Source: Phytohabitans houttuyneae
GTDB taxonomy: Bacteria; Actinomycetota; Actinomycetes; Mycobacteriales; Micromonosporaceae
Direction: 5' to 3'
NCBI RefSeq assembly: GCF_011764425.1
Contig: NZ_BLPF01000001.1
Span: forward strand, 4,517,001-4,581,000
DNA: 64,000 nt
Under the pieces are notes generated by a model. It saw nothing but the letters and a program-made list of their open reading frames with translations. It had not been told where the DNA came from and searched no databases. Within the stretch, counting starts at the first letter, position 1, and each line of letters starts with the position of its first letter. Below, in pieces: positions 1 to 64,000 of the stretch. The translations under genes and the position numbers were made by a program.

Positions 1-2
1 TG

Positions 3-1598
3 ACGCCGGCCGACCGTGACGCGTTCATCGCCGGCCACGTCGAGCGCGCCGCGCTCCTCGCCGACGCGGTCAGCCTCCGGCCGGACGCCGTGGCCCGCAC
101 GGTGGTGCCGCTGGGCGTCGCCGCGCTCGGCCGGGCCGCCCGCCGGGCGCTCGCGATGGGCGAGCCGACGCTGGCCGCCGAGTACGCGGAGCGGGCCGTC
201 AAGCTCGCCGGCGACGGGCTGCCCAGCGCCGACCGCCTGGTGCTGGCCCGCGCGCTGCTGCAGACCGGCCGGGCCGGCGACGCCCTGGCGTACGCGGAGA
301 AGCTCTCCGCCAACGCCGACGACGACGCGGCCCTGCGGTCCGGCGCCCTCCTGGTCATCGGCCGGGCCCACCGGGTGCTCGGCGAGCCGGACCGCGCGCT
401 CCAGGCGTGGCAGGAGGCCATGCAGGTGGCCACCGACGCGGGCCTGCCCGGGCCGCGCGCCGAGGCGATGCGGCGGCTGGGCATGGCCGACTACCTGCGG
501 GGCCGGCTGGGGCAGGCGAGCAGCCGCTTCGCCGGGGCGTACCAAGTGGATCTCGCCGCCGGTGACCGGCTCGGGCAGGCCTGGTCGCTGCAGGATCTGG
601 CCTGGGTGACCACGACGCGGGGCGACTTCGCCGGCACCGACGCGGTGCTGGGGCGGGCCGCGCGCCTCTTCGCCGAGCTGGGTGACCCCACCGGGCGGGC
701 GTGGCTGCGCGGCACGACGGCGTTCGCCCGGCTGCTGGCCGGCCGGCTCAACGAGGCGCGGCGCCTGGCCCGGGTCTTCCTGCCGTTCGGCGAGCGGGTC
801 GGCGAGGCGTGGGCGGTGGGCACGCTGCGCGCGGTCGAAGCTTTCGCCGCGGCGGAGCTCGGCGACCTGACCGAGGCGGATCGCGGCGCGCGCCGGGCCT
901 ACCGCGACTTCGACATGGTCGCCGACGACTGGGGGCGCGGCTTCGCGCTGGTGGTGCGCGGGGCGATCGCGCGGGGGCTCGGCGAGTTCGCGCACGCGAC
1001 CGACCTGCTGACCGACGCCCTGGGGTATGCGGAGCGCACCGGGCACCCGCTGCTGACCGGCATGGCCGGCACCACGCGCGGGTTCGTGGCGCTGGACAGC
1101 GGCGACATCGAGGGTGCCGCGCGGGATGCGCAGTCGGTGATGACCAAGGTGGAGCCCAACAACCCGCTCGCGCCGGCACAGGTCGGCCCGCGGGTGCTGC
1201 TGGCCCGCGCCCGGCTGGCCGAGGGCGACGCGACCACGGCCATCGGGCTGCTCGCGCCGATCGCCACCGCGGCCAAGGGTCCGGGGCTGCTCTTCCCGCG
1301 GCGGCAGGCCCTCGCGGTGTACGCGGCGGCGCTGCTCGCGGAGGGCCAGCAGATCCAGGCGCTCGACTGGGCCCGGCGCGCCGTGGCTGTGCCGGCCGAG
1401 GACGTGCGCAGCTGCGTGGTCGCCGGCGAGGTGCTCGCGGAGTCGCTCGCGGCCGGTGGCCTGCGAGAAGAGGCGCTCGCCACCGCCGACGAGGCCGTGC
1501 GTCACGCGTACGGGACACAGCGGGTGGCCGAGCGAGCGGGCGCAGACGCGGTGCGGGAACGGCTAGGCCGAGTGTCTTCGGTACCTTCTAACCCGTGA
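3..1598 (+). CDS. TPR-type helical repeat protein, C-terminal part (5' end outside window)
   Basis: Only the last 531 residues are visible; the frame is open at the left edge, so the N terminus is missing. The visible part is an Ala/Leu/Arg-rich array of helix pairs of TPR type, recurring about every 35-40 residues, without catalytic motifs. Such tails are known on actinobacterial AAA-type signalling ATPases and class III cyclase-type regulators, but no ATPase or cyclase segment can be seen here, so the exact family is a guess. The stop overlaps the GTG of the downstream kinase gene by four bases, which points to co-expression with the kinase, although the kinase also seems to have its own promoter. 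Confidence 0.7.
   Translation, partial: TPADRDAFIAGHVERAALLADAVSLRPDAVARTVVPLGVAALGRAARRALAMGEPTLAAEYAERAVKLAGDGLPSADRLVLARALLQTGRAGDALAYAEKLSANADDDAALRSGALLVIGRAHRVLGEPDRALQAWQEAMQVATDAGLPGPRAEAMRRLGMADYLRGRLGQASSRFAGAYQVDLAAGDRLGQAWSLQDLAWVTTTRGDFAGTDAVLGRAARLFAELGDPTGRAWLRGTTAFARLLAGRLNEARRLARVFLPFGERVGEAWAVGTLRAVEAFAAAELGDLTEADRGARRAYRDFDMVADDWGRGFALVVRGAIARGLGEFAHATDLLTDALGYAERTGHPLLTGMAGTTRGFVALDSGDIEGAARDAQSVMTKVEPNNPLAPAQVGPRVLLARARLAEGDATTAIGLLAPIATAAKGPGLLFPRRQALAVYAAALLAEGQQIQALDWARRAVAVPAEDVRSCVVAGEVLAESLAAGGLREEALATADEAVRHAYGTQRVAERAGADAVRERLGRVSSVPSNP
1582..1587 (+). promoter_or_regulatory. Putative -10 element of a leaderless promoter for the kinase gene
   Basis: TACCTT fits TANNNT and ends seven bases before the GTG at 1595, so transcription would begin at the start codon. 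It lies inside the end of the upstream gene. No convincing -35 is seen. Confidence 0.4.
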
Positions 1599-3208
1599 CC
1601 GAAACGGCCCCGAGCTCGCTGCCGTTGCCGGTGGTGCCAGGGCTGTCCGGATTGTCAGTACTTGCCCGCGGCGGGTACGCCACCGTCTATCGCGCGATCC
1701 AGGAGTCGGTCGCACGCGAGGTCGCCGTCAAGGTGGAAAACCGCACGCTCGACAACGAGCGCGACCAGCGGCGCTTCCTGCGCGAGGCACGGGCGGCCGG
1801 TCGCATGTCGTCGCACCCGCACGTCGTCGACCTCTTCGACGCGGGCGTGACGGCCGACCAGCATCCGTACCTGATCATGGAGCTGTGCGACGGGTCGTAC
1901 GCCGACCGCATGCGCGACGCGCCGCTGGCGCCGGCCGAGGCCCGCGAGGTCGGCATCAAGATCGCCGATGCGCTGGCCGACGCGCACCAGCTCGGCGTGC
2001 TGCACCGCGACGTCAAGCCGGCCAACATCCTCTTCTCCCGCTTCGGCGAGCCCGCGCTGGCCGACTTCGGCCTCGCCATCCTCGCCGAGGCGCGCGACTC
2101 CTCGGTCACGCTCGAGGTCCTCACCCCGGCGTACGCGCCGCCGGAGATGTTCCGGCACAGCGCGCCCTCGCCCTCCGTCGACGTGTACGCGCTCTGCGCC
2201 ACCCTCTACGCGGTGATGCGCGGCAAGCCACCCCGCTGGCGGGAAGATCGCAACCCGAGCCTGATCACGCTGATGGAGCTGTTCAACCAGCCCATTCCCG
2301 ACCTGCCAGGCGTGCCCGCCGCGCTGATGGAGGTGCTGCGGCGCGGCATGGCAAACGAGCCGGAGTCCCGCCCGTCGGCCGAGCAGCTGCGCGACATGCT
2401 GACCGGGGTGTCGCTGAGCGAGCCGCCGCCCCCGTCGACACCCCGCGGCGTGTACGTGTCCCGCTCGTACGCCCCGCCGGTGCCCACCTCGCCCGCCCCG
2501 CCGGCTCCGGCATCGCCCGGCCCCTCGTCGGCCAGCCCCGCGTACCCCGTCTCGCCCGGCATCGGCTTCCCGCCCAGCAGCGGCGCCCCGTCCGGGCCGG
2601 GTGCCGGCGGTCGGCCGCCCAACCCCCTGCGCGCGCCCGGTTTCGTGCCGGCACACGACAACACCCCGACGGTCGGCACCGGCCGCCGCCGCAACATGGG
2701 CTGGATCCTCGGCGGTGTCGCCGCATTCGCCCTGCTCCTGGTCGTGGGCACCAGCGCTTGGTACATGGCCAACCGCCCGGACCCCACGCCGAGCCCCACC
2801 GCGATCATCTCGACGACCGCCGCTCCGCTCCCGTCGTTCGTCCTCGGGGCGCTGCCCGGCTGCATGCTGCCCCTCGAAGGCGGCCGCTGCCCCGCTGAGC
2901 TCGAGTGCTACGGCGCGGCGGACGCCGGCGGCCCGGGGATCCGGGCGGAGCGCGTCGACTGCAACGGCCGGCACACCTGGGAGGCGTACGCGGTCGGCGA
3001 CCTGCCCGCCGGAGCCGACCCGGCCGGCGTTGCGGACGAGCCGGCGGTCGAGGCGCTCTGCACCGAGGGCACGTTCATGCGCACGACGCTGCTGCTGTCC
3101 ACGCAGGGCTGGCAGTTCGAGGTGCTGCGACCCGACGGTGACCGCACCTTCCGCTGCCTGGCCGGCAAGGGCCGCGACGCCCTGCAGGGCCCGACGCTGG
3201 CGCGGTGA
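1595..3208 (+). CDS. Membrane serine/threonine protein kinase with extracytoplasmic Cys-rich domain
   Basis: A 537-residue PknB-type kinase. Visible motifs: Gly-rich loop about residues 24-31, catalytic Lys46 in VAVKV, HRDVKPAN at 137-144, DFG at 157-159 and an APPE motif at 181-184. A Pro/Ser-rich juxtamembrane linker (about 275-360) leads to one membrane segment (about 369-391). The outer domain (about 415-535) has several cysteines and resembles the septum-formation domains seen again in the lipoprotein at 62623-63531; this may be a sensor domain (inference). There is no PASTA repeat. GTG start overlaps the upstream stop by four bases. The next gene, a second membrane protein with an outer domain, follows after 13 bases and may be a partner. 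Confidence 0.93.
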   Translation: MTETAPSSLPLPVVPGLSGLSVLARGGYATVYRAIQESVAREVAVKVENRTLDNERDQRRFLREARAAGRMSSHPHVVDLFDAGVTADQHPYLIMELCDGSYADRMRDAPLAPAEAREVGIKIADALADAHQLGVLHRDVKPANILFSRFGEPALADFGLAILAEARDSSVTLEVLTPAYAPPEMFRHSAPSPSVDVYALCATLYAVMRGKPPRWREDRNPSLITLMELFNQPIPDLPGVPAALMEVLRRGMANEPESRPSAEQLRDMLTGVSLSEPPPPSTPRGVYVSRSYAPPVPTSPAPPAPASPGPSSASPAYPVSPGIGFPPSSGAPSGPGAGGRPPNPLRAPGFVPAHDNTPTVGTGRRRNMGWILGGVAAFALLLVVGTSAWYMANRPDPTPSPTAIISTTAAPLPSFVLGALPGCMLPLEGGRCPAELECYGAADAGGPGIRAERVDCNGRHTWEAYAVGDLPAGADPAGVADEPAVEALCTEGTFMRTTLLLSTQGWQFEVLRPDGDRTFRCLAGKGRDALQGPTLAR

Positions 3209-3221
3209 GCGGGGACCGTTG

Positions 3222-3866
3222 ATGGTTCGACTGCCGCGCCGGCGCGCGTTCGAGATGCTGCCTTGGCTGCCCACGGTCGCCGGTGTGGTGATCCTCGTCG
3301 GCCTGCTGGTCTTCGCGCTCGTCAGCCTGCGTCCGGACCGGGAGGAGCGGGCGCTGCCGCCGGCCCCGGCCGCGACGCCCCCGTTTCTGGCCGGACCGAG
3401 CGTGCCGGACGCGAGCCCTTCGCCGACGATCGGGGCCACAAACGCCTCACCGACGATCGAGGCGACGCTCGCCTCACCGCGGCGCCCGACGCCTTCCCCG
3501 TCCCGCTCCCGGGCGGCCGAGTCTCCGGCCCGGCGACCTCCGGCCCCCGAGCTGACCGGGCGCTACCGCACCTTGCAGACCTTCGACGGCGGCTTCATCG
3601 GCGAGGTGCTGGTGACCAACTCGACCACCACCGCTCGTACGTGGACGGTACGGCTGCGCTTCCCGTCGACGATCGGCCCGATGCGCACCTTCTGGGTGGA
3701 GAGCGCGCCGCAGGCGACCCTCAAGCAGGAGGGTGAGGTGTTCGCCTTCACCGGCAGCGCCCCGGTGGGTGGCAGGTCGTCGGTCGCGCTCCGCTTCCAG
3801 TTCGACCGCTCGAGCGCGGTGACGACGCCCCTGTCTTGCGAGGTCAACGGCACCGCCTGCGCGTAG
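3222..3866 (+). CDS. Membrane-anchored protein with CBM2-like beta domain
   Basis: A 214-residue protein: short basic N terminus, one membrane segment (about 14-36), a Pro/Ser/Thr-rich linker (37-107) and a C-terminal beta-rich domain (110-214). That domain shows the pattern of carbohydrate-binding module family 2: GFIGEVLVTN, then TWTVRLRFP, an exposed Trp in TFWVES, a Gly-rich turn and a closing FQF strand, with a Cys pair near the C terminus. Substrate is unknown; a cell-wall or polysaccharide ligand is inference. ATG at 3222 was chosen because it gives a clean membrane anchor 13 bases after the kinase stop. Its TAG directly abuts the stop of the convergent gene. Confidence 0.75.
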   Translation: MVRLPRRRAFEMLPWLPTVAGVVILVGLLVFALVSLRPDREERALPPAPAATPPFLAGPSVPDASPSPTIGATNASPTIEATLASPRRPTPSPSRSRAAESPARRPPAPELTGRYRTLQTFDGGFIGEVLVTNSTTTARTWTVRLRFPSTIGPMRTFWVESAPQATLKQEGEVFAFTGSAPVGGRSSVALRFQFDRSSAVTTPLSCEVNGTACA

Positions 3867-5015
3867 TCAGTACGACTTGGGCTGGGCGAGGACGTGCTGG
3901 GCGACGAAGTTCAGGATCATCTCGCGGCTGACCGGAGCTATCCGGCCGGCGCGTACGGCGCCCAGCAGCGTGGCCACGCCGTACTCCGTCGTCATGCCGT
4001 TGCCGCCGTGGACCTGGATGGCCGTGTCCACCGCGAGTGCCGCGGCGTCGGCGGCCGCGTACTTGGCCATGTTGGCCGCCACCCCGGCCTCCACGTCGCG
4101 GCCGGCGTCGTAGAGCGCGGCCGCCTTGGCGATCATGAGGCGGGCGAGCTCCACCTGGACCGCCGCGTGCGCGAGCGGGTGGGCCACGCCCTGGTGGGCG
4201 CCGATCGGGCGGCCCCACACCTGGCGCGTGGCGGTGTAGGAAGACGCGCGGCTGAGGGCGTACCGCGCGGTGCCGGCGGCCATCGCCGCCACGGTGATGC
4301 GCTCCGGGTTGAGGCCGGAGAAGAGGGCGGGCAGGCCGGCCTCGACGCCGCCGATCAGGGCGCCGGCCGGCACGCGGACGTCGTCCAGGTAGAGCAGCCA
4401 CTGGTTTTCCGGCGACACGATCTCCATGTCCAGTTTGGACGAGGTGAGCCCCGGCGCGTCGACCGGCACAAGGAAGAGCGCGGGCTGCAGCCGGTCGCCG
4501 GCCGAGACGCGGGCCACCACCAGCACGTACGCGGCCTCGTCGACCCCCGAGATGAAGCACTTGCGGCCGGAGATCAGCCAGTCGTCGCCGTCGCGGCGGG
4601 CGGTCGTGGCGAGGCGGTGGGCGTTGGAGCCGGCCTCCGGCTCGGTGATCGCGAAGGCCACCTTGAGTGACCCGTCCGCGAAGCCGGGCAGGTAGGCGGA
4701 CCGCTGGTCGGGCGTGCCGTGCTTGGCGACCACCGTGGCCGCGATGGCCGGCGAGACCACGAGCAGCAGCAGCGGGCAGCCGGCCGCGGCCAGCTCCTCG
4801 CAGACGATGGCCAGCTCGGTGATGCCGCCGCCCCCGCCGCCGTACTCCTCGGGGACGTTGACGCCCAGATAGCCGAGCTTGCCCGCCTCCGACCACAGCT
4901 CGGTGGTATGACCGCCGGACTTGGCCTTGGCCACGAAGTACTCGTGGCCGTAGCGGCGGCCGAGGGCCGCGACCGCGTCGCGGAGATCGGATTGTTGAGG
5001 GGTGAGTTCGAACAT
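3867..5015 (-). CDS. Acyl-CoA dehydrogenase
   Basis: A 382-residue FAD-dependent acyl-CoA dehydrogenase, the usual length, probably oxidising an acyl-CoA to the 2-enoyl-CoA as a partner of the carboxylase encoded upstream. Family motifs: AITEPEAGSN near 121-130, GRKCFISG near 150, and QVHGGNGM near 335. The C-terminal stretch that in many short-chain enzymes reads YEGTSEI and carries the catalytic Glu here reads RIAPVSREM, so the base may be different or supplied elsewhere. ATG at 5015 begins the conserved FELTPQQ start and lies five bases after the biotin carboxylase stop. Last gene of the leftward operon. Confidence 0.92.
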   Translation of the reverse strand: MFELTPQQSDLRDAVAALGRRYGHEYFVAKAKSGGHTTELWSEAGKLGYLGVNVPEEYGGGGGGITELAIVCEELAAAGCPLLLLVVSPAIAATVVAKHGTPDQRSAYLPGFADGSLKVAFAITEPEAGSNAHRLATTARRDGDDWLISGRKCFISGVDEAAYVLVVARVSAGDRLQPALFLVPVDAPGLTSSKLDMEIVSPENQWLLYLDDVRVPAGALIGGVEAGLPALFSGLNPERITVAAMAAGTARYALSRASSYTATRQVWGRPIGAHQGVAHPLAHAAVQVELARLMIAKAAALYDAGRDVEAGVAANMAKYAAADAAALAVDTAIQVHGGNGMTTEYGVATLLGAVRAGRIAPVSREMILNFVAQHVLAQPKSY

Positions 5016-5020
5016 GACAC

Positions 5021-7042
5021 CTACTCCGGGGTGAGGACCGCCAGCACCGCTCCGGTGTCGACCTGTGCGCCCGCACTCACCGGCACCGACGCGACAACGC
5101 CGGCCGCCGGAGCGTGTACGGGGTGTTCCAGTTTCATCGCTTCGAGCGTCATCAGCAGCTCGCCCGCCCCCACGCGCTGGCCGGGCGTGACCAGTACGCG
5201 GCTTACCGCGCCGGGCAGCGGGGCGACCAGCGAGCCCTCGGCCAGCTCGGGCTCCGGCAAAGGGAAGCGGGGCAACTCGGTGAGGGCGACCGAGCCCTCG
5301 GCGCTGTCTACATAGGAGACGTTGCCCACCCGGTCCACGTCGAGTGAGAGGCGGATGCCGTTGACGTCGAGGATCACGCGGTCCGGCGTGGCCGACACCA
5401 GCGCGACCGGCGGGTGGTCGTCGGTGACCGGCGGGTGGCCGAGGCCGGCGAGGTCGAGTTCTTCGGGGTCGACCGCGCGCACCCACCAGTTCGCCAGCTC
5501 ACCGGTCCGGTCCAGGCGGTAGCCGACCTCGACCGGCCCGGCCGGTCCGTCGTACACCGCGGTCTGCGAGCCGGACGGCACGTTGCGCCACCCGGACGGG
5601 AGCGAGCGCAGCACGGCGGCCGAGGCGCGGCGCGCGGCGGACTCGGCGAGCGCGGCGGCGAGGCAGGAGACCCGTACCGCGTCCACAGAGGACAGCAGCG
5701 GCGCGAAGACCTCCTGGTGCCGGTCGAGGAAGCCGGTGTCGATGTCACCCGACTGGAACGTGGGGTGGCGCAGCACGCGTACCAGCAGGTCGCGGTTTGT
5801 CACCACGCCGTGGATGCGGGAGCGGGTGAGGGCCGACGCGAGCAGCCGGGCCGCCTCGTGGCGCGTGGGCGCCCAGGCGATCAGCTTGGCCAGCATCGAG
5901 TCGTAGTGGACGCCGACCACCGAGCCGTCCCGTACCCCGGAGTCGAGCCGCAGCCCCGGCTGCACCAGCGGGCGGAACTCGGCCGCCACCTCCGGCACGC
6001 GCAGGCGGTGCAGGGTGCCCGTGGAGGGAAGCCAGGCGTAGGCGGGGTCTTCGGCGCAGAGCCGTACCTCGATCGCGTGGCCCCGGATCGGCGCCGCGCC
6101 GCCCATCGGCAGCGGCAGGCCCTCGGCGACGAGCAGCTGGAGCTGCACCAGGTCGAAGCCGGAGACGCACTCGGTGACCGCGTGCTCCACCTGGAGGCGG
6201 GTGTTCATCTCCAGGAAGTAGAACTCGCCGGTCGGCGCGAGCAGGAACTCGACGGTGCCGGCCCCCACGTACCCCACCGCGCGGGCGGCCGACACGGCGG
6301 CGGCGCACAGCTCCTCGCGCATCGCGGGCGTGACGGCCGGCGACGGCGTCTCCTCGATGATCTTCTGGTGCCGCCGCTGGATCGAGCACTCCCGCTCGCC
6401 GAACGGGATGATGTTGCCGTGCGTGTCCGCGAAGATCTGCACCTCGACGTGGCGTGAGCGGTCCACGTACCGCTCCAGGAAGACGGTCCCGTCGCCGAAC
6501 GCGCTGGCCGCCTCCCGCCGCGCCGACGCGACCGCGTCGCCCAGCGACTCGGCGTCGCGCACGATCCGCATGCCCCGGCCGCCGCCGCCCGCGGACGCCT
6601 TGACCAGCACCGGAAACTCGGTGACCTGGTCGGGGTCGAGGTAGGTGGGGAGCATCGGGACGCCGGCGTCGGCGAGCAACGTCTTGGCCTCGATCTTCGA
6701 GCCCATCACCTTGATGACCTTGGCTGGCGGGCCGACCCAGGTTAGGCCCGCGTCGGCCACGGCCGCCGCGAACTCCGCGTTCTCCGCGAGAAACCCATAG
6801 CCCGGGTGTACCGCGTCCGCGCCGGTCTTGCGCGCCGCCGCCACGAGCAGATCGCCGCGCAGGTACGTGGCCGTGGGCGCGTTGCCCGGCAGGTGCACGG
6901 CGTAGTCCGCCTCGGCCACGTGCGGCGAGTCGGCGTCACCGTCGGAGTAGACGGCGACCGTCTCGATGCCGATCAGCCGGCAGGTCGCGAAGATGCGCCG
7001 CGCGATCTCGCCGCGGTTGGCGACCAACAGTCGTCGAATCAC
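5021..7042 (-). CDS. Acyl-CoA carboxylase alpha subunit (biotin carboxylase plus biotin carrier)
   Basis: A 673-residue fused subunit of the methylcrotonyl/propionyl-CoA carboxylase type. The biotin carboxylase part (about 1-446) starts RRLLVANRGEIA and has the ATP-grasp loop GGGGRGM and the EMNTRLQVEH motif. A linker leads to the C-terminal biotinyl domain with EAMKLEHPV; Lys637 is the expected biotinylation site. The reaction is ATP-dependent carboxylation of biotin, whose carboxyl group the beta subunit moves to an acyl-CoA. GTG at 7042 is preferred because the family motif begins two residues later and GAGGTG lies just upstream. Substrate cannot be read from sequence; the AtuA-like neighbour makes a branched or terpenoid acyl-CoA plausible. 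Confidence 0.93.
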   Translation of the reverse strand: MIRRLLVANRGEIARRIFATCRLIGIETVAVYSDGDADSPHVAEADYAVHLPGNAPTATYLRGDLLVAAARKTGADAVHPGYGFLAENAEFAAAVADAGLTWVGPPAKVIKVMGSKIEAKTLLADAGVPMLPTYLDPDQVTEFPVLVKASAGGGGRGMRIVRDAESLGDAVASARREAASAFGDGTVFLERYVDRSRHVEVQIFADTHGNIIPFGERECSIQRRHQKIIEETPSPAVTPAMREELCAAAVSAARAVGYVGAGTVEFLLAPTGEFYFLEMNTRLQVEHAVTECVSGFDLVQLQLLVAEGLPLPMGGAAPIRGHAIEVRLCAEDPAYAWLPSTGTLHRLRVPEVAAEFRPLVQPGLRLDSGVRDGSVVGVHYDSMLAKLIAWAPTRHEAARLLASALTRSRIHGVVTNRDLLVRVLRHPTFQSGDIDTGFLDRHQEVFAPLLSSVDAVRVSCLAAALAESAARRASAAVLRSLPSGWRNVPSGSQTAVYDGPAGPVEVGYRLDRTGELANWWVRAVDPEELDLAGLGHPPVTDDHPPVALVSATPDRVILDVNGIRLSLDVDRVGNVSYVDSAEGSVALTELPRFPLPEPELAEGSLVAPLPGAVSRVLVTPGQRVGAGELLMTLEAMKLEHPVHAPAAGVVASVPVSAGAQVDTGAVLAVLTPE

Positions 7043-7049
7043 GGGCACC

Positions 7050-8645
<1,596 letters not shown>

Positions 8646-8648
8646 GGC

Positions 8649-8849
8649 TCAGACCCCCATCTGCTTCGCGATCTCACAACTGATCCCGGTCGTGCCTGCC
8701 CGGCCGCACGCCGCGACGGCAATGTCCACGGGGCGCCAGCCGTCGCGTCGCGGGTCTGCGGCGCGGCGGCCGGCTTCGGAACCGCAGTCCGTCGCCATCG
8801 CCACTCCCGTAACGAGCGGCTCACCCGACGCGACACGGATAGCTTTCAC
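8649..8849 (-). CDS. Small protein of the carboxylase operon, 66 residues, unknown
   Basis: A 66-residue frame placed tightly between two operon genes: its ATG overlaps the stop of the AtuA-like gene (ATGA) and its stop is three bases before the carboxyltransferase start. The first residues, KAIRVASGEP, recall the beginning of actinobacterial acyl-CoA carboxylase epsilon subunits (IRVVRGNPTPEE type), but the helical PEELAAL part is absent and the rest is Gly/Ala/Arg-rich with three cysteines. It may be a divergent epsilon-like subunit or an unrelated small protein. Position is the best evidence that it is translated. Confidence 0.5.
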   Translation of the reverse strand: MKAIRVASGEPLVTGVAMATDCGSEAGRRAADPRRDGWRPVDIAVAACGRAGTTGISCEIAKQMGV

Positions 8850-10459
8850 GGCGCCTCTCGTATCCGCGCGCGCAACCGCTCTCCCAGCGCTTTCCCTTGT
8901 GGATCAAGCCAATCCCGCCGGCCGAGCACCCCGCGGATCACGAAATTGAGCGCCCACAGGTTGGGCATTTCGTACCGCTCGACCAGGTAATCCGCGACCT
9001 CAGGCAGCAGCAACGCCAACCGTTCAGCGGAAAGCCACGAGACAAGCGCGGCGTAATCCTCATCCGACCGCACCCACACCCCGACATTCGCGTCCAGCCC
9101 CTTGTCCCCCGAACGAGCCCCAACCCGCGCAACCCGCCCTCGCAGTTGATCAGGGAGTTGGTGGGCGTGTCCCACGGCGTGTCCATCCACGAAGTCCCTG
9201 ATCAACGGGGAGGTGTGTGTGGGTGGGGGAATCTCGGCGCGGGTGCCGTCGGGGTGGATGGCCCAGTGCGCCGGCTGGGGGATCGAGGCCGTGGTGAAGA
9301 GCGGGCTGGGGGTGGCGTCCGCCGGTGGCGTGGTCAGCGTGCAGCCGGGGTAGGACGCCAGGGCGAGCTCCACCGCGGCGGCGGAGAAGGCGCGGCCGGC
9401 GCGCTTCGGGTCCGGGTCGTGGATCGCCACCTGCAGGAGGGCGCCGTCATCCGTCCCCAGCTGGGTGAACGTGAGACCCTCCTTGCCGACCGCACCCTCC
9501 AGCTGGGCACGGACCAGGGCGGCCTTGGCGTCGAGGTCGAGGCCGGTCAGGACGAACGTCATCGCGTTGCGGTGGCCGTCGATGCCGGCGACGCCGACCT
9601 TGAGGGTAGGTGGTGGGGGCGTGCCGCGAGTGCCGGTGACCCGCACCCGGTCCTGTCCCTCCTGAGCCAGCCGCACGGTGTCGAGGTGGGTCACCACGTC
9701 CGGGCCGGGATAGGCGGGCGCGGCGATCTCGTAAAGCAGCTGTGCCGTCACCGTCTCCACAGTGACCGCGCCACCCGTGCCGGGGTGCTTTGTGATCACC
9801 GACGAGCCGTCGGCGTTCACCTCGGCGATCGGAAAGCCGGGGCGCCGCCCGCCGTCGGGCAGCTCGGTGAAGAAGCTGAAGTTGCCGCCGGTCGCCTGCG
9901 CCCCGCACTCCAGCACGTGGCCGGCCACCGTCGCGCCGGCCAGCGCGTCGAGGTCGTCGCGGCTCCAGCCGAAGTGGGCGATTGCCGGCCCCACCACCAG
10001 CGAGGCGTCGGTGACCCGGCCGGTGACCACGACGTCGGCGCCCGCGGTGAGGCAGGAGGCGATGCCGAAGGCGCCGAGGTAGGCGTTGGCGGCGAGCGCG
10101 CCCGGGCTCTGCTGGTCGAGCGCGTCGCCCTCGACGTACCCGATGGTGGTGGAGAGGCCGAGCCGGGCGGCGAGCGACTGGAGCGCGGCGGCCAGTCCGG
10201 CCGGGTTGAGTCCGCCGGCGTTGGTCACGATGCGGACGCCGCGGTCGGCGGCCAGGCCGAGGCACTCCTCCATCTGCCGCAGGAACGTGCGGGCGTAGCC
10301 CAGCGACGGGTCCTTGAGGCGGTCACGGGCGAGGATCAGCATGGTCAGCTCGGCCAGGTAGTCGCCGGTGAGCACGTCGAGCGGGCCGTCTTCGAGCATC
10401 TCCCGCCAGGCGGCCGCGCGGTCGCCGTAGAAGCCGGAGGCGTTGCCGATGCGGATCAT
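8846..10459 (-). CDS. AtuA-like protein (DUF1446, acyclic terpene utilisation family)
   Basis: A 537-residue protein of the AtuA/DUF1446 family, linked by name to the acyclic terpene (citronellol/geraniol) pathway of Pseudomonas but of undefined biochemistry. It starts with the family signature IGNASGFYGDR; Gly-rich conserved blocks follow, including TNAGGLNP near 90-100, ADVVVTGRVTDAS near 140-155 and, at the C-terminal side, ARSGDKG. In Actinobacteria such genes commonly sit with biotin-dependent carboxylases, as here. The ATG at 10459 overlaps the stop of the TIGR03084 gene (ATGA). A role in branched or terpenoid acyl-CoA breakdown is inference from context. Confidence 0.85.
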   Translation of the reverse strand: MIRIGNASGFYGDRAAAWREMLEDGPLDVLTGDYLAELTMLILARDRLKDPSLGYARTFLRQMEECLGLAADRGVRIVTNAGGLNPAGLAAALQSLAARLGLSTTIGYVEGDALDQQSPGALAANAYLGAFGIASCLTAGADVVVTGRVTDASLVVGPAIAHFGWSRDDLDALAGATVAGHVLECGAQATGGNFSFFTELPDGGRRPGFPIAEVNADGSSVITKHPGTGGAVTVETVTAQLLYEIAAPAYPGPDVVTHLDTVRLAQEGQDRVRVTGTRGTPPPPTLKVGVAGIDGHRNAMTFVLTGLDLDAKAALVRAQLEGAVGKEGLTFTQLGTDDGALLQVAIHDPDPKRAGRAFSAAAVELALASYPGCTLTTPPADATPSPLFTTASIPQPAHWAIHPDGTRAEIPPPTHTSPLIRDFVDGHAVGHAHQLPDQLRGRVARVGARSGDKGLDANVGVWVRSDEDYAALVSWLSAERLALLLPEVADYLVERYEMPNLWALNFVIRGVLGRRDWLDPQGKALGERLRARIREAP

Positions 10460-11244
10460 GACCGGGCGCCGGTGGGCTCGCGGCCGGCACCGGGCGGCCC
10501 GGCGAAGGCCTGCGCGATGTCCAGCCACTCGTCGGCCACCGACCCTGTCGCCACCAGCGCCAGGTCGGCACGGTGCCGCCGCTGCGTGACCAGCAGGCAG
10601 AAGTCGAGCGCCGGCCCGACGACGCGGTCGGTCGCCTCGTCCGGCCCGTACTCCCAGAGGCCGGAAGGCCCCACCAGCTCCACCCGGACCGGCGCCGTGG
10701 GCAGGTCGCGGCCGTTGACGAGGAAGCTGTGCCCGAGGGTACGGAAGCCGAGGTGGGCGATGTGCCGAAGCCGGTCGGTAGGGGCGCGGCGGTGGCCGAG
10801 GGTGTCCGCCACGTCCTGGCCGTGGGCCCAGGTCTCCATGATCCGCGCGGTGGCCATCGAGGCGCGCGACATCGACGTCCCGTACCACGGGAGCTTGGCG
10901 CTCGGCGGTGCGGCGGCGAGCGCCGAGGCGAGGGCGGCACGCCCGGTCCGCCACCGCTCGAGCAGCTCGGGCGGCGGGGCCAGGAAGCTTTCGGTCCCCC
11001 GGTCCACGAAGTGCTCCGGATCCTCGAACGCGGTGTTGAGCCCGGCGTAAAAGGCGTCGCGATCCGTGGCGGCCAGCGTCGCCATGTGGTCGGTCCAGGC
11101 GAGGTGCGCGATCTGATGCGCGATCGTCCAGCCTTCCGCCGGGGTCAGCCGCGCCCAGTGCGCCGCCGGCAGCGAGCCGACCCTGGCGTCGAGGTCGGCC
11201 GACTCGGCTTCGAGGTCGCTCAGGAGTCCGGCGAGGATGGACAT
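10456..11244 (-). CDS. TIGR03084-family DinB-like metal-binding protein
   Basis: A 262-residue protein of the DinB/maleylpyruvate isomerase-like four-helix family. The N-terminal helix bundle carries GWTIAHQIAHLAWTDH (about 36-51), where conserved His residues are typical metal ligands, and a further histidine in MMETWAHGQD-like IMETWAHGQD (about 125-134). Members labelled TIGR03084 recur in actinobacterial acyl-CoA operons; their reaction is not established. ATG at 11244 was chosen since it starts the first bundle helix. It follows the TetR gene after 13 bases and overlaps the AtuA-like gene by four. Confidence 0.8.
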   Translation of the reverse strand: MSILAGLLSDLEAESADLDARVGSLPAAHWARLTPAEGWTIAHQIAHLAWTDHMATLAATDRDAFYAGLNTAFEDPEHFVDRGTESFLAPPPELLERWRTGRAALASALAAAPPSAKLPWYGTSMSRASMATARIMETWAHGQDVADTLGHRRAPTDRLRHIAHLGFRTLGHSFLVNGRDLPTAPVRVELVGPSGLWEYGPDEATDRVVGPALDFCLLVTQRRHRADLALVATGSVADEWLDIAQAFAGPPGAGREPTGARS

Positions 11245-11257
11245 GCGTGCCTCCGCG

Positions 11258-11848
11258 TCACAGAAGGGTGGCCAACTGCCGCTTCCAGGCGGCGAGCAGC
11301 GCCGCGCGCCGCGCGGTGTCGTCGGAGAGCAGGTTTGCCACGCCGAGCCCGCGGAGCAGGTCGAGGGTGGCCTGCACGGCCTCGCGCACGCCCGGGGTGC
11401 GCTCGTCGGCACCGAGCAGCTCGACGGTCAGCCGGTGCATCTCCCGGCCGACCCGCGCCTCCAGCGGGACAAGTGCCGCGCGCAGCTCAGCGTCGGTGCG
11501 GGCGGCGATCCACACCTCCAGCGCGGCCACATAGAGCGGCCCGGTGAACGCCGCCGCCAGCATGTCGACCACCCCGTCGAGCCGCTGCGGGCCCGGTGGC
11601 AGGGAGGCAGCCTCGTTGCGGATCTCCTCGGCGCGGCGCTCGGCGAGGTGCTCGACGGCGGCCATGACGAGCGATGCCTTGGTCGGGTAGTGGTGCAGCT
11701 GCGCGCCGCGCGACACGCCCGCCATCGAGGCGACGACAGTGGTGGTCGTGCCCGACCAGCCGCGCTCGACGAGGCAGTCGACGGTCGCTTCGAGAAGGCG
11801 GGCCTGGGTGGCGCGACTGCGCTCCTGCTGCGGCATGCGTACCGGCAC
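11258..11848 (-). CDS. TetR-family transcriptional regulator of the carboxylase operon
   Basis: A 196-residue TetR repressor. The N-terminal DNA-binding part reads ATQARLLEATVDCLVERG, then the helix-turn-helix with SRGAQLHHYPTKASLV, the family YFxSKxxL-like motif in its YP(T)K form. The remaining helices should bind a ligand, perhaps an acyl-CoA intermediate (inference). GTG at 11848 is used; ATG at 11836 (four residues later) is equally possible. It is first in the leftward operon, and a palindrome at 11870-11895 just upstream is a good candidate for an autoregulatory operator. Confidence 0.85.
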   Translation of the reverse strand: MPVRMPQQERSRATQARLLEATVDCLVERGWSGTTTTVVASMAGVSRGAQLHHYPTKASLVMAAVEHLAERRAEEIRNEAASLPPGPQRLDGVVDMLAAAFTGPLYVAALEVWIAARTDAELRAALVPLEARVGREMHRLTVELLGADERTPGVREAVQATLDLLRGLGVANLLSDDTARRAALLAAWKRQLATLL

Positions 11849-11869
11849 CCCCACAGCGTGCCCTCCGGC

Positions 11870-11895
11870 AAACAAACAGTCAAGCCTGCTTGTTT
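11870..11895. promoter_or_regulatory. Palindromic operator upstream of tetR
   Basis: Two ten-base arms, AAACAAACAG and CTGCTTGTTT, are inverted with one mismatch around a six-base spacer; a nested CAAGC-CT-GCTTG palindrome lies at 11881-11892. The AT-rich arms stand out in GC-rich surroundings. Position 22 bases before the tetR start fits TetR autoregulation. Confidence 0.65.
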
Positions 11896-11937
11896 TGGAG
11901 CTGTTCAACCTTGAGCGTGGGATCGCTCAAGGTTTCG

Positions 11938-12615
11938 CTACACGCGGGCGCGACGGGCCAGGCGCTCCGGGTCGAGGATGATCACGCTCTTGCCGTCGAG
12001 CCGCAGCCAGCCGCGGGAGGCGAAGTCGGCGAGTGCCTTGTTGACCGTCTCGCGGGAGGCGCCGACAAGCTGGGCCAGCTCTTCCTGGGTCAGGTCGTGG
12101 GTCACCCGCAGCACGCCGCCGTCGCGGGTGCCGAAGCGGCCGGCCATCTGGAGCAGGTTTTTCGCCACCCGGCCGGGCACGTCGGTGAAGATCAGGTCGG
12201 CCAGCGCGTCGTTGGTCCGGCGCAGGCGCCGCGCCAGCACGCGCAGCAGCTGCTCGGCGATCTCCGGCCGGTTGTTGAGCCAGGGACGCAGGGCCTGCTT
12301 GCGCAGCCGGGCCAGGCGCGTGTCGGTGACCGCGGTCGCCGTGGCCGTGCGCGGACCCGGGTCGAAGAGCGACAGCTCGCCGAGCATGTCGGACGGGCCC
12401 ATGACCGAGATGAGGTTTTGCCGGCCGTCGGCCGCGCGCCGGCCGAGCTTGATCTTGCCGGACAGCACGATGTAGAGGCTGTCGCCGGGCTCGCCCTCGT
12501 TGAACACGACCTCACCCTTGCGGGTCTCGATCGTCTCCATCTCCTTGGCGAGTGCTTCCGCCGCCTCCGGGTCGACGCCCTGGAAGATCCCGCTGCGGGC
12601 CAACACCTCATCCAT
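11938..12615 (-). CDS. crp: Crp/Fnr-family transcriptional regulator
   Basis: A 225-residue cyclic-nucleotide-type regulator. The N-terminal cyclic-nucleotide-binding fold covers about 10-120, including the phosphate-binding-cassette-like segment [18 protein letters not shown] (about 78-95). The C-terminal winged helix contains [20 protein letters not shown] (about 165-184), the recognition helix. It most resembles M. tuberculosis Crp (Rv3676), and like that gene lies near nth and marP. ATG at 12615 is supported by GGAGG seven bases upstream. Divergent from cbiZ; no clear TGTGA-N6-TCACA site was seen in the intergenic region. Confidence 0.93.
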
Positions 12616-12642
12616 CGCCGCACCTCCGCCTGCGCATATCTC

Positions 12643-12666
12643 CACTCGCCGGCGCACTCGCCGGCG
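12643..12666. repeat. Tandem 12-base direct repeat between crp and cbiZ
   Basis: CACTCGCCGGCG occurs twice without spacing (12643-12654 and 12655-12666) in the divergent crp/cbiZ promoter region. It could be a regulator site or slippage; nothing decides. Confidence 0.5.
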
Positions 12667-12743
12667 TGTTACGCGCGCAGTAAGTCTAGGCGCACCAGGG
12701 CGGGGACCGGGCGTGCACCCCCGGAATGTTGATCGGCGAGCCG

Positions 12744-12749
12744 TAGAGT
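12744..12749 (+). promoter_or_regulatory. Putative -10 element of a leaderless cbiZ promoter
   Basis: TAGAGT fits TANNNT and ends seven bases before ATG 12757, so the mRNA would start at the start codon. No ribosome binding site is present there. Confidence 0.45.
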
Positions 12750-12756
12750 GCGATGG

Positions 12757-13422
12757 ATGTCCCCGGAGCCGACGCTGACCGCCCGCCACGAGGACGGGCT
12801 GGAGATACCCCTGCTGGTGTGGCGGCTGGCCGAGCCGCTGCTGGCCATCTCGTCCGCCGCGCTGGGCGGCGGGATCGGCGTCCGCCACTGGGTCGTCAAC
12901 GCGACCGTGCCGATGTCGTACCGCCGCGACGACCCGGACGTCCACCTGACCGAGCTCGCCGCGCGCGAAGGGCTCGACGGGCCGGGCATCGGCCTGCTCA
13001 CGGGCGTCGACGTCGCCGAGGTCGTGTCCGCCGAGGATGGCGGGGTCCGTGCGTGGGCCACGGTCGGGCTCGGCGACCCGATCTGGGCGGCCGCCCCGCC
13101 CGCCGACGCGCCGGCCGCGCCCGGCACGGTCAACATCGTCGTGCGCGTGCCCGTCCGCCTCTCTGTCGCCGCACTGGTCAACGCCGCCGCCACGGCCACC
13201 GAGGCGAAGGCGCAGGCGCTGTGGGACCTCGGCCTCCCCGCCACGGGTACCTCGACCGACACCATCTCGATCCTGTGCGTGGCCGATGGACCCGAGGCGG
13301 CGTACGGCGGCCCGCGCTCGGAGTGGGGCGCGCCGCTCGCGCGGGCGGTGCACGCGGCCGTGCGAAAGGGAGGCGGCACCGGTCAGGGGTCCGGAATGCC
13401 CTGGTCAGACCGGCTTCTGTAG
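12757..13422 (+). CDS. cbiZ: Adenosylcobinamide amidohydrolase
   Basis: A 221-residue CbiZ-family protein, which hydrolyses adenosylcobinamide to adenosylcobyric acid so that scavenged corrinoids can re-enter cobalamin synthesis. Recognisable features are the N-terminal [14 protein letters not shown], the central [14 protein letters not shown] with the GDD-like cluster [15 protein letters not shown] near 84, and the C-terminal [19 protein letters not shown] typical of the family. ATG at 12757 agrees with a leaderless promoter. No other cobalamin gene is close, so it acts as a salvage gene on its own. A corrinoid riboswitch is not seen upstream. Confidence 0.85.
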
Positions 13423-13447
13423 GTCGTCCGGGGTGGCGCGGGGAAGG

Positions 13448-13453
13448 TAAGGT
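13448..13453 (+). promoter_or_regulatory. Putative -10 element of a leaderless capA promoter
   Basis: TAAGGT fits TANNNT and ends nine bases before ATG 13463; the intervening bases are GC only, without a ribosome binding site better than GGGG. Confidence 0.35.
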
Positions 13454-13462
13454 CGCGGGGCG

Positions 13463-14653
13463 ATGCCCCCTCGACAGCAGTCCACCGGTCCCGGCCAGCA
13501 GCGGCGAAGCAGTGCCCTGCGGCCGGCCGCCGTCGTGCTCGCGGTCGCGGTCATGCTGCTCGGCGGCGGTGTGCTCGCCCTCGCCGCCACCCGCGAGTCG
13601 CCGGCCGCCCCGCAGTGGCGCGACAGCGCGCTCGCCGAGCCCTCGGGCCGGGCGGCCGCGCCGCCCTCCGGCGAGCCCGCCCCGCGCACCATCTCCATGT
13701 CGGCGACCGGCGACATCATCATGGGCAACGCGCCCGGCCGGCTCCCGCCGAACGGCGGGGAGGGCTTCTTCACGGCGGTGCGCGAGGCGCTCAAGGCCGA
13801 CCTCGTGATGGGCAACCTCGAGGAGCCGATCACCGACGACACCGGCACCGGCAAGTGCGGCCCGACGTCGAAAAACTGCTTCCAGTACCGGGTGCCGCCG
13901 TCATACGCCGGGCACCTGAAGGACGCCGGGTTCGAGCTGCTCAACCAGGCCAACAACCACGGGCACGACTACGGGCCGGCGGGCTACCGCAACACGCAGC
14001 GGGCGCTGGAGGACGTGGGGCTGAAGCACACCGGCGCGCCCGACCAGATCACCGTGATGGACGTCGAGGGTGTGCGGGTGGCCGTGGCCGGCTTCTCCTC
14101 GTACCCGTGGTCCAACCCGCTTGTCGACGTCGAAGCGGCCGCCGAGGTGGTGGAAAAGGCGGCCGGCCTGGCCGACATCGTGGTCGTGCAGGTGCACATG
14201 GGCGCCGAGGGCGCGGCCATGACGCACGTAAAGCCGGGCACCGAGATCTACCTCGGCGAAAACCGGGGCGATCCGATCAAGTTCGGGCGTGCGATGGTCG
14301 ACGCGGGCGCCGACCTGATCGTGGGACACGGGCCGCACGTGCTGCGGGCGATGGAGTTCTACAAGGGCCGTCTCATCGCGTACAGCCTGGGCAACTTCGC
14401 CGGTGGCGCCGGCACGCTCAACAAGAGCGGCGTGCTGGGGTTGGGCGGCGTGCTCAAGGTCTCGCTGGAGGCCGACGGCGGCTGGGGCGGCGGTCAGCTC
14501 ATCTCGACGTACCTCGACTCCGGTGGCAAGCCGGCCATCGACGACGAGCACCGGGGCGCGGCCGCGGTGAAGCGACTCAGCAAATCGGACTTCCCGTCCA
14601 CCGGTGCGACCCTTGACACGACCGGAAAGATCACTGCGCCCGGGGCCGCCTGA
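13463..14653 (+). CDS. CapA-family metallophosphatase-fold exported protein
   Basis: A 396-residue protein of the bacterial capsule synthesis protein (CapA/PGA_cap) family. A basic N terminus and one hydrophobic segment (about 20-43) anchor or export it; the enzyme domain spans about 72-380. Metal-site-like motifs of the calcineurin fold are visible: SATGDIIMG (about 74-82), NLEEPI (about 115), NQANNHGHDYG (about 160-170), VVVQVHMGAE (about 236) and VGHGPHVLRAME (about 288). In Bacillus CapA takes part in poly-gamma-glutamate capsule anchoring; in actinomycetes its role is unknown. The gene is alone between cbiZ and nth. Confidence 0.88.
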   Translation: MPPRQQSTGPGQQRRSSALRPAAVVLAVAVMLLGGGVLALAATRESPAAPQWRDSALAEPSGRAAAPPSGEPAPRTISMSATGDIIMGNAPGRLPPNGGEGFFTAVREALKADLVMGNLEEPITDDTGTGKCGPTSKNCFQYRVPPSYAGHLKDAGFELLNQANNHGHDYGPAGYRNTQRALEDVGLKHTGAPDQITVMDVEGVRVAVAGFSSYPWSNPLVDVEAAAEVVEKAAGLADIVVVQVHMGAEGAAMTHVKPGTEIYLGENRGDPIKFGRAMVDAGADLIVGHGPHVLRAMEFYKGRLIAYSLGNFAGGAGTLNKSGVLGLGGVLKVSLEADGGWGGGQLISTYLDSGGKPAIDDEHRGAAAVKRLSKSDFPSTGATLDTTGKITAPGAA

Positions 14654-14671
14654 GCTGTCGGTGGTCCGGCG

Positions 14672-14677
14672 TAGGCT
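14672..14677 (+). promoter_or_regulatory. Putative -10 element of a leaderless nth promoter
   Basis: TAGGCT fits TANNNT and ends six bases before GTG 14684, giving an mRNA that starts at the start codon. It would drive the nth-tlpA-Nudix unit. Confidence 0.45.
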
Positions 14678-14683
14678 TCGCGC

Positions 14684-15460
14684 GTGGCCCGTTCTGAGAG
14701 TGACCTTTCGCGCAAGCGCCGCGCGCGCAAGATGGGGCGGATCCTGGAGGAGACCCACCCCGACGCACACTGCGAGCTCAACCACGAGGGTCCCCTCCAG
14801 CTAGCCGTGGCGACGATCCTCTCCGCGCAGACCACCGACCAGCGGGTCAACGAGGTCACGCCAAAGCTGTTCGCCCGCTACACCACCGCCGCGGAGTATG
14901 CGGCGGCCGACCGCGCCGAGCTTGAGGAGCTGCTCAAGCCGACCGGCTTCTTCCGCAACAAGACCGACTCGCTGATGAAGCTGGGACAGGCGCTTGTCGA
15001 GCGGCACGGTGGCGAGGTCCCCGGCTCACTCGACGAGCTGGTCAAGCTCCCCGGCATCGGGCGCAAGACGGCAAACGTCATCCTCGGCAACGCGTTCGAC
15101 GTCCCAGGCATCACCGTCGACACGCACTTCCAGCGGCTCGTGCGGCGGTGGGAGTGGACCGAGGAGAGCGACCCCGTCAAGATCGAGCACGCGATCGGCG
15201 CGCTCTTCGACAAGCGCGACTGGACGATGCTCTCCCACCGCGTGATCTTCCACGGCCGCCGGGTCTGCCACGCCCGCAAGCCGGCCTGTGGAGCGTGCAC
15301 GCTTGCCAAGCTCTGCCCGTCCTTCGGCACCGGTCCCACCGAGGCGGCGGCCGCGGCCAAGCTGCTCAAGGGCCCCCGCGCCCGCGAGCTCGCCGTCGCC
15401 GCCGGCGTCGACCCTGACCTGGTCCCGGCCAATGCGATGGTGGCCACGGACGCACCGTGA
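14684..15460 (+). CDS. nth: Endonuclease III
   Basis: A 258-residue DNA glycosylase/AP lyase that removes oxidised pyrimidines in base excision repair. The helix-hairpin-helix is LPGIGRKTA with catalytic Lys128; the catalytic Asp is D146 in VDTHFQR. Four cysteines, 195, 202, 205 and 211, form the C-x6-C-x2-C-x5-C iron-sulphur site. The C-terminal extension of about 35 residues beyond the cluster is actinobacterial style. GTG at 14684 fits the promoter; a later ATG (Met17) would remove a basic leader. The stop overlaps the thioredoxin-like gene by four bases, as in the nth-Rv3673 order of M. tuberculosis. Confidence 0.96.
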
Positions 15461-16047
15461 TTCGATCTTTGCGGGTGGCGGCCGCGGTGCTCGTGCTGGC
15501 CGTTGCCGGATGTGATGGGTCCGACGGCTCGGCGCCGGCGGCTGAGCCCTCGCCACCTTTCGCCGACTGCGCCGGGCTGACCGCACCCCCGCCCTCAGCC
15601 GCGCCGGTCGCCCTGACGGGCGAGGGCGGGCCGCTGCCCGAGGTGGCGCTGCCGTGCTTCACCGGCGGGCAGGACATGGTGGTGAGCGCGATCCGCGGCC
15701 CGGCCATCGTCAACCTGTGGGGCTCGTGGTGCGGGCCCTGCCGCGAGGAGCTGCCCGCGTTCCAGCGCTTCGCCGAGCGGGCCGCCGGCAAGGTCACGGT
15801 CGTGGGGGTGGACACCCGCGACTCCCGGTCGGCGGCGAGCAGCCTGGCCGCGGACCTCGGCGTGACGTACCCCAACCTTTTCGACCCGTCCGAGCAGCTG
15901 CGCGCCAAGCTCGGCGTGACCGCGCTCCCGGCCACCCTGTTCGTCGACCGCGACGGGCGGGTGCGCCATCTCTACAACTCGACCGCGCTCGACGACGCCA
16001 CCCTCGCGACGCTGGCCGCGAGGCACCTCGGGGTGACGCTGCCGTGA
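15457..16047 (+). CDS. TlpA/ResA-like thioredoxin-fold lipoprotein
   Basis: A 196-residue lipoprotein with lipobox LAVAGC (Cys19) and a thioredoxin fold starting near residue 55. The redox motif is [13 protein letters not shown] (about 88-100) and the cis-Pro region is [10 protein letters not shown] (about 150-159). Two more cysteines (about 43 and 66) precede the fold. It probably reduces or oxidises extracytoplasmic thiols. GTG start overlaps nth by four bases and its stop overlaps the Nudix gene by four, so the three are one translationally coupled unit, matching Rv3674-Rv3672 of M. tuberculosis. Confidence 0.92.
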
Positions 16048-16721
16048 GTGGGGCAAACGGGGCGCCCTCCTGGCTGGCGCCGCTGCTCGACCGGCTCGGC
16101 ACGGCCCGGGTCGAAGACTTCACGCGGCTGCCCACCCCCGAGGAGGGCGGCCGTGCCAGCGCCGTGCTCGTGCTCCTGGGAGAGCAGGGTGGCGAGCCCG
16201 ACGTGCTGATGCTCCAGCGGGCCGAGACGATGCGCAACCACGCCGGCCAGCCGGCCTTTCCCGGCGGGGCGAGCGACCCCGAGGACGCCGACGCCGCCGC
16301 AACCGCGCTGCGCGAGGCGGACGAGGAGGTGGGCCTCCACCCGGAGAGCGTCACGGTGCTCGCCCAGCTGCCTCCCCTGTGGATCCCGGTCAGCGACTTC
16401 GTGGTGACCCCGGTGCTGGCCTGGTGGCACGCTCCGCACGAGGTGCACCCGCGCGAGCCGGCCGAGGTGGCGCGGGTGGCCCGGCTGCCGGTGGCCGAGC
16501 TCGTCGACCCGGACAACCGGCTCATGATCCGGCACCCCAGCGGCTGGGTGGGGCCCGCGTTCCGCGTCCGGGGCATGCTCGTGTGGGGCTTCACCGGCGG
16601 CGTCCTGTCGGTGTTGCTGGACATGGGGGGCTGGGCCCGCCCGTGGCCACGGGACCGTGTCGCCGACCTTCCGAGGCCCGCGCCGCAGCCGACCCCGTCC
16701 GCGGGCGACGAGGTGGGCTGA
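16044..16721 (+). CDS. CoA-type Nudix hydrolase (NudL-like)
   Basis: A 225-residue Nudix protein. The box begins FPGGASDPED and ends LREADEEVGL (about 71-96), the form seen in CoA pyrophosphatases such as NudL and PCD1, with catalytic READEE. It would split CoA or a derivative into 3',5'-ADP and phosphopantetheine; the substrate is inferred from family only. GTG at 16044 overlaps the thioredoxin gene stop by four bases. It precedes marP after 47 bases, the order of Rv3672-Rv3671. Confidence 0.88.
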   Translation: MSGANGAPSWLAPLLDRLGTARVEDFTRLPTPEEGGRASAVLVLLGEQGGEPDVLMLQRAETMRNHAGQPAFPGGASDPEDADAAATALREADEEVGLHPESVTVLAQLPPLWIPVSDFVVTPVLAWWHAPHEVHPREPAEVARVARLPVAELVDPDNRLMIRHPSGWVGPAFRVRGMLVWGFTGGVLSVLLDMGGWARPWPRDRVADLPRPAPQPTPSAGDEVG

Positions 16722-16756
16722 CGCCGCGAGTCGCGCTCGGCGGTGGCCGGCCCCCG

Positions 16757-16762
16757 TACCCT
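16757..16762 (+). promoter_or_regulatory. Putative -10 element of a leaderless marP promoter
   Basis: TACCCT fits TANNNT and ends six bases before GTG 16769, so marP can be transcribed apart from the nth unit. Confidence 0.4.
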
Positions 16763-16768
16763 TGACGG

Positions 16769-17947
16769 GTGTCCGCCATCGATGTCGCTCTTGTCCTACT
16801 TATGGTGTTGTTCGCGATCAGTGGATACCGACAGGGCTTCGTCATTGGGGCACTGTCCTTCGCCGGCTTCTTCGGCGGGGCGCTGATCGGTCTGCAGCTC
16901 GGCCCGCTGGTGGCCCGGCAGTTCGCGGACGACGCCGTGCGCGTCGTCGTGTCACTGATCGCCATCTTCGGGCTCGCGGTGCTGGGGCAGGCGCTGGCCG
17001 GGTGGGTGGGCACACACCTGCGGCACGCCATCACCAGCCAGACGGGGCGCAGGCTGGACGACGCGGGCGGAGCGCTCGTCTCGGTGCTCGCGGTGCTGGT
17101 GGTCGCCTGGCTCGTGGCGGTGCCGCTCGGCTCGTCGTCGCTGCCGTGGCTGGCAAGTTCGGTGCGAAACAGCGCGCTCCTCGACGGCGTCAACCGCGTG
17201 ATGCCACAGCAGGCCCAGGCGCTGTCCGACGCCCTGCGCAACACGGTGGACACCCGTGGCTTCCCCGAGGTCTTCGGCAACCTGGCACCCACCCGCGCCC
17301 GCGAGGTGGCCGCACCCGACCCGCGGCTGGCCAACTCCCGCGTCGTGGTCAACTCCCGGCAGTCGGTGGTCAAGGTGCTCGGCTCCGCGCCGAGCTGCTC
17401 GCGGCGCATCGAGGGCTCCGGCTTCGTGTATGCGGCGGAGCGCGTCATGACCAACGCCCACGTGGTCGCCGGCACCAGGTCGGTCACGGTGGAGGTCGGC
17501 GACGAGCGGCTGGACGGCCGGGTGACCGTGTACGACCCCGACCGCGACCTGGCCGTCATTTACGTGCCCGGCCTCGACGCGCCGGTCATGCCGTTCGCCC
17601 CCCGCAAGGCCCCGACCAATGCGGACGCCATCGTGCTGGGCTTCCCGCTCGACGGGCCGTACAACGCCCAGTCCGCCAGGGTGCGCGACGTCGACGACAT
17701 CACCGGACCGGACATCTACAACTCCGGCGACGTGACCCGGGAGATCTACACGATCCGGGCACTCGTGCGCAGCGGCAACTCGGGCGGCCCGCTGGTCGCG
17801 ACCAACGGCCAGGTGCTGGGCGTCATCTTCGCGGCGGCGGCCGACGACCGAAACACCGGCTTCGCGGTCACGGCCCAGGAGGCCGCCCCGGTCGCCAACG
17901 CCGGGCAGAGCCGCACCCGCGCCACCACAACCGGCGACTGCACGTAG
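16769..17947 (+). CDS. marP: MarP-like membrane serine protease
   Basis: A 392-residue periplasmic protease tethered by four N-terminal membrane segments of CvpA type (about 2-21, 24-45, 58-80, 100-122). The chymotrypsin-like domain carries His231 in TNAHVVAG, Asp260 in DRDLAVI and Ser338 in RSGNSGGPL, close to the catalytic positions of M. tuberculosis MarP (Rv3671c), which protects against acid and cleaves the peptidoglycan hydrolase RipA. Cys210 and Cys391 sit where MarP has its activity-regulating disulphide. GTG at 16769 is the only good start and has a leaderless-type promoter. Confidence 0.94.
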   Translation: MSAIDVALVLLMVLFAISGYRQGFVIGALSFAGFFGGALIGLQLGPLVARQFADDAVRVVVSLIAIFGLAVLGQALAGWVGTHLRHAITSQTGRRLDDAGGALVSVLAVLVVAWLVAVPLGSSSLPWLASSVRNSALLDGVNRVMPQQAQALSDALRNTVDTRGFPEVFGNLAPTRAREVAAPDPRLANSRVVVNSRQSVVKVLGSAPSCSRRIEGSGFVYAAERVMTNAHVVAGTRSVTVEVGDERLDGRVTVYDPDRDLAVIYVPGLDAPVMPFAPRKAPTNADAIVLGFPLDGPYNAQSARVRDVDDITGPDIYNSGDVTREIYTIRALVRSGNSGGPLVATNGQVLGVIFAAAADDRNTGFAVTAQEAAPVANAGQSRTRATTTGDCT

Positions 17948-17987
17948 GGCCAGGCACCCTTCGCGGATCCGGAGCCAGCAGTTTCGA

Positions 17988-18047
17988 GCTGCCGCGATGT
18001 CCGTCGTGGTCCGGACCGTTGCTCCCGCGGCCCTCACCCTCCGCGGT
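17988..18047 (+). repeat. Dispersed 60-base repeat, copy A
   Basis: This stretch matches 35884-35942 at 53 of 60 positions with one single-base gap; all six substitutions are transitions. The shared core includes GTCCGTCGTGGTCC and GCTCCCGCGGCC. Both copies lie in intergenic gaps between convergent genes, same orientation, downstream of a rightward gene. The rest of this gap (17948-18175) is GC-rich non-coding DNA with the direct repeat listed next. It could be a transcription-termination or RNA element, or a mobile remnant. Confidence 0.7.
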
Positions 18048-18088
18048 CGGCCAGCTCTGGCCGGCCCGCGGCGGGCCGTCAGCTGCGG

Positions 18089-18159
18089 GTGCGGGGGCGG
18101 GCCGGGACTGCGGCGGTGGGTTTCAGCGGCGGTGCGGGGGCGGGCCGGGACTGCGGCGG
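18089..18159. repeat. Perfect 28-base direct repeat with 43-base period at the 3' end of mycP
   Basis: The same 28 bases begin at 18089 and at 18132. Both start GTGCGGGGGCGGG and end CTGCGGCGG. Related GGGCCGTCAGC words flank the array at about 18073 and 18170, the second reaching the mycP stop region. It looks like slippage-born expansion of GC-rich DNA. Confidence 0.75.
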
Positions 18160-18175
18160 CTGCGGCGGTGGGCCG

Positions 18176-19477
18176 TCAGCGGCGGGTGCGGCGGCGGACC
18201 GTTACCGCGGCGGCCGCGGCTACCAGCGTGACCAGCAGGGCAAAGACGATCGCCCAGCCGCGCTTGGAGTGGTCGGGCTCGCTCGCCGGCGGCGTGCCCC
18301 AGTCGGTGTGGATGCCCTGCGCGCGCCCGCCGACTGGCTGGTGGCCGCTCGGCGCGCCGGAGGCGGTCACCGCCACGCCCGGGGCCGCGCCGAAGCCGGC
18401 CACGCCGTGCGGTGCGTTGGTGTCGAGGGGGTTGCGCTCCACGGTGGACACGCCCACGGTCAGGGCGGCGACCGGGTCGACCAGCCCGTACCCATAGCGG
18501 TCGTCGCGGCCCACCGCGCCGAGGTCGCTGGCGGTAGTGATCAGCCGGTTGACGACCGTGGCCGCGGACATCTCGGGCCACTTCGCCCGGACGAGCGCCG
18601 CCGTGGCGCTGACGAGCGGGGCGGCGAAGCTCGTGCCCTGCACCTTCCACGTGCCGCCGGGCCGGGCGCCGACCAGGCCGGTCGCCGGCGCGGAGAGCAC
18701 CGTGGCCGACCCGGTGATCGAGCCGGACCAGAGGCCCTCCGTCTCGCGCTCCAGGCCCGTCACCGCCAGCACGCCGGGCTCGCGCGCCGGGTACCAAACC
18801 TCGGTGGCTGGCCGGGACTGGCCCGCCACGGGCGCGGGGTCGGTGGCGTGGTTGCCCGTGCAGGCGACCACCACCACGTCGCGGGCGAACGCGTAGTCGA
18901 GCGCGGCCGCCAGCGCCGGGCTCGTGCCGCTGCCGCCGAGCGACAGGTTGATCACGCGGGCGCCGTTGTCGACCGCCCACCGGACGCCCTTGGCCACGAT
19001 CAGCGCGTCGTCGTACCTGTTTTCCGCGTCAAGCACCCGCACCGGCAGGATCTTGGCGTGCGGGGCGAGCCCCATGATGCCGGTGTCGTCGTCGTTGCGC
19101 CCGGCGATGAGGCCGGCCACCGTGGTGCCGTGCCCGACCGGATCGGTGCGGCCGTCGCGACCCTGCGTGACGAGGTCGATGCCGGGGAGCACCTGGCCGG
19201 CAAGGTCGGGGTGTCCAGCGTCCACACCGGAGTCGACCACCGCGACGGTCACGCCGTCGCCGGTCGAGTGCCGCCACGCATGGGTGGCCCGCAGCTCGCT
19301 GAGCTGCCACTGCTCGTCGCGGACCTGGTCGCGCTTGACCACGGCCGCGGGGGCGCCACCACCGGCACCGGCGAGCGTGGCCGGGGGAGCCGGAGCACCG
19401 GCCAGCGCCATGACAGTCACCAGCGCCGCCCCGGCAAACTTCGGAGCGGCGGCTCGCTGATGGCGCGACAGGCTCAT
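18176..19477 (-). CDS. mycP: Mycosin, type VII secretion subtilisin-like protease
   Basis: A 433-residue secreted subtilase with the mycosin layout: signal peptide (about 10-35), mature N-terminal extension, catalytic Asp82 in VDSGVD, His116 in GHGTTVAG, oxyanion Asn in ACTGNH (about 199) and Ser283 in GTSFAAPLVS, then a Pro/Ser-rich linker and one C-terminal membrane helix (about 403-425) ending in Arg residues. Mycosins stabilise the ESX/T7SS membrane complex. ATG at 19477 is chosen because GGAGG lies ten bases upstream; an in-frame ATG at 19504 is possible. It follows eccC after 146 bases, same strand. Confidence 0.93.
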   Translation of the reverse strand: MSLSRHQRAAAPKFAGAALVTVMALAGAPAPPATLAGAGGGAPAAVVKRDQVRDEQWQLSELRATHAWRHSTGDGVTVAVVDSGVDAGHPDLAGQVLPGIDLVTQGRDGRTDPVGHGTTVAGLIAGRNDDDTGIMGLAPHAKILPVRVLDAENRYDDALIVAKGVRWAVDNGARVINLSLGGSGTSPALAAALDYAFARDVVVVACTGNHATDPAPVAGQSRPATEVWYPAREPGVLAVTGLERETEGLWSGSITGSATVLSAPATGLVGARPGGTWKVQGTSFAAPLVSATAALVRAKWPEMSAATVVNRLITTASDLGAVGRDDRYGYGLVDPVAALTVGVSTVERNPLDTNAPHGVAGFGAAPGVAVTASGAPSGHQPVGGRAQGIHTDWGTPPASEPDHSKRGWAIVFALLVTLVAAAAAVTVRRRTRR

Positions 19478-19623
19478 GGCAGTGTGGCCTCCAGTTGTGG
19501 ACAACGAGCCAGCCGCCGGCGGGTCGCTGTCCCTCTTCCGGGCGCAGCTGTACGACGCAGGTTACCGCGTCGATGTGTCCACTGGGTCCACCCCGAAAAG
19601 ATCATGGCACGCCTTCGGGTGAT

Positions 19624-22600
19624 TCACCGGATCCCCGGTATGTATGCGAGCTGCACGAGCCGCACGCCTTCCCTGCGGGTCACGAGGCGGGCCCGGCCGG
19701 GCGGCAGCGGAGCCGGGCGCACGTTGCCGACCAGCGCACCTTCGTCCGGGTCGCCCGACATCACCAGTCCGGGTGACGCGAGCTCGCGCAGCCGCTGGAT
19801 CACCGGCTCGTAGAGCGCACGGGACGCGCCCCCTGAGCGGCGGGTCAGGATCAGGTGCAGGCCGACGTCGCGCGCCTGCGCCAGATGCTCGACGAGTGGC
19901 AGCAGCGGGTTGACCGGTGCGGCGGCGACGAGGTCGTAGTCGTCGACGAGCACGAACAGCTCCGGCCCCGTCCACCACGAACGGTCGCGCAGCTGCTGCG
20001 GGGTGACATCTGGCCCGGGCAGGCGCCGCCGCATGTACCCGTCGACCGAGTCGACCAGCTGCGCGGTGGTGGCGGCCGTCGTCCCGTACCCGATCAGGTG
20101 GTCGGAGTCGATAGCGCCGAGCAGGCTGCGCCGGTAGTCGACGAGGATGACGCGGGCTTCCTCCGGCCGGAAGCGGCGGGTGATCGAGACGGCCAGCGCG
20201 CGCAGGAACGACGACTTGCCGCACTCCGCGTCACCGAAGAGCAGCAGGTGCGGGTCGCTGCCGAAGTCCACATCGACCGGCCGCAGGTCCGCCTCGGCGA
20301 TGCCGATCGGCAGCCGCAGCCCGCCCTCGCTCCCGACGTCGAGGTCGGTGTACGGCAGGACCGGCGGCAGCAGCCGCACCCGCGGCGCGGGCGGCCCGCT
20401 CCACCCGGCCACGACGGCGCGGACCAGCGCGGCCGGGTCGCTGTCGAGCGCGGACAGCACCGGGAGCGCGGTGAGCAGGTGGCGCCCATCGGCCGTGATG
20501 CCGCGCCCCGGCACCTTTTCCGGCACCGTCAGGGCGGCCCGGCGGGACACGAGCGAGTCGGTGGGGTCGCCGAGCCGCAGCTCCACCCTTGAGCCGAAGA
20601 GGTCGCGGATCGGCGCGCGGAAGTCGAGCCAGCGGGAGGCGGCGGCCACCACGTGTACCCCATAGGAGAGGCCGCGGGTGGCGATGGCGGTGACCACCGG
20701 CTCGAGGTCTTCGTAGTCGGCGCGGAGCGTGGCCCACCCATCGACGACGAGGAAGGCATGCCCGTCGGCCGGCGCGCCCGCCTCCCGGTCGGCGAGGAGG
20801 GCGGCGACGTCACCGACGGTACGGCGGACCGCCTCGGCATCCAGCCGCCCGGCCACCCCGCCCACGTGTGGCAGGTCGCGGAGCGTGGCGAGGGAGCCGC
20901 CGCCGAAGTCGAGGCAGTAGACGCGCGCCTCGGCGGGCGAGTGGGTGAGGGCCAGCCCGCAGACCAGCGTCCGGAGCAGTGTGGACTTGCCGCTCTGCGG
21001 TCCGCCGGCGACCGCGACGTGGCCGGCGGCGCCGTCGAGGGTCAGCCACAACACGTCGCGGCGCTGCTCGAACGGGTTGTCGATCACGGCGACCGGCACC
21101 TGGAGCGCGCCGCGCAGGTCGGGGTTGACGACGGTGAGGCCGCGGGCGGGATCGCTGGCGACCGAGCCGAGCAGCTCGTCGAGCGCCGGCGGGCGGGACA
21201 ACGGCGGCAGCCACACCCGGTGCGCCGGCGGCCCCTGCCCGCCGAGCCGCTCGACCAGCAGGTCCAGCAGGCTCGGCCCGTCCTCGGCGGGCGGCGTGGC
21301 CGGGTTGGGCGCCGGCACGTAGTGGGTGCCGAACGGCAGCACCCGCGGCCGACCTGCCCGCGGGACCGGCAGCCGGTCGCCGGGACGGCGGAAGGGACCC
21401 GACACGTACGCCGCCTTGAACCGCACCAGCTGCTCGGTGCCCGCCTTCAGGAAGCCGTGCCCGGGCGAGCGGGGCAGCTCGTACGCGTCCGGCACGCCCA
21501 GGACCGAGCGCGACTCCAGCGCGGAGAAAGTGCGCAAACCGATCCGGTACGACAGGTGCGTGTCGAGGCCCCGCAGCCGGCCCTCCTCCAGCCGCTGCGA
21601 GGCGAGCAGCAGGTGCACGCCCAGCGAGCGGCCCAGGCGTCCGATCTGCAGGAACAGCTCGATGAAGTCGGGCTTAGCGGCGAGCAGCTCGGCGAACTCG
21701 TCGCACACGATCAGCAGGTAAGGCAGCGGGGTGCGCGCCTTCGCGTACTCGCGGATGCTGGAGGCTCCGGCCCGGCGCAGCAGCTCCTGGCGGCGGACGA
21801 TCTCGCCGTTGAGCGCGTCGGTCATGCGGTCGACGAGCGGCAGCTCGTCGGCGAGGTTTGTGATCACGGCGGCGGTGTGCGGCAGCCGGTCGAGCGCCGC
21901 GAAGGTCGCGCCGCCCTTGTAGTCGACCAGCACGAAGTTGAGCTCTTCTGAGGAGTGCGTCGCGGCCAGCCCCAGCACGAGCGTGCGCAGTAGCTCCGAC
22001 TTGCCCGATCCGGTGGCGCCGACGAGCAGGCCGTGCGGGCCCATGCCGTCCTGCGCCGACTCCTTCAGGTCCAGCTCGACCGGCCGGCCCGCCGGCGTCA
22101 CGCCGATCGGCACCCGCAGGCGGTCGCGGGCGGCGCGGGGCGGCGGCGCGGTGTCGAGGTCGCCGAGACCCAGCAGCTCGGCCAGGGCGGGCTCGGCCGT
22201 GACCGGCGGCTCCTCGGCGTCGGCGGGCGCCGCCAAGCGCCAGGGCGCGAGCCGCCGCGCAACTGCCTCCGCCTCGATCGCGGTGAGCCCGTCGGCCCGC
22301 CCGACCTCGGCCGGCCCGTCGCCCGAATCGACCAGCAGGACTCCCCGCTCGCCCACCGAGAGCACCAGCGTCGACGGGTCGAGCAGCCGCGGCGGCGTGC
22401 CGTCGAGGTCCAGAAAGGACACTCCGTCGATGCCGCCATCCTGGCTCCAGGCGGCGCCGTCGAGCACGACCACCACGTGCGGCCCGTCGCGGGCGGGACC
22501 GCCGGCAAACCGTGACCGGCTGCCGACCACGTCGCCCAGCAGCCGGTCGAGCTCGGCGCCGGAGGCGGCCACCAGCCGGACCGGCCCGAGCGCGTCGGTG

Positions 22601-23400
22601 CGCGACGGGTGCTGGGCGTGCGGCAGCCACTTGACCCACTCCCACGAGCCGCGCCGCTCCGGCCCGGCGCAGACCGCGATCCGCAGGTCGTCGGGGGCGT
22701 GGAAGACGGACAGCTGCACCACCATCGCGCGCGCCAGCGCGGACGCCTCGCCGCGCAGATGGATGCGGGCGAAGCCGCGCAGCGAGAGCGCGACCGGCAG
22801 GTCGGGCACCACCGAGTACGCGTCGAGGAAGCGCCGCAGCGCGCCCGCCGTCATCGGCTCCAGCTCGCCGGGCGTACCCGTGACCGGCGGCACGAGGGGA
22901 GTCGCGAGCGCCTGCGGGCCGGCGCCGACGCGTACCACCGCGAAGTCCGGGTCGGTGGCCCGCCGCTCCCACAGCCGGTGACTGGCCACTGTGGACCAGA
23001 CTTGGCCCGGCTCGGGATGGCGGTACGCCAGCCCGGCGCGCTGGCGGGCGACCGTCTCGCGGGCGCGGCGGCGCAGGCCGGCCAGGTGCCGCAGGTAGTC
23101 ACGGCGGGCGGCGAGCATCTCCGCCTTCTTCGGCGCGCCCGCGCCGCCCCACGAGGCGAGCATCGCGAGTGAGGAGACGCCGAAGAGCGCGCCCACCACG
23201 TACGCAAACGGGCCGCCGCCCCGGCCCATCAGCATCGCCATGGCGACACCGCCGCCGAGCATCGGCAGCACCACCATGAGCTGCTGCCAGCGGGCGCCCA
23301 CCACCTGCGGGATCTCCGGCGGCGGCGCCACGCGCAGCTCGCCGGTGGGCATCTCGGGCGCCGGCCGGCGAGCGGACCGTCGCAAGAGGACCGTGGCCAC
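19624..23400 (-). CDS. eccC: Type VII secretion FtsK/SpoIIIE ATPase EccC
   Basis: A 1258-residue EccC with the fused EccCa-EccCb layout. Two membrane helices (about 38-78) precede three P-loop domains: GATGSGKS near 460, GGPQSGKS near 800 and GDAECGKS near 1058. Walker B is full in domain 1 (LLIVCDEF) and domain 3 (FVLVDDYD) but altered in domain 2 (FLVVDGW), in line with the known dominance of the first domain in EccC. It powers export of WXG100-type substrates. GTG at 23400 has GGGAGG nine bases upstream. Divergent from eccD over 75 bases. No WXG100, eccB or eccE gene lies in the window. Confidence 0.95.
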   Translation of the reverse strand: MATVLLRRSARRPAPEMPTGELRVAPPPEIPQVVGARWQQLMVVLPMLGGGVAMAMLMGRGGGPFAYVVGALFGVSSLAMLASWGGAGAPKKAEMLAARRDYLRHLAGLRRRARETVARQRAGLAYRHPEPGQVWSTVASHRLWERRATDPDFAVVRVGAGPQALATPLVPPVTGTPGELEPMTAGALRRFLDAYSVVPDLPVALSLRGFARIHLRGEASALARAMVVQLSVFHAPDDLRIAVCAGPERRGSWEWVKWLPHAQHPSRTDALGPVRLVAASGAELDRLLGDVVGSRSRFAGGPARDGPHVVVVLDGAAWSQDGGIDGVSFLDLDGTPPRLLDPSTLVLSVGERGVLLVDSGDGPAEVGRADGLTAIEAEAVARRLAPWRLAAPADAEEPPVTAEPALAELLGLGDLDTAPPPRAARDRLRVPIGVTPAGRPVELDLKESAQDGMGPHGLLVGATGSGKSELLRTLVLGLAATHSSEELNFVLVDYKGGATFAALDRLPHTAAVITNLADELPLVDRMTDALNGEIVRRQELLRRAGASSIREYAKARTPLPYLLIVCDEFAELLAAKPDFIELFLQIGRLGRSLGVHLLLASQRLEEGRLRGLDTHLSYRIGLRTFSALESRSVLGVPDAYELPRSPGHGFLKAGTEQLVRFKAAYVSGPFRRPGDRLPVPRAGRPRVLPFGTHYVPAPNPATPPAEDGPSLLDLLVERLGGQGPPAHRVWLPPLSRPPALDELLGSVASDPARGLTVVNPDLRGALQVPVAVIDNPFEQRRDVLWLTLDGAAGHVAVAGGPQSGKSTLLRTLVCGLALTHSPAEARVYCLDFGGGSLATLRDLPHVGGVAGRLDAEAVRRTVGDVAALLADREAGAPADGHAFLVVDGWATLRADYEDLEPVVTAIATRGLSYGVHVVAAASRWLDFRAPIRDLFGSRVELRLGDPTDSLVSRRAALTVPEKVPGRGITADGRHLLTALPVLSALDSDPAALVRAVVAGWSGPPAPRVRLLPPVLPYTDLDVGSEGGLRLPIGIAEADLRPVDVDFGSDPHLLLFGDAECGKSSFLRALAVSITRRFRPEEARVILVDYRRSLLGAIDSDHLIGYGTTAATTAQLVDSVDGYMRRRLPGPDVTPQQLRDRSWWTGPELFVLVDDYDLVAAAPVNPLLPLVEHLAQARDVGLHLILTRRSGGASRALYEPVIQRLRELASPGLVMSGDPDEGALVGNVRPAPLPPGRARLVTRREGVRLVQLAYIPGIR

Positions 23401-23475
23401 GATGGGTCACCTCCCAAGCGCACATCGTAGGTAAAGTGCGTCAATCCCTGCTGCCCCGTCGCGGGAGGAAAAGCG

Positions 23476-24816
23476 ATGACCGCAGGACTCGCCCGGGTCA
23501 CGATCAGCACGCCGCTCCGGCGGCTCGACGTGGCGCTGCCGGAGCAGGTGCCGGTGGCGGAGCTGCTGCCGGAGGTGCTGCGGCACGCCGGCGACGGCCT
23601 CGCCGACGACGGCGAGAAGCACGGCGGGTGGGTCCTGCGCCGCGCGGACGGTGCGGCCTTGTCGCCAGGCCAGGCCCTCTCCCCGCAAGGGGTACGGGAC
23701 GGTGAGCTGCTCTTCCTGCTACCCGCGCGGGTGCGGTGGGCCGAGCCCGAATACGACGATGTCGTGGAGGCGATCGCCGACGGTGCCCGCCGCCGTGGCG
23801 CCCCCTGGTCGCCGGCAGCCACCCGGGCCACGGGGCTGGCGGCAGCCGCCCTGCCACTCGCGGTCGGCCTCGCGGCCGCGGTGCGCGCCGCTCCACAGTG
23901 GAACGCGGTGCCACCTCTCGCGGCAGCGGTGCTGCTGCTGGCCGGCGTGGTGACCGCCCGCTCGCGGCGGGACGGTGTCGCGGGCGCCGCCCTCGCCGGG
24001 TACGCGCTGCCTTACGCCTTCACGGCCGGCGCGCTGGCGGCCGGGGCCGGGCGGCCGGCCCAGGTGCTGGCCGGCTCGGCGGCGCTGCTCGTCACGTCCC
24101 TGCTCGGCGCCGCCGGCGTGGCCACGCACCTGCGGATCTTCGTCGCCGGCGCCACGGCCGGCCTGCTCGGCGGCCTCGCGGCGCTGGCCACGCTCGGCGG
24201 CCTCACGCCGCACGGCGCTGCGGCCGTCCTGCTGTCCCTGCTCGCCTGCGGCGTCGGTGCCCTGCCGCTGGCCGCGATCCGCCTCGGCCGCCTGCCGCTG
24301 CCGCCGGTCGCCACCCCGCCCGGAGAGGGCACGCCGGCACCACGCCCGGACCCGGCCGGTGTCGACGCCGCCGTGGGACGCACCGAAGAGGTGCTCACCG
24401 GGCTGCTGATCGGCCACGCGGCGCTCGCCGTCGCGGCGTCCGCGGTCCTGGTCGCCACCGGCGGTGCTGCCGGGCGGGTGCTCGTCGCTGTCGCTGCGGC
24501 CGGCCTGCTCCTGCGCGCCCGGCTCTTCGTCGCGGTGCACCAGCGGGTGCCGCTGCTCGCCGCCGGGCTGGGCGGTGCTGCCGCCCTCGGCGTGGCGCTG
24601 CCGGTGACGGCCACCCCGCCGGTGCTGCTCGCCCTCGCCGCCGGCGGCACGCTCGCCGCGCTCACCGTCGTGGCCGCCGGAGTGGCGTACGCGCATCGGC
24701 CGCCCTCGCCCTATCTGGGCCGGGCGGCCGACGTGTTGGATACGGCGCTCGTGGTCTGCGTGGTGCCGGTCGCCTGCGCGGTGCTCGACCTCTATGCCGC
24801 AGTACGCGACATCTGA
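23476..24816 (+). CDS. eccD: Type VII secretion integral membrane protein EccD
   Basis: A 446-residue EccD. The first 95 residues form the ubiquitin-like cytosolic domain (beta pattern VTISTPLRRLDVALPEQV, then a helix and FLLPARVRWAEP), followed by about eleven membrane helices from residue 115 on. EccD lines the T7SS pore. ATG at 23476 has GGGAGG seven to eight bases upstream. It is divergent from eccC and convergent with ppa. Confidence 0.93.
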   Translation: MTAGLARVTISTPLRRLDVALPEQVPVAELLPEVLRHAGDGLADDGEKHGGWVLRRADGAALSPGQALSPQGVRDGELLFLLPARVRWAEPEYDDVVEAIADGARRRGAPWSPAATRATGLAAAALPLAVGLAAAVRAAPQWNAVPPLAAAVLLLAGVVTARSRRDGVAGAALAGYALPYAFTAGALAAGAGRPAQVLAGSAALLVTSLLGAAGVATHLRIFVAGATAGLLGGLAALATLGGLTPHGAAAVLLSLLACGVGALPLAAIRLGRLPLPPVATPPGEGTPAPRPDPAGVDAAVGRTEEVLTGLLIGHAALAVAASAVLVATGGAAGRVLVAVAAAGLLLRARLFVAVHQRVPLLAAGLGGAAALGVALPVTATPPVLLALAAGGTLAALTVVAAGVAYAHRPPSPYLGRAADVLDTALVVCVVPVACAVLDLYAAVRDI

Positions 24817-24847
24817 GGCGAGGGCGCTGCGGGCAGTCGGATATCCG

Positions 24848-25354
24848 TCAGTGAGGCTGCTCTCCCCGCTCCGCGGCTTCCTCCGCCCGGCGGTACGAGG
24901 CGCGGATCTCGGCCTCCGCCTCCGTGCGCCCCACCCACGTGGCGCCTTCGACCGACTTGCCCGGTTCGAGGTCCTTGTAGACCTCGAAGAAGTGCTGGAT
25001 CTCCAGCCGGTCGAACTCGCCCAGGTGGTGGATGTCGCGCAGGTGCTCCTGGCGCGGGTCCTCGAACGGGACGCACAGCACCTTGTCGTCGCCGCCCTTT
25101 TCATCCTTCATCCGGAACATGCCGATCGTGCGGCACCGGATGAGGCAGCCGGGAAACGTCGGCTCCTGCACCAGGACCAGCGCGTCCAGCGGATCGCCGT
25201 CGGCGCCGAGGGTGCCCTCGATGAAGCCGTAGTCGGCTGGGTACTGCGTCGCGGTGAAGAGCGTGCGGTCCAGCCTAATGCGGCCCGTGACGTGGTCCAC
25301 CTCGTACTTGTTTCGGTGACCTTTCGGGATCTCAACCGTTACGTCGAAATCCAT
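24848..25354 (-). CDS. ppa: Inorganic pyrophosphatase
   Basis: A 168-residue family I soluble pyrophosphatase, the usual bacterial length, hydrolysing diphosphate to two phosphates. The signature [10 protein letters not shown] (about 55-64) holds metal-binding Asp residues, with further sites in [11 protein letters not shown] (about 8-18) and DYGFIEGT (about 41). ATG at 25354 begins the conserved [12 protein letters not shown] and has GGGGAG seven bases upstream. Divergent from dacB, the order ppa-dacB of M. tuberculosis Rv3628-Rv3627. Confidence 0.97.
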
Positions 25355-25485
25355 CTTCACGCTCCCCAATCCTGCCGCCCAAGTGTCGTGATGTTTGCCC
25401 AATCAGATTGGGCCGGCGAACCCCGCATAGTGTTCGGACGCAAGTATCGTCGCCTAGACCGCATGACACGAGCGAGGAGGGGCCG

Positions 25486-27123
25486 GTGGGGAGGCAAGAT
25501 TCACAGCACGGCCCCGGCGACGAGACGGTCCGGCTGCCGCTGCATCCGCCCGAGCAGACCCAGACTATCCGGCTGCCCTCGTTCTTCCCGCCCCCCGCAC
25601 CGCCGCACAAGCCGCAGCCGGCCCTGTCCGGGCCACCGCCGGCGCCGGGTCCGCAGCCGCCGGAGCGCAAGCGCCGGCGCGGGCTCGCCACGTTCATCGT
25701 GGTGGTGCTGCTCCTCGCGGGGCTCGTGGCCGGCGCGGCGATCGTCCGTCCCGGCCCGGTCGAAGACTGGCTGGGCGGCGACGGCAGCGAGCCGACGCCG
25801 ACCCAGGCGGCCGCCGAGACGCCCGAGCCACCACCGTCCCCGGTGCTGGTCGCCTCGGCGGGCGACGCGCCGGAGCCGAGCGCCGCGGGCGTCAAGGCGG
25901 CACTCGACCCCGTCGTGGCCGCCGCCGGGCTGGGCAGCAGCGTCAACATCTCCGTGACCGACGTGGCGACCGGCGACCAGCTCTACGCGCGCGGTCCCGA
26001 CGTGCTCACCACGCCGGCCTCGACCACCAAGCTGGTCACCGCCGCCGCCGTGCTCGCCGCGCGGGGTCCCGCCTACCGGATCCCGACGCGCGTGGTCGCC
26101 GGCGAAAAGCCCGGCGAAGTGGTGATCATCGGTGGCGGCGACGCCACACTGTCGGCGGGCGCCACCGGCACCTACCCCGGCGCGGCCCGCCTCGACCAGC
26201 TCGCGAAGCAGGTCAAGGCCGCACTCGGCGGCGCCGCACCGACGCGCGTGATCGTCGACTCGACGCTCTTCCCCGCTCCCGCGTTCGAGCCGAGCTGGGA
26301 CCCGGACGTGCCCACCGGCGGCTTCGGCGCCGCCACGACGGCACTCATGATCAATGGGGCGAGGATCAACCCCAAGATCACTCATGGGTACGCCGAGCGC
26401 TACGCAAAGCCCGACATCGCCGCCGGCCAGGCGTTCGCCCGAGCACTGGGGCTCAAGGCGTCGGCGGTGACCAGTGGCAAGGCCCCGGCGGGCGCGCCCG
26501 GCGCGAGCGCCGAGGCCACACAGGCCGGTACCGGGCCGGCGCCCGGCACCGAGCTGGGCAAGGTCGAGTCGCCCCCGATCCTCCGCCTCGTCGAGATCAT
26601 GCTGATCGACAGCGACAACGTCGTGGCCGAGACGCTGGCCAGGCAGGTCGCCATCGCCAAGGACCTCCCCGCGTCGTACGCGGGAGGCGCGGCCGCCACG
26701 AAGGCGGTACTCGCGGATCTCGGCCTGCCCGCCGCGGAGGTCGCGCTCTCGGACGGCAGCGGCCTGTCCCGGAAAAACCGCCTGAGCCCGACGTTGCTCA
26801 CCGATGTGCTGCGCCTCGCGGCCGGCGGCTCGCACCCGGAGCTTTCCGGGCTGATGGCCGGCCTGCCGGTGGCGGCCTGGTCCGGCACGCTGCGCGAGCG
26901 GTACCGCAGTCCCGCCGCCGACAACCGGGCGGGCGCCGGTGCCGTGCGGGCCAAGACCGGCACGCTCGGCGGGGTCAACGCCATCTCCGGCGTGGTGACC
27001 ACCGCCGATGGCCGCCTGCTGGCCTTCGCGGTCCTGGCGGACAAGGTGCCGGTCGGCAAAGACCGCGCCGAAGCCGGCCTTGACAAGATCACCACAACGC
27101 TCGCGGGATGCGGTTGCGCATAG
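25486..27123 (+). CDS. dacB: D-alanyl-D-alanine carboxypeptidase/endopeptidase (PBP4 family)
   Basis: A 545-residue class C penicillin-binding protein. A Pro-rich cytosolic leader and one membrane helix (about 65-88) precede the enzyme. Active-site motifs are complete: STTK near 179 (nucleophile Ser), SDN near 376 and KTG near 489. It trims or opens peptidoglycan stem peptides outside the membrane. GTG at 25486 is chosen for the strong GAGGAGG just upstream; a TATCGT at 25445-25450 is a possible -10. It precedes the DUF2342 metalloprotease by 18 bases. Confidence 0.93.
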   Translation: MGRQDSQHGPGDETVRLPLHPPEQTQTIRLPSFFPPPAPPHKPQPALSGPPPAPGPQPPERKRRRGLATFIVVVLLLAGLVAGAAIVRPGPVEDWLGGDGSEPTPTQAAAETPEPPPSPVLVASAGDAPEPSAAGVKAALDPVVAAAGLGSSVNISVTDVATGDQLYARGPDVLTTPASTTKLVTAAAVLAARGPAYRIPTRVVAGEKPGEVVIIGGGDATLSAGATGTYPGAARLDQLAKQVKAALGGAAPTRVIVDSTLFPAPAFEPSWDPDVPTGGFGAATTALMINGARINPKITHGYAERYAKPDIAAGQAFARALGLKASAVTSGKAPAGAPGASAEATQAGTGPAPGTELGKVESPPILRLVEIMLIDSDNVVAETLARQVAIAKDLPASYAGGAAATKAVLADLGLPAAEVALSDGSGLSRKNRLSPTLLTDVLRLAAGGSHPELSGLMAGLPVAAWSGTLRERYRSPAADNRAGAGAVRAKTGTLGGVNAISGVVTTADGRLLAFAVLADKVPVGKDRAEAGLDKITTTLAGCGCA

Positions 27124-27129
27124 CCCGGG

Positions 27130-27135
27130 TACCTT
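27130..27135 (+). promoter_or_regulatory. Putative -10 element of a leaderless promoter for the DUF2342 gene
   Basis: TACCTT fits TANNNT and ends six bases before ATG 27142, directly after the dacB stop; it would make this gene independent of dacB and could also serve tilS and ggt. Confidence 0.4.
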
Positions 27136-27141
27136 GGGGTG

Positions 27142-28194
27142 ATGGCGCAGTTCGTGGACTGGGACCTGGCCGCCGCCACCGCGGGCGCGCTGGGCAAGGC
27201 GGGCCCGAGAGTCTCGTACGACGAGGCCACCGATGTTGTCGCAGATCTCCGGCGGCTCACTGACGAGGCGGCGGAGATCGTCTCCTCATACACGGGGCTG
27301 CGGTCCCAGGTCTCCCACCCTCCGGTGCAGGTCGTCGACCGGAAGGACTGGGCGGCGATCAACATCGCCGGGCTCCGCGAGGTGGTCACCCCGCTGGTCA
27401 GCCGGCTCGCCGGCGACAAGCAGCCGGGTGCCATCACCGACGCGATCGGCTCGCGCCTCACCGGCGTGCAGGCCGGCACCGTGCTGGCCTACCTTTCCGG
27501 CCGGGTCCTCGGGCAGTACGAGGTCTTTTCCGCCGACCCCGGCCAGCTGCTCCTTGTCGCGCCGAACATCGTCGAGGTGGAGCGCAAGCTCCAAGCCGAC
27601 ACCCGCGACTTCCGGCTCTGGGTGTGCCTGCACGAGGTCACCCACCGCGTCCAGTTCACCGCCGTGCCGTGGATGCGCGGCCACTTCTTCGGCGAGGTGC
27701 AGGCGTTCGTCGATGCCTCGCAGGCCGGCAGCGAGCACTTCCTGGAGCGGATCCGGCGCAGCGTCGCCACCCTCTCCGACGCCGTGCGCAACCCGGACAG
27801 CCGGGTCAGCGTGCTCGACCTCGTGCAGACCCCCGGCCAGCGCGCGGTGCTGGACCGCCTGACCGCGCTGATGACGCTGCTGGAGGGGCACGCCGAGTTC
27901 GTGATGGACGGCGTCGGCCCCGAGGTGATCCCGAGCGTCGAGCAGATCCGGGCCAAGTTCAACCGGCGCCGCGAGGCGGGCACTCCGCTGGAGAAGGCGA
28001 TCCGCAAGCTCCTCGGCGTCGACGTAAAGATGCGGCAGTACGCGGAGGGTCGCAAGTTCGTGCACGGCGTGGTCGAGCGGGTCGGCATGCCCGGCTTCAA
28101 CAAGGTCTTCAGCTCGCCGCTCACCCTCCCCCGCGTCGAGGAGCTGGGCGACCCGGACGCCTGGGTGGCGCGGGTCCACCCCCAGGCCGCCTGA
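27142..28194 (+). CDS. Zinc-dependent metalloprotease, DUF2342 family
   Basis: A 350-residue protein of the DUF2342 group, also labelled coenzyme F420 biosynthesis-associated in some annotations. The zinc site is HEVTH near residue 164 in LHEVTHRVQF, with a downstream GHFFGEV segment (about 178) and a later LEGHAEFVMDGVG (about 250) likely completing the site. Its substrate is not known. ATG at 27142 agrees with the promoter; a GTG one codon earlier is possible. It keeps the dacB-DUF2342-tilS order of M. tuberculosis Rv3627-Rv3625. Confidence 0.9.
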   Translation: MAQFVDWDLAAATAGALGKAGPRVSYDEATDVVADLRRLTDEAAEIVSSYTGLRSQVSHPPVQVVDRKDWAAINIAGLREVVTPLVSRLAGDKQPGAITDAIGSRLTGVQAGTVLAYLSGRVLGQYEVFSADPGQLLLVAPNIVEVERKLQADTRDFRLWVCLHEVTHRVQFTAVPWMRGHFFGEVQAFVDASQAGSEHFLERIRRSVATLSDAVRNPDSRVSVLDLVQTPGQRAVLDRLTALMTLLEGHAEFVMDGVGPEVIPSVEQIRAKFNRRREAGTPLEKAIRKLLGVDVKMRQYAEGRKFVHGVVERVGMPGFNKVFSSPLTLPRVEELGDPDAWVARVHPQAA

Positions 28195-28203
28195 CCCACG
28201 TCG

Positions 28204-29172
28204 ATGGCCGCGCTCGCGCCGCCGGTGGCCGCCGTCCGCACGGCGGTCCGCCAGGCGTTGCGAGGTGTCGAAGGCACGGTGCTTGTCGCCTGCTCCGGTG
28301 GCGCCGACTCGCTGGCGCTCGCCGCGGCGACCGCGTTCGTGGCGCCCCGCCAAGGGCTGCCCGCCGGGCTGGTGACCGTCGACCACGGGCTCCAGTCCGG
28401 CTCGGCCGAGCGGGCGGCCGCCGTTGCCGCGTGGGCGGCGTCGGCTGGCCTGGCGCCGGTGGAGGTCGCGACCGTCACCGTGTCCGGCGCGGGCGGTCCC
28501 GAGGCGGCCGCCCGGGACGCGCGCTACGCGGCACTCACCGAAGCGGCCATCCGGCTCGGCGCGAGCGCGGTGCTGCTCGGACACACCCGAGACGACCAGG
28601 CCGAGACGGTGCTGCTCGCGCTTGCGCGGGGCTCGGGTCCGCGGGGGATGGCGGGCATGCCGGTACGGCGTGAGGTCGGCGGTGTGGCGCTGCTGCGCCC
28701 GCTGCTCGACGTGTCCCGAGAGGACACCCGCAAGGCGTGTGCCGCCCTCGGCCTGAGCCCCTGGGAAGACCCGCACAACACCGACCCGGCGTACGCGCGT
28801 GCCCGCGTCCGCTCCGCCGCGCTGCCCGCCCTCGTCGAGGCGCTCGGTGCCGGGGTGGTCGACAACCTCGCCCGCACCGCTCGCCTGCTCGCCGCCGACG
28901 CCGCCGCGCTCGACGAGCTGGCCCGCGCCGCGCTGGAGCGTGCCCGCCGCCAGGACAGCGCGCTGGACGTCGCCGAGCTGCGGCGGCTGCCCGACGCCGT
29001 GCGTACCCGAGTGCTGCACGCCTGGGCCCGCGAGCGCGGCGCGCCTCCCGCGGCGCTCTCGCACCGCCACGTCGCGGCGCTTGACGCGCTCGTCACCGCC
29101 TGGCGCGGCCAAGGACCGGTGCATCTGCCCGGTGGTATCGCGGTGGCCCGGCGCGGCACGCTGCTCACGTGA
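28204..29172 (+). CDS. tilS: tRNA(Ile)-lysidine synthase
   Basis: A 322-residue TilS, which attaches lysine to C34 of tRNA-Ile(CAU) so that AUA is read as isoleucine. The PP-loop ATPase motif is SGGADS at about 30-35, followed by VDHGLQSGSAE (about 60) and LLGHTRDDQAET (about 118-130). As in other Actinobacteria the C-terminal tRNA-binding extension of E. coli TilS is missing. ATG at 28204 follows the DUF2342 stop by nine bases; its TGA overlaps the ggt start by four. Confidence 0.94.
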   Translation: MAALAPPVAAVRTAVRQALRGVEGTVLVACSGGADSLALAAATAFVAPRQGLPAGLVTVDHGLQSGSAERAAAVAAWAASAGLAPVEVATVTVSGAGGPEAAARDARYAALTEAAIRLGASAVLLGHTRDDQAETVLLALARGSGPRGMAGMPVRREVGGVALLRPLLDVSREDTRKACAALGLSPWEDPHNTDPAYARARVRSAALPALVEALGAGVVDNLARTARLLAADAAALDELARAALERARRQDSALDVAELRRLPDAVRTRVLHAWARERGAPPAALSHRHVAALDALVTAWRGQGPVHLPGGIAVARRGTLLT

Positions 29173-30740
29173 TCTTTCACCGCCACAAGCCGCTGTACGC
29201 CCCGCGCGGCGCCGTCGCCACAAGCCAGCCACTGGCCGCCTCGGCCGGCCTCGACGTGCTCCGCCGCGGTGGCAACGCGGTCGACGCTGCGGTCGCCACC
29301 GCCATCGCGCTGACAGTCGTACAGCCCGGCTCCAACGACATCGGCGGCGACCTCTTCGCGATCGTGTGGGACGGCACCCGCCTGCACGGCCTCAACGCCT
29401 CGGGCCGCTCGCCCGCCGCCCTCACGCCCGACCTGGTGCCCGGCGGCATGCCGGAGCGGGGGTGGCCGCCGGTCACCGTGCCGGGCGCTCCCGCCGGCTG
29501 GCGCGACCTGCACGCCCGATTCGGCGCGCTGCCCTTCGCCGACCTCTTCACCGACGCGATCACGTACGCCGAACGCGGCTACCCGGTCTCATCCGAGATC
29601 GCCGGCGCCTGGGCCCGCTCGGTTGCCGAGTACCAGGAGTTGGCCGGCGAGGAGTACACCGAGTGGGGCCGGATCTTCACCACTGGCGCGGGGCGCGCCC
29701 CCGGTGTGGGTGAGCGGTGGGCCAACCCGGACGCCGCGCGCACCCTGCGGCTGATCGCGGAGACCGGCGCCGACGCCTTCTACACCGGAGAGGTGGCGTC
29801 CGCGCTGGCCGAGCACGCCGCGCGGACCGGTGGGCTGATCACCGCCGACGACCTCGCCGCGCACTCGTCGAGCTGGGTCGAGCCGATCTCTGTCGGCTAC
29901 CGGGGGCACGAGGTGTGGGAGCTGCCGCCCAACGGGCAGGGCGTCGCCGCGCTCATCGGGCTCGGCATCCTTGACGGTGTCGACCTCGGCGCGCTGCCGC
30001 CGGCCGAGCGCCTGCACTGGCAGATCGAGGCGATGAAGCTCGGCTTCGCCGACGCGTTCGCCTATGTGGCTGACCCCGATCGGGTGGTCGTACCGCCCTC
30101 GGCGCTGCTCGCGCCGGACTACCTTGCCGCCCGCCGCGCCGAGATCGGTGAGCGCGCCGCGGTACCGGCGGCCGGCGACCCGGCCCGCGGCGGCACCGTC
30201 TACCTCTGCGCCGCCGACGCGGAAGGCCTGATGGTGAGCCTCATCCAGTCCAACTACATGGGCTTCGGGTCATTTGTCGCGGTACCCGGCTACGGCTTCG
30301 GCCTGCAGAACCGCGGCCTCGGCTTCCGCGCCGACCCGGACCACCCGAACGGGGTCGGGCCCGGCCGCCGCCCCTTCCACACGATCATCCCCGGCTTTCT
30401 GACCAGGGGAGGTGCCCCGGTCGGGCCGTTCGGCGTGATGGGCGGGCACATGCAGCCGCAGGGCCACCTCCAGCTCATCACGTCCACCGTGGACGGCCTC
30501 GACCCGCAGGCGGCGCTCGGTGCACCCCGCTGGTACTGGCGGTCCGGCCGCGCCGTGCTCGTCGAGGAAGGACTGTCCGACCCGGCGACACTGTCCGACC
30601 TGGAGGCCCGCGGCCACGAGCTCACCGTCGTGCGCGAGCCCTCCACCTTCGGGTACGGCCAGGCGATCTGGCGCCTCCCCGGCGGCGGATACGTGGCAGG
30701 CTCCGAACCACGTGCGGACGGCTGCGCCGCCGGCTACTAG
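29169..30740 (+). CDS. Gamma-glutamyltransferase family protein
   Basis: A 523-residue Ntn-hydrolase proenzyme of the gamma-glutamyltranspeptidase family. The auto-processing site is RGGTVYLCAAD; Thr343 would be the new N-terminal nucleophile. The N-terminal part shows ASAGLDVLRRGGNAVDAAVA (about 25-44) and GSNDIGGDLFA. No signal peptide is seen, so it is probably cytosolic, and it may be a hydrolase rather than a glutathione enzyme. GTG overlaps the tilS stop by four bases. With the convergent regulator it sits between tilS and hpt, which are closer neighbours in many relatives. Confidence 0.9.
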   Translation: MIFHRHKPLYAPRGAVATSQPLAASAGLDVLRRGGNAVDAAVATAIALTVVQPGSNDIGGDLFAIVWDGTRLHGLNASGRSPAALTPDLVPGGMPERGWPPVTVPGAPAGWRDLHARFGALPFADLFTDAITYAERGYPVSSEIAGAWARSVAEYQELAGEEYTEWGRIFTTGAGRAPGVGERWANPDAARTLRLIAETGADAFYTGEVASALAEHAARTGGLITADDLAAHSSSWVEPISVGYRGHEVWELPPNGQGVAALIGLGILDGVDLGALPPAERLHWQIEAMKLGFADAFAYVADPDRVVVPPSALLAPDYLAARRAEIGERAAVPAAGDPARGGTVYLCAADAEGLMVSLIQSNYMGFGSFVAVPGYGFGLQNRGLGFRADPDHPNGVGPGRRPFHTIIPGFLTRGGAPVGPFGVMGGHMQPQGHLQLITSTVDGLDPQAALGAPRWYWRSGRAVLVEEGLSDPATLSDLEARGHELTVVREPSTFGYGQAIWRLPGGGYVAGSEPRADGCAAGY

Positions 30741-31699
30741 GCCGCCGGCTCGCGCTCCCGGAACGTCGTGCGGTACGCCTGCGGCGTCGCGCCCACCCGC
30801 CGGGTGAAGTGGTGGCGCATCGTGGCCGTGTCGCCGAACCCGGCGCGGGTCGCGATCGCCTCGACGCCCAGGTCGGTGTCCTCCAGCAGCCGGCGGGCGA
30901 GCAGCACCCGCTGGTTGGTCAGCCAGTCGTGCGGCGTCGTGCCGGTCTCGGCCCGGAAGCGGCGGGCGAACGTCCGCGGTGCCATGTGCGCCCGCGCGGC
31001 CAGCTCGTCCACCGTGACCGTCTGGTCGAGGTGGGTCATCAGCCAGGTGAGCACGGGCTCCAGCGTCGCCGCCTCGGGTGTCTTGGGCATCGGGGCCTCG
31101 ACGTACTGCCGCTGGCCACCGTCGCGGTGTGGCGGCACGACCATGCGGCGGGCGAGCTTGGTGGCCAGCGCCGAGCCGTGCTCCTGGCGCACCAGGTGCA
31201 GGGCCGCGTCGATGCCCGCGGCGGTGCCGGCGCTGGTGAGCAGGTTGCCGTCCTGCACGTACAGCGAGTCGCAGTGCACCTTCGCCTTCGGGAAGCGCTC
31301 CTGCAGCTCGTCCACGTACTTCCAGTGGGTGGTGCAGTCCCGCCCGTCGAGCAGCCCCGCCTCGCCGAGCACGAAGGAGCCGGAGCAGACGCTCATCACG
31401 TACGCCCCGCGGGCGTTCGCGCGGCGCAGCGCGTCGAGCACGTCCGGCGGGATGAGGAAGCCGTCGCCGTGGGCGGGCACCGCCACGAGGTCGGCCGTCT
31501 CGACCGCGGTCAGGTCGGACTCGGGCGAGATCTCGAAGCCCGACTTCGTGCGCACCGGCTTGCCGTCTGAGCTGCACACATCGAAGCGGTACAGCGGGAA
31601 GCCGTCGTCCGACCGGTCGGTGCCGAAGACCTCACAGAGCACGCCGAGCTCGAAGGCGGCGACCCCGTCGGACACGATTACTGCCACGTTGCGAAGCAT
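30737..31699 (-). CDS. GlxA-type transcriptional regulator (DJ-1/PfpI domain plus AraC HTH)
   Basis: A 320-residue regulator. The N-terminal DJ-1/PfpI-like domain (about 1-190) has VAVIVSDGVAAFELGV and the nucleophile-elbow-like SVCSGSFVLGEAG (Cys near 105). The C-terminal AraC domain (about 215-315) has two HTH motifs, VDELAARAHMAPRTFARRF and IATRAGFGDTATMRHHF. The ligand is unknown. Start ATG 31699 matches a leaderless-type -10 just upstream. Its stop overlaps that of the convergent ggt gene by four bases. Confidence 0.92.
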   Translation of the reverse strand: MLRNVAVIVSDGVAAFELGVLCEVFGTDRSDDGFPLYRFDVCSSDGKPVRTKSGFEISPESDLTAVETADLVAVPAHGDGFLIPPDVLDALRRANARGAYVMSVCSGSFVLGEAGLLDGRDCTTHWKYVDELQERFPKAKVHCDSLYVQDGNLLTSAGTAAGIDAALHLVRQEHGSALATKLARRMVVPPHRDGGQRQYVEAPMPKTPEAATLEPVLTWLMTHLDQTVTVDELAARAHMAPRTFARRFRAETGTTPHDWLTNQRVLLARRLLEDTDLGVEAIATRAGFGDTATMRHHFTRRVGATPQAYRTTFREREPAA

Positions 31700-31705
31700 G
31701 CTGCC

Positions 31706-31711
31706 ACCCTA
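31706..31711 (-). promoter_or_regulatory. Putative -10 element of a leaderless promoter for the GlxA-type regulator
   Basis: On the minus strand TAGGGT ends six bases before the ATG at 31699; AT-rich TTAAAATCC lies about 20 bases further upstream. Confidence 0.4.
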
Positions 31712-31859
31712 CTCCAGACTTGGCAGGATTTTAAGGGTCAATGGCATTGCTGCCACTGGGCTCGCTCGGGGGTGCGGCGGAAACTAGATACAGACGTCCG
31801 GTGCGCACCGGCGGCAGACCTCAAAGAGAGACCCAAACCTTCGGGAAGGTTGAGCCGCC

Positions 31860-32000
31860 ATGGAACTCTTCGTACTCCTGTTGTTCTTCGTCGTCCTCGC
31901 GATCGCCTCGATCTTCGGGTGGACCTCCGACAGCCGCGACTCCGCGGACTGGAAGCCCTCCGAAAGCGGTCGCCGGCGCAGCCGCCCGCGGCTGATCTAG
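31860..32000 (+). CDS. Small membrane protein, 46 residues
   Basis: ATG at 31860 opens a 46-codon frame: a hydrophobic helix (MELFVLLLFFVVLAIASIFGW, written without its last residues here as MELFVLLLFFVVLAIASI) followed by an acidic turn, TSDSRDSADWKPSE, and a basic tail. GGGAAGG lies about ten bases upstream. Composition and hydrophobic-then-charged design argue for a real single-pass protein with the tail in the cytosol. No family was recognised with certainty. It lies between the GlxA-type regulator (divergent) and hpt (same strand). Confidence 0.6.
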   Translation: MELFVLLLFFVVLAIASIFGWTSDSRDSADWKPSESGRRRSRPRLI

Positions 32001-32127
32001 GCCCTGTTGGGAAAATCCTTGCCGGGCTGTGCCGGGCCCAGACGAGGGCCTAACCCGCAGCCCACGTGGCCCGCGACGGCCATGACCCGGGCGAAGGGCC
32101 AGGAGCCGCATACGGCAGGCTTAGGCA

Positions 32128-32703
32128 ATGACCGACGGCTCCTGGTACGACGCCGACATCGATCGTGTGATCATCACCGAAGCGCAGATCCGAGAAAAAA
32201 TCGCAGAGCTCGCCAAGCAGGTGTCCGCCGACTACACAACGGTCGAAGACGGACTCCTGCTTGTCTGCGTGCTCAAGGGCGCCGTGATGTTCATGGCTGA
32301 CTTCGCCCGCGCGCTCGGCCGGCATGGTCCGGCCGCCGACCTCGAGTTCATGGCCGTCTCGTCGTACGGGCAGGGCACCACCTCGTCGGGCACCGTGCGC
32401 ATCCTCAAGGACCTCGACCGGGACGTCGCCGGGCGGCACGTGGTCGTGGTCGAGGACATCGTCGACTCCGGGCTCACGCTCTCCTGGCTGCTGCGGTACC
32501 TGGCCTCCCGCAAGGCGGCGAGTGTCGAGGTCGTGACGCTGCTGCGCAAGCCGGAGGCGGTGAAGGTGTCGATCCCGGTCAAGTACGTCGGTTTTGACAT
32601 CCCCAACGAGTTCGTCGTCGGCTACGGGCTCGACTTCGCCGAGCGCTACCGCGAGCTGCCCTTCGTGGGCGTGCTCAAGCCTGACGTGTACGCCCGCGCT
32701 TAA
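32128..32703 (+). CDS. hpt: Hypoxanthine phosphoribosyltransferase
   Basis: A 191-residue type I phosphoribosyltransferase for purine salvage, converting hypoxanthine or guanine plus PRPP to IMP or GMP. The PRPP-binding motif is VVVVEDIVDSGLTLSWL (about 105-121), with flexible-loop SSYGQGT near 75 and LLVCVLKGAVMF near 46. ATG at 32128 starts the usual N terminus. The hpt-ftsH order is conserved across Actinobacteria; here 327 non-coding bases separate them. Confidence 0.96.
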   Translation: MTDGSWYDADIDRVIITEAQIREKIAELAKQVSADYTTVEDGLLLVCVLKGAVMFMADFARALGRHGPAADLEFMAVSSYGQGTTSSGTVRILKDLDRDVAGRHVVVVEDIVDSGLTLSWLLRYLASRKAASVEVVTLLRKPEAVKVSIPVKYVGFDIPNEFVVGYGLDFAERYRELPFVGVLKPDVYARA

Positions 32704-33030
32704 GGCCAGATGTCCATTTGGGCGGGAACGCACAGCCTACTCTCAGGAAGCTCCGCCACCTGCGAAAATGTCCAGCGGGGCGGCGACGTTGCGCCTCGTT
32801 TGCGCAGTTTGCTAGTGCGGCGCCTGATCCGGGAGCCGCAGCGTGCCCTGCGGGGTGTACCTTCGAATGACCGATGGCGTGGCTCGTCGGCGCTGAGGCG
32901 AACACCCCGAAGTGAGTGTCGCGATCGCTGACGAGGCGGCCGCGGCGGCCGTAGATCTTGCGGCACACGTAATCAGACGGTCAGGACGTCGATCAGGAGG
33001 GTCCGGGCGCCAAGCGCGCTCGACAACAGT
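32704..33030 (+). other. Long ftsH leader region, no gene found
   Basis: This 327-base gap between hpt and ftsH has no convincing reading frame. It contains a GCGATCGC palindrome (near 32918) and an imperfect GCGGCCGC-rich inverted repeat near 32940-32952. GGAGGG at about 32996-33001 is some 30 bases before the ftsH ATG, too far to act as a normal ribosome binding site. A long structured 5' leader is possible. Confidence 0.4.
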
Positions 33031-35085
33031 ATGGAACGTACGCGTTTCTTCCGCCGCCCGGTGGTCTGGATCATCCTGGTGATCATCGGTGCGATTGCGC
33101 TCAGCTCGTTTTTCACCAGCGGCCCGAGCTACCACAAGGTGGACACCTCTGTGGCGCTCCAGCAGCTCAACTCGACGGGCGGCATAAAGAAGGCAGTCTT
33201 CAAGGACAAGGAGCAGACGCTCCAGCTTGACCTGCAAAACAGGGCCAAGTTCGGTGACACCGAGACCGACAAGATCCAGGCGCAGTTCCCGTACGAGGTC
33301 GGCGACGACATCTGGAACGACGTCCTCGAGGCGCAGAGCGCCGGCCGGATCCAGGGCCCGGTCAACACCGAGGTCTCCGAAGACAGCGTCTTCCTCACCT
33401 TGCTGGTCAACCTGCTGCCGATCGCGGTGCTGGTGATCCTGCTCCTGCTCTTCATGTCGCAGATGCAGGGCGGCGGCTCCCGGGTGCTCAACTTCGGCAA
33501 GTCCAAGGCCAAGATGATCACCAAGGACACGCCGAAGACCACGTTCGCCGACGTGGCCGGCGCCGAAGAGGCCGTCGAGGAGCTCCACGAGATCAAGGAC
33601 TTCCTGCAAAACCCGGCCAAGTACCAGGCGCTCGGCGCCAAGATCCCGAAGGGCGTGCTGCTCTTCGGCCCGCCCGGTACCGGCAAGACCCTGCTGGCGC
33701 GCGCGGTGGCCGGCGAGGCGGGCGTGCCGTTCTACTCGATCTCCGGTTCCGACTTCGTCGAAATGTTCGTCGGTGTCGGTGCCTCCCGGGTCCGCGACCT
33801 GTTCGAGCAGGCCAAGTCCAACGCACCGGCGATCGTCTTCGTCGACGAGATCGACGCCGTCGGCCGCCACCGCGGCGCCGGCATGGGTGGCGGTCACGAC
33901 GAGCGCGAGCAGACGCTCAACCAGCTCCTCGTCGAGATGGACGGCTTCGACACCAAGGGCGGCGTCATCCTGATCGCCGCCACCAACCGGCCCGACATCC
34001 TCGACCCGGCGCTGCTGCGTCCCGGCCGCTTCGACCGGCAGATCGCCGTCGACAGTCCGGACATGGAGGGCCGCAAGGCGATCCTGCGGGTGCACGCCAA
34101 GGGCAAGCCGTTCACGCCCGATGTCGACCTCGACTCGGTCGCCCGCCGCACGCCGGGCTTCACCGGCGCCGACCTGGCCAACGTGATCAACGAGGCCGCG
34201 CTGCTGACCGCACGCCACGACAAGCGCGCGATCACCAACGACAACCTCGAAGAGTCGATCGACCGCGTGGTGGCCGGCCCGCAGCGCCGCACCCGGGTCA
34301 TGAGCGACCACGAAAAGAAGATCACCGCGTACCACGAGGGCGGTCACGCCCTGGTCGCGTATGCGCTGCCGCACTCCGCTCCGGTGCACAAGGTGACGAT
34401 CCTGTCCCGCGGCCGGTCGCTGGGTCACACGCTGGTCCTCCCGACCGAGGACAAGTACACCCAGACCCGGGCCGAGATGATCGACACGTTGGCGTACGCG
34501 CTGGGTGGCCGGGCGGCCGAGGAGCTTGTCTTCCACGAGCCGACCACGGGCGCGGGCAACGACATCGAAAAGGCCACCGCGCTGGCCCGGGCGATGATCA
34601 CGCAGTACGGCATGAGCTCCAAGCTCGGCGCGGTCAAGTACGGCACGAGCGGCGACGAGCCGTTCCTCGGCCGGACCATGGGCCACGAAAAGGACTACTC
34701 CGACGCGGTGGCCGCCGAGATCGACGCCGAGGTGCGGGCGCTGATCGAGCTGGCTCACGACGAGGCGTGGGAGATCCTGGTCGAGTACCGCGACGTGCTC
34801 GACAGCCTCGTGCTGGAGCTGATGGAGAAGGAGACCATCTCCCAGACCGACATGGCCCGCATCTGCGCTCGCGTGGTCAAGCGGCCGCCGATGGCTCCGT
34901 ACAACGGCTTCGGCAAGCGCCAGCCCTCCAACGAGCCGCCGGTGTTGACGCCGGGCGAGAAGGACGCGCTGAAGGCGCAGGCCCAGGCCGACGGCGCGCA
35001 GGCCACCGTGGGCGGGGGTCTCCCAACTCCTCGGACGGTTCCCACTGAAGACCACCGACGCTGGGGCGTCGTCGACCGAGCCTGA
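33031..35085 (+). CDS. ftsH: ATP-dependent zinc metalloprotease FtsH
   Basis: A 684-residue AAA+ membrane protease for quality control of membrane and cytosolic proteins. Two N-terminal membrane helices (about 8-28 and 125-147) flank a small outer domain. Walker A GPPGTGKT is near 213, Walker B FVDEID near 270, the second-region-of-homology arginines in [10 protein letters not shown] near 328, and the zinc site HEGGH at 435-439 (HEGGH replaces HEAGH). The C-terminal tail is about 60 residues of low complexity. ATG 33031 has no close Shine-Dalgarno sequence. The gene end overlaps the folE coding frame. Confidence 0.97.
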
Positions 35086-35731
35086 TGGCGACGGCGACGA
35101 CGCCCTGGACTATCTGGCGGCCCGGCTCGTCGACGGCAAGCTGAGCGGTGGCCCGGTCGAGGAGGCCGTCGACCTCGCGCGGATCGAAAAGGCCGTACGC
35201 GAGATCCTGATCGCCGTCGGTGAAGACCCGGACCGCGACGGCCTGCAGCGTACGCCGGCACGGGTCGCGCGAGCCTACGCCGAGCTCTTCGCCGGCCTGC
35301 GCGTCGATCCGCGGAAGGTGCTGACCACCGCGTTCGAGGCCAACCACGAGGAGCTGGTGCTGGTCCGCGACATCGAGGTGATGTCGCTGTGCGAGCACCA
35401 TCTGCTGCCGTTCCGGGGAGTCGCGCACATCGGGTACATCCCGGGCGACGACGGCCGCATCACCGGCCTGTCCAAGCTCGCCCGGCTCGTCGAGGTGTAC
35501 GCCCGGCGCCCTCAGGTCCAGGAGCGGCTGACCGCCCAGATCGCCAATCTGCTGATGGACCGGCTCCAGCCCCGTGGCGTGATCGTGGTACTGGAGTGCG
35601 AGCACATGTGCATGGCCATGCGCGGCATCCAGAAGGCCGGCGCCAAGACCATCACCTCCGCCGTGCGCGGCCTCCTCCAGCGCGACGCAAAGTCCCGCGC
35701 CGAGGCGATGAGCCTCATCATGGCGGGCTGA
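35045..35731 (+). CDS. folE: GTP cyclohydrolase I, start codon unclear
   Basis: FolE makes dihydroneopterin triphosphate from GTP, first step of folate synthesis. Zinc and active-site motifs are intact: CEHHLLPF, then [15 protein letters not shown], with the family [18 protein letters not shown] region upstream. That conserved N-terminal region is in frame only back to 34973 and holds no ATG, GTG or TTG before 35318, which lies inside the fold. Two readings are possible: a CTG start at 35045 (LKTTDA, GGACGG six bases upstream; used here), or ATG 35085, which overlaps the ftsH stop and would be in frame if one base were missing shortly after it. Confidence 0.85.
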
Positions 35732-35883
35732 CCGCGCGATCGGGCTTGTCCCGCGGACCCGGCAGCGGAGGGCGGGGATTTCGGCGAGCGCCAGCTCGCC
35801 GCCGGCCTCCGCGGTGCCCACGGGAGTGAACGGTCCGCAGCTGGCGCGGACGCGGGCAAATCCTTCTATTTCAAATGATCCGG

Positions 35884-35942
35884 GCTACCGCGGCGTCCGT
35901 CGTGGTCCAGACCGTCGCTCCCGCGGCCTCGCCCTCCGCGGT
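35884..35942 (+). repeat. Dispersed 60-base repeat, copy B
   Basis: Second copy of the element at 17988-18047 (53 of 60 positions equal, one gap, all substitutions transitions). It lies in the 244-base gap between folE and the convergent cassette gene, the left boundary of the block inserted between folE and folP. A GCGGAGGGCG word near 35765 is the inverse of part of the repeat core. Confidence 0.7.
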
Positions 35943-35975
35943 GGTCGATCTGAGCCCAACCGCCAGCTGCGCCGG

Positions 35976-36236
35976 CTAGATGATCGCGCGGAAGCGGTCG
36001 GCGGCGTCCATGGCGCCGCGGGCGAGGGTCTGCGCCTCGTCCAGCCGCTGTTTCGCCTGCTCCAGCCGCGAGATCGCGTCCAGCACGCTCGGGTGCACGG
36101 CGCCGACAGTGGTCAGCCGCAGCCGGGCCAGGGCCTCGTCGAGCTGGTCGGTCACGCCACGCAGGCTGGCCACCGCCCGGCTGGTCTGGTCGACCGACGC
36201 GGCCACCTGCGCCTTGACCTCTTCGACACTCGGCAT
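35976..36236 (-). CDS. Small helical-hairpin protein of an FtsK/SpoIIIE cassette
   Basis: An 86-residue, wholly helical protein: an amphipathic helix (about 3-40), a turn around TTVGAVHPS (42-50) and a second helix (51-85). Size and hairpin layout recall WXG100/ESAT-6 proteins, but there is no WXG and no C-terminal YxxxD/E, so this is only a structural analogy. ATG at 36234-36236 is chosen because the coiled region starts there. It is the last gene of a three-gene leftward set with a coiled-coil membrane protein and an FtsK-type ATPase, five bases apart. Function unknown. Confidence 0.7.
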   Translation of the reverse strand: MPSVEEVKAQVAASVDQTSRAVASLRGVTDQLDEALARLRLTTVGAVHPSVLDAISRLEQAKQRLDEAQTLARGAMDAADRFRAII

Positions 36237-36241
36237 GGTGC

Positions 36242-36886
36242 CTATCTCACCAGGTTGAGCAGGCCGACGCCCATGCAGGTCGCGATGATCGGCGCAAAAC
36301 AGACCGCCACACCGAACAGTGGCGTGCGGTCGACCTTTTCGCCCGCCGGCGGGACGAACGCCAGGCCGATCGTGAGCCACCCCAGCCCGAACGCGGCCGC
36401 GGGCATCGTCAGTCCACAGAGGACGGCGTAAAGCACGAGGTCGGTGTCGGCCGTGAGGTAGAGGGCCACCTGCACGATCAGCACCACGACCGCAAAGGGC
36501 CCGTACACGATCAGGTTGCGCAGCCAGGCCGGCGTCTCCCCGCGCGACCCGATCGGCATGGCGCCGTGCTCGGTCGCGTCCGCGGCGTTCGCGGTGGCGC
36601 GGGCCTGCCGCAGCGCCGCCAGCACCGCCGGTGGTCCACCCGCCATGGCATGCGCGGCACCGGCCACGTCCGCGGGTGATGGCTGCAGAGCGGCATCGGG
36701 TACACCCTGGGCCAGCAGCTTGGCCCGCTGCGGTGCCAGCCGCGCGCGGACCCCGGCCAGCTCCTCGTGCGCGGCGCGCACCGTCTGGGCCTGCTCGCCA
36801 GCGGCGGCGGCCACGCCCCGGCGGACCGCGTCGAGGCGCTGGGCAGCGGTCAGGTACTCGTTCCAGGCCTCGTCGTTGGTCCTCAT
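36242..36886 (-). CDS. Coiled-coil membrane protein of the FtsK/SpoIIIE cassette
   Basis: A 214-residue protein with a charged helical N-terminal half (about 1-60 coiled coil) and three membrane helices (about 124-145, 150-177, 189-212). No enzymatic motif was recognised. It is 13 bases downstream of the FtsK-type ATPase gene and five upstream of the 86-residue gene. A membrane platform for the ATPase is the natural inference, as the ATPase itself has no membrane helix. Confidence 0.75.
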   Translation of the reverse strand: MRTNDEAWNEYLTAAQRLDAVRRGVAAAAGEQAQTVRAAHEELAGVRARLAPQRAKLLAQGVPDAALQPSPADVAGAAHAMAGGPPAVLAALRQARATANAADATEHGAMPIGSRGETPAWLRNLIVYGPFAVVVLIVQVALYLTADTDLVLYAVLCGLTMPAAAFGLGWLTIGLAFVPPAGEKVDRTPLFGVAVCFAPIIATCMGVGLLNLVR

Positions 36887-36899
36887 CCGGCAGTCGGTT

Positions 36900-39452
36900 T
36901 CATTCGTCGCGCTCCGGTCGCACGAAGGGGACGATCACGGTGGTGCGGTCGGCGTGGCGGTCGTGGAGCAGGGCGCGGTTGGGCCGCGGCTGCCAGTCGA
37001 CGTGCTGGCCGAGCAGGAGTGACACCTCGGGACCGGGCACGTTGAGGAAGACCATCCCAGCCACCTCCTCGCGGGCCGCGCTGCCGCCCGCCTCCTCGGT
37101 GAAGCGGCGCAATCCTCGCCACCAGGACAGCAGGTGTACACCCCGCCCCGGCCCATCGCGCAGGAGATCTCGCGGCAGAGTGCCGCTCCTGATCGCGTCC
37201 ATGCCGAAGACGATCAGGTACGCCGACTCTTTTGTCTCGAACGCCTCGGTCAGTGCGGCGCCCTCGACGTACTCGGCGTCCTGGGTCTCGGCGAGGTGCG
37301 CGGTGAGCGCGCGGGCGACGGCGTCGCCGTCGGCGACAAGCGACGAGACGACGAACCGTGCCGTGCCGGCGGCATGGTGCGCGGCCAGGCTGCGGGCCGC
37401 GGCGTCTAGCAGGTCCGCGCCGTAGGTGCTCGGCCCGAGGATGGCCAGGTGCCGCCCAGGCGAGGCGTCCAGGGGGAAGGCAGCGGTCGAGAGTGGTACG
37501 TCGATCACGCGGCCCACCAGCGCGGACGGCCGGGCCGGCGTGGTGGCCAGCGCGGCGCGGTAGGTGGGGTCCTCGTCGAGGTACTGGTGTGCGTAGCCCT
37601 CGAACACCGACGGCGCCTTGGAGGTGTCCGGTCGCGCGTCCCAAAGTCGCCGGCGTACCGCGTCGAGCGCCGCGCGGTCCGCGTGCGGGTCGGGGAAGCG
37701 GATGGTCCGCTCGTGCCCCCGCGTGGCGCCGCGCGGCCCGCCGAGGCCGCCGGCGGTGTTGACCACGGCGGTGCCGAGGGGCAGGCCGGCCGCGGCGTCA
37801 TTGGTCGGCTCGAGCACGTCGCCACCGCCGGGCAGCGCCACGCGTACCGGAAACTGGCCGAAGATCGAGTCGCGCTTGTCGTAGAGCGCCTCGACGCCGA
37901 GCGCGGTCTGGCTGGCGAGCACGAGATGGATGCCGTAAGACCGGCCCTTGCGAGCCAGCGACTCCAGCAGGCTCACCGCCTCGGTGGTCAGCGGGCCGCT
38001 GCCGGTCAGCAGCACCTGGAACTCGTCGATCACGCAGATGATCCGCGGCATCGCCCGCTGCTGGCGGAGGTCGCTGAAGCGGGTGACACCGGCCCGCTTG
38101 TACGCCACGGAGCGCCGCGTCATCTCGGCGTCGAGCTCGCGCAGGACGGCGACGCCGTACTCCCGGTCGGACTCGACGCCGACGGCCCGCGCGTGCGGCA
38201 GCCAGGTCTTGTCACGCGCGCTCGGCACGAACTCGGCGAACGACACGCCCTCCTTGAAGTCGAGGAGGTAGAGGGTCAGCTCGCCGGGCGAGTAGCGGCA
38301 GCCGAGGCCGTAGAGCACGTTGATGAGGAACGCCGTCTTGCCGGCGCCGGACCGTCCACCGATCATCCAATGTGGAGTGAGATCGTTGAACTGGAGCGTG
38401 ACGGCGGTGTCGCCGTCGTGCCCGACCGTGGTGGCGACACCCTCGGAGGAGTCTTCGGTCCACAACTCGCCATCCGGCAGCACGTCGCCGAGCGTGAGGC
38501 GCGACTGGGTCGCCGACTTTTCGGCAAGCTCCTGGCAGACCCGCTCGAAGAGGTGCGCCGGCGGGTCCTCGTCGAGGAAGACCGGCGCGTTGAGCCCCTT
38601 GTTTTCGGCGCTGCTGCCAAACCGCGCGGCGGGCGGATCACCGATGATCGCGTACGGGTTGCGCAGCGTGATCATCGTGGTGCGCGGCAGCGGTGGCTGG
38701 GTGGTGTCTTCGGTCAGCGGGGGCGGCGGCCAACCCGCGACGATCAGGTGCAGCCCCGCCTCGGGACCGTGCTGCGCCAGCGCGGCGATCCGCGCCAGGT
38801 CCGCACCCTCGGTGAGCTCCGGCAGCGACGCGATCGCCAGCAGCAGCGTGCGATCCCGGCGCGAGTGGCGGGCGGTGATCGGCCGCGCGGGGCGTACCCA
38901 CTGCTCGGCCTCGGCGAGAACGGCCCGCAACCCACCTCGGTCGGTGACCGGCGGCGGCATCAGGCCCGCGTCAGACAGCGCCGCGAACGGCCCGAAGATC
39001 AGCCCCGCTCCGGCCGCGTCGACCGCGCGCACCAGCAGCGAGCCGGCCGGTGAGGAGGCCAGCAGCCGGAGCAGGAGCGCCCGCAGCAGCCCGGCGACCC
39101 GCGGGTCACGGGCGTCCGCGTCGACGGTGAGGTGGCCGGTGCCGAGCAGCGGCACGACCGCCGGAAAGCGTGCGTCGTCAAGCGGTTGCGCCATCCCGAT
39201 CCGCACGAACTGCGGCAGGCGCGGCCCGCCGAGCGGCGTGTCCTCCGACTGCGCGTCGAGCGGCGCGCCCAACCACCCCGGCACGAGCGCAGCGGCCGCC
39301 GCACGCAGCCGCTCGGCCAGCTCGTGCTGCTCGCGCAGGTCCGGCGGGGCCGGCTGAAACCGCTCAAGGGCACCAGCCGCAGCCGCCGCGGTGGTGGCGG
39401 CCTGCCGATGCAAGGCGGCGGCGTGAGTCAACCGCGCTTTAGCGTTCGGCAC
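36900..39452 (-). CDS. Soluble FtsK/SpoIIIE-domain ATPase
   Basis: An 850-residue ATPase without membrane helices. A helical N-terminal region (about 1-60) and a beta-rich part lead to an FtsK/SpoIIIE domain with Walker A GGRSGAGKT near 369 and Walker B IICVIDEF near 475. A second RecA-like domain near 655 has a degenerate P-loop (GPSTYGAD, no Lys). This pairing of one active and one dead motor resembles EccC-type ATPases more than DNA translocases; no gamma DNA-binding domain is seen. GTG at 39452 has GGGAGG nine bases upstream. First gene of the cassette. Confidence 0.85.
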   Translation of the reverse strand: MPNAKARLTHAAALHRQAATTAAAAAGALERFQPAPPDLREQHELAERLRAAAAALVPGWLGAPLDAQSEDTPLGGPRLPQFVRIGMAQPLDDARFPAVVPLLGTGHLTVDADARDPRVAGLLRALLLRLLASSPAGSLLVRAVDAAGAGLIFGPFAALSDAGLMPPPVTDRGGLRAVLAEAEQWVRPARPITARHSRRDRTLLLAIASLPELTEGADLARIAALAQHGPEAGLHLIVAGWPPPPLTEDTTQPPLPRTTMITLRNPYAIIGDPPAARFGSSAENKGLNAPVFLDEDPPAHLFERVCQELAEKSATQSRLTLGDVLPDGELWTEDSSEGVATTVGHDGDTAVTLQFNDLTPHWMIGGRSGAGKTAFLINVLYGLGCRYSPGELTLYLLDFKEGVSFAEFVPSARDKTWLPHARAVGVESDREYGVAVLRELDAEMTRRSVAYKRAGVTRFSDLRQQRAMPRIICVIDEFQVLLTGSGPLTTEAVSLLESLARKGRSYGIHLVLASQTALGVEALYDKRDSIFGQFPVRVALPGGGDVLEPTNDAAAGLPLGTAVVNTAGGLGGPRGATRGHERTIRFPDPHADRAALDAVRRRLWDARPDTSKAPSVFEGYAHQYLDEDPTYRAALATTPARPSALVGRVIDVPLSTAAFPLDASPGRHLAILGPSTYGADLLDAAARSLAAHHAAGTARFVVSSLVADGDAVARALTAHLAETQDAEYVEGAALTEAFETKESAYLIVFGMDAIRSGTLPRDLLRDGPGRGVHLLSWWRGLRRFTEEAGGSAAREEVAGMVFLNVPGPEVSLLLGQHVDWQPRPNRALLHDRHADRTTVIVPFVRPERDE

Positions 39453-39638
39453 AGCCGCTCACCTCCCTCGGACAGAGACGGTATCCCAGCACGCCCCCTT
39501 CAGGGCGGACGCCATTGGGCCTGTTGCCAGCCACGCTCCACTCGGACAGGTTTCAATGCCCGAATGGTCCGGCTTGCCACGGATGACGTACAGCGCCCGG
39601 CGCGGCCAAGCCTTCCAGCACCGGCCGGTGGAGCCAGC

Positions 39639-39644
39639 TAACCT
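39639..39644 (+). promoter_or_regulatory. Putative -10 element of a leaderless promoter
   Basis: TAACCT fits TANNNT and ends six bases before GTG 39651, the start of the broken NTF2-like gene. The gap 39453-39650 is otherwise featureless. Confidence 0.4.
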
Positions 39645-39650
39645 CGGTGC

Positions 39651-40152
39651 GTGGACGCTTCTCGCCCTTCGCCGCCAACCACCACCTTGGGCGGAAGCAA
39701 AACAACCCTCCGCGCGGGCCGCTTGGTGGTGCTGCTGGTTGCGGGCGCGCTGGCGCTGCTGTGTGCGGGGGCGCGGGGGTAGCGTTCGTCGCCTACCGCG
39801 ACGCGACAGAACCGGACCGCAGCTCTCCGGATGTCGCTGTATCTAACTATCTGCGCGCGCTACTTCTAGAACGCAACGATGTCCGGGTAGACCTATACTC
39901 CTGCCGCGACGACGGAAGCCTTGCTCCTATGCGCGCCTTTAGGGCCCAGATAGAAGAGCAAGAGAAACAATACTCGATTACGATCGTAATCTCCTGGGGG
40001 CATTGATCGTACAAGAGATGTCAGGGCGCGCCACTGTGACCACGGAGATAAGCCGAACTATTTCCGATGGTACAGAGAAGGACCTGCAGGACTGGCGTTT
40101 CGATCTAGTTGATGAGGGAGGTTGGCGGGTCTGCGGGGCTACGCGGCTCTAG
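39651..40152 (+). pseudogene. Membrane-anchored NTF2/VirB8-like protein, two frameshifts
   Basis: Three overlapping frames make one protein of about 167 residues: a cytosolic start VDASRPSP and membrane helix (RLVVLLVAGALALLCAGA) in the first frame, then GVAFVAYRDATEPDRSSP..VISWG in the second, then ALIVQEMSGRATVTTEIS..WRVCGA in the third, ending at 40152. Each shift is repaired by one extra G in a G5 run (near 39776-39780 and 39994-40000). The layout (one helix plus an NTF2-like fold) is that of VirB8-like accessory proteins found beside actinobacterial T4SS-like clusters. Codons ending in A/T are unusually frequent, suggesting transfer. Opposite strand to the rest of the cluster. Confidence 0.7.
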
Positions 40153-40156
40153 CGGG

Positions 40157-40711
40157 TCACTCCAGCCATAGCAGGCGTGCTGGCACCTCGAGCGTCTTCG
40201 GATGCTGCCCACTCCACACCCAGCGATACCATTCGAGTTCTGTTGCGATCCTTATGCAGATTTCACCATCGGCACTGGAGTAGGTTTCCGTAACCGCTCG
40301 CAGATCGCGTCGTTCGACACCGTCGATTACCTGGACCAAGCGGCGTCCGGTGATCCGCCGTGCGTCCACGGCAGTTATCGGGTGTTGTTCCGGTGGGGCG
40401 TCGAGCGAGACGAGATGTTTGGGTGCGGGGTTGGATACGCCATCGCCGTCCTGCAAGAAAGCCAGCTTCTCAACCCATACACGCTCCACCGGCACGAGGG
40501 GCGCGAAGACCTCGACTTGCTCCAGTTCGGCCCGATACCAGTCCTGTTCGGGTATCACCGGAACGTATGTGCGGCTGCCCTGCACGACTTTCTCGTCGGC
40601 TCGAAGATCTGCACGCCAGCCAAGGCCGGGCGCGCCCACGATGACCCGCCGGCCGCGGAGATCGTCCTGAGTGAGGGCCGGAGTCGGAACGATCGACTTT
40701 GGTGCGGACAC
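40157..40711 (-). CDS. Hypothetical protein of the T4SS-like cluster
   Basis: A 184-residue protein of unknown family, probably soluble: no signal peptide or membrane helix is seen. A beta-rich pattern RRVIVGAPGLGWRADLRA, then RTYVPVIPEQDWYRAELEQVEVFAPLVP, and a C-terminal ELEWYRWVWSGQ with several Trp suggest a compact domain. GTG at 40711 is chosen because the upstream extension is low-complexity; GAGG lies about 12 bases before it. It is the last leftward gene of the cluster, 47 bases after the M23 peptidase, and convergent with the broken NTF2-like gene. Confidence 0.6.
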   Translation of the reverse strand: MSAPKSIVPTPALTQDDLRGRRVIVGAPGLGWRADLRADEKVVQGSRTYVPVIPEQDWYRAELEQVEVFAPLVPVERVWVEKLAFLQDGDGVSNPAPKHLVSLDAPPEQHPITAVDARRITGRRLVQVIDGVERRDLRAVTETYSSADGEICIRIATELEWYRWVWSGQHPKTLEVPARLLWLE

Positions 40712-40758
40712 TGACTGCTCGTGCCTCTCCGCGAACGGGTCCGGCCGGCGGTCCCGGC

Positions 40759-41877
40759 TCACGGGGTGCCGCCCAACGGCGCGCCGACGTTTCGCATGAA
40801 GTCGACTGGGTCGATCTTGTCGCCCCTGCCTGAGTCGTAGACCTCGAAGTGTAGGTGCGGGCCCGACGAATGGCCGCTTGTTCCGACGTAGCCGAGCTCC
40901 TGGCCGGCGCCGACCATCTGGCCGACCTTCACCTTCGGACGGTAGATCATGTGGCAGTACATGGTCACGAAGTTGCCCGCGTGCCGCACCTTGACGTACC
41001 AGCCGCAGCCTGGAGTGGACGGCGAGCCGTCGTGGTTGCAGAGGCTGCCGGATGGGTCGGTGTCGCAGCGAGACGTGATCACTTGGCCGGCCGCCGCCGC
41101 GCGGATTGGGGTGTGGCGGCCGGCGCCCAGGTCTACGCCGTCGTGGTCGGGGCGCTCGGCCGTGCGGAAGCCGGAGACGATCAGGGCCCGCACTGGCACC
41201 GTCCAGCCCGAGGCGGCTATCTCGCCACCGGTCGCGCACCTGGCCTTGGTGCTGTTGCCCGCCGCGCGCGCGGCCCCGCCGGTCAGCAGGTTGACGATCT
41301 GGATGGCGATCGGTTCGTGCTTCGCGTACGCGTCCGGGTAGGCGCTCACCTGCACCCGCTGCGCCGCGTCAGTCAGCGCCATCTGCTGCCAGCCTTCGAT
41401 GGTGACCAGTTTCTCGTAGAACTTCCGCGACGCGTACTCCGGATCCTGCAGTTGTTTCGCAGTGCCCCATCCTTGGCTTGGACGCTGCTGAAACAGCCCG
41501 ACCGAGTCGTGGTCGTTTTTGGCGCCGAGGTGGGGGAGGTTCGAGAGTGCCGACTCCTGCATGGCCGTCGCCACCGCGATGACCCAGCCGCGGAAAGGCA
41601 CCCGCATGTCGGAGCCGACGTTGACGATGATCGCCGCGTTGCGGATCTGGGCCTCGCCGTAGGCGCCCACGCTGGGCATCCGCTTCGACGCGTCGACGAT
41701 TCCACCCTCACCGCAGCCAAAGCTGTTGAAAAGGCTGCTGTCGGCGCCGCCATCGTCCGTGAGCAGGTAGGAACCGATCCCACCACCACAACAGAGCAGC
41801 GCGAACGCGGCGAGGATTGCCACGGCGAGGCCGACACGACGCGTGGGCCGGCGGGCTACACCCACCATGTCGGTCAT
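40759..41877 (-). CDS. Lytic transglycosylase-like plus M23 peptidase (VirB1-like)
   Basis: A 372-residue wall-remodelling protein. After one membrane helix (about 15-38) comes a lysozyme-like domain (about 60-190) with AMQESALSNLP, whose Glu is the expected acid, and DSVGLFQQRPSQGWG. The C-terminal M23 domain has metal ligands in HDGVDLG (about 250) and SSGPHLHFEVY (about 345). Two-enzyme proteins of this kind serve as VirB1-like hydrolases of Gram-positive T4SS, opening peptidoglycan. ATG at 41877 overlaps the stop of the upstream gene by four bases (ATGA). Confidence 0.88.
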   Translation of the reverse strand: MTDMVGVARRPTRRVGLAVAILAAFALLCCGGGIGSYLLTDDGGADSSLFNSFGCGEGGIVDASKRMPSVGAYGEAQIRNAAIIVNVGSDMRVPFRGWVIAVATAMQESALSNLPHLGAKNDHDSVGLFQQRPSQGWGTAKQLQDPEYASRKFYEKLVTIEGWQQMALTDAAQRVQVSAYPDAYAKHEPIAIQIVNLLTGGAARAAGNSTKARCATGGEIAASGWTVPVRALIVSGFRTAERPDHDGVDLGAGRHTPIRAAAAGQVITSRCDTDPSGSLCNHDGSPSTPGCGWYVKVRHAGNFVTMYCHMIYRPKVKVGQMVGAGQELGYVGTSGHSSGPHLHFEVYDSGRGDKIDPVDFMRNVGAPLGGTP

Positions 41878-42422
41878 ACGCGTTCCCAGTCGATGCCGTC
41901 GACGAGCCAGCGACCCTCCACCGCGGTCAAGCGCAGGCGCAGCAGGCCGGAGTCGACCCGGATGGTCGCGTCGACGATCTGGTCGGCGTAGGGGATGAGG
42001 ACCGGCTTGCCGGTGAGGCGATCAGCTGGCACGCCCGCCGGGTCCACCCCCGCCAGCTTCTCGGCCAGAGTTTCCGTGCAGTGCGGGAGGAGGCCGGCGT
42101 ACCATTCCTCGGCCGTCACGTCCTGATGGTTCACCCAGGCCCGGCCGAAGGCCTCGGCCACGGTCGCCGGGACGGCGGTACCCTCGCTGATTTTGGGTGA
42201 TGGGGTCGGCTCCGGCGACGCGAGCCCGTCGTTCGCGATGGTGGCGGAAACGGTCAGGATTGGCTGCTTTGGCGCGCCGCTCAACCCGGGCGGGGCACCG
42301 GACGAGTCAGAGAGGAGCTTTGCCGCTCCGACCACGCCGAGTACGACGATCGCGAGCACCAAGGCCACACCCACGCGGGAGCGCAGGAGCCCACGCAGGA
42401 CAAGCTGGGCGACCCGCCGCAC
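41874..42422 (-). CDS. Membrane protein with VirB8/NTF2-like C-terminal domain
   Basis: A 182-residue protein: basic N terminus, one membrane helix (about 17-35), a Pro/Ser linker (about 40-85) and an alpha+beta domain (about 86-182) ending LRLRLTAVEGRWLVDGIDWERV. The final pattern of antiparallel strands with a conserved W-x-V-D-G-I is typical of NTF2-like VirB8/TcpC-type domains in Gram-positive T4SS (fold assignment by pattern only). It overlaps the M23 gene by four bases and follows the VirB6-like gene by six. Confidence 0.7.
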   Translation of the reverse strand: MRRVAQLVLRGLLRSRVGVALVLAIVVLGVVGAAKLLSDSSGAPPGLSGAPKQPILTVSATIANDGLASPEPTPSPKISEGTAVPATVAEAFGRAWVNHQDVTAEEWYAGLLPHCTETLAEKLAGVDPAGVPADRLTGKPVLIPYADQIVDATIRVDSGLLRLRLTAVEGRWLVDGIDWERV

Positions 42423-42428
42423 GGTCCG

Positions 42429-44341
42429 TCACCTCGCCTCGGCGCGTATCCGGGGTGCCGGCGCCGGAGTGGGTTCGGTGCTCGGCTCGCCGCCCGGACG
42501 GTAGATCGTGTAAGACGGCGGCTGCTCGGGCAGGTCCGGTTCCACCCACTCTGTGGTCCGGCGCGTCCGCGAGGGTGCCGGGCCCGCGGTGCGGGATGGG
42601 GACGGCTCGGGGAGGTTGCCTCGTTCGCACGTTCCTGGCCATCTGGGCGCGTGGTGCTGGAGTGCGAGGGATCCTCGTCGCGTGCCTCGGGCCGCAGCGT
42701 CGTCTGTTCGGCGACTACCTGCCGTCGCTTGCCAACTTGCGGGTCTGCGGTGCCGCCGGGCTCGGAGACGTTGAGCTTGGCCGCCTCCCGCATGTCCCTG
42801 AAGAAGCGGCGGTGCCACGAGCCGGCCGACGTGATCGCCGCGGTGTTGTCTTTGCCGCCGAGCTGCGTGATCCGGCGGTAGGGGCGGAGCAGGAGCCAGC
42901 CCACCACCCCGCAGAGCCAGACCAACACCACCTGAAGCCATCCGGGCAGCGTCGGGGTGCTCATGATCAGGTCAACGGCGAACAGGTAGATCGCCGCGCC
43001 GGTACCGAAGATGGCGATGTTGAAGACGGCGGCCACGACGGCGTTGGCGAGGCGGCGCAGGCCGGCGCTCGCCGGCCGCATCAGTCCGACGGTGCCCAGG
43101 ATCGGCGCGGCGATGACCGCCCATCTGAAGATCAGGAAGCCGAGCAGGACCAGCAGCGACGCGGTCAGGTCGAACATGGCGAACAGGACGGCGGCGAGGA
43201 CCGCGATGAAGCCGGCGCCGATCCGCTCCATGTCCTTTGTGCCTTGCAGATACTCGTACGCCTCGGGGTCTTCGGTCTTGATCTGCTCGGCGACCTTCAT
43301 CCACTGGTCGTTCTTCGCGGCGAAGGTGGCGTCGCGATCCTTCGAGTTCGCCCGTAGGCGCTCAGCCTCCCGCCAACTAAGCGACTTCGCGTCGTAGAGG
43401 GCTGGCCCGTACTTCTTTGCCGTTTCGCTGTCCGCGGATCCGAGAACGCCACGCAGCCAGTTGCGGTAGAGCATGGTCTCGGTTGCCGTGTCGCTGGCAC
43501 GCACCGCTGGCGGCCGCTGATCGGTACACGCCTCCGGGTTGCCCAGGCGGCACTGCCCCGGCGGGCGATCCTTGGCGCGCGGCCCAACCGCATCGTGTAC
43601 CACGCCCAACGTGCTCACAAGCGTCGCGTCTGCCACGTTCGCCGATTTCACCGGCCATGCCGCAAGCGCCGTAACCGCGACCATCACGAGCAGCGCCCAC
43701 CCAGCGGTGGTCATCGCGTTGCTCATGTCCGCCTGCCGGGAGCGCCACAGCAAGTACAGCCCCACCACGCCGAGCGTGACAATGCCGAAGACGCTGAAGA
43801 CCTTCTCGTAGACGGCCTTGGTGGCCTGATCCACCAGCGGATCGGCCCAACCCCACATCGACTCCGGGTTCCACGCCCTCTCGCGCAGCGCGTTGGATGC
43901 GCCGATGACCGCTGTCGCGATCATGAACTCACCGTTCGCGATTGTGGTGGTGAACTTGTACTCGGGATGGGTCAGCGTCGCCAAGCAGCCGTTGTCGACG
44001 TCATAAGTCGTGTAGCTGTACCCGGCGTATCCGTAGTCGGTGTAGAGGCCGGTCGGACCGTTCTTCTTGGACGCCTCGGGCTGGCTGGCGAACCAGCCCG
44101 CGAGGCCCGAGTCCGGGGTACCCGGCGTCGGCGCCTTCAGACACTGCTTACGTTCCGCCGCCACGTCGCCGAGCTTCGTCACGCAGGCGCGGAAGTCGAC
44201 TTGCCATTCCTGGGTTGTGCAGAGGTCACCCGGGGCCTGCGCCACCGGAGCTGGCGCGGCTGAAGCTGGCGTCGGCCAGACCAAAGACGTCGCGGCCGCC
44301 ACCAGCATGGCGAGAAGTAGCGCGGTCGCCCGCCGTACCAC
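42429..44341 (-). CDS. VirB6-like polytopic membrane protein, one-base frameshift near the C terminus
   Basis: About 637 residues if read through. A signal peptide (VVRRATALLLAMLVAAA, GTG start, GGAGG six bases upstream) precedes an outer domain with cysteines; helices follow near 140-235, and a further membrane block (about 340-470) of five to six helices is typical of VirB6/TcpH proteins. The written frame leaves this gene near 42600 and would run on to 42281 inside the next gene; adding one C in the CCCC run (plus strand GGGG, 42598-42601) restores a natural Pro-rich tail ending IRAEAR at 42429. The start is one base after the VirB4 stop. Confidence 0.8.
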
Positions 44342-44342
44342 T

Positions 44343-47300
44343 TCACACCTCCGTGTCGGGCGTGCCGATGGGCAGGTTCGACTGGGGCGCGGCGGCGCCT
44401 GTTGGTGTGGTGTCCAAGTGGTCGAGCAACCCCTCCACGTACGACACGTCGACTCGTACCTTCTGTACGCGCCCATCCACGTCTCGCATGACGAACTCCC
44501 GGAAGCCCAGCCGCGACGATGACGATGTGTCCACGTTGGACAGTGACGCCAGGGTCGCCTCGTACCCGTCGTTGACCGGCACCCGCAGCAGCCGCAGGGC
44601 CTCGGAGGCGATCTCCACGTCCTCGGCGATCCGGCCGACGAACACTGTGGAGACGAGGTTCTGAACGTCGAGCCCGAGGATGTCGCGGGGGTTCTGCGAG
44701 GCCACGAGCGCGGACAGGTTCCACTTTCGGGAGTCGCGGGCGAGGCGGACAAGGAACGACCGGCCGGAGCGCCAGCCCTCCATGAAATGCGCCTCGTCCA
44801 GGCCGACCATCTTTCGCGACGACATCGAGCCGCCGTAGCAGCGGCGTACCGCGAGGCGGTGCGCCGTGTGCAGCATCGGGAGTGCGAGCGCCTCCTCGGC
44901 CGACCAGTACTCGCGCTCGATCTTCAGGTCCGGAAGGCGGAGGCCGGCCATCGTGATCACGGTTAGCGCGGCGTCGGCGCCGAGCAGGCCCTCGGGCGGG
45001 CGTCCGAAGAAGAGCAGCGCGAGTGGCATCTCGGCGGTGTCGAGCAGGAGGTTGGCGAGCTCCCTGCCGTTGTGGTCGTCGAGCCCGGACAGGCAGGCGA
45101 CCACGTCATCCAGTGTGGACGTCTCCTCCGCCGGCACCTGCCGCACGGCGTGGCGCAGCAGCGTGGCCGTGGAGGCCTCGCGGGCGACCTGTGGCGGCAC
45201 GAGCATCGAGCAGATGTCCTGTACGAGCATGCGCCGCTCGGCCCGTGCGTTCGACACGGCGATCTCGAACTCGCGGTCGCCCGTGGGGCCGGCCGGAAAC
45301 TCCGACCGCAGCGGCGTCGGGATCAGCGAGTACGGCGCCAGCGTGCCGTGCTCCGAACCGGTCAGGTTGAGCACGCGGGAGTAGGGGCGCAGCTCCGGCA
45401 TCGAGCAGAGCCGGGCGAGCGGGCCGGACGGGTCGAGGAGCGTGACCTGCACGCCGCGGCGGGCGGCCAGGTAGCCCAGCGCACCGAGCAGTGTGGACTT
45501 TCCACCGCCCGGCTCGGCGACGAAGACGGCGAGGCCGGAGCGCTCGCGTACCTCCATCGGGAAGTGCAGGTCCAGGAAGACCGGGCGGCGGCAGGTGCCG
45601 GCGGTGCGGCCGATGAGGTCGCCGCGGCGGTCGCCCACCGTGGACGCGGCCTGCGGCAGCGCGGCGGCGAGCAGCTTGACCGGCATGCGGCGGATGTAGC
45701 CGGTGTTGGCGACCGGCTCGCCCGGGATGAACTCGCGAGCCAGCCAGTCCTGGTTTTTCGGGTGCTGCAGGGAGATGCGAAGCTCGCGCGAGTACAGCTG
45801 GATGAGCCGGCGGGCCCGCTCCAGGCACTCCTCGCGGGTGCGGCCGCCGACGGCGATGCGGTGCCAGCCGTGCGCGCGGGCCGACTCCACCGGCAGGCCG
45901 GTGGTCATCTCGTCGCCGATGACGAGGGCGCGCTTGGCCAGGCGCTCCAGCTCGGGCGGGGCGTCGATGCCGTGCTCGGCGTAGTCGAGCTGCTGCGAGC
46001 GGATCATCCGCAGGCGGTGCTCGAGGTTTTTGAACGAGTCGCCGGAACCCAGCACGTCCACTCTGGACGACAGCTCCATCGGCCACGGGAGGCGCTCGTG
46101 GAAGTGGAGCCACGGCTCGTGCCGCTCGGGGATCTCCAGCGGCTCCATCCGGCCGACCGCGAGGACGGCGACGTGCCGCTCCTCGCCGGTCATGCGGTTG
46201 ACCAGCTTGACCGTCGACCCGTACGGCGTGCGATAGCGCTCGATCTGCTCGGTCAGCGCGAGCAGGTCGCCGCGCTCCCACTGGCCGTCGGTCACCGGTG
46301 AGAGCGCGGTGGGCGGCGCCATGCAGAGGGCGACCGAGCGGTACAGCAGCCACTCCAGCTCGTGCGTGGAGACCTGGCGCCCGCGCATGCCGAACGCGCC
46401 GAGCACCTCGTCGAACTGCTCGACCGTGCGCCCCAGCTTGCGCCGCTCACCCTCGGCGACACCCTTGCCGAAGGCGCGCAGCAGCCGCTCCACCAGCGAG
46501 TCGCCGAGCTTGCGCCGGGCGAACGTCACGCCGAGGTACGTCTGGCCCTCCGCGTGGTTGACGGAGAGCAGGTGGCGCTGCGCGGCGACGAGGTGGTCGG
46601 ACCAGGAGGTGGCGCCGGACACGCCGCCGAGCGGGTGCGGCGTGTGCGCGTCGAGCGTGCGGGCCCACTCGTCCGCCGGGAAGGGGCGGGTGGTGCGGCG
46701 CAGGTGCAGGCGGAAGCCGGCGAGGCCCGCGTACTGCTCGGAGATCGCGGACAGCAGCGCCTCGCGCTCGGCGTCCGGCCGGAACGCCCACCGCACCTCG
46801 GGCAGCCAGTACCACGCGGTGACCGTGTTGGGCGTGAATGTGAGGTGACCGGCGATCTCGGTGATCGCCAGGTTGACGGCGGGGTCGCGGTCGGCGAACT
46901 TGATCTTCGGCGGGCGGACCGGCTTGGTGCGTGGCGCGACCTCCTGCTGCCGCTTCCGCACCTCCTTGCGGGGGCGCGGCGGCTCCTCGCGCGGCCGGCG
47001 CTCCTCCGGCCGGCGGCGGGTGGTCGCGGGCTCGGCCGGCAGGCGCCGGGCCGGGGGCTCGGCCGCGGGCTCGCGCACCGCGGGCAGGTTGACCGGCTCA
47101 AGCTCCGATTCAGCTGCCGCATGGCGTGGCGGGCGCTCCGTGCGCGCGGGCGGCCGCGTCGCGGTCGGTGGTCCAGCTTCCTCATCTGGTACGGGCCGTG
47201 CCTCCCCGGCATCGGACGGTGAGCCGATCGACTCCGTCCCGATCCCGTGCCCGCCCACGCCGTTTGTGAACGCCTCGGTGGGCGGCGGTGGCTCGACCGG

Positions 47301-47717
47301 CCGCGGGGAGGACTCGACGGCCGGTGCCTCGATCGGCCGGCGCCGGGGCTCGGCGGGCGGCTCGACGGGGCGGCGCAGCGGCTCGGCCACGCGCCGTGCG
47401 GCCGGCGGGCGCGTCGCCGCGGCGCGGGGCGGTGCGGGACGCCCTGGAGATCCCGAGAAGAGGTCGAGGAAGGGCGAGTCGATGTCGGCGTGCTCACCCT
47501 CGCCGCGGCCCTGCGGGCCGGCCCCGCCGGCGGGCCGGCGGGGGGCGTGGGGCGCCTGGAAGACTGCCACCGCACCGTGGTCGGGGCTGGTGACGAGGTC
47601 GTCGGCGTCCTCATCCACCTCGGACACTGGGTAGTCGGACGGTCGCGCACCGTTACCACGAGTGTCAGCCGGCATGCCGACCGGACGAGGGGTGCCCGGT
47701 GTGGAGGGTGGGGTCAT
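44343..47717 (-). CDS. VirB4-like T4SS ATPase
   Basis: A 1124-residue ATPase. The first 260 residues are disordered and Pro/Arg/Glu-rich. The VirB4/TraC-type body follows: an N-terminal domain (about 270-640) and a motor with Walker A EPGGGKST near 739 and Walker B GLDEAHF near 974, then SQNPRDIL near 1008. VirB4 ATPases energise pilus or channel assembly in T4SS. ATG at 47717 is chosen for GGAG seven bases upstream. It is followed after one base by the VirB6-like gene. No coupling ATPase of VirD4 type is in the cluster, unless the FtsK-type protein at 36900-39452 fills that role. Confidence 0.85.
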   Translation of the reverse strand: MTPPSTPGTPRPVGMPADTRGNGARPSDYPVSEVDEDADDLVTSPDHGAVAVFQAPHAPRRPAGGAGPQGRGEGEHADIDSPFLDLFSGSPGRPAPPRAAATRPPAARRVAEPLRRPVEPPAEPRRRPIEAPAVESSPRPVEPPPPTEAFTNGVGGHGIGTESIGSPSDAGEARPVPDEEAGPPTATRPPARTERPPRHAAAESELEPVNLPAVREPAAEPPARRLPAEPATTRRRPEERRPREEPPRPRKEVRKRQQEVAPRTKPVRPPKIKFADRDPAVNLAITEIAGHLTFTPNTVTAWYWLPEVRWAFRPDAEREALLSAISEQYAGLAGFRLHLRRTTRPFPADEWARTLDAHTPHPLGGVSGATSWSDHLVAAQRHLLSVNHAEGQTYLGVTFARRKLGDSLVERLLRAFGKGVAEGERRKLGRTVEQFDEVLGAFGMRGRQVSTHELEWLLYRSVALCMAPPTALSPVTDGQWERGDLLALTEQIERYRTPYGSTVKLVNRMTGEERHVAVLAVGRMEPLEIPERHEPWLHFHERLPWPMELSSRVDVLGSGDSFKNLEHRLRMIRSQQLDYAEHGIDAPPELERLAKRALVIGDEMTTGLPVESARAHGWHRIAVGGRTREECLERARRLIQLYSRELRISLQHPKNQDWLAREFIPGEPVANTGYIRRMPVKLLAAALPQAASTVGDRRGDLIGRTAGTCRRPVFLDLHFPMEVRERSGLAVFVAEPGGGKSTLLGALGYLAARRGVQVTLLDPSGPLARLCSMPELRPYSRVLNLTGSEHGTLAPYSLIPTPLRSEFPAGPTGDREFEIAVSNARAERRMLVQDICSMLVPPQVAREASTATLLRHAVRQVPAEETSTLDDVVACLSGLDDHNGRELANLLLDTAEMPLALLFFGRPPEGLLGADAALTVITMAGLRLPDLKIEREYWSAEEALALPMLHTAHRLAVRRCYGGSMSSRKMVGLDEAHFMEGWRSGRSFLVRLARDSRKWNLSALVASQNPRDILGLDVQNLVSTVFVGRIAEDVEIASEALRLLRVPVNDGYEATLASLSNVDTSSSSRLGFREFVMRDVDGRVQKVRVDVSYVEGLLDHLDTTPTGAAAPQSNLPIGTPDTEV

Positions 47718-47751
47718 GCCATCACTCCGCACATGAGGCCATAAGTGCCGC

Positions 47752-48114
47752 TCATACAAGCTCCTCCCGGACCCGGATCCGGGTCGCGACCAGGCGAGGG
47801 TCGCGCTGCTCGGTGGCGGGCTCGCGGGTACGCCGCCAGTCGGTGAGTGCGGTACGGACCACCATGCGCGCCGGCCGGTCGGGATCGACGTACCTGAAGA
47901 TGAAGGACGTCGTCACGACGGCGAGCGCGATCTCCCATGCCGGGAACAGTTCCACGTCGAACGTGAACAGGTAATGAATGAACATGAAGAGCGGGACAAG
48001 CAGCATGAAGACGCCGTACTGCGCGTACGGAAGGTGGACGGGCAACGTGTACCCGGGCGGGCCCAGGTACACCAGGCGAGCCCGGTAGATGTCGTCGTCG
48101 GTACGCAGCCGCAT
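47752..48114 (-). CDS. VirB3/PrgI-like small membrane protein
   Basis: A 120-residue protein with two membrane helices (about 32-50 and 57-75) near the N terminus and a charged cytosolic tail. This size and position, directly before a VirB4 gene and after a small two-helix protein, are those of VirB3/PrgI-like components. No enzymatic motif. ATG at 48114 lies 16 bases after the upstream stop. The family call rests on topology and gene order. Confidence 0.65.
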   Translation of the reverse strand: MRLRTDDDIYRARLVYLGPPGYTLPVHLPYAQYGVFMLLVPLFMFIHYLFTFDVELFPAWEIALAVVTTSFIFRYVDPDRPARMVVRTALTDWRRTREPATEQRDPRLVATRIRVREELV

Positions 48115-48130
48115 AAGTGAACCCGCGAAC

Positions 48131-48445
48131 CTACTCGAAGATCAGGTCGATGAGGTAGTCACCGACGAAGAACAGGGTTGCCGCACCCGCGATGAACGCG
48201 AGGCCGACGATGGCGATCGCCGAACTCGTCAAAACCTTCGATATCTCACCCTTGCTCGCCCGGCCGATAAAGATCACGCCGAGGACGGCCAGCAGGATCG
48301 GTGCGATCTTGCTGGCGAAGAAGGTGACGATGTTTTCGGTGGCGATGCCCTTGGGCTCTGGCTCCGCCGCCGGTATCAGCGCGAGCACGTCTGCCGCGTG
48401 CGTGGCAGTGCTCCACGCCGCTGCGACGAGCTCTGTGGTGTTCAT
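48131..48445 (-). CDS. VirB2-like two-helix membrane protein (candidate pilin)
   Basis: A 104-residue protein with a short N-terminal region and two hydrophobic helices (about 41-61 and 72-98) separated by the polar loop GRASKGEISK, the design of VirB2/TrbC pilin subunits. The N-terminal part is not a clear signal peptide. ATG at 48445 has GGGGAGG about eight bases upstream, the strongest ribosome binding site in the cluster, as expected for an abundant subunit. First gene of the leftward cluster. Confidence 0.65.
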   Translation of the reverse strand: MNTTELVAAAWSTATHAADVLALIPAAEPEPKGIATENIVTFFASKIAPILLAVLGVIFIGRASKGEISKVLTSSAIAIVGLAFIAGAATLFFVGDYLIDLIFE

Positions 48446-48754
48446 TGGAAGAGACCTCCCCGATGCGCGTCCGTCGACGGTGGGAGTTGGCGGATCGCCC
48501 CATCACTCTGTGTCTGCGGTGTCACCACGTACGGGTGAACTTTCCTGGGCGTTTTGTCCTGGTTTAGCCCATCTCCTCAAGCTATGACGTCTGAATGATG
48601 CGCAATTGCAAAGCGTACGGGGCACCCCCTTTCTGCCAAGCTACGAAGCTCGTGGCCCGTGGTACCGGCGTGGCTGATGGTATCCGTTCTCGAACATGTG
48701 TGCTAATCCGGGGCGCCGAGCAGGCGTTCTGTCGCCGGTCGGTACCGTCTATTC
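48446..48754. other. Divergent promoter region between the T4SS-like cluster and folP
   Basis: This 309-base gap has no credible gene. Its middle (about 48560-48620) is less GC-rich than the flanks and holds a GCAATTGC palindrome (near 48603-48610). It is the right boundary of the block that separates folE from folP. The leaderless-type folP -10 is at its right end. Confidence 0.5.
48743..48748 (+). promoter_or_regulatory. Putative -10 element of a leaderless folP promoter
   Basis: TACCGT fits TANNNT and ends six bases before GTG 48755. It gives folP-folB-folK their own promoter, needed because they are cut off from folE here. Confidence 0.4.
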
Positions 48755-49630
48755 GTGACAGAATCACGCCCAGCCACGGGAGCGGTTGATCTCCTGCGGT
48801 CGGCGCGTCCCGTCGTGATCGGGGTTCTGAACGTAACGCCCGACTCTTTCTCCGATGGCGGACGCTATGTGCGCCGTTCCGACGCCGTCCGGCACGGGAT
48901 CGAGATGCGCGACCAGGGTGCCGATCTCATCGACATCGGCGGCGAGTCGACCCGGCCGGGAGCCGAGCGTGTCGACGCGGAGACCGAGGTCAGCCGCGTT
49001 ATCCCGGTCATTCGTGAGCTGGCCGCGGCGGGCGTGCCCCTGAGTATCGACACGAGCCGCGCGAGCGTCGCCGCGGCCGCCCTGGACGCCGGCGCGGCGG
49101 TTGTCAACGACGTGTCGGGCGGACTCGCCGACCCGGCCATGGCCGGTGTGGTCGCCGAGGCCGGCTGCCCCTGGATCCTGATGCACTGGCGGGGACACTC
49201 GAGGCGCATGCAGGACCTCGCGACGTACGGCGACGTGGTCACCGAGGTCCGTGCCGAGCTGGCCGAGCGGGTCGACGAGGCCCTGGCCGCCGGCGTCCGC
49301 CCCGACCGGCTCGTGATCGACCCCGGGCTGGGCTTCGCCAAGAAGGCCGAGCACAACTGGCAGCTCACCCGCCGCCTCGGCGAGTTGCTCACGCTCGGTT
49401 ACCCGTTGCTCTTCGCGGCGAGTCGCAAGTCGTACCTCGGCTCCCTGCTGGCCGACCCGGACGGCACGCCCCGCCCGGCCGGCGAGCGGGAGGCCGCCAC
49501 GGTCGCCACGAGCGTGCTGGCGGCGGCGGCCGGCGCCTGGGGCGTGCGGGTGCACGACGTCCGCGGCACCGTCGACGCGCTCAGGGTCTGGGCGGCTTCC
49601 GGCGCACCACGGCTGGCCCGCGATGACTGA
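48755..49630 (+). CDS. folP: Dihydropteroate synthase
   Basis: A 291-residue TIM-barrel enzyme joining p-aminobenzoate to dihydropterin diphosphate; the sulfonamide target. Motifs: GVLNVTPDSFSDGG (about 23-36), IDIGGESTRPGA (about 59-70), NDVSGG near 127, DPGLGFAK near 188-195 and a C-terminal RVHDV (about 269). GTG at 48755 fits the promoter. It overlaps folB by eight bases. In mycobacteria and streptomycetes folP follows folE directly; here about 13 kb lie between. Confidence 0.97.
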   Translation: MTESRPATGAVDLLRSARPVVIGVLNVTPDSFSDGGRYVRRSDAVRHGIEMRDQGADLIDIGGESTRPGAERVDAETEVSRVIPVIRELAAAGVPLSIDTSRASVAAAALDAGAAVVNDVSGGLADPAMAGVVAEAGCPWILMHWRGHSRRMQDLATYGDVVTEVRAELAERVDEALAAGVRPDRLVIDPGLGFAKKAEHNWQLTRRLGELLTLGYPLLFAASRKSYLGSLLADPDGTPRPAGEREAATVATSVLAAAAGAWGVRVHDVRGTVDALRVWAASGAPRLARDD

Positions 49631-49985
49631 CCGCATCGAGCTCTCGGGCCTGCGGGCGCGCGGCCACCACGGCGTGTACGACTTCGAGCGCGAGCGCGGC
49701 CAGGACTTCCTGGTCGACGTGGCGCTGGAGGTCGACCTCGCCCCGGCCGCGCGCTCCGACGACGTGGCCGACACCATCCACTACGGCGAGCTTGCCGAGC
49801 GGCTCGTGGCCGTGGTCGGTGGCGAGCCGGTCAACCTGATCGAGACGCTGGCCGAGCGCCTGGCCGAGGTCTGCCTGGCCGATCCGCGGGTCGAGGCGGC
49901 CACCGTCACCGTGCACAAGCCGCAGGCCCCGATCCCGCACGAGTTCGCCGACGTCGCGGTCACGATCACCCGGCGGCGTCCGTGA
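49623..49985 (+). CDS. folB: Dihydroneopterin aldolase
   Basis: A 120-residue FolB, converting dihydroneopterin to 6-hydroxymethyl-dihydropterin and glycolaldehyde. Typical start DRIELSGLRARGHHGVYDFER (Glu and Tyr of the pterin site), central VADTIHYGELAE and C-terminal VTVHKPQAPIPHEFADV with the catalytic Lys region. Normal length. It overlaps folP by eight bases and folK by four, so the three are translationally coupled. Confidence 0.97.
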   Translation: MTDRIELSGLRARGHHGVYDFERERGQDFLVDVALEVDLAPAARSDDVADTIHYGELAERLVAVVGGEPVNLIETLAERLAEVCLADPRVEAATVTVHKPQAPIPHEFADVAVTITRRRP

Positions 49986-50505
49986 CCAGGGCCGTCCTGT
50001 CGCTGGGCAGCAACCTCGGCGACCGCGTCGCACACCTGCGCGCCGCTGTCCGGGAGCTTGAGGACGTGCTGCTCGTCGCCTCCGGCGTGTACGAGACGCC
50101 GCCGTGGGGCGACGACGACCAGCCGCCTTACCTCAATGCCGCCTTGCTCGTCCAGGACCCGGCTGCCACCCCCGCGACTGGCTGTACCGCGCCCGGGGCC
50201 TCGAGGAGAAGGCGGGCCGGGTGCGCGACCCGGACCGGCGGTTCGGACCCCGCACGCTCGACGTCGACGTGATCGCGGTCTGGTCCGAGGAGGGTGAGCC
50301 GGTGGTGCGGGACGACCCGGAGTTGACGCTGCCGCATCCCCGCGCGCACCTGCGGGCGTTCGTCCTCCGGCCGTGGATCGACATCGAGCCCTACGGCCAG
50401 CTGCCCGGCCACGGCTGGCTCACCGACCTGCTCAACGCCGAACCGCTCGCGTCGGACGCCCTCGCGATCAGCCCCCGGCCGGACCTCCGGTTAGAGTCGA
50501 GCTGA
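49982..50505 (+). pseudogene. folK: 2-amino-4-hydroxy-6-hydroxymethyldihydropteridine pyrophosphokinase, one-base frameshift
   Basis: The frame starting at GTG 49982 encodes the HPPK start LSLGSNLGDRVAHLRAAV and YETPPWGDDDQPPYLNAALLV, then loses homology. From about 50170 a second frame continues with WLYRARGLEEKAGRVRDPDR, RFGPRTLDVDVI and LPHPRAHLRAFVLRPW, ending at 50505. Adding one C to the C5 run near 50168-50172 joins both into a normal 174-residue FolK. Because FolK is needed for folate synthesis, a real knock-out is unlikely and a sequence error is the simpler explanation (inference). It overlaps folB by four bases. Confidence 0.85.
50492..50497 (+). promoter_or_regulatory. Putative -10 element of a leaderless promoter for the DUF3180 gene
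   Basis: TAGAGT fits TANNNT and ends seven bases before ATG 50505; it lies inside the end of folK. Confidence 0.4.
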
Positions 50506-51019
50506 TGGAACCGGAGTCTCCACCGCGCGGCTCCACGCCGCCGGGGCCGCGAATGGGACCGACCCGACCTGCCACGCTGGTGGTGGCCGGCTTGGCAGCG
50601 GCGGCCGTGGCGTGGTGGATGATCAGCAGCTTCTACGGCGAGATTCCGCGGCTGCCGTGGTTGCCGACCGTGACGCTGGCGGCACTTGCCGTGCTGGAGG
50701 CGTACGTCGCGGTCAACACGCGGCAGCGGATCGAGCGGCGCCCCGGCCGTGAGCCCGTCGACCCCTCGCGGTGGCCCGATTCGTCGTGCTCGCCAAGGCG
50801 TCCTCGCTCGCCGGCGCGATCTTCGCGGGGTTCTACGCGGGGCTCGTGGGCTGGCTGTTCCTTGAGCGGACGCGTGCGGCCGACAACGACATACCCGCCG
50901 CGACCGCGGGCCTCGTTGCCTCGCTCGCGCTCGTCGGCGCGGCGCTGTGGCTGGAGCGCTCCTGCCGCGTGCCGAAGCGCCCGGACGATGACAACGAGTC
51001 TGATACGTCAGACAACTAG
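50505..51019 (+). pseudogene. DUF3180-like membrane protein, one-base frameshift
   Basis: The first frame gives MEPESPPRGS, two membrane helices (about 23-45 and 48-68) and RIERRPGREPVDPS; the second continues VARFVVLAKASSLAGAIFAGFYAGL and a fourth helix, ending SDTSDN at 51019. One extra C in the C4 run near 50760-50764 would restore VDPLAVARF and a 171-residue protein of four helices. A DUF3180 gene follows folK in mycobacteria too (Rv3605c after folK), supporting the assignment. Function unknown. Confidence 0.75.
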
Positions 51020-51170
51020 GGCAACCCCGGGTCCTTGGCAGACACTGGGGGTGACGTGCCCCTGTATTCCCGAGTACGGTGCGGCTGACTGGCTTCAATC
51101 CGCCGCGCGTCCTGATCCGTACAGCTAGGCGGCGCGAAGCCAGGCTGAACGACCACAGGAGGCGCGCGAG

Positions 51171-52498
51171 ATGGCGTACGACGATCCGGCCTACCGTCGG
51201 CGTGACAACGGCGGTACGGGCACCGGCGGCCTGCGGGAAGACTCGCGCTTCGGTTCGGACACCGGCTTCGGCGGCACCCCCTCGTACCAGACCGGCAGCT
51301 TTCCGGTGGCCGGCGAGTTCCGCGAGCCCGACGCGATGGAGCTGACCCAGCGCCGCGCCGTCTCGCAGGCCGAGCTCGACGACGTCTTCGAGGACCCCTC
51401 ACACGGCGACCCCGGACGCGACCGCATGGCGGTTCACGTGGTCTGGGAGATCCTGCTCCTCCTGGCCGCCGGCGGCGTGGCCTTCCTGCTGTACCGCGAC
51501 GACTCGGACGCGCTCCGCGGCGCCGCGCTCGACCAGTTGCTGGTGCTCGCCGCCGGCCTCGGCCTCCTCGCCATCGGTGCCAGCCTCACGCTCCGCGCCG
51601 GCGCGCCCAACCTGGCCCTCGGCCCGATCGCGGTCGGGGCCGCCCTCCACTTCGCGGAGCAAGGCGACCGGGGCGTGCTCGTCGCGGCCGCCGAGGCCGT
51701 GGTCGCCGCGGGCCTGCTCGGCCTGCTGATGGCGATCGTCGTCGGCGCGCTCCACGTGCCCGGCTGGGTGGTCACCCTCGCCGGCGCGCTGGCCGCGATG
51801 GTCTTCATCCAGCAGCGCGGCGCCCCGGTCAACCTGCAGGGCGACTACGACCCGAGCGGCCAGGCGCTGTACCTCTTCGGCGGGGTGGCCGCGGTCTCCG
51901 TTCTCGGCGGTCTCATCGGCATGATCAAGCCGGTGCGGCGGGCGATCGGCCGGTTCCGGCCGATCAGCGACCCGGCGCACCGCCGCGGCGGCCTGGCCGC
52001 GGTGCTGACCGGCGGGGCGCTGGTCGTCTCCAGCTCGCTCGCCGCGGTCGGCGGCGTCCTCCTCGTGGCCGGCCAGGACGCGCCGGTGGTGCCCTCGCCG
52101 GGCCTGGACTGGACCGCCTTCGCGATCGGCGCCGCCCTGCTCGGCGGTGCCAGCGCCTTCGGCCGGCGCGGCGGCGTGTTCGGCACGATCCTGGCAGCCG
52201 TGCTCATCACCCTCTTCCTCCGGTACGAGGACGCGATGGACTGGGACATCTCCAGCCTCGCCATCGCCGGTGGCGTCCTGATCGTGGGCGTGGTCGTGAC
52301 GAGGATCGTGGAGACGTACGGCCGGCCCCGCACCCGCGACGACAGCCTGGACGAGGACGAGTGGACCGAGCCCGACCCGCCGACCACGAGCTGGACCACC
52401 GGCCGCACCGACTCCTGGGCCACACCCCTGCCGACCCAGTCGACCGCCCCCGCACGGACCCCTGGGACAGCGACAGGTGGGGGACCAGCGGCCGCTAA
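51171..52498 (+). CDS. Orphan ABC-type sugar permease-like membrane protein, frameshift near the C terminus
   Basis: About 442 residues when read through: a polar N-terminal region (1-80), roughly nine membrane helices (85-385) and a polar tail. The segments LHVPGWVVTLAGALAAMVF and FGRRGGVFGTILAAVLI resemble the ribose/xylose-type (BPD_transp_2) permeases. No ATPase or binding-protein gene is adjacent. As written, the frame runs to 52790 through the next gene; one extra C in the C4 run near 52425-52428 gives a natural end DRWGTSGR at 52498. ATG at 51171 has AGGAGG upstream. The gap 51020-51170 shows no gene. Confidence 0.75.
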
Positions 52499-52501
52499 GC
52501 T
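52496..52501 (+). promoter_or_regulatory. Putative -10 element of a leaderless promoter
   Basis: TAAGCT fits TANNNT, overlaps the proposed permease stop and ends six bases before ATG 52508. Confidence 0.35.
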
Positions 52502-52507
52502 CGCGGT

Positions 52508-52816
52508 ATGCCCGAGGCCACGTTCGCTGAGCTGGATGCCCTGTCCACAGAGGAGCTGCGGGAGCGGGCTTTCGCCCACGCCCGCCGCCGCATGGACGTG
52601 GGTTTCTTCTGGTCCGTGCTCAAGCACCTGCCGGACGCAGACGAGGCGACCGTGCTCGACGGCTCGCCCAACTCGGTGGGTCCGACGATCGACGAGGCCG
52701 TGGCGCTGTGGCGGGAGTTCACCGGTCACGGGGACTACGACGCCGAGTCCGAGCCGCTGCTCCGCGCGGCGTTCATCGACTATTTGCTGAAGCACCAGGA
52801 CGAAGCGCCGAAATAA
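52508..52816 (+). CDS. Hypothetical helical protein, 102 residues
   Basis: A soluble, acidic, mostly helical protein: MPEATFAELDALSTEEL, then RAFAHARRRMDVGFFWSVLKHLP, a DEATVLDGS turn and FIDYLLKHQDEAP. No known domain was recognised. Clean codon use, a compact start and a leaderless-type -10 support it as real; the overlapping frame in the permease phase lacks protein character. Spaced 51 bases from the next membrane gene. Confidence 0.75.
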   Translation: MPEATFAELDALSTEELRERAFAHARRRMDVGFFWSVLKHLPDADEATVLDGSPNSVGPTIDEAVALWREFTGHGDYDAESEPLLRAAFIDYLLKHQDEAPK

Positions 52817-52867
52817 CGAAATAGCGACAGGTTTGAGTGTCGCTGCGCGCTGGGCATTTATGGCGCC

Positions 52868-53365
52868 ATGGCTCTTACGACCACCCGTTACAAGACCACG
52901 ACGGGCGCGGGCACACTCGCGGCGCTCATCCTGGTCCTTGTCTTCGGCAGCCCCTGGTACGGGGACTGGGTCGAGGACAACACCAACGCGAGCACGGCGG
53001 GCGGCTGGTTCCTGCGACTGCTGGCCTGGCCGGCATGGCGGTTCGACTCCGATGAGCGGGTTCAGGACCTCCTCTCCACCAACCTCCGGGCGATCCTTGT
53101 GGTCATCCTCACCGCACTGTTCCTCTACGCTCTGCCCGGCTCGCAGCTGGCCCGGGCTCGCGGGACACTCAGCCAGTTCTTCGCCGGGTGGTCCGCATAC
53201 ATCTTCGCCGGCGCCTTCGCGTCGCTGATCGCCGCGTTGGTCCACTCCAACCCGACGCTGCTCGGCGCGTTCCAGGCTGCCGGCTCCGGCGCGACGTACG
53301 GCCTGTTCGTCGGCTGGATCATCGGTGTCGCCTGCCTCGGAGGCTGGCGCGGCCGAGCCGCTTGA
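52868..53365 (+). CDS. Four-helix membrane protein, unknown
   Basis: A 165-residue protein with helices at about 14-32, 74-92, 98-120 and 130-152. The first outer loop is Asn/Asp/Trp-rich (SPWYGDWVEDNTN). Family not recognised. ATG at 52868 is the first start; no strong ribosome binding site is seen. A strong terminator follows 21 bases after its stop. Confidence 0.75.
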   Translation: MALTTTRYKTTTGAGTLAALILVLVFGSPWYGDWVEDNTNASTAGGWFLRLLAWPAWRFDSDERVQDLLSTNLRAILVVILTALFLYALPGSQLARARGTLSQFFAGWSAYIFAGAFASLIAALVHSNPTLLGAFQAAGSGATYGLFVGWIIGVACLGGWRGRAA

Positions 53366-53386
53366 CGTTTCCTTTATCCCTCCCCG

Positions 53387-53436
53387 GTCAAGGGGCCCCC
53401 GCATTTGCAGATGCGGGGGTCCCTTGACGTTTTTTG
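53387..53436 (+). terminator. Strong intrinsic terminator
   Basis: Arms of 18 bases, GTCAAGGGGCCCCCGCAT and ATGCGGGGGTCCCTTGAC, pair with one mismatch around the six-base loop TTGCAG and are followed by GTTTTTTG. The U tract is on the plus strand, so it ends transcription from 52868-53365; the stem may also help block the convergent ABC ATPase transcript. Confidence 0.92.
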
Positions 53437-53476
53437 ATTCCGAGGACGTTGGATCCGCTCCAGGCCGCGAGGGTTA

Positions 53477-54478
53477 CTACTGCTCGGCGGGGTAGTCGAT
53501 GCTCAGCAGGCGGTGGCGGGTCAGGAGGCCGACCGGCTCGTCGCCGTCGGTGACGCGCAGGTAGTCGGAGTTGGTCACCAGCATCGTGGCGAGCGCGTCG
53601 TAGAGCGACGTGCCGAGCGCGGTGGCCGGATACTCGCCGTTGTCACCGTCCAGCGGCTCCAGCATGTCGCGGGTGACCGGCGTCACGGCGAGGCGGCGGA
53701 TGCCGCGGTCGGCTCCCACGAACTCCCGGACGAACGGCGAGGCCGGGCGGCCCAGCAGGTCGGCGGGGGAGTCGTACTGCTCGAGCTTGCCGCCCTGCGA
53801 CAGCACCGCGATCCGGTCGCCGAGCCGCACCGCCTCGTCGAGGTCGTGGGTGACCAGCACGATCGTCTTGCGGACGTCGGCCTGCAGCCGCAGAAACTCC
53901 TCCTGCAGCCGCCCCCGCACGATCGGGTCCACGGCGGAGAAGGGCTCGTCCATCAGCAGCACGACCGGGTCCGCCGCCAGCGCGCGGGCCACGCCGACGC
54001 GCTGCCGCTGCCCGCCGGAGAGCTCCTGCGGGTACCGCTTGCCGAACTTCGCCGGGTCGAGCCCGACCAGCTCCAGCAGCTCGTCCGACCGCTGCCGGAC
54101 GCGGGCGCGCGACCAGCCGAGCAGCCGGGGAACGGTGCCGACGTTGGCCTGGATCGTCTGGTGGGGAAAGAGTCCGACGTTCTGGATCACGTACCCGATG
54201 CGGCGGCGCAGCTCCACCGGGTCGGCGCTGGTGACGTCTTCGCCGTCAAGCATGATCTTGCCGGCGGTAGGCTCGATCAGCCGGTTGACCATGCGCAGCA
54301 CGGTGGACTTGCCGCAGCCGGACGGTCCGATGAGGACGACAAGCTCGCCGGCGCGCACCTCCAGGCTGAGGTCACCCACGGCGACCGTCCCGTCGGGGTA
54401 CTGCTTCCGAATCCCGACAAGTTCTATCGGGGCGGCCTTCTTTTCTGCCGAGGCGTCGCCCGTCGCGGTAGCGTCCAC
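53477..54478 (-). CDS. Glycine betaine/choline-type ABC transporter ATPase (OpuCA/ProV-like)
   Basis: A 333-residue ATPase. Walker A GPSGCGKST is near 54-62, Q-loop VIQNVGLFPH near 96, signature LSGGQRQRVGVARAL near 146, Walker B VVLLMDEPF near 166 and H-loop LVTHD near 202. The C-terminal 90 residues form two CBS-like motifs (about 245-333), as in OpuCA/ProV, where they sense ionic strength. GTG at 54478 has GGAAGG six bases upstream. It is divergent from the permease gene with only two bases between start codons. Confidence 0.92.
   Translation of the reverse strand: MDATATGDASAEKKAAPIELVGIRKQYPDGTVAVGDLSLEVRAGELVVLIGPSGCGKSTVLRMVNRLIEPTAGKIMLDGEDVTSADPVELRRRIGYVIQNVGLFPHQTIQANVGTVPRLLGWSRARVRQRSDELLELVGLDPAKFGKRYPQELSGGQRQRVGVARALAADPVVLLMDEPFSAVDPIVRGRLQEEFLRLQADVRKTIVLVTHDLDEAVRLGDRIAVLSQGGKLEQYDSPADLLGRPASPFVREFVGADRGIRRLAVTPVTRDMLEPLDGDNGEYPATALGTSLYDALATMLVTNSDYLRVTDGDEPVGLLTRHRLLSIDYPAEQ
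54469..54474 (+). promoter_or_regulatory. Putative -10 element of a leaderless promoter for the importer permease
   Basis: TAGCGT fits TANNNT and ends six bases before ATG 54481. It lies inside the first codons of the divergent ATPase gene, so the two promoters overlap each other's coding sequence. Confidence 0.45.
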
Positions 54479-54480
54479 GT

Positions 54481-55170
54481 ATGTCCTTCCGGCTCGCTCT
54501 TCAGGAGAGCCCGGGAAACCCATGGTTTTCCTGGCAGTACGTGCGGGACAACTCCGACACCATCCTCGCGGCGCTGCGAGAGCACGCGACGCTGACGGCG
54601 GAAGCCATGCTGATCGCGACGGTGGTGGCGGTGCCACTGGCCGTCGTGGCGTATTGGTACCGCCCCCTCACCGGCCCGATTCTTGCACTGTCCGGCGTCC
54701 TGTACACCATCCCCTCGCTGGCTCTGCTCGCGTTCGTCGCGCCCTACGTCGGCACGACCAACCCCGCGTCCGTGCTGATCGCACTCGTTCTCTACGCGCT
54801 GTTGCTGATCGTGCGCAACTCGCTGGCCGGGCTCAACCAGGTGCCGCCGGAGGCGCGTGACGCCGCGCAGGGCATGGGCTACGGGCGGTGGGGCCGGCTC
54901 TTCCGCATCGACCTGCCGCTGGCGCTGCCCGGCATCTTCACAGGCCTGCGCCTGGCAACTGTGTCGACGGTCGCGCTGGTGACGGTCGGTGCACTGATCG
55001 GGTACGGCGGGCTCGGCGACCTGATCCTGACCGGCTTCCGCAACAACTTCTACAAGGCCGAGATCCTCACCGGCGCGGTTCTCTGCGTCGGCCTGGCGCT
55101 CGTGCTGGACCTGCTGCTCGCCACCGCGGGACGGCTGCTGACACCGTGGAGCCGGAGGGGGGCAAGGTGA
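54481..55170 (+). CDS. Glycine betaine/choline-type ABC permease, first (OpuCB-like)
   Basis: A 229-residue permease with about five to six helices (from about 38). The EAA loop is EARDAAQGMGYGRWGRLFRIDLPLALPGI (quoted motif EARDAAQGMGYG, about 122-133), which contacts the ATPase. ATG at 54481 agrees with a leaderless promoter; a GTG at 54541 is a possible shorter start. GTGA overlap of four bases with the second permease. Confidence 0.92.
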   Translation: MSFRLALQESPGNPWFSWQYVRDNSDTILAALREHATLTAEAMLIATVVAVPLAVVAYWYRPLTGPILALSGVLYTIPSLALLAFVAPYVGTTNPASVLIALVLYALLLIVRNSLAGLNQVPPEARDAAQGMGYGRWGRLFRIDLPLALPGIFTGLRLATVSTVALVTVGALIGYGGLGDLILTGFRNNFYKAEILTGAVLCVGLALVLDLLLATAGRLLTPWSRRGAR

Positions 55171-55898
55171 GGGCGGAAAACCCGTTCCAGCAGGCGGTGA
55201 CCTGGCTGAACGACCCGCTCAACTGGACGAATCCCGGCGGCATCCTGGACCGCCTCGGCGAGCACCTGTGGATCTCGGCGGCCGCCGTCGCGCTGGGGTG
55301 CATGGTCGCCTGGCCGATCGGCATGTGGCTGGGGCACTCGGGCCGGGGTGGCAGCGCGGTTGTGATGATCTCGAACCTGACGCTCGCCATCCCCACGATC
55401 GCGTTGCTGACGATCCTCCCGCTGACGTTCCTCGGCTTCGGCAAGCCGCCGGTGGTCGTGGCGCTGGCCGTCTTCGCCGTGCCGCCACTGCTGGCCAATG
55501 CGTACACCGGCGTCCGCTCCATCGACCCGGAGGCACGGGACGCGGCCCGCGGCATGGGGCTGTCCGGCTGGCAGGTGCTGGGACGGGTGGAGCTGCCGCT
55601 CGCCGTGCCGTACCTGGCCGCCGGCTTCCGTACCGCGTCGGTGCAGGTGGTGGCGACGGCCGCGCTCGCCTCCTTCGTGAACGGCGGCGGGCTCGGCCAG
55701 ATCATCAGCGCCGGCTTCGGCTTGGGCATCGCGGTCGGCGGCGGCCAGATCCTCGCCGGCGGCATCCTCGTCGCGGTGCTCGCGATCCTTGTCGAGGCGC
55801 TCCTGGCCGTCGTCGAGCGGGCGGTCACGCCCAAGCCGCTGCGCCGCGCCCGGGGCCGTGCCGCGCGTCGCGCCGCCGCGGCCACGGGAAACGCCTAA
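55167..55898 (+). CDS. Glycine betaine/choline-type ABC permease, second (OpuCD-like)
   Basis: A 243-residue permease; helices from about 33 on. EAA loop EARDAARGMGLSGWQVLGRV at about 117-136. It should pair with the first permease, whose stop it overlaps by four bases (GTG start at 55167). The basic C-terminal tail RRARGRAARRAAAA is cytosolic. The binding-protein gene follows after 152 bases holding an inverted-repeat structure. Confidence 0.92.
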   Translation: MRAENPFQQAVTWLNDPLNWTNPGGILDRLGEHLWISAAAVALGCMVAWPIGMWLGHSGRGGSAVVMISNLTLAIPTIALLTILPLTFLGFGKPPVVVALAVFAVPPLLANAYTGVRSIDPEARDAARGMGLSGWQVLGRVELPLAVPYLAAGFRTASVQVVATAALASFVNGGGLGQIISAGFGLGIAVGGGQILAGGILVAVLAILVEALLAVVERAVTPKPLRRARGRAARRAAAATGNA

Positions 55899-55922
55899 AG
55901 CTTTCAACTCGGTGACAACAAT

Positions 55923-55970
55923 CGCGGTTTCTTGTCGGTCCCACCTGACAACATGTTGGCTGAAACCGCG
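55923..55970 (+). promoter_or_regulatory. Long stem-loop between permease and binding-protein genes
   Basis: CGCGGTTTC (55923-55931) and GAAACCGCG (55962-55970) are perfect inverted arms. Inside lie TTGTC/GACAA arms and the perfect palindrome CAACATGTTG (55949-55958). It may stabilise or partly terminate the mRNA so that the binding protein is made in excess, or bind a repressor. Confidence 0.6.
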
Positions 55971-56050
55971 GGCGGCACCAGACCGTCGTCCGCCAGACAC
56001 GCGGCCGGCCCGCAGAGGGTCGCGCCGGGACACGGAAGGCGGGCAGAATT

Positions 56051-57055
56051 TTGCGCGCACGTTCACGTCTGGTGCTGGGTGCGGTGAGCGCCCTCGCCGG
56101 AGGCATGATCCTCGCAGGATGCGGCGACGAGGGATCGTCGGGCACCGAGGCGCCGGCCACCGGCGCAGCGGGCGCCGGTTGCGCACCAGCGGCGGGCACC
56201 CAGCTCGTCGTCCTCGAAGACGACAAAAAGCTACAAAATACGGACAATATCGTGCCGGCCATCAACGCCAAGGCGTCGAAGCCGGAGTTGATAGCGGCAC
56301 TCGACAAGGTGTCGGCGGCGCTCGACACCACCAAGCTGATCGAGCTCAACAAGGCGGTCGACGTCGACCGCAAGACGCCCAAGGTGGCGGCCGAGGAGTT
56401 CGCCACGGCCAATTCGCTCACCACCGGCATCACCAAGGGCCAGGGCGGTCCGATCACCATCGGCGCGGCCAACTTCAGCGAAAACCAGACGCTCGGCGAG
56501 CTCTACCGGATCGTGCTGACCGCGGCTGGCTACCAGGCCAAGGTGCAGCAGATCGGTAACCGTGAGCTTTACGAGCCGGCCCTGGAAAAGGGTGAGATCC
56601 AGGTCGTCCCGGAGTACGCGGCGACGCTGGCCGACTTCCTCAACGGCAAGGTCAACGGCGCCAGCGCGGCGGCGATCTCCTCGCCCGACCTGGACAAGAC
56701 GATGGAGGGCCTGAAGACGGTCGGCGACAAGGTCGGCCTCACGTTCGGCGCGCCGTCGGCGGCGCAGGATCAGAACGCGTTCGCCGTCACCAAGGAGTTC
56801 GCCGACAAGAACGGCCTGAAGACGCTCTCCGACCTCGCCGCCAAGTGCTCCGGTACCGCCACGATCCTCGGTGGTCCGCCGGAGTGCCCGCAGCGGCCGA
56901 AGTGCCAGAAGGGCCTGGAAGAGGTCTACAGCTTCAAGGCCGGCTCCTTCAGTTCGCTGGACGCGGGCGGTCCGCAGACCAAGTCGGCGCTCACCACCGG
57001 CACGATCAGCATCGGCCTGGTGTTCTCGTCGGACGGTGCCCTGGCCGCCGGCTGA
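56051..57055 (+). CDS. Glycine betaine/choline-type binding lipoprotein, circularly permuted
   Basis: A 334-residue lipoprotein (lipobox ILAGC, Cys23-24 region) of the OpuAC/OsmF-type fold, but with the order of segments exchanged. The part that ends normal proteins (LVVLEDDKKLQNTDNIVPA through VAAEEFATANSL, about 52-125) comes first, and the part that normally begins them (ITIGAANFSENQTLGELY.. NRELYEPAL.. VVPEYAATLADFL) follows from about 136. The chain ends at VFSSDGALAAG, which in the usual order leads into VVLEDD. TTG at 56051 is the only start giving a signal peptide. Last gene of the importer unit. Confidence 0.88.
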   Translation: MRARSRLVLGAVSALAGGMILAGCGDEGSSGTEAPATGAAGAGCAPAAGTQLVVLEDDKKLQNTDNIVPAINAKASKPELIAALDKVSAALDTTKLIELNKAVDVDRKTPKVAAEEFATANSLTTGITKGQGGPITIGAANFSENQTLGELYRIVLTAAGYQAKVQQIGNRELYEPALEKGEIQVVPEYAATLADFLNGKVNGASAAAISSPDLDKTMEGLKTVGDKVGLTFGAPSAAQDQNAFAVTKEFADKNGLKTLSDLAAKCSGTATILGGPPECPQRPKCQKGLEEVYSFKAGSFSSLDAGGPQTKSALTTGTISIGLVFSSDGALAAG

Positions 57056-57085
57056 CCTACCACTCACCGGCTGACCTACCACTCA
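57048..57085. repeat. Perfect 19-base tandem duplication over the stop codon
   Basis: CCGGCTGACCTACCACTCA occurs twice without a gap (57048-57066, 57067-57085). The first copy contains the TGA of the binding-protein gene. Typical of recent slippage. Confidence 0.9.
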
Positions 57086-57100
57086 GCAGTGCGTTCCACA

Positions 57101-57137
57101 CGGAACGGTGCGGGGAGACACTTCCCGCACCGTTCCG
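57101..57137 (+). terminator. Perfect 14-base-pair hairpin, likely terminator without U tract
   Basis: CGGAACGGTGCGGG and CCCGCACCGTTCCG pair perfectly around a nine-base loop, 46 bases after the binding-protein stop. Such U-less hairpins are common at actinobacterial operon ends. Confidence 0.75.
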
Positions 57138-57293
57138 CCGTCTGGGCCCTCGGTGGTGGTACGAATCGCGGATTTCGGCATGACTCGGGGTAAATAGCCC
57201 CGCTTCCTCGTTGTGTTCATGTGACCGTTCCGCCCGCGGAAAGCCCGTCGCCAGATTCCGGGTCCGGCCGTTCCGATTACTCGGAAGTATCGG

Positions 57294-57299
57294 TAGGCT
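57294..57299 (+). promoter_or_regulatory. Putative -10 element of a leaderless promoter
   Basis: TAGGCT fits TANNNT and ends eight bases before ATG 57308, which supports that start over the GTG at 57221. Confidence 0.4.
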
Positions 57300-57307
57300 C
57301 CACAGCC

Positions 57308-58579
57308 ATGCCGGCCTCCGCACCGCCATCTGTGCGGCCGAGGCGGCAGTTGCTCGTGGTGGTGTTCTGGGTCGGGGTGGGCCTGGCACCGCTGGCGGCG
57401 TTGTTGCTGCTGGTGGGTCAGAGTGCTGGGGCACTCCGGGTGGCCGCCGTCCTCGCCGTGTTCGCAGTCGTGCTCATCGGGCTTTCGATCACGCTGCGGC
57501 GTGACGCCGAGACCGTGCGCCTCGACCTCGAAGAGACCCTCCTGGAGGAGATCGACGCCCTGCGCGGCGACGTCCGCAACGACATCGCCACCGCCGCGCG
57601 GGCGACGCACAAAGCGTTCGGCGAAAAGCTGCAGGCACTCCACGAGACCGTGCAGGCGCTGCGCGTGCAGATGCAGCTCGACGCGGGCCGGGTGCAAGCC
57701 ATGCCGCCGCCCGCGCGGGCCGTCGTGGAGCCGCCGCCCCAGGCCGGTTACGGCCGGGCCGCGTACCCGCAGCAGGACGCGCCCGTCGCCACCGGACATG
57801 CCGCGATCCCCATGCCGCCCCAGCCCGCGCCCGCCCCTGCCGGCGGCCGCGCCCGGGTGCCCGGCGTCGTGCGGCACACCGAGACGGTCCAGGTCACGAC
57901 CCGGCAGACGATCGTCGACCAGGGTGACGACCCCGACGCCAGCGGCAAGGTCTACGGCGCCAGTGCGTACGGGGCGAGCGGCTACGGCTCCTCCAGGTCG
58001 TTCGGGTCCAACGGGTCATATGGCGACTGGCCGGCGCCCGCGTCGGCACCGCCGGCGCGCACCCGGCGCGCGGCCGAGCCGGACGAGGAGTCCTGGAGCG
58101 ACCAGCGGCTGCGCGGCGGTGACAGCCGCCGCCCCCGGCCGTACGAGCGGGGCGACGCCGACCCCGGCGAAGACCCACGCTGGGCCGGCATGCGGGCCGG
58201 CGACCGGTGGGCGTCCGTGCGCAGCGACGACGGCGTCCGCGAGGTGCGGATGGGCGAGCGGCGGACCGCGATGCACCAGGACGGCAGCGGCAGCGAGATG
58301 CGGATCGAGGACCGCTGGGCCTCGGTGCGCCAGGGCGAGCCCCGCCGTGACGACCACCGCGCGGAGTCCGGTTGGGATGGCGGCTACCAGGGCGGCGGCA
58401 GCGGGCCGGACCCGTCGTGGTCGCAGGGGAGCTGGGAGCGGCGCGGTGGCGCGAGCGCGCTGCCGGCCGGCGGCATCGAGCCGACCACGTCCTGGGGTCA
58501 GCAGCAGTGGGGCACGCCGGAGCGCGAGCCGGTCGGGCGCCGGCGGCGGTACCGCGACGAGGACGACTCGTACCGCTGA
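57308..58579 (+). CDS. Membrane protein with coiled coil and disordered Arg/Gly-rich tail
   Basis: A 423-residue protein: two membrane helices (about 14-36, 40-60), a coiled coil (about 63-125, LEETLLEEIDALRGDV) and a long low-complexity cytosolic tail rich in Gly, Ser, Arg, Asp and Trp. The tail contains short internal repeats, DRWASVR twice and MRxGERR/MRIEDR-like blocks. No known domain. ATG at 57308 is preferred because of the -10 just upstream; GTG at 57221 would add 29 residues. Its stop is four bases from that of the convergent nuoD gene. Confidence 0.7.
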   Translation: MPASAPPSVRPRRQLLVVVFWVGVGLAPLAALLLLVGQSAGALRVAAVLAVFAVVLIGLSITLRRDAETVRLDLEETLLEEIDALRGDVRNDIATAARATHKAFGEKLQALHETVQALRVQMQLDAGRVQAMPPPARAVVEPPPQAGYGRAAYPQQDAPVATGHAAIPMPPQPAPAPAGGRARVPGVVRHTETVQVTTRQTIVDQGDDPDASGKVYGASAYGASGYGSSRSFGSNGSYGDWPAPASAPPARTRRAAEPDEESWSDQRLRGGDSRRPRPYERGDADPGEDPRWAGMRAGDRWASVRSDDGVREVRMGERRTAMHQDGSGSEMRIEDRWASVRQGEPRRDDHRAESGWDGGYQGGGSGPDPSWSQGSWERRGGASALPAGGIEPTTSWGQQQWGTPEREPVGRRRRYRDEDDSYR

Positions 58580-58583
58580 GGCG

Positions 58584-59735
58584 TTACTTGTCGATGTCGC
58601 CGACGACGAAGAACATCGAGCCGAGGATCGCGATCAGGTCAGGCACGAGGCAGCCCGGGATGAGCGTGCTGAGCGCCTGCACGTTCGCGTACGAGGCGGT
58701 GCGCAGCTTCATCCGCCACGGCGTCTTCTCCCCGCGCGACACAAGGTAGTACCCGTTGATGCCGAGCGGGTTCTCGGTCCACGCGTACGTGTGTCCCTCC
58801 GGCGCCTTGACCACCTTGGGCAGCCGCACGTTGACCGGCCCGGTGATCCGGTCGACCCGATCCAGGCACTGCTCGGCGAGGTCGAGCGAGACGTACACCT
58901 GGTCCAGCAACACCTCGAACCGCGCGTGGCAGTCGCCCGTCGTACGGGTCACCACGGGCACGTCCAGCTCGCCGTACGCCAGATAGGGCTCGTCGCGGCG
59001 CAGGTCGAAGTCGAGCCCGGACGCGCGCGCTACCGGCCCGGACGCGCCGTACGCCGCGGCGTCGGCGGCCGGCAGCACACCCACGCCCACCGTGCGGGCC
59101 AGGAAGATCTCGTTGCGCCGGATCAGGTTGTCGAGGTCCGGCAGCCGCCGGCGCACCTGCCCGATCGCCTCGCGGGCCCGCCGGGTCCAGCCGGCCGGCA
59201 CCTCCTCCTTGAGGCCGCCGACCCGGTTGAACATGAAGTGCATACGGCCGCCGGAGACCTCCTCCATCACGGCCTGCAGCGTCTCCCGCTCCCGGAACGC
59301 GTAGAACACCGGCGTGATCGCGCCGATCTCCAGCGGGTACGAACCGAGGAACATGAGGTGGTTGAGCGCCCGGTTGAGCTCGGCCAGCGCGGTGCGCAGC
59401 CAGACCGCCCGCTCGGGCACCTCAAGGCCCATCAGCCGCTCGACGGCGAGCACCACGCCGAGCTCGTTGGCAAAGGCGGAGAGCCAGTCGTGCCGGTTGG
59501 CCAGCACGATGATCTGGCGGTAGTCGCGCACCTCGAAGAGCTTTTCCGCGCCCCGGTGCATGTAACCGACGATCGGCTCGCAGGAGACCACCCGCTCGCC
59601 GTCCAGCACCAGCTTCAGGCGGAGCACGCCATGCGTGGACGGATGCTGCGGCCCGATGTTGAGCACCATGTCCGCGGTGTCCAGCCCGGCCCCGGTCCCA
59701 ACAGTGACCTCACGTAGGTCCGTCATGCCGGTCAT
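58584..59735 (-). CDS. nuoD: Stand-alone NuoD-like 49-kDa subunit of complex I
   Basis: A 383-residue NuoD/NDUFS2 homologue. Visible: [15 protein letters not shown] (about 26-40), [10 protein letters not shown] (about 57-66), and a C-terminal [20 protein letters not shown]. Full-length for the family, so probably functional, but no other nuo gene is near; it is likely a second copy beside a complete nuo operon elsewhere (inference). Arg61 corresponds to the arginine of NDUFS2 that is dimethylated by NDUFAF7 in mitochondria. Two starts exist (59735, 59726); both overlap the methyltransferase gene, implying coupled translation. Confidence 0.9.
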
Positions 59736-60708
59736 CGTCCCACGTCCCCAGCGCCGGGAGGTCGATGGCGATCGGGTGCAGCAGCCACAAGTGTCCGCCC
59801 AGGCCGGCGCGGTCGGTCAGCTCGGCGGCCGCCGACGCCGACGCCAGCGCCCGCACGTAGCCCACCGGGTCCGTCGAGGCCAGCGCGATGGGTGGTCGCG
59901 CACCGTCCACACCGAGTGCCCGCAGCGCCTTCCGTTGCGAGACGAGGGTGTACGGCCGCCCGCCGGCCTCGGCCACCGAATCCATCGCCACGTGCGCGGT
60001 GATGTCGCAGCTGCCGTCCGGCACCGGCGGCACCTGCCGGCCCGACCGGTACCCGGTCAGCGTCCCGCCCACCGGCCGCTCGCCGAGTACGTGGCCGTAG
60101 TCGACCGCCAGCGCGAGCCCGCGTTCCACTGTGGCCACCGCGCCGGCCCACGCGCGGTCCCGGGCGGCACCGACCTCTGCGCGGGGCGAGTCGGGCCACC
60201 AGCGGGAGAGCCATTCGAGGTCGGCGGGGGCCGCCGGCGCGCCGGCCGACTCCACACCGGAGCCGTCGACGGTCACGTACCGGCCGTCCTCCACCACATC
60301 CAGCGGGACGTTGTCCAGCCACTCGGTGGCCAGCAGAACGCCGGTGATGCCGGCCGGCGGTACCGGCTCCCACGCCACGGACGCGGGGAGGGAAGGGGGC
60401 CGGGGCGCCCGGTCGACACCGGTCAGCGACATCCGGGCGGCCAGCTCGGCCGGCGCGGCGTGGCGCAGCGTGGCCAGCAGCTCGCCCCGTCCGGCGCCCA
60501 CGTCGACCACGTCCAGCCGCTCGGGACGGCCGAGCGCCTCGTCCACCCGGGACACGAGGCGCAGGATCGCCGACGCGAACAGTGGCGAGGCGTGCACGCT
60601 GGTCCGGAAGTGTGCCGCCGGCGCGCCGGTGACGAAGAAGCCGCCACCGCCGTAAAGGGCGTCTTCCATCGCGTCGCGCCAGTTCAGGCGCGGTCCAGCC
60701 GCTGGCAC
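59710..60708 (-). CDS. SAM-dependent methyltransferase, MidA/NDUFAF7-like
   Basis: A 332-residue methyltransferase. The N-terminal [25 protein letters not shown] matches the GDFITSPEISQMFGELL region of NDUFAF7-type enzymes; SAM-binding motif I is [15 protein letters not shown] (about 69-83), and [16 protein letters not shown] (about 127-142) matches their NEFFDALPV segment. A second half has [21 protein letters not shown]. Its gene overlaps that of the NuoD-like protein, the substrate type of NDUFAF7. GTG at 60708 is chosen because TAGGGT ends seven bases upstream; GTG at 60717 sits immediately after that element. Confidence 0.75.
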
Positions 60709-60715
60709 GAGCCAC

Positions 60716-60721
60716 ACCCTA
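60716..60721 (-). promoter_or_regulatory. Putative -10 element of a leaderless promoter for methyltransferase-nuoD
   Basis: On the minus strand TAGGGT ends seven bases before GTG 60708. Confidence 0.4.
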
Positions 60722-60823
60722 CGGGAGGCTCGTGAAAACCTTCACACACTCTGTGAGGGCGAGTTGACCGGGACGCATACTGACGTTGACCGGTACCTAA
60801 CCTCACGAGGACTGGATCACGTC

Positions 60824-61690
60824 ATGATCGTCGGTGTCATCGGGGCCGGGCGCGTTGGCGCTGTGCTGGGCGCGGCCCTGGCCCGAGCCGGACACACGGT
60901 CGTCGCGGCCTCCGGCAGTTCGCCGGCGTCGGTCGCGCGCATCGCCCGACTCCTGCCTGATACGGCCCGTTTGGCACCCGCCGAGGTCACCCGTGCCGCC
61001 ACCGACCTGCTGCTCATCGCCGTCCCCGATGACGCGATCGGCCCGCTGGTGGCCAGCCTGCCGTTCCACCCGGGGCAGGTCGTGGCGCACACCTCGGGCG
61101 CGCAGGGCCTCGCCGTGCTGGCACCGGCCGCCGCACAGGGTGCCCGCCCGCTCGCGCTGCACCCCGCGATGACCTTCGCCGGTACCGGCGACGACCTGTC
61201 CCGGCTGCCCGGCACCGCGTACGGCGTGACCGCCCCGCCCGAGCTCCGCGCCCTCGCCACCCGGCTCGTCGCCGACCTGGGCGGGACGCCGGAGTGGGTC
61301 GCCGAGACCGACCGCCCGCTGTACCACGCGGCGCTCGCACAAGGCGCAAACCACCTGGTCACGCTCGTCAACGAGGCGGCTGACCGGCTGCGCGACGCCG
61401 GGGTGGTGCACCCCGAGTCCGTCCTCGGCCCCCTGCTCCGGGCCGCCCTCGACAACGCCCTGCGGCACGGCGATGCGGCCCTGACCGGCCCTGTCTCTCG
61501 GGGTGACGCCGGTACGGTCGCGCGGCACCTGGAGCGGCTCGCCACCGTCGCGCCCGACTCGGTGCCCGCGTACGTGGCGATGGCCCGGCGCACCGCCGAC
61601 CGCGCGATCGCCGCCGGCCGGCTGCGCCCGATCGACGCCGAGCGCCTCCTCGACGTGCTCGCCAACCCCCGCCAGGAGGTACAAGCGTGA
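60824..61690 (+). CDS. DUF2520 Rossmann-fold oxidoreductase-like protein
   Basis: A 288-residue protein. The NAD(P)-binding motif [20 protein letters not shown] is at the N terminus; [14 protein letters not shown] (about 62-75) and LHPAMTFAG (about 112-120) follow, with a helical C-terminal domain as in ProC- and ketopantoate-reductase-like proteins. In Actinobacteria it always precedes panC (Rv3603c in M. tuberculosis), so a role in pantoate supply is often assumed, without proof. ATG at 60824 starts the Rossmann strand; an upstream TTG at 60764 is less likely. Its stop overlaps the panC GTG by four bases. Confidence 0.88.
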
Positions 61691-62520
61691 CGGCGCTCGT
61701 GCACACCCGGGACGAACTGGCCGCCGCCCGTGCCGGGATGACCGGGACCGTGGCCGTGGTGATGACGATGGGCGCGCTGCACGAGGGGCACCGCGCGCTC
61801 CTGCGGGCCGCCCGCGAGCAGTCCGACCACGTGATCGCGACGATCTTCGTGAACCCGCTGCAGTTCGGGCCGAACGAGGACTTCGACAGGTACCCCCGCA
61901 CCCTCGACGCGGACCTCGCCATCTGCGCGGAGGCCGGGGTCGACCTGGTTTTCGCCCCCGACCGCGCCGAGATGTACCCCTCCGGCGAGCCGATGGTCCG
62001 GGTCAACCCAGGCCCGCTCGGCGAGCGGCTGGAAGGGGCGAGCCGCCCCGGCTTCTTCCACGGCGTGCTGACCGTCGTGCTCAAGCTGCTGCAGCTCACC
62101 CGCGCCGACCTGACGTTCTTCGGCGAAAAGGACTATCAGCAGCTCACGCTCGTACGGCGGATGGTCAGGGACTTTGACGTGCCGGTCCGGGTCGTCGGCG
62201 TGCCGACCGTGCGCGAGCCCGACGGCCTCGCACTGTCCAGCCGCAACCGGTACCTGGCACCCGCCGAGCGCCAGGCCGCGCTCACCCTCTCAGCCGCCCT
62301 CCGGGCCGGGGTGGAGGCCGCCGCGGAGGGGCGCGACCCCGAGGCCGCCGGCCGGGCGCTCTTCGAGTCGGGTACCGCCAAACTGGACTATTTCGTACTC
62401 ACCGCACCTGACCTGGGGCAAGCCCCGGCGGAGGGCACCGGCCGGCTGCTCGTGGCCGCCTGGGTGGGCAGCACCCGGCTCATCGACAACGCCACTGTCG
62501 AGATTGCGTCACCGACGTAA
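61687..62520 (+). CDS. panC: Pantothenate synthetase
   Basis: A 277-residue enzyme joining pantoate and beta-alanine with ATP. The HIGH-type motif is [12 protein letters not shown] (about 19-30), [12 protein letters not shown] (about 56-67) binds pantoate, [15 protein letters not shown] (about 145-159) and [10 protein letters not shown] (about 184-193) are further signature blocks. GTG at 61687 overlaps the DUF2520 gene. panD does not follow here; a lipoprotein gene and nadB do. Confidence 0.96.
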
Positions 62521-62579
62521 CGTTGAGGAACGTCACTCGCCGGTTGTATCGCAGGAAGTCGGATTTGGCCGGGGTGACG

Positions 62580-62585
62580 TATGCT
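62580..62585 (+). promoter_or_regulatory. Putative -10 element for the septum-formation lipoprotein gene
   Basis: TATGCT lies 37 bases before ATG 62623; a GGGAGGG Shine-Dalgarno follows, so this would be a normal leadered mRNA. Confidence 0.35.
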
Positions 62586-62622
62586 CGGCCGTCCGGACAG
62601 TGCCCTTGGGGAGGGACGCACG

Positions 62623-63531
62623 ATGCGACGGTGGATCGCCGCGATCGCTTTAGGCGGCGCGACCGCTCTCACGCTCTCCGGCTGCAGCAATCCCGCGGGC
62701 GTCGACGGCGACCTGACCGACGACTGGGTGGCGGTGTCCGAGCCCAAGCCCTTCGTGCCGCCGGCCGAGGTCTGCCACAGCGGTGACTACGCCGATGTCG
62801 CCTACCTGTCCTCCTTCAACCCCGTCGACTGCGCCACCTCGCACCGGCTCGAGACCGTGCACGTCGGCGAGTTCACCGGCGGCGCCGCCAGCGGTTCCGC
62901 GCCGCCGGCGAAGGGCTCCGCCGAGATCCGCGCGGCCTACGCCGAGTGCGACACAAAGGCCAAGGAGTTCGTGGGCAGCGACTGGCGCAACGGCCGGCTG
63001 TGGCTGGGCGTCGTGCTTCCCTCGCCGCAGGCGTGGTCCGGCGGCTCGCGGTGGTTCCGCTGCGACATCACCGAGGTGGCCAACGTCGAGGACAACGGCG
63101 ACACCACGAGCCGCACCGGCAGCGTCAAGGGCGCGCTCAAGTCGGCCTCGCCGCTGTCGCTCGGCTGCTACCAGGTCAAGCTCGCCCGCGACAGCAGCAT
63201 CGACACGATGCCCGCCGTCCAGTGCACCAAGGATCACAACAGCGAGTTCGTCGGCGTGCACAACGCCCCCGAGGGGGCGTACCCGAGCAAGAGCGCCGAC
63301 TGGGACAAGCTGCACAACGAGTGCCGCAAGGTCATCGCCAAGTTCGCGGGCGTGCCCAACGACGGCAATCTCAAGTACCGCACCGGCGTCGTCTCGCTGC
63401 CCGGCAACGAAGACGAGTGGAAGGGCGGCAACCGGGGCGTCCGCTGCTACCTCTGGCTGAGTGAGCGGAAGGTCAACCGGTCCATGAAGGGCGCGGGACC
63501 CAACGGGCTGCCGATCCAGTACGAGAACTGA
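62623..63531 (+). CDS. Lipoprotein with two septum-formation domains
   Basis: A 302-residue lipoprotein (signal WIAAIALGGATALTLSGC, lipid-bearing Cys about residue 21). Two tandem Cys-containing units of septum-formation type are visible: CHSGDYADVAYLS..NPVDCATSHRLETVHVGEF, and later LGCYQVK..MPAVQCTKDHNSEFVGVHNAPEG; each ends in a Trp-rich strand with a further Cys (RWFRCDI, GVRCYLWL). Function in division is suggested by the domain name only. ATG at 62623 has GGGAGGG seven bases upstream; an in-frame upstream ATG at 62581 would spoil the signal peptide. Confidence 0.85.
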   Translation: MRRWIAAIALGGATALTLSGCSNPAGVDGDLTDDWVAVSEPKPFVPPAEVCHSGDYADVAYLSSFNPVDCATSHRLETVHVGEFTGGAASGSAPPAKGSAEIRAAYAECDTKAKEFVGSDWRNGRLWLGVVLPSPQAWSGGSRWFRCDITEVANVEDNGDTTSRTGSVKGALKSASPLSLGCYQVKLARDSSIDTMPAVQCTKDHNSEFVGVHNAPEGAYPSKSADWDKLHNECRKVIAKFAGVPNDGNLKYRTGVVSLPGNEDEWKGGNRGVRCYLWLSERKVNRSMKGAGPNGLPIQYEN

Positions 63532-63604
63532 GCCTGGCGGCTCACTCACTTGGCCCTGATCACAGTCTCCGCCGTGCGCGGGTGCTCGGTGGTTGACTGG
63601 TCGG

Positions 63605-64000
63605 ATGGATGTTGCACTGCCAGTGCTACCCAGGCGGCTCGGTGCGCCGCAGCCGGGCTGGTACGAGACCACTGACGTGGTGGTGGTCGGCTCCGGGATC
63701 GCCGGGCTGACCGCGGCTCTGCATTTGCGCGAGGCCGGCCTCCACGTCACCGTCGTCACCAAGGTCAACATCGATGACGGCTCCACCCGCTGGGCGCAGG
63801 GTGGCATCGCCGCCGTGCTCGACCCGCTCGACACTCCCGCCGCACACGCCGCGGACACGCTCGTCGCCGGCGTCGGCCTCTGCGACCCGGCCGCGGTCGA
63901 CGTCCTCGTGGAGGAGGGGCCGCTGCGGGTACGCGAGCTGATGCGCCTCGGCGCCGAGTTCGACCGCAACCCGGACGGCTCGCTCATGCTCACCCGCGAG
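63605..64000 (+). CDS. nadB: L-aspartate oxidase, N-terminal part (3' end outside window)
   Basis: The first 132 residues of NadB, which oxidises L-aspartate to iminoaspartate for NAD synthesis. The FAD dinucleotide-binding motif VVVVGSGIAGLTAALHLREAG is at about 26-46 (quoted core VGSGIAGLTAAL), followed by the family block STRWAQGGIAAV (about 66-77) and ELMRLGAEFDR (about 114-124). ATG at 63605 gives the normal start. The frame is open at the right edge; nadC and others presumably follow. Confidence 0.95.
   Translation, partial: MDVALPVLPRRLGAPQPGWYETTDVVVVGSGIAGLTAALHLREAGLHVTVVTKVNIDDGSTRWAQGGIAAVLDPLDTPAAHAADTLVAGVGLCDPAAVDVLVEEGPLRVRELMRLGAEFDRNPDGSLMLTRE

Follow-up and report, generated by a model that had tools for sequence, protein, structure and literature searches.

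The gene at positions 56051..57055 (forward strand) of the window, i.e. the whole 64,000-nucleotide stretch of DNA analysed here, encodes a 334-aa lipoprotein binding protein of the OpuAC/OsmF type (TTG start) with a circularly permuted chain order, designated here as CP1. This order is conserved, occupies a constant operon slot, retains ligand pocket residues and is linked to a cysteine pair, Cys44/Cys266. Sequence comparisons confirmed the natural circular permutation that the original prediction had proposed. Taken as a whole, the explanation which we consider probable is that of a hinge-cut permuted lipoprotein that would serve the adjoining importer, with a disulfide restoring its second connection, in an operon slot that was also permuted separately.

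The Pfam family OpuAC (PF04069) matched the protein with 140.6 bits (E 8.9e-41; gathering cut-off 21.2 bits) in two stretches, family positions 2-184 matching residues 134-332 and positions 187-255 matching residues 51-118 (E 5.9e-10 for this N-terminal segment). These stretches cover the family once, without overlap and in swapped order, rather than as one collinear stretch. In local alignments with nine chosen canonical relatives, rotation to the canonical order gave the higher score in every case (350-774 rotated versus 260-584 linear, with shuffled maxima of 50-81), as with locus L132 (774 rotated versus 584 linear; 155/275 identities). The observation of a permutation therefore stands; a linear alignment better than the permuted one, named in the original prediction as its refutation, was not found among these nine. 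The linear reading, in which a truncated OpuAC would carry an unrelated N-terminal extension, is ruled out by the swapped Pfam stretches and the rotated alignments. As regards annotation, linear family models read such permuted proteins as two fragments.

Along the chain, encoded throughout on the forward strand, a predicted lipoprotein signal peptide (56051..56122) with the lipobox LAGC at residues 21-24 ends in the lipidated Cys24 (codon 56120-56122), which is invariant in 30/30 rows of alignment A1. It is followed by a new N-terminal tail (residues 25-51; 56123..56203), which in alignment A1 shows the motif GSSGTxAP and which contains Cys44 (codon 56180-56182, from the cysteine count). The old C-terminal segment (residues 52 to ~123; 56204..56419), beginning with LVVLEDDKKLQ and delimited by the Pfam match and by mapping to EgtUC, runs from the end of lobe 2 through interdomain linker 2 into the second part of lobe 1. 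Alignment places the new joint between the old ends at residues 124-134 (TTGITKGQGGP; 56420..56452), and these ~11 residues agree with the predicted closing linker of about ten. The old N-terminal part of lobe 1 (residues 135-239; 56453..56767; Pfam and EgtUC mapping), which starts with ITIGAANFSENQ, is followed by lobe 2 as a single contiguous C-terminal piece (residues 240-334; 56768..57052; alignments and EgtUC mapping), in which the cysteine count locates Cys266, Cys279 and Cys285 (codons 56846-56848, 56885-56887 and 56903-56905). The chain ends with SDGALAAG, and the new termini lie just before VVLEDD, as had been foreseen.

An artefact, i.e. an ordinary binding protein altered by a frameshift, misassembly or a chance N-terminal extension, can be given practically no weight. 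Among the loci of named genomes (the best 79 of 259 candidates), CP1 order was observed in 37/79, which argues against an assembly error, and canonical order in 42/79, nearly all of these from Streptomyces. An assembly error or a pseudogene is ruled out by this recurrence, together with the same order in 73 of 205 distinct proteins and dN/dS values of 0.11-0.23 between the window gene and five chosen relatives. The absence of internal stops from the matches listed in the family sample, and the N-terminal match to OpuAC 187-255, further counter such an origin.

In the survey of Actinobacteria that the original prediction had suggested, the carriers of the permuted form include Micromonosporaceae (Phytohabitans, Micromonospora, Plantactinospora, Paractinoplanes, Asanoa and Dactylosporangium), Cellulomonadaceae (Actinotalea and Cellulomonas), MAGs and Luteimicrobium. 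A match was obtained in 283/300 genomes of the family sample, and the matches listed, which are the stronger ones, span the query unbroken from 1-13 to 332-334. Sixteen of these genomes, picked mostly for weak or multiple matches, were re-examined: CP1 was present in six, a canonical-order best match alone in nine (E 1e-34 to 1e-42) and weak matches only in one (G074), while G163 was shown to carry CP1 as well as a canonical copy. At the six of these canonical loci with reachable permeases, the latter were 40-44% identical to those of the window, and these canonical loci therefore represent a paralogous operon. Among the matches listed, at least 17/394 genomes of the class sample, from six families, had one match spanning virtually the entire profile, and 2/396 genomes of the phylum sample carried CP1, namely the window's genome and one of its family; no CP1 was found beyond the window's class among the matches listed in this phylum sample. 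The window's genome holds one CP1 gene, its three other OpuAC matches being weak. Of 349 matching plasmid records, two each had a single site at which >=80% of the query was covered, split into two pieces with ~39% identity. Cellulomonadaceae CP1 copies (L015, L018 and L023) are nested in the Micromonosporaceae clade, suggestive of horizontal transfer, and their ATPase and permeases are 70-81% identical to those of the window.

The permuted gene is adjoined by the genes of a betaine-type ABC importer, assigned by profile matches and synteny: a divergent ATPase of the betaine/choline type (53477..54475, reverse strand; proV-like), permease 1 (54481..55170, forward strand; BPD_transp_1, PF00528, E 4.1e-19) and permease 2 (55167..55898, forward strand; BPD_transp_1, PF00528, E 1.7e-24). 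The score of the ATPase against TIGR01186 (314.2 bits) is slightly below the cut-off of 326.6. Within the 32 loci chosen for synteny analysis, the order divergent ATPase, permease 1, permease 2 and binding protein was seen in 13/13 CP1 loci examined. Based on the kept synteny, the low dN/dS and the proV-like ATPase, the product of 56051..57055 is predicted, with high likelihood, to act as the binding protein of the adjoining importer. Inspection by eye also revealed a GC-rich inverted repeat with a T-rich stretch after it at 53383-53435, between convergent genes ending near 53365 and 53477, which looks like a two-way terminator.

According to PMC9732360, type II binding proteins are identified by a two-stranded hinge, and in EgtUC lobe 1 (233-331 and 445-506) and lobe 2 (341-432) have two linkers between them. 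The window protein was mapped by profile alignment to EgtUC chain 9egh (published number = chain index + 229). In this alignment, EgtUC linker 2 (433-444, limits from PMC9732360) corresponds to residues 55-66 (LEDDKKLQNTDN, within 56204..56419), D240/N242 correspond to EgtUC N339/Y341 at the end of linker 1, and the CP1 chain ends opposite ~EgtUC 425-428 and starts opposite 430, so that the cut lies 3-8 residues ahead of linker 2. Each lobe is therefore formed by one unbroken stretch (lobe 1, 52-239; lobe 2, 240-334) and, as chain start and end both lie on the lobe-2 side of linker 2, linker 1 is left as the single covalent crossover by this alignment, rather than the two covalent hinge strands of type II/cluster F. 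The new termini, which had been expected on a surface loop, map instead to that edge of the second interdomain strand which adjoins lobe 2. The hinge is generally taken to govern lobe closure, and altered domain closure in the CP1 protein is plausible.

Protein structure prediction using AlphaFold2 with 30 CP1 sequences (mean pLDDT 89.8, pTM 0.83) yielded the two alpha/beta lobe fold of type II/cluster F, and the first 40 of the 50 PDB matches listed were binding proteins of the OpuAC/OpuBC/ProX/OsmF/EgtU type or sensors constructed from such proteins. OpuAC of Bacillus subtilis was the top match, aligned over residues 16-241, and canonical relatives were aligned over residues ~108-311; as sequential aligners cover part of the permuted model only, we infer its full superposition. 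OpuAC was again the top match using Foldseek, with TM-scores against the family of ~0.37-0.59, low values being expected for the sequence-order alignment of a permuted chain. This protein was absent from the sequence matches among PDB chains (alignments A1 and A2), and was found by structure search alone.

Of the residues that form the aromatic cage and ligand contacts of AfProX, equivalents of Tyr63, Thr66, Glu145 and Arg149 are kept in the window protein, and Lys13, Tyr111 and Tyr214 are replaced by Ala140, Asn242 and Asp65, respectively. Within CP1, Y189 (equivalent to AfProX Tyr63) and D65 were each conserved in 73/73 proteins and N242 in 72/73, and canonical relatives carry Asn at position 242 (108/114) and Asp/Glu at position 65 (109/114), with variation at position 140. 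The aromatic cage of subcluster F-III, in which EgtUC, AfProX and OpuBC are placed by PMC9732360 (from which the EgtUC cage residues were also taken), is thus incomplete in the window protein, with the Tyr63 equivalent kept and those of Tyr111 and Tyr214 replaced, so that a simple betaine in a full aromatic cage is not supported. By sequence, the designation 'betaine-type' of the original prediction is valid at the family level only, given that three cage/carboxylate positions of betaine binders are replaced. The score against the NCBIfam OsmF equivalog NF049931 was 68.5 bits, under its curated cut-off of 400 bits.

In addition to the lipidated Cys24, the window protein contains Cys44, Cys266, Cys279 and Cys285, of which the last two are common to canonical relatives (110/114 each). 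Cys44 and Cys266 occurred together in 71/72 CP1 proteins scored and never singly, L039 being the sole scored CP1 protein without them and lacking both; in L131, which the script could not score, both were visible by eye. The lobe-2 cysteine (Cys266 position) was missing from 110/110 canonical proteins scored, as well as from all scored members of two further permuted orders described below (CP2, 13/13; CP3, 2/2). From this pattern, we infer that a Cys44-Cys266 disulfide may anchor the free hinge strand to lobe 2. L039 is permuted without the pair, which is therefore not strictly needed; its position near the base of CP1 in both trees would fit permutation first and cysteines later, and L131, which has the pair, may branch deeper or elsewhere. 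The pair was perhaps gained only once or twice, and its co-occurrence with CP1 therefore does not amount to many independent events. Cysteines also occur in the N-terminal tail of the canonical-order proteins L137-L141, and five canonical rows share a cysteine at another lobe 1 column (alignment column 27), which might represent a tail staple of independent origin.

Natural permutation in a binding protein, which the original prediction regarded as unusual, has precedents. Circular permutation among glycine betaine-binding proteins, including B. subtilis OpuAC (2B4L/2B4M), is reported in PMC2395249; the cut in OpuAC differs from that of CP1. TpMglB-2 of Treponema pallidum, a 'Type Ic' lipoprotein described in PMC4990184 as a natural permutation with binding and closure retained, resembles CP1 as a naturally permuted lipid-anchored binding protein, but is a sugar binder of type I fold that gains a fourth crossover, whereas CP1 loses one of two. 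OsmF/YehZ, AfProX, EgtUC and OpuBC are related in sequence to the window protein over the whole ring, but have canonical chain order and two covalent crossovers. A description of the CP1 order was not found in our literature search, in which subscription journals were thinly covered, and the words permut-, dislocation and swap are absent from Wolters 2010 (PMC2861598).

In the proposed mechanism, 56051..57055 would encode a lipid-anchored binding protein of the adjoining ABC importer with the OsmF/ProX/EgtUC fold (type II, two lobes, two-stranded hinge), whose chain would start just before hinge strand 2. The chain would adopt the usual closed-ring structure, with hinge strand 2 remaining packed between the lobes, and the Cys44-Cys266 disulfide would fasten this free strand to lobe 2, restoring the second connection. 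Ligand bound in the cleft would then close the lobes, and the complex would dock on the two permeases. This putative disulfide-restored hinge is the most interesting reading. Its fullest version, for which we would give slightly less than even chances, holds that natural permutation through one hinge was followed by the disulfide replacing the lost peptide link, generating a one-crossover, possibly redox-sensitive fly-trap, and that, within one phylum, the slot underwent four or more separate rewirings, which used three cut points. If true, the family would represent a natural experiment on chain connectivity as a limit to lobe closure.

Alternatively, CP1 may be a neutral topological variant which works like the canonical form, the hinge cut being without effect on closure and the cysteine pair stapling a floppy tail. 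The checked pocket positions are largely alike in all chain orders, the operon slot is identical for permuted and canonical forms, the cysteines in the L137-L141 tails and the five-row lobe 1 cysteine indicate that tail stapling may occur without permutation, and normal binding and closure are reported for the permuted TpMglB-2 (PMC4990184). However, the CP1 tail runs straight into the hinge strand and the presumed cysteine partner lies in the other lobe, so that the staple would join lobe 2 to the free strand; moreover, the pair is kept in nearly all CP1 rows scored despite a new N-terminal tail much of which varies between rows, and we regard the neutral variant as rather unlikely. A free hinge strand at a chain end could in principle also be exchanged, giving a domain-swapped dimer in which the N-terminal segment of one chain supplies the missing piece of hinge and lobe 1 to its neighbour. 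This appears very improbable, as the ~11-residue joint of the old ends fits an intrachain connection, the AlphaFold2 model predicts a single chain with high confidence, and canonical relatives are thought to function as single binding proteins. CP1 has lost one covalent hinge strand, yet it is maintained by purifying selection behind the same permeases.

Using a doubled profile of the 283-position ring, by which all starts and ends were set on one circle, the 205 distinct proteins were shown to comprise 114 canonical, 73 CP1, 14 CP2, two CP3 and two partial proteins. CP2 proteins start at the lobe-2 stretch LxLGGPPECP and end shortly past SDLA; their cut falls inside lobe 2 and their chain order is that of B. 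subtilis OpuAC (2B4L), an OpuAC-type permutation which the window protein does not share. AlphaFold2 gave five CP2 models (10 sequences) with mean pLDDT of 87.3 down to 44.6. CP2 was identified at loci L155-L166 (genomes G795, G765, G720, G884, G854, G935, G962, G857, G744, G968, G749 and G867), of which L163 and L165 end at contig ends; the synteny set covered all of these 12 fetched transporter-type loci but L162, L163, L165 and L166. CP3, at L167 and L168 (G1037 and G1030), represents a third cut, in lobe 2 and ~30 residues beyond that of CP2. In 8/10 CP2 loci examined and in 2/2 CP3 loci, the gene was located behind permease 2; the two exceptions are enzyme fusions. CP2 and canonical copies occur together in five genomes (G720, G744, G935, G857 and G867). 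Elsewhere in the Actinomycetota, this operon slot would have undergone separate permutations at two further cuts, and canonical, CP1, CP2 and CP3 forms in one slot allow the contribution of hinge connectivity to affinity, closure and docking to be addressed directly.

Two trees were built without near-copies and partial rows, a larger one of 112 rows from the 205 distinct rings, in which the bootstrap had not settled and several rows were long-branched, and a smaller one of 81 rows from 127; L042 and L142 were dropped as partial. In the larger tree, CP1 forms one branch including L131 (96/76; 100/90 without L131), CP3 forms a separate branch (100/99) and CP2 appears in several places. In the smaller tree, the long-branched L131 falls among canonical rows with starred support (98/84), and two changes are therefore needed for CP1; a constraint to a single CP1 group could not be rejected (p 0.40). 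A single clade of all permuted forms, the two enzyme fusions being left out, was rejected (AU p 1.2e-87), as was one clade of CP2 without these fusions (p 1.1e-4); a clade of the CP2 core of families f49/f90 was not rejected (p 0.063). As the trees are unrooted, gain and loss of the permutation are indistinguishable; we read these unrooted, long-branched trees as pointing to four or more separate changes (CP1, CP3 and CP2 twice).

PMC3320104 describes permutation by duplication as one of the two principal models. CP1 probably arose when a canonical gene was duplicated in tandem behind permease 2 and the outer parts were then lost. A fused tandem copy, as a true intermediate, was not found among the matches listed (longest model span 319 for a ring of 283, one match per ORF), the tandem genes found being adjacent ones only. 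At L250, canonical binding-protein ORFs 2636-3628 and 3609-4535 (reverse complement) overlap head-to-tail behind permease 2; this tandem is a plausible start for permutation by duplication, and such gene copies provide a possible starting point for studying how permutation arises. In the two enzyme fusions (L242:1070-3352, reverse strand, and L243:1427-3505, forward strand), with no transporter genes detected around them in the fetched stretch, the CP2 ring is joined to a peptidoglycan-binding domain (PG_binding_1) and a polysaccharide deacetylase domain, which places a binding-protein fold on what resembles a cell-wall enzyme.
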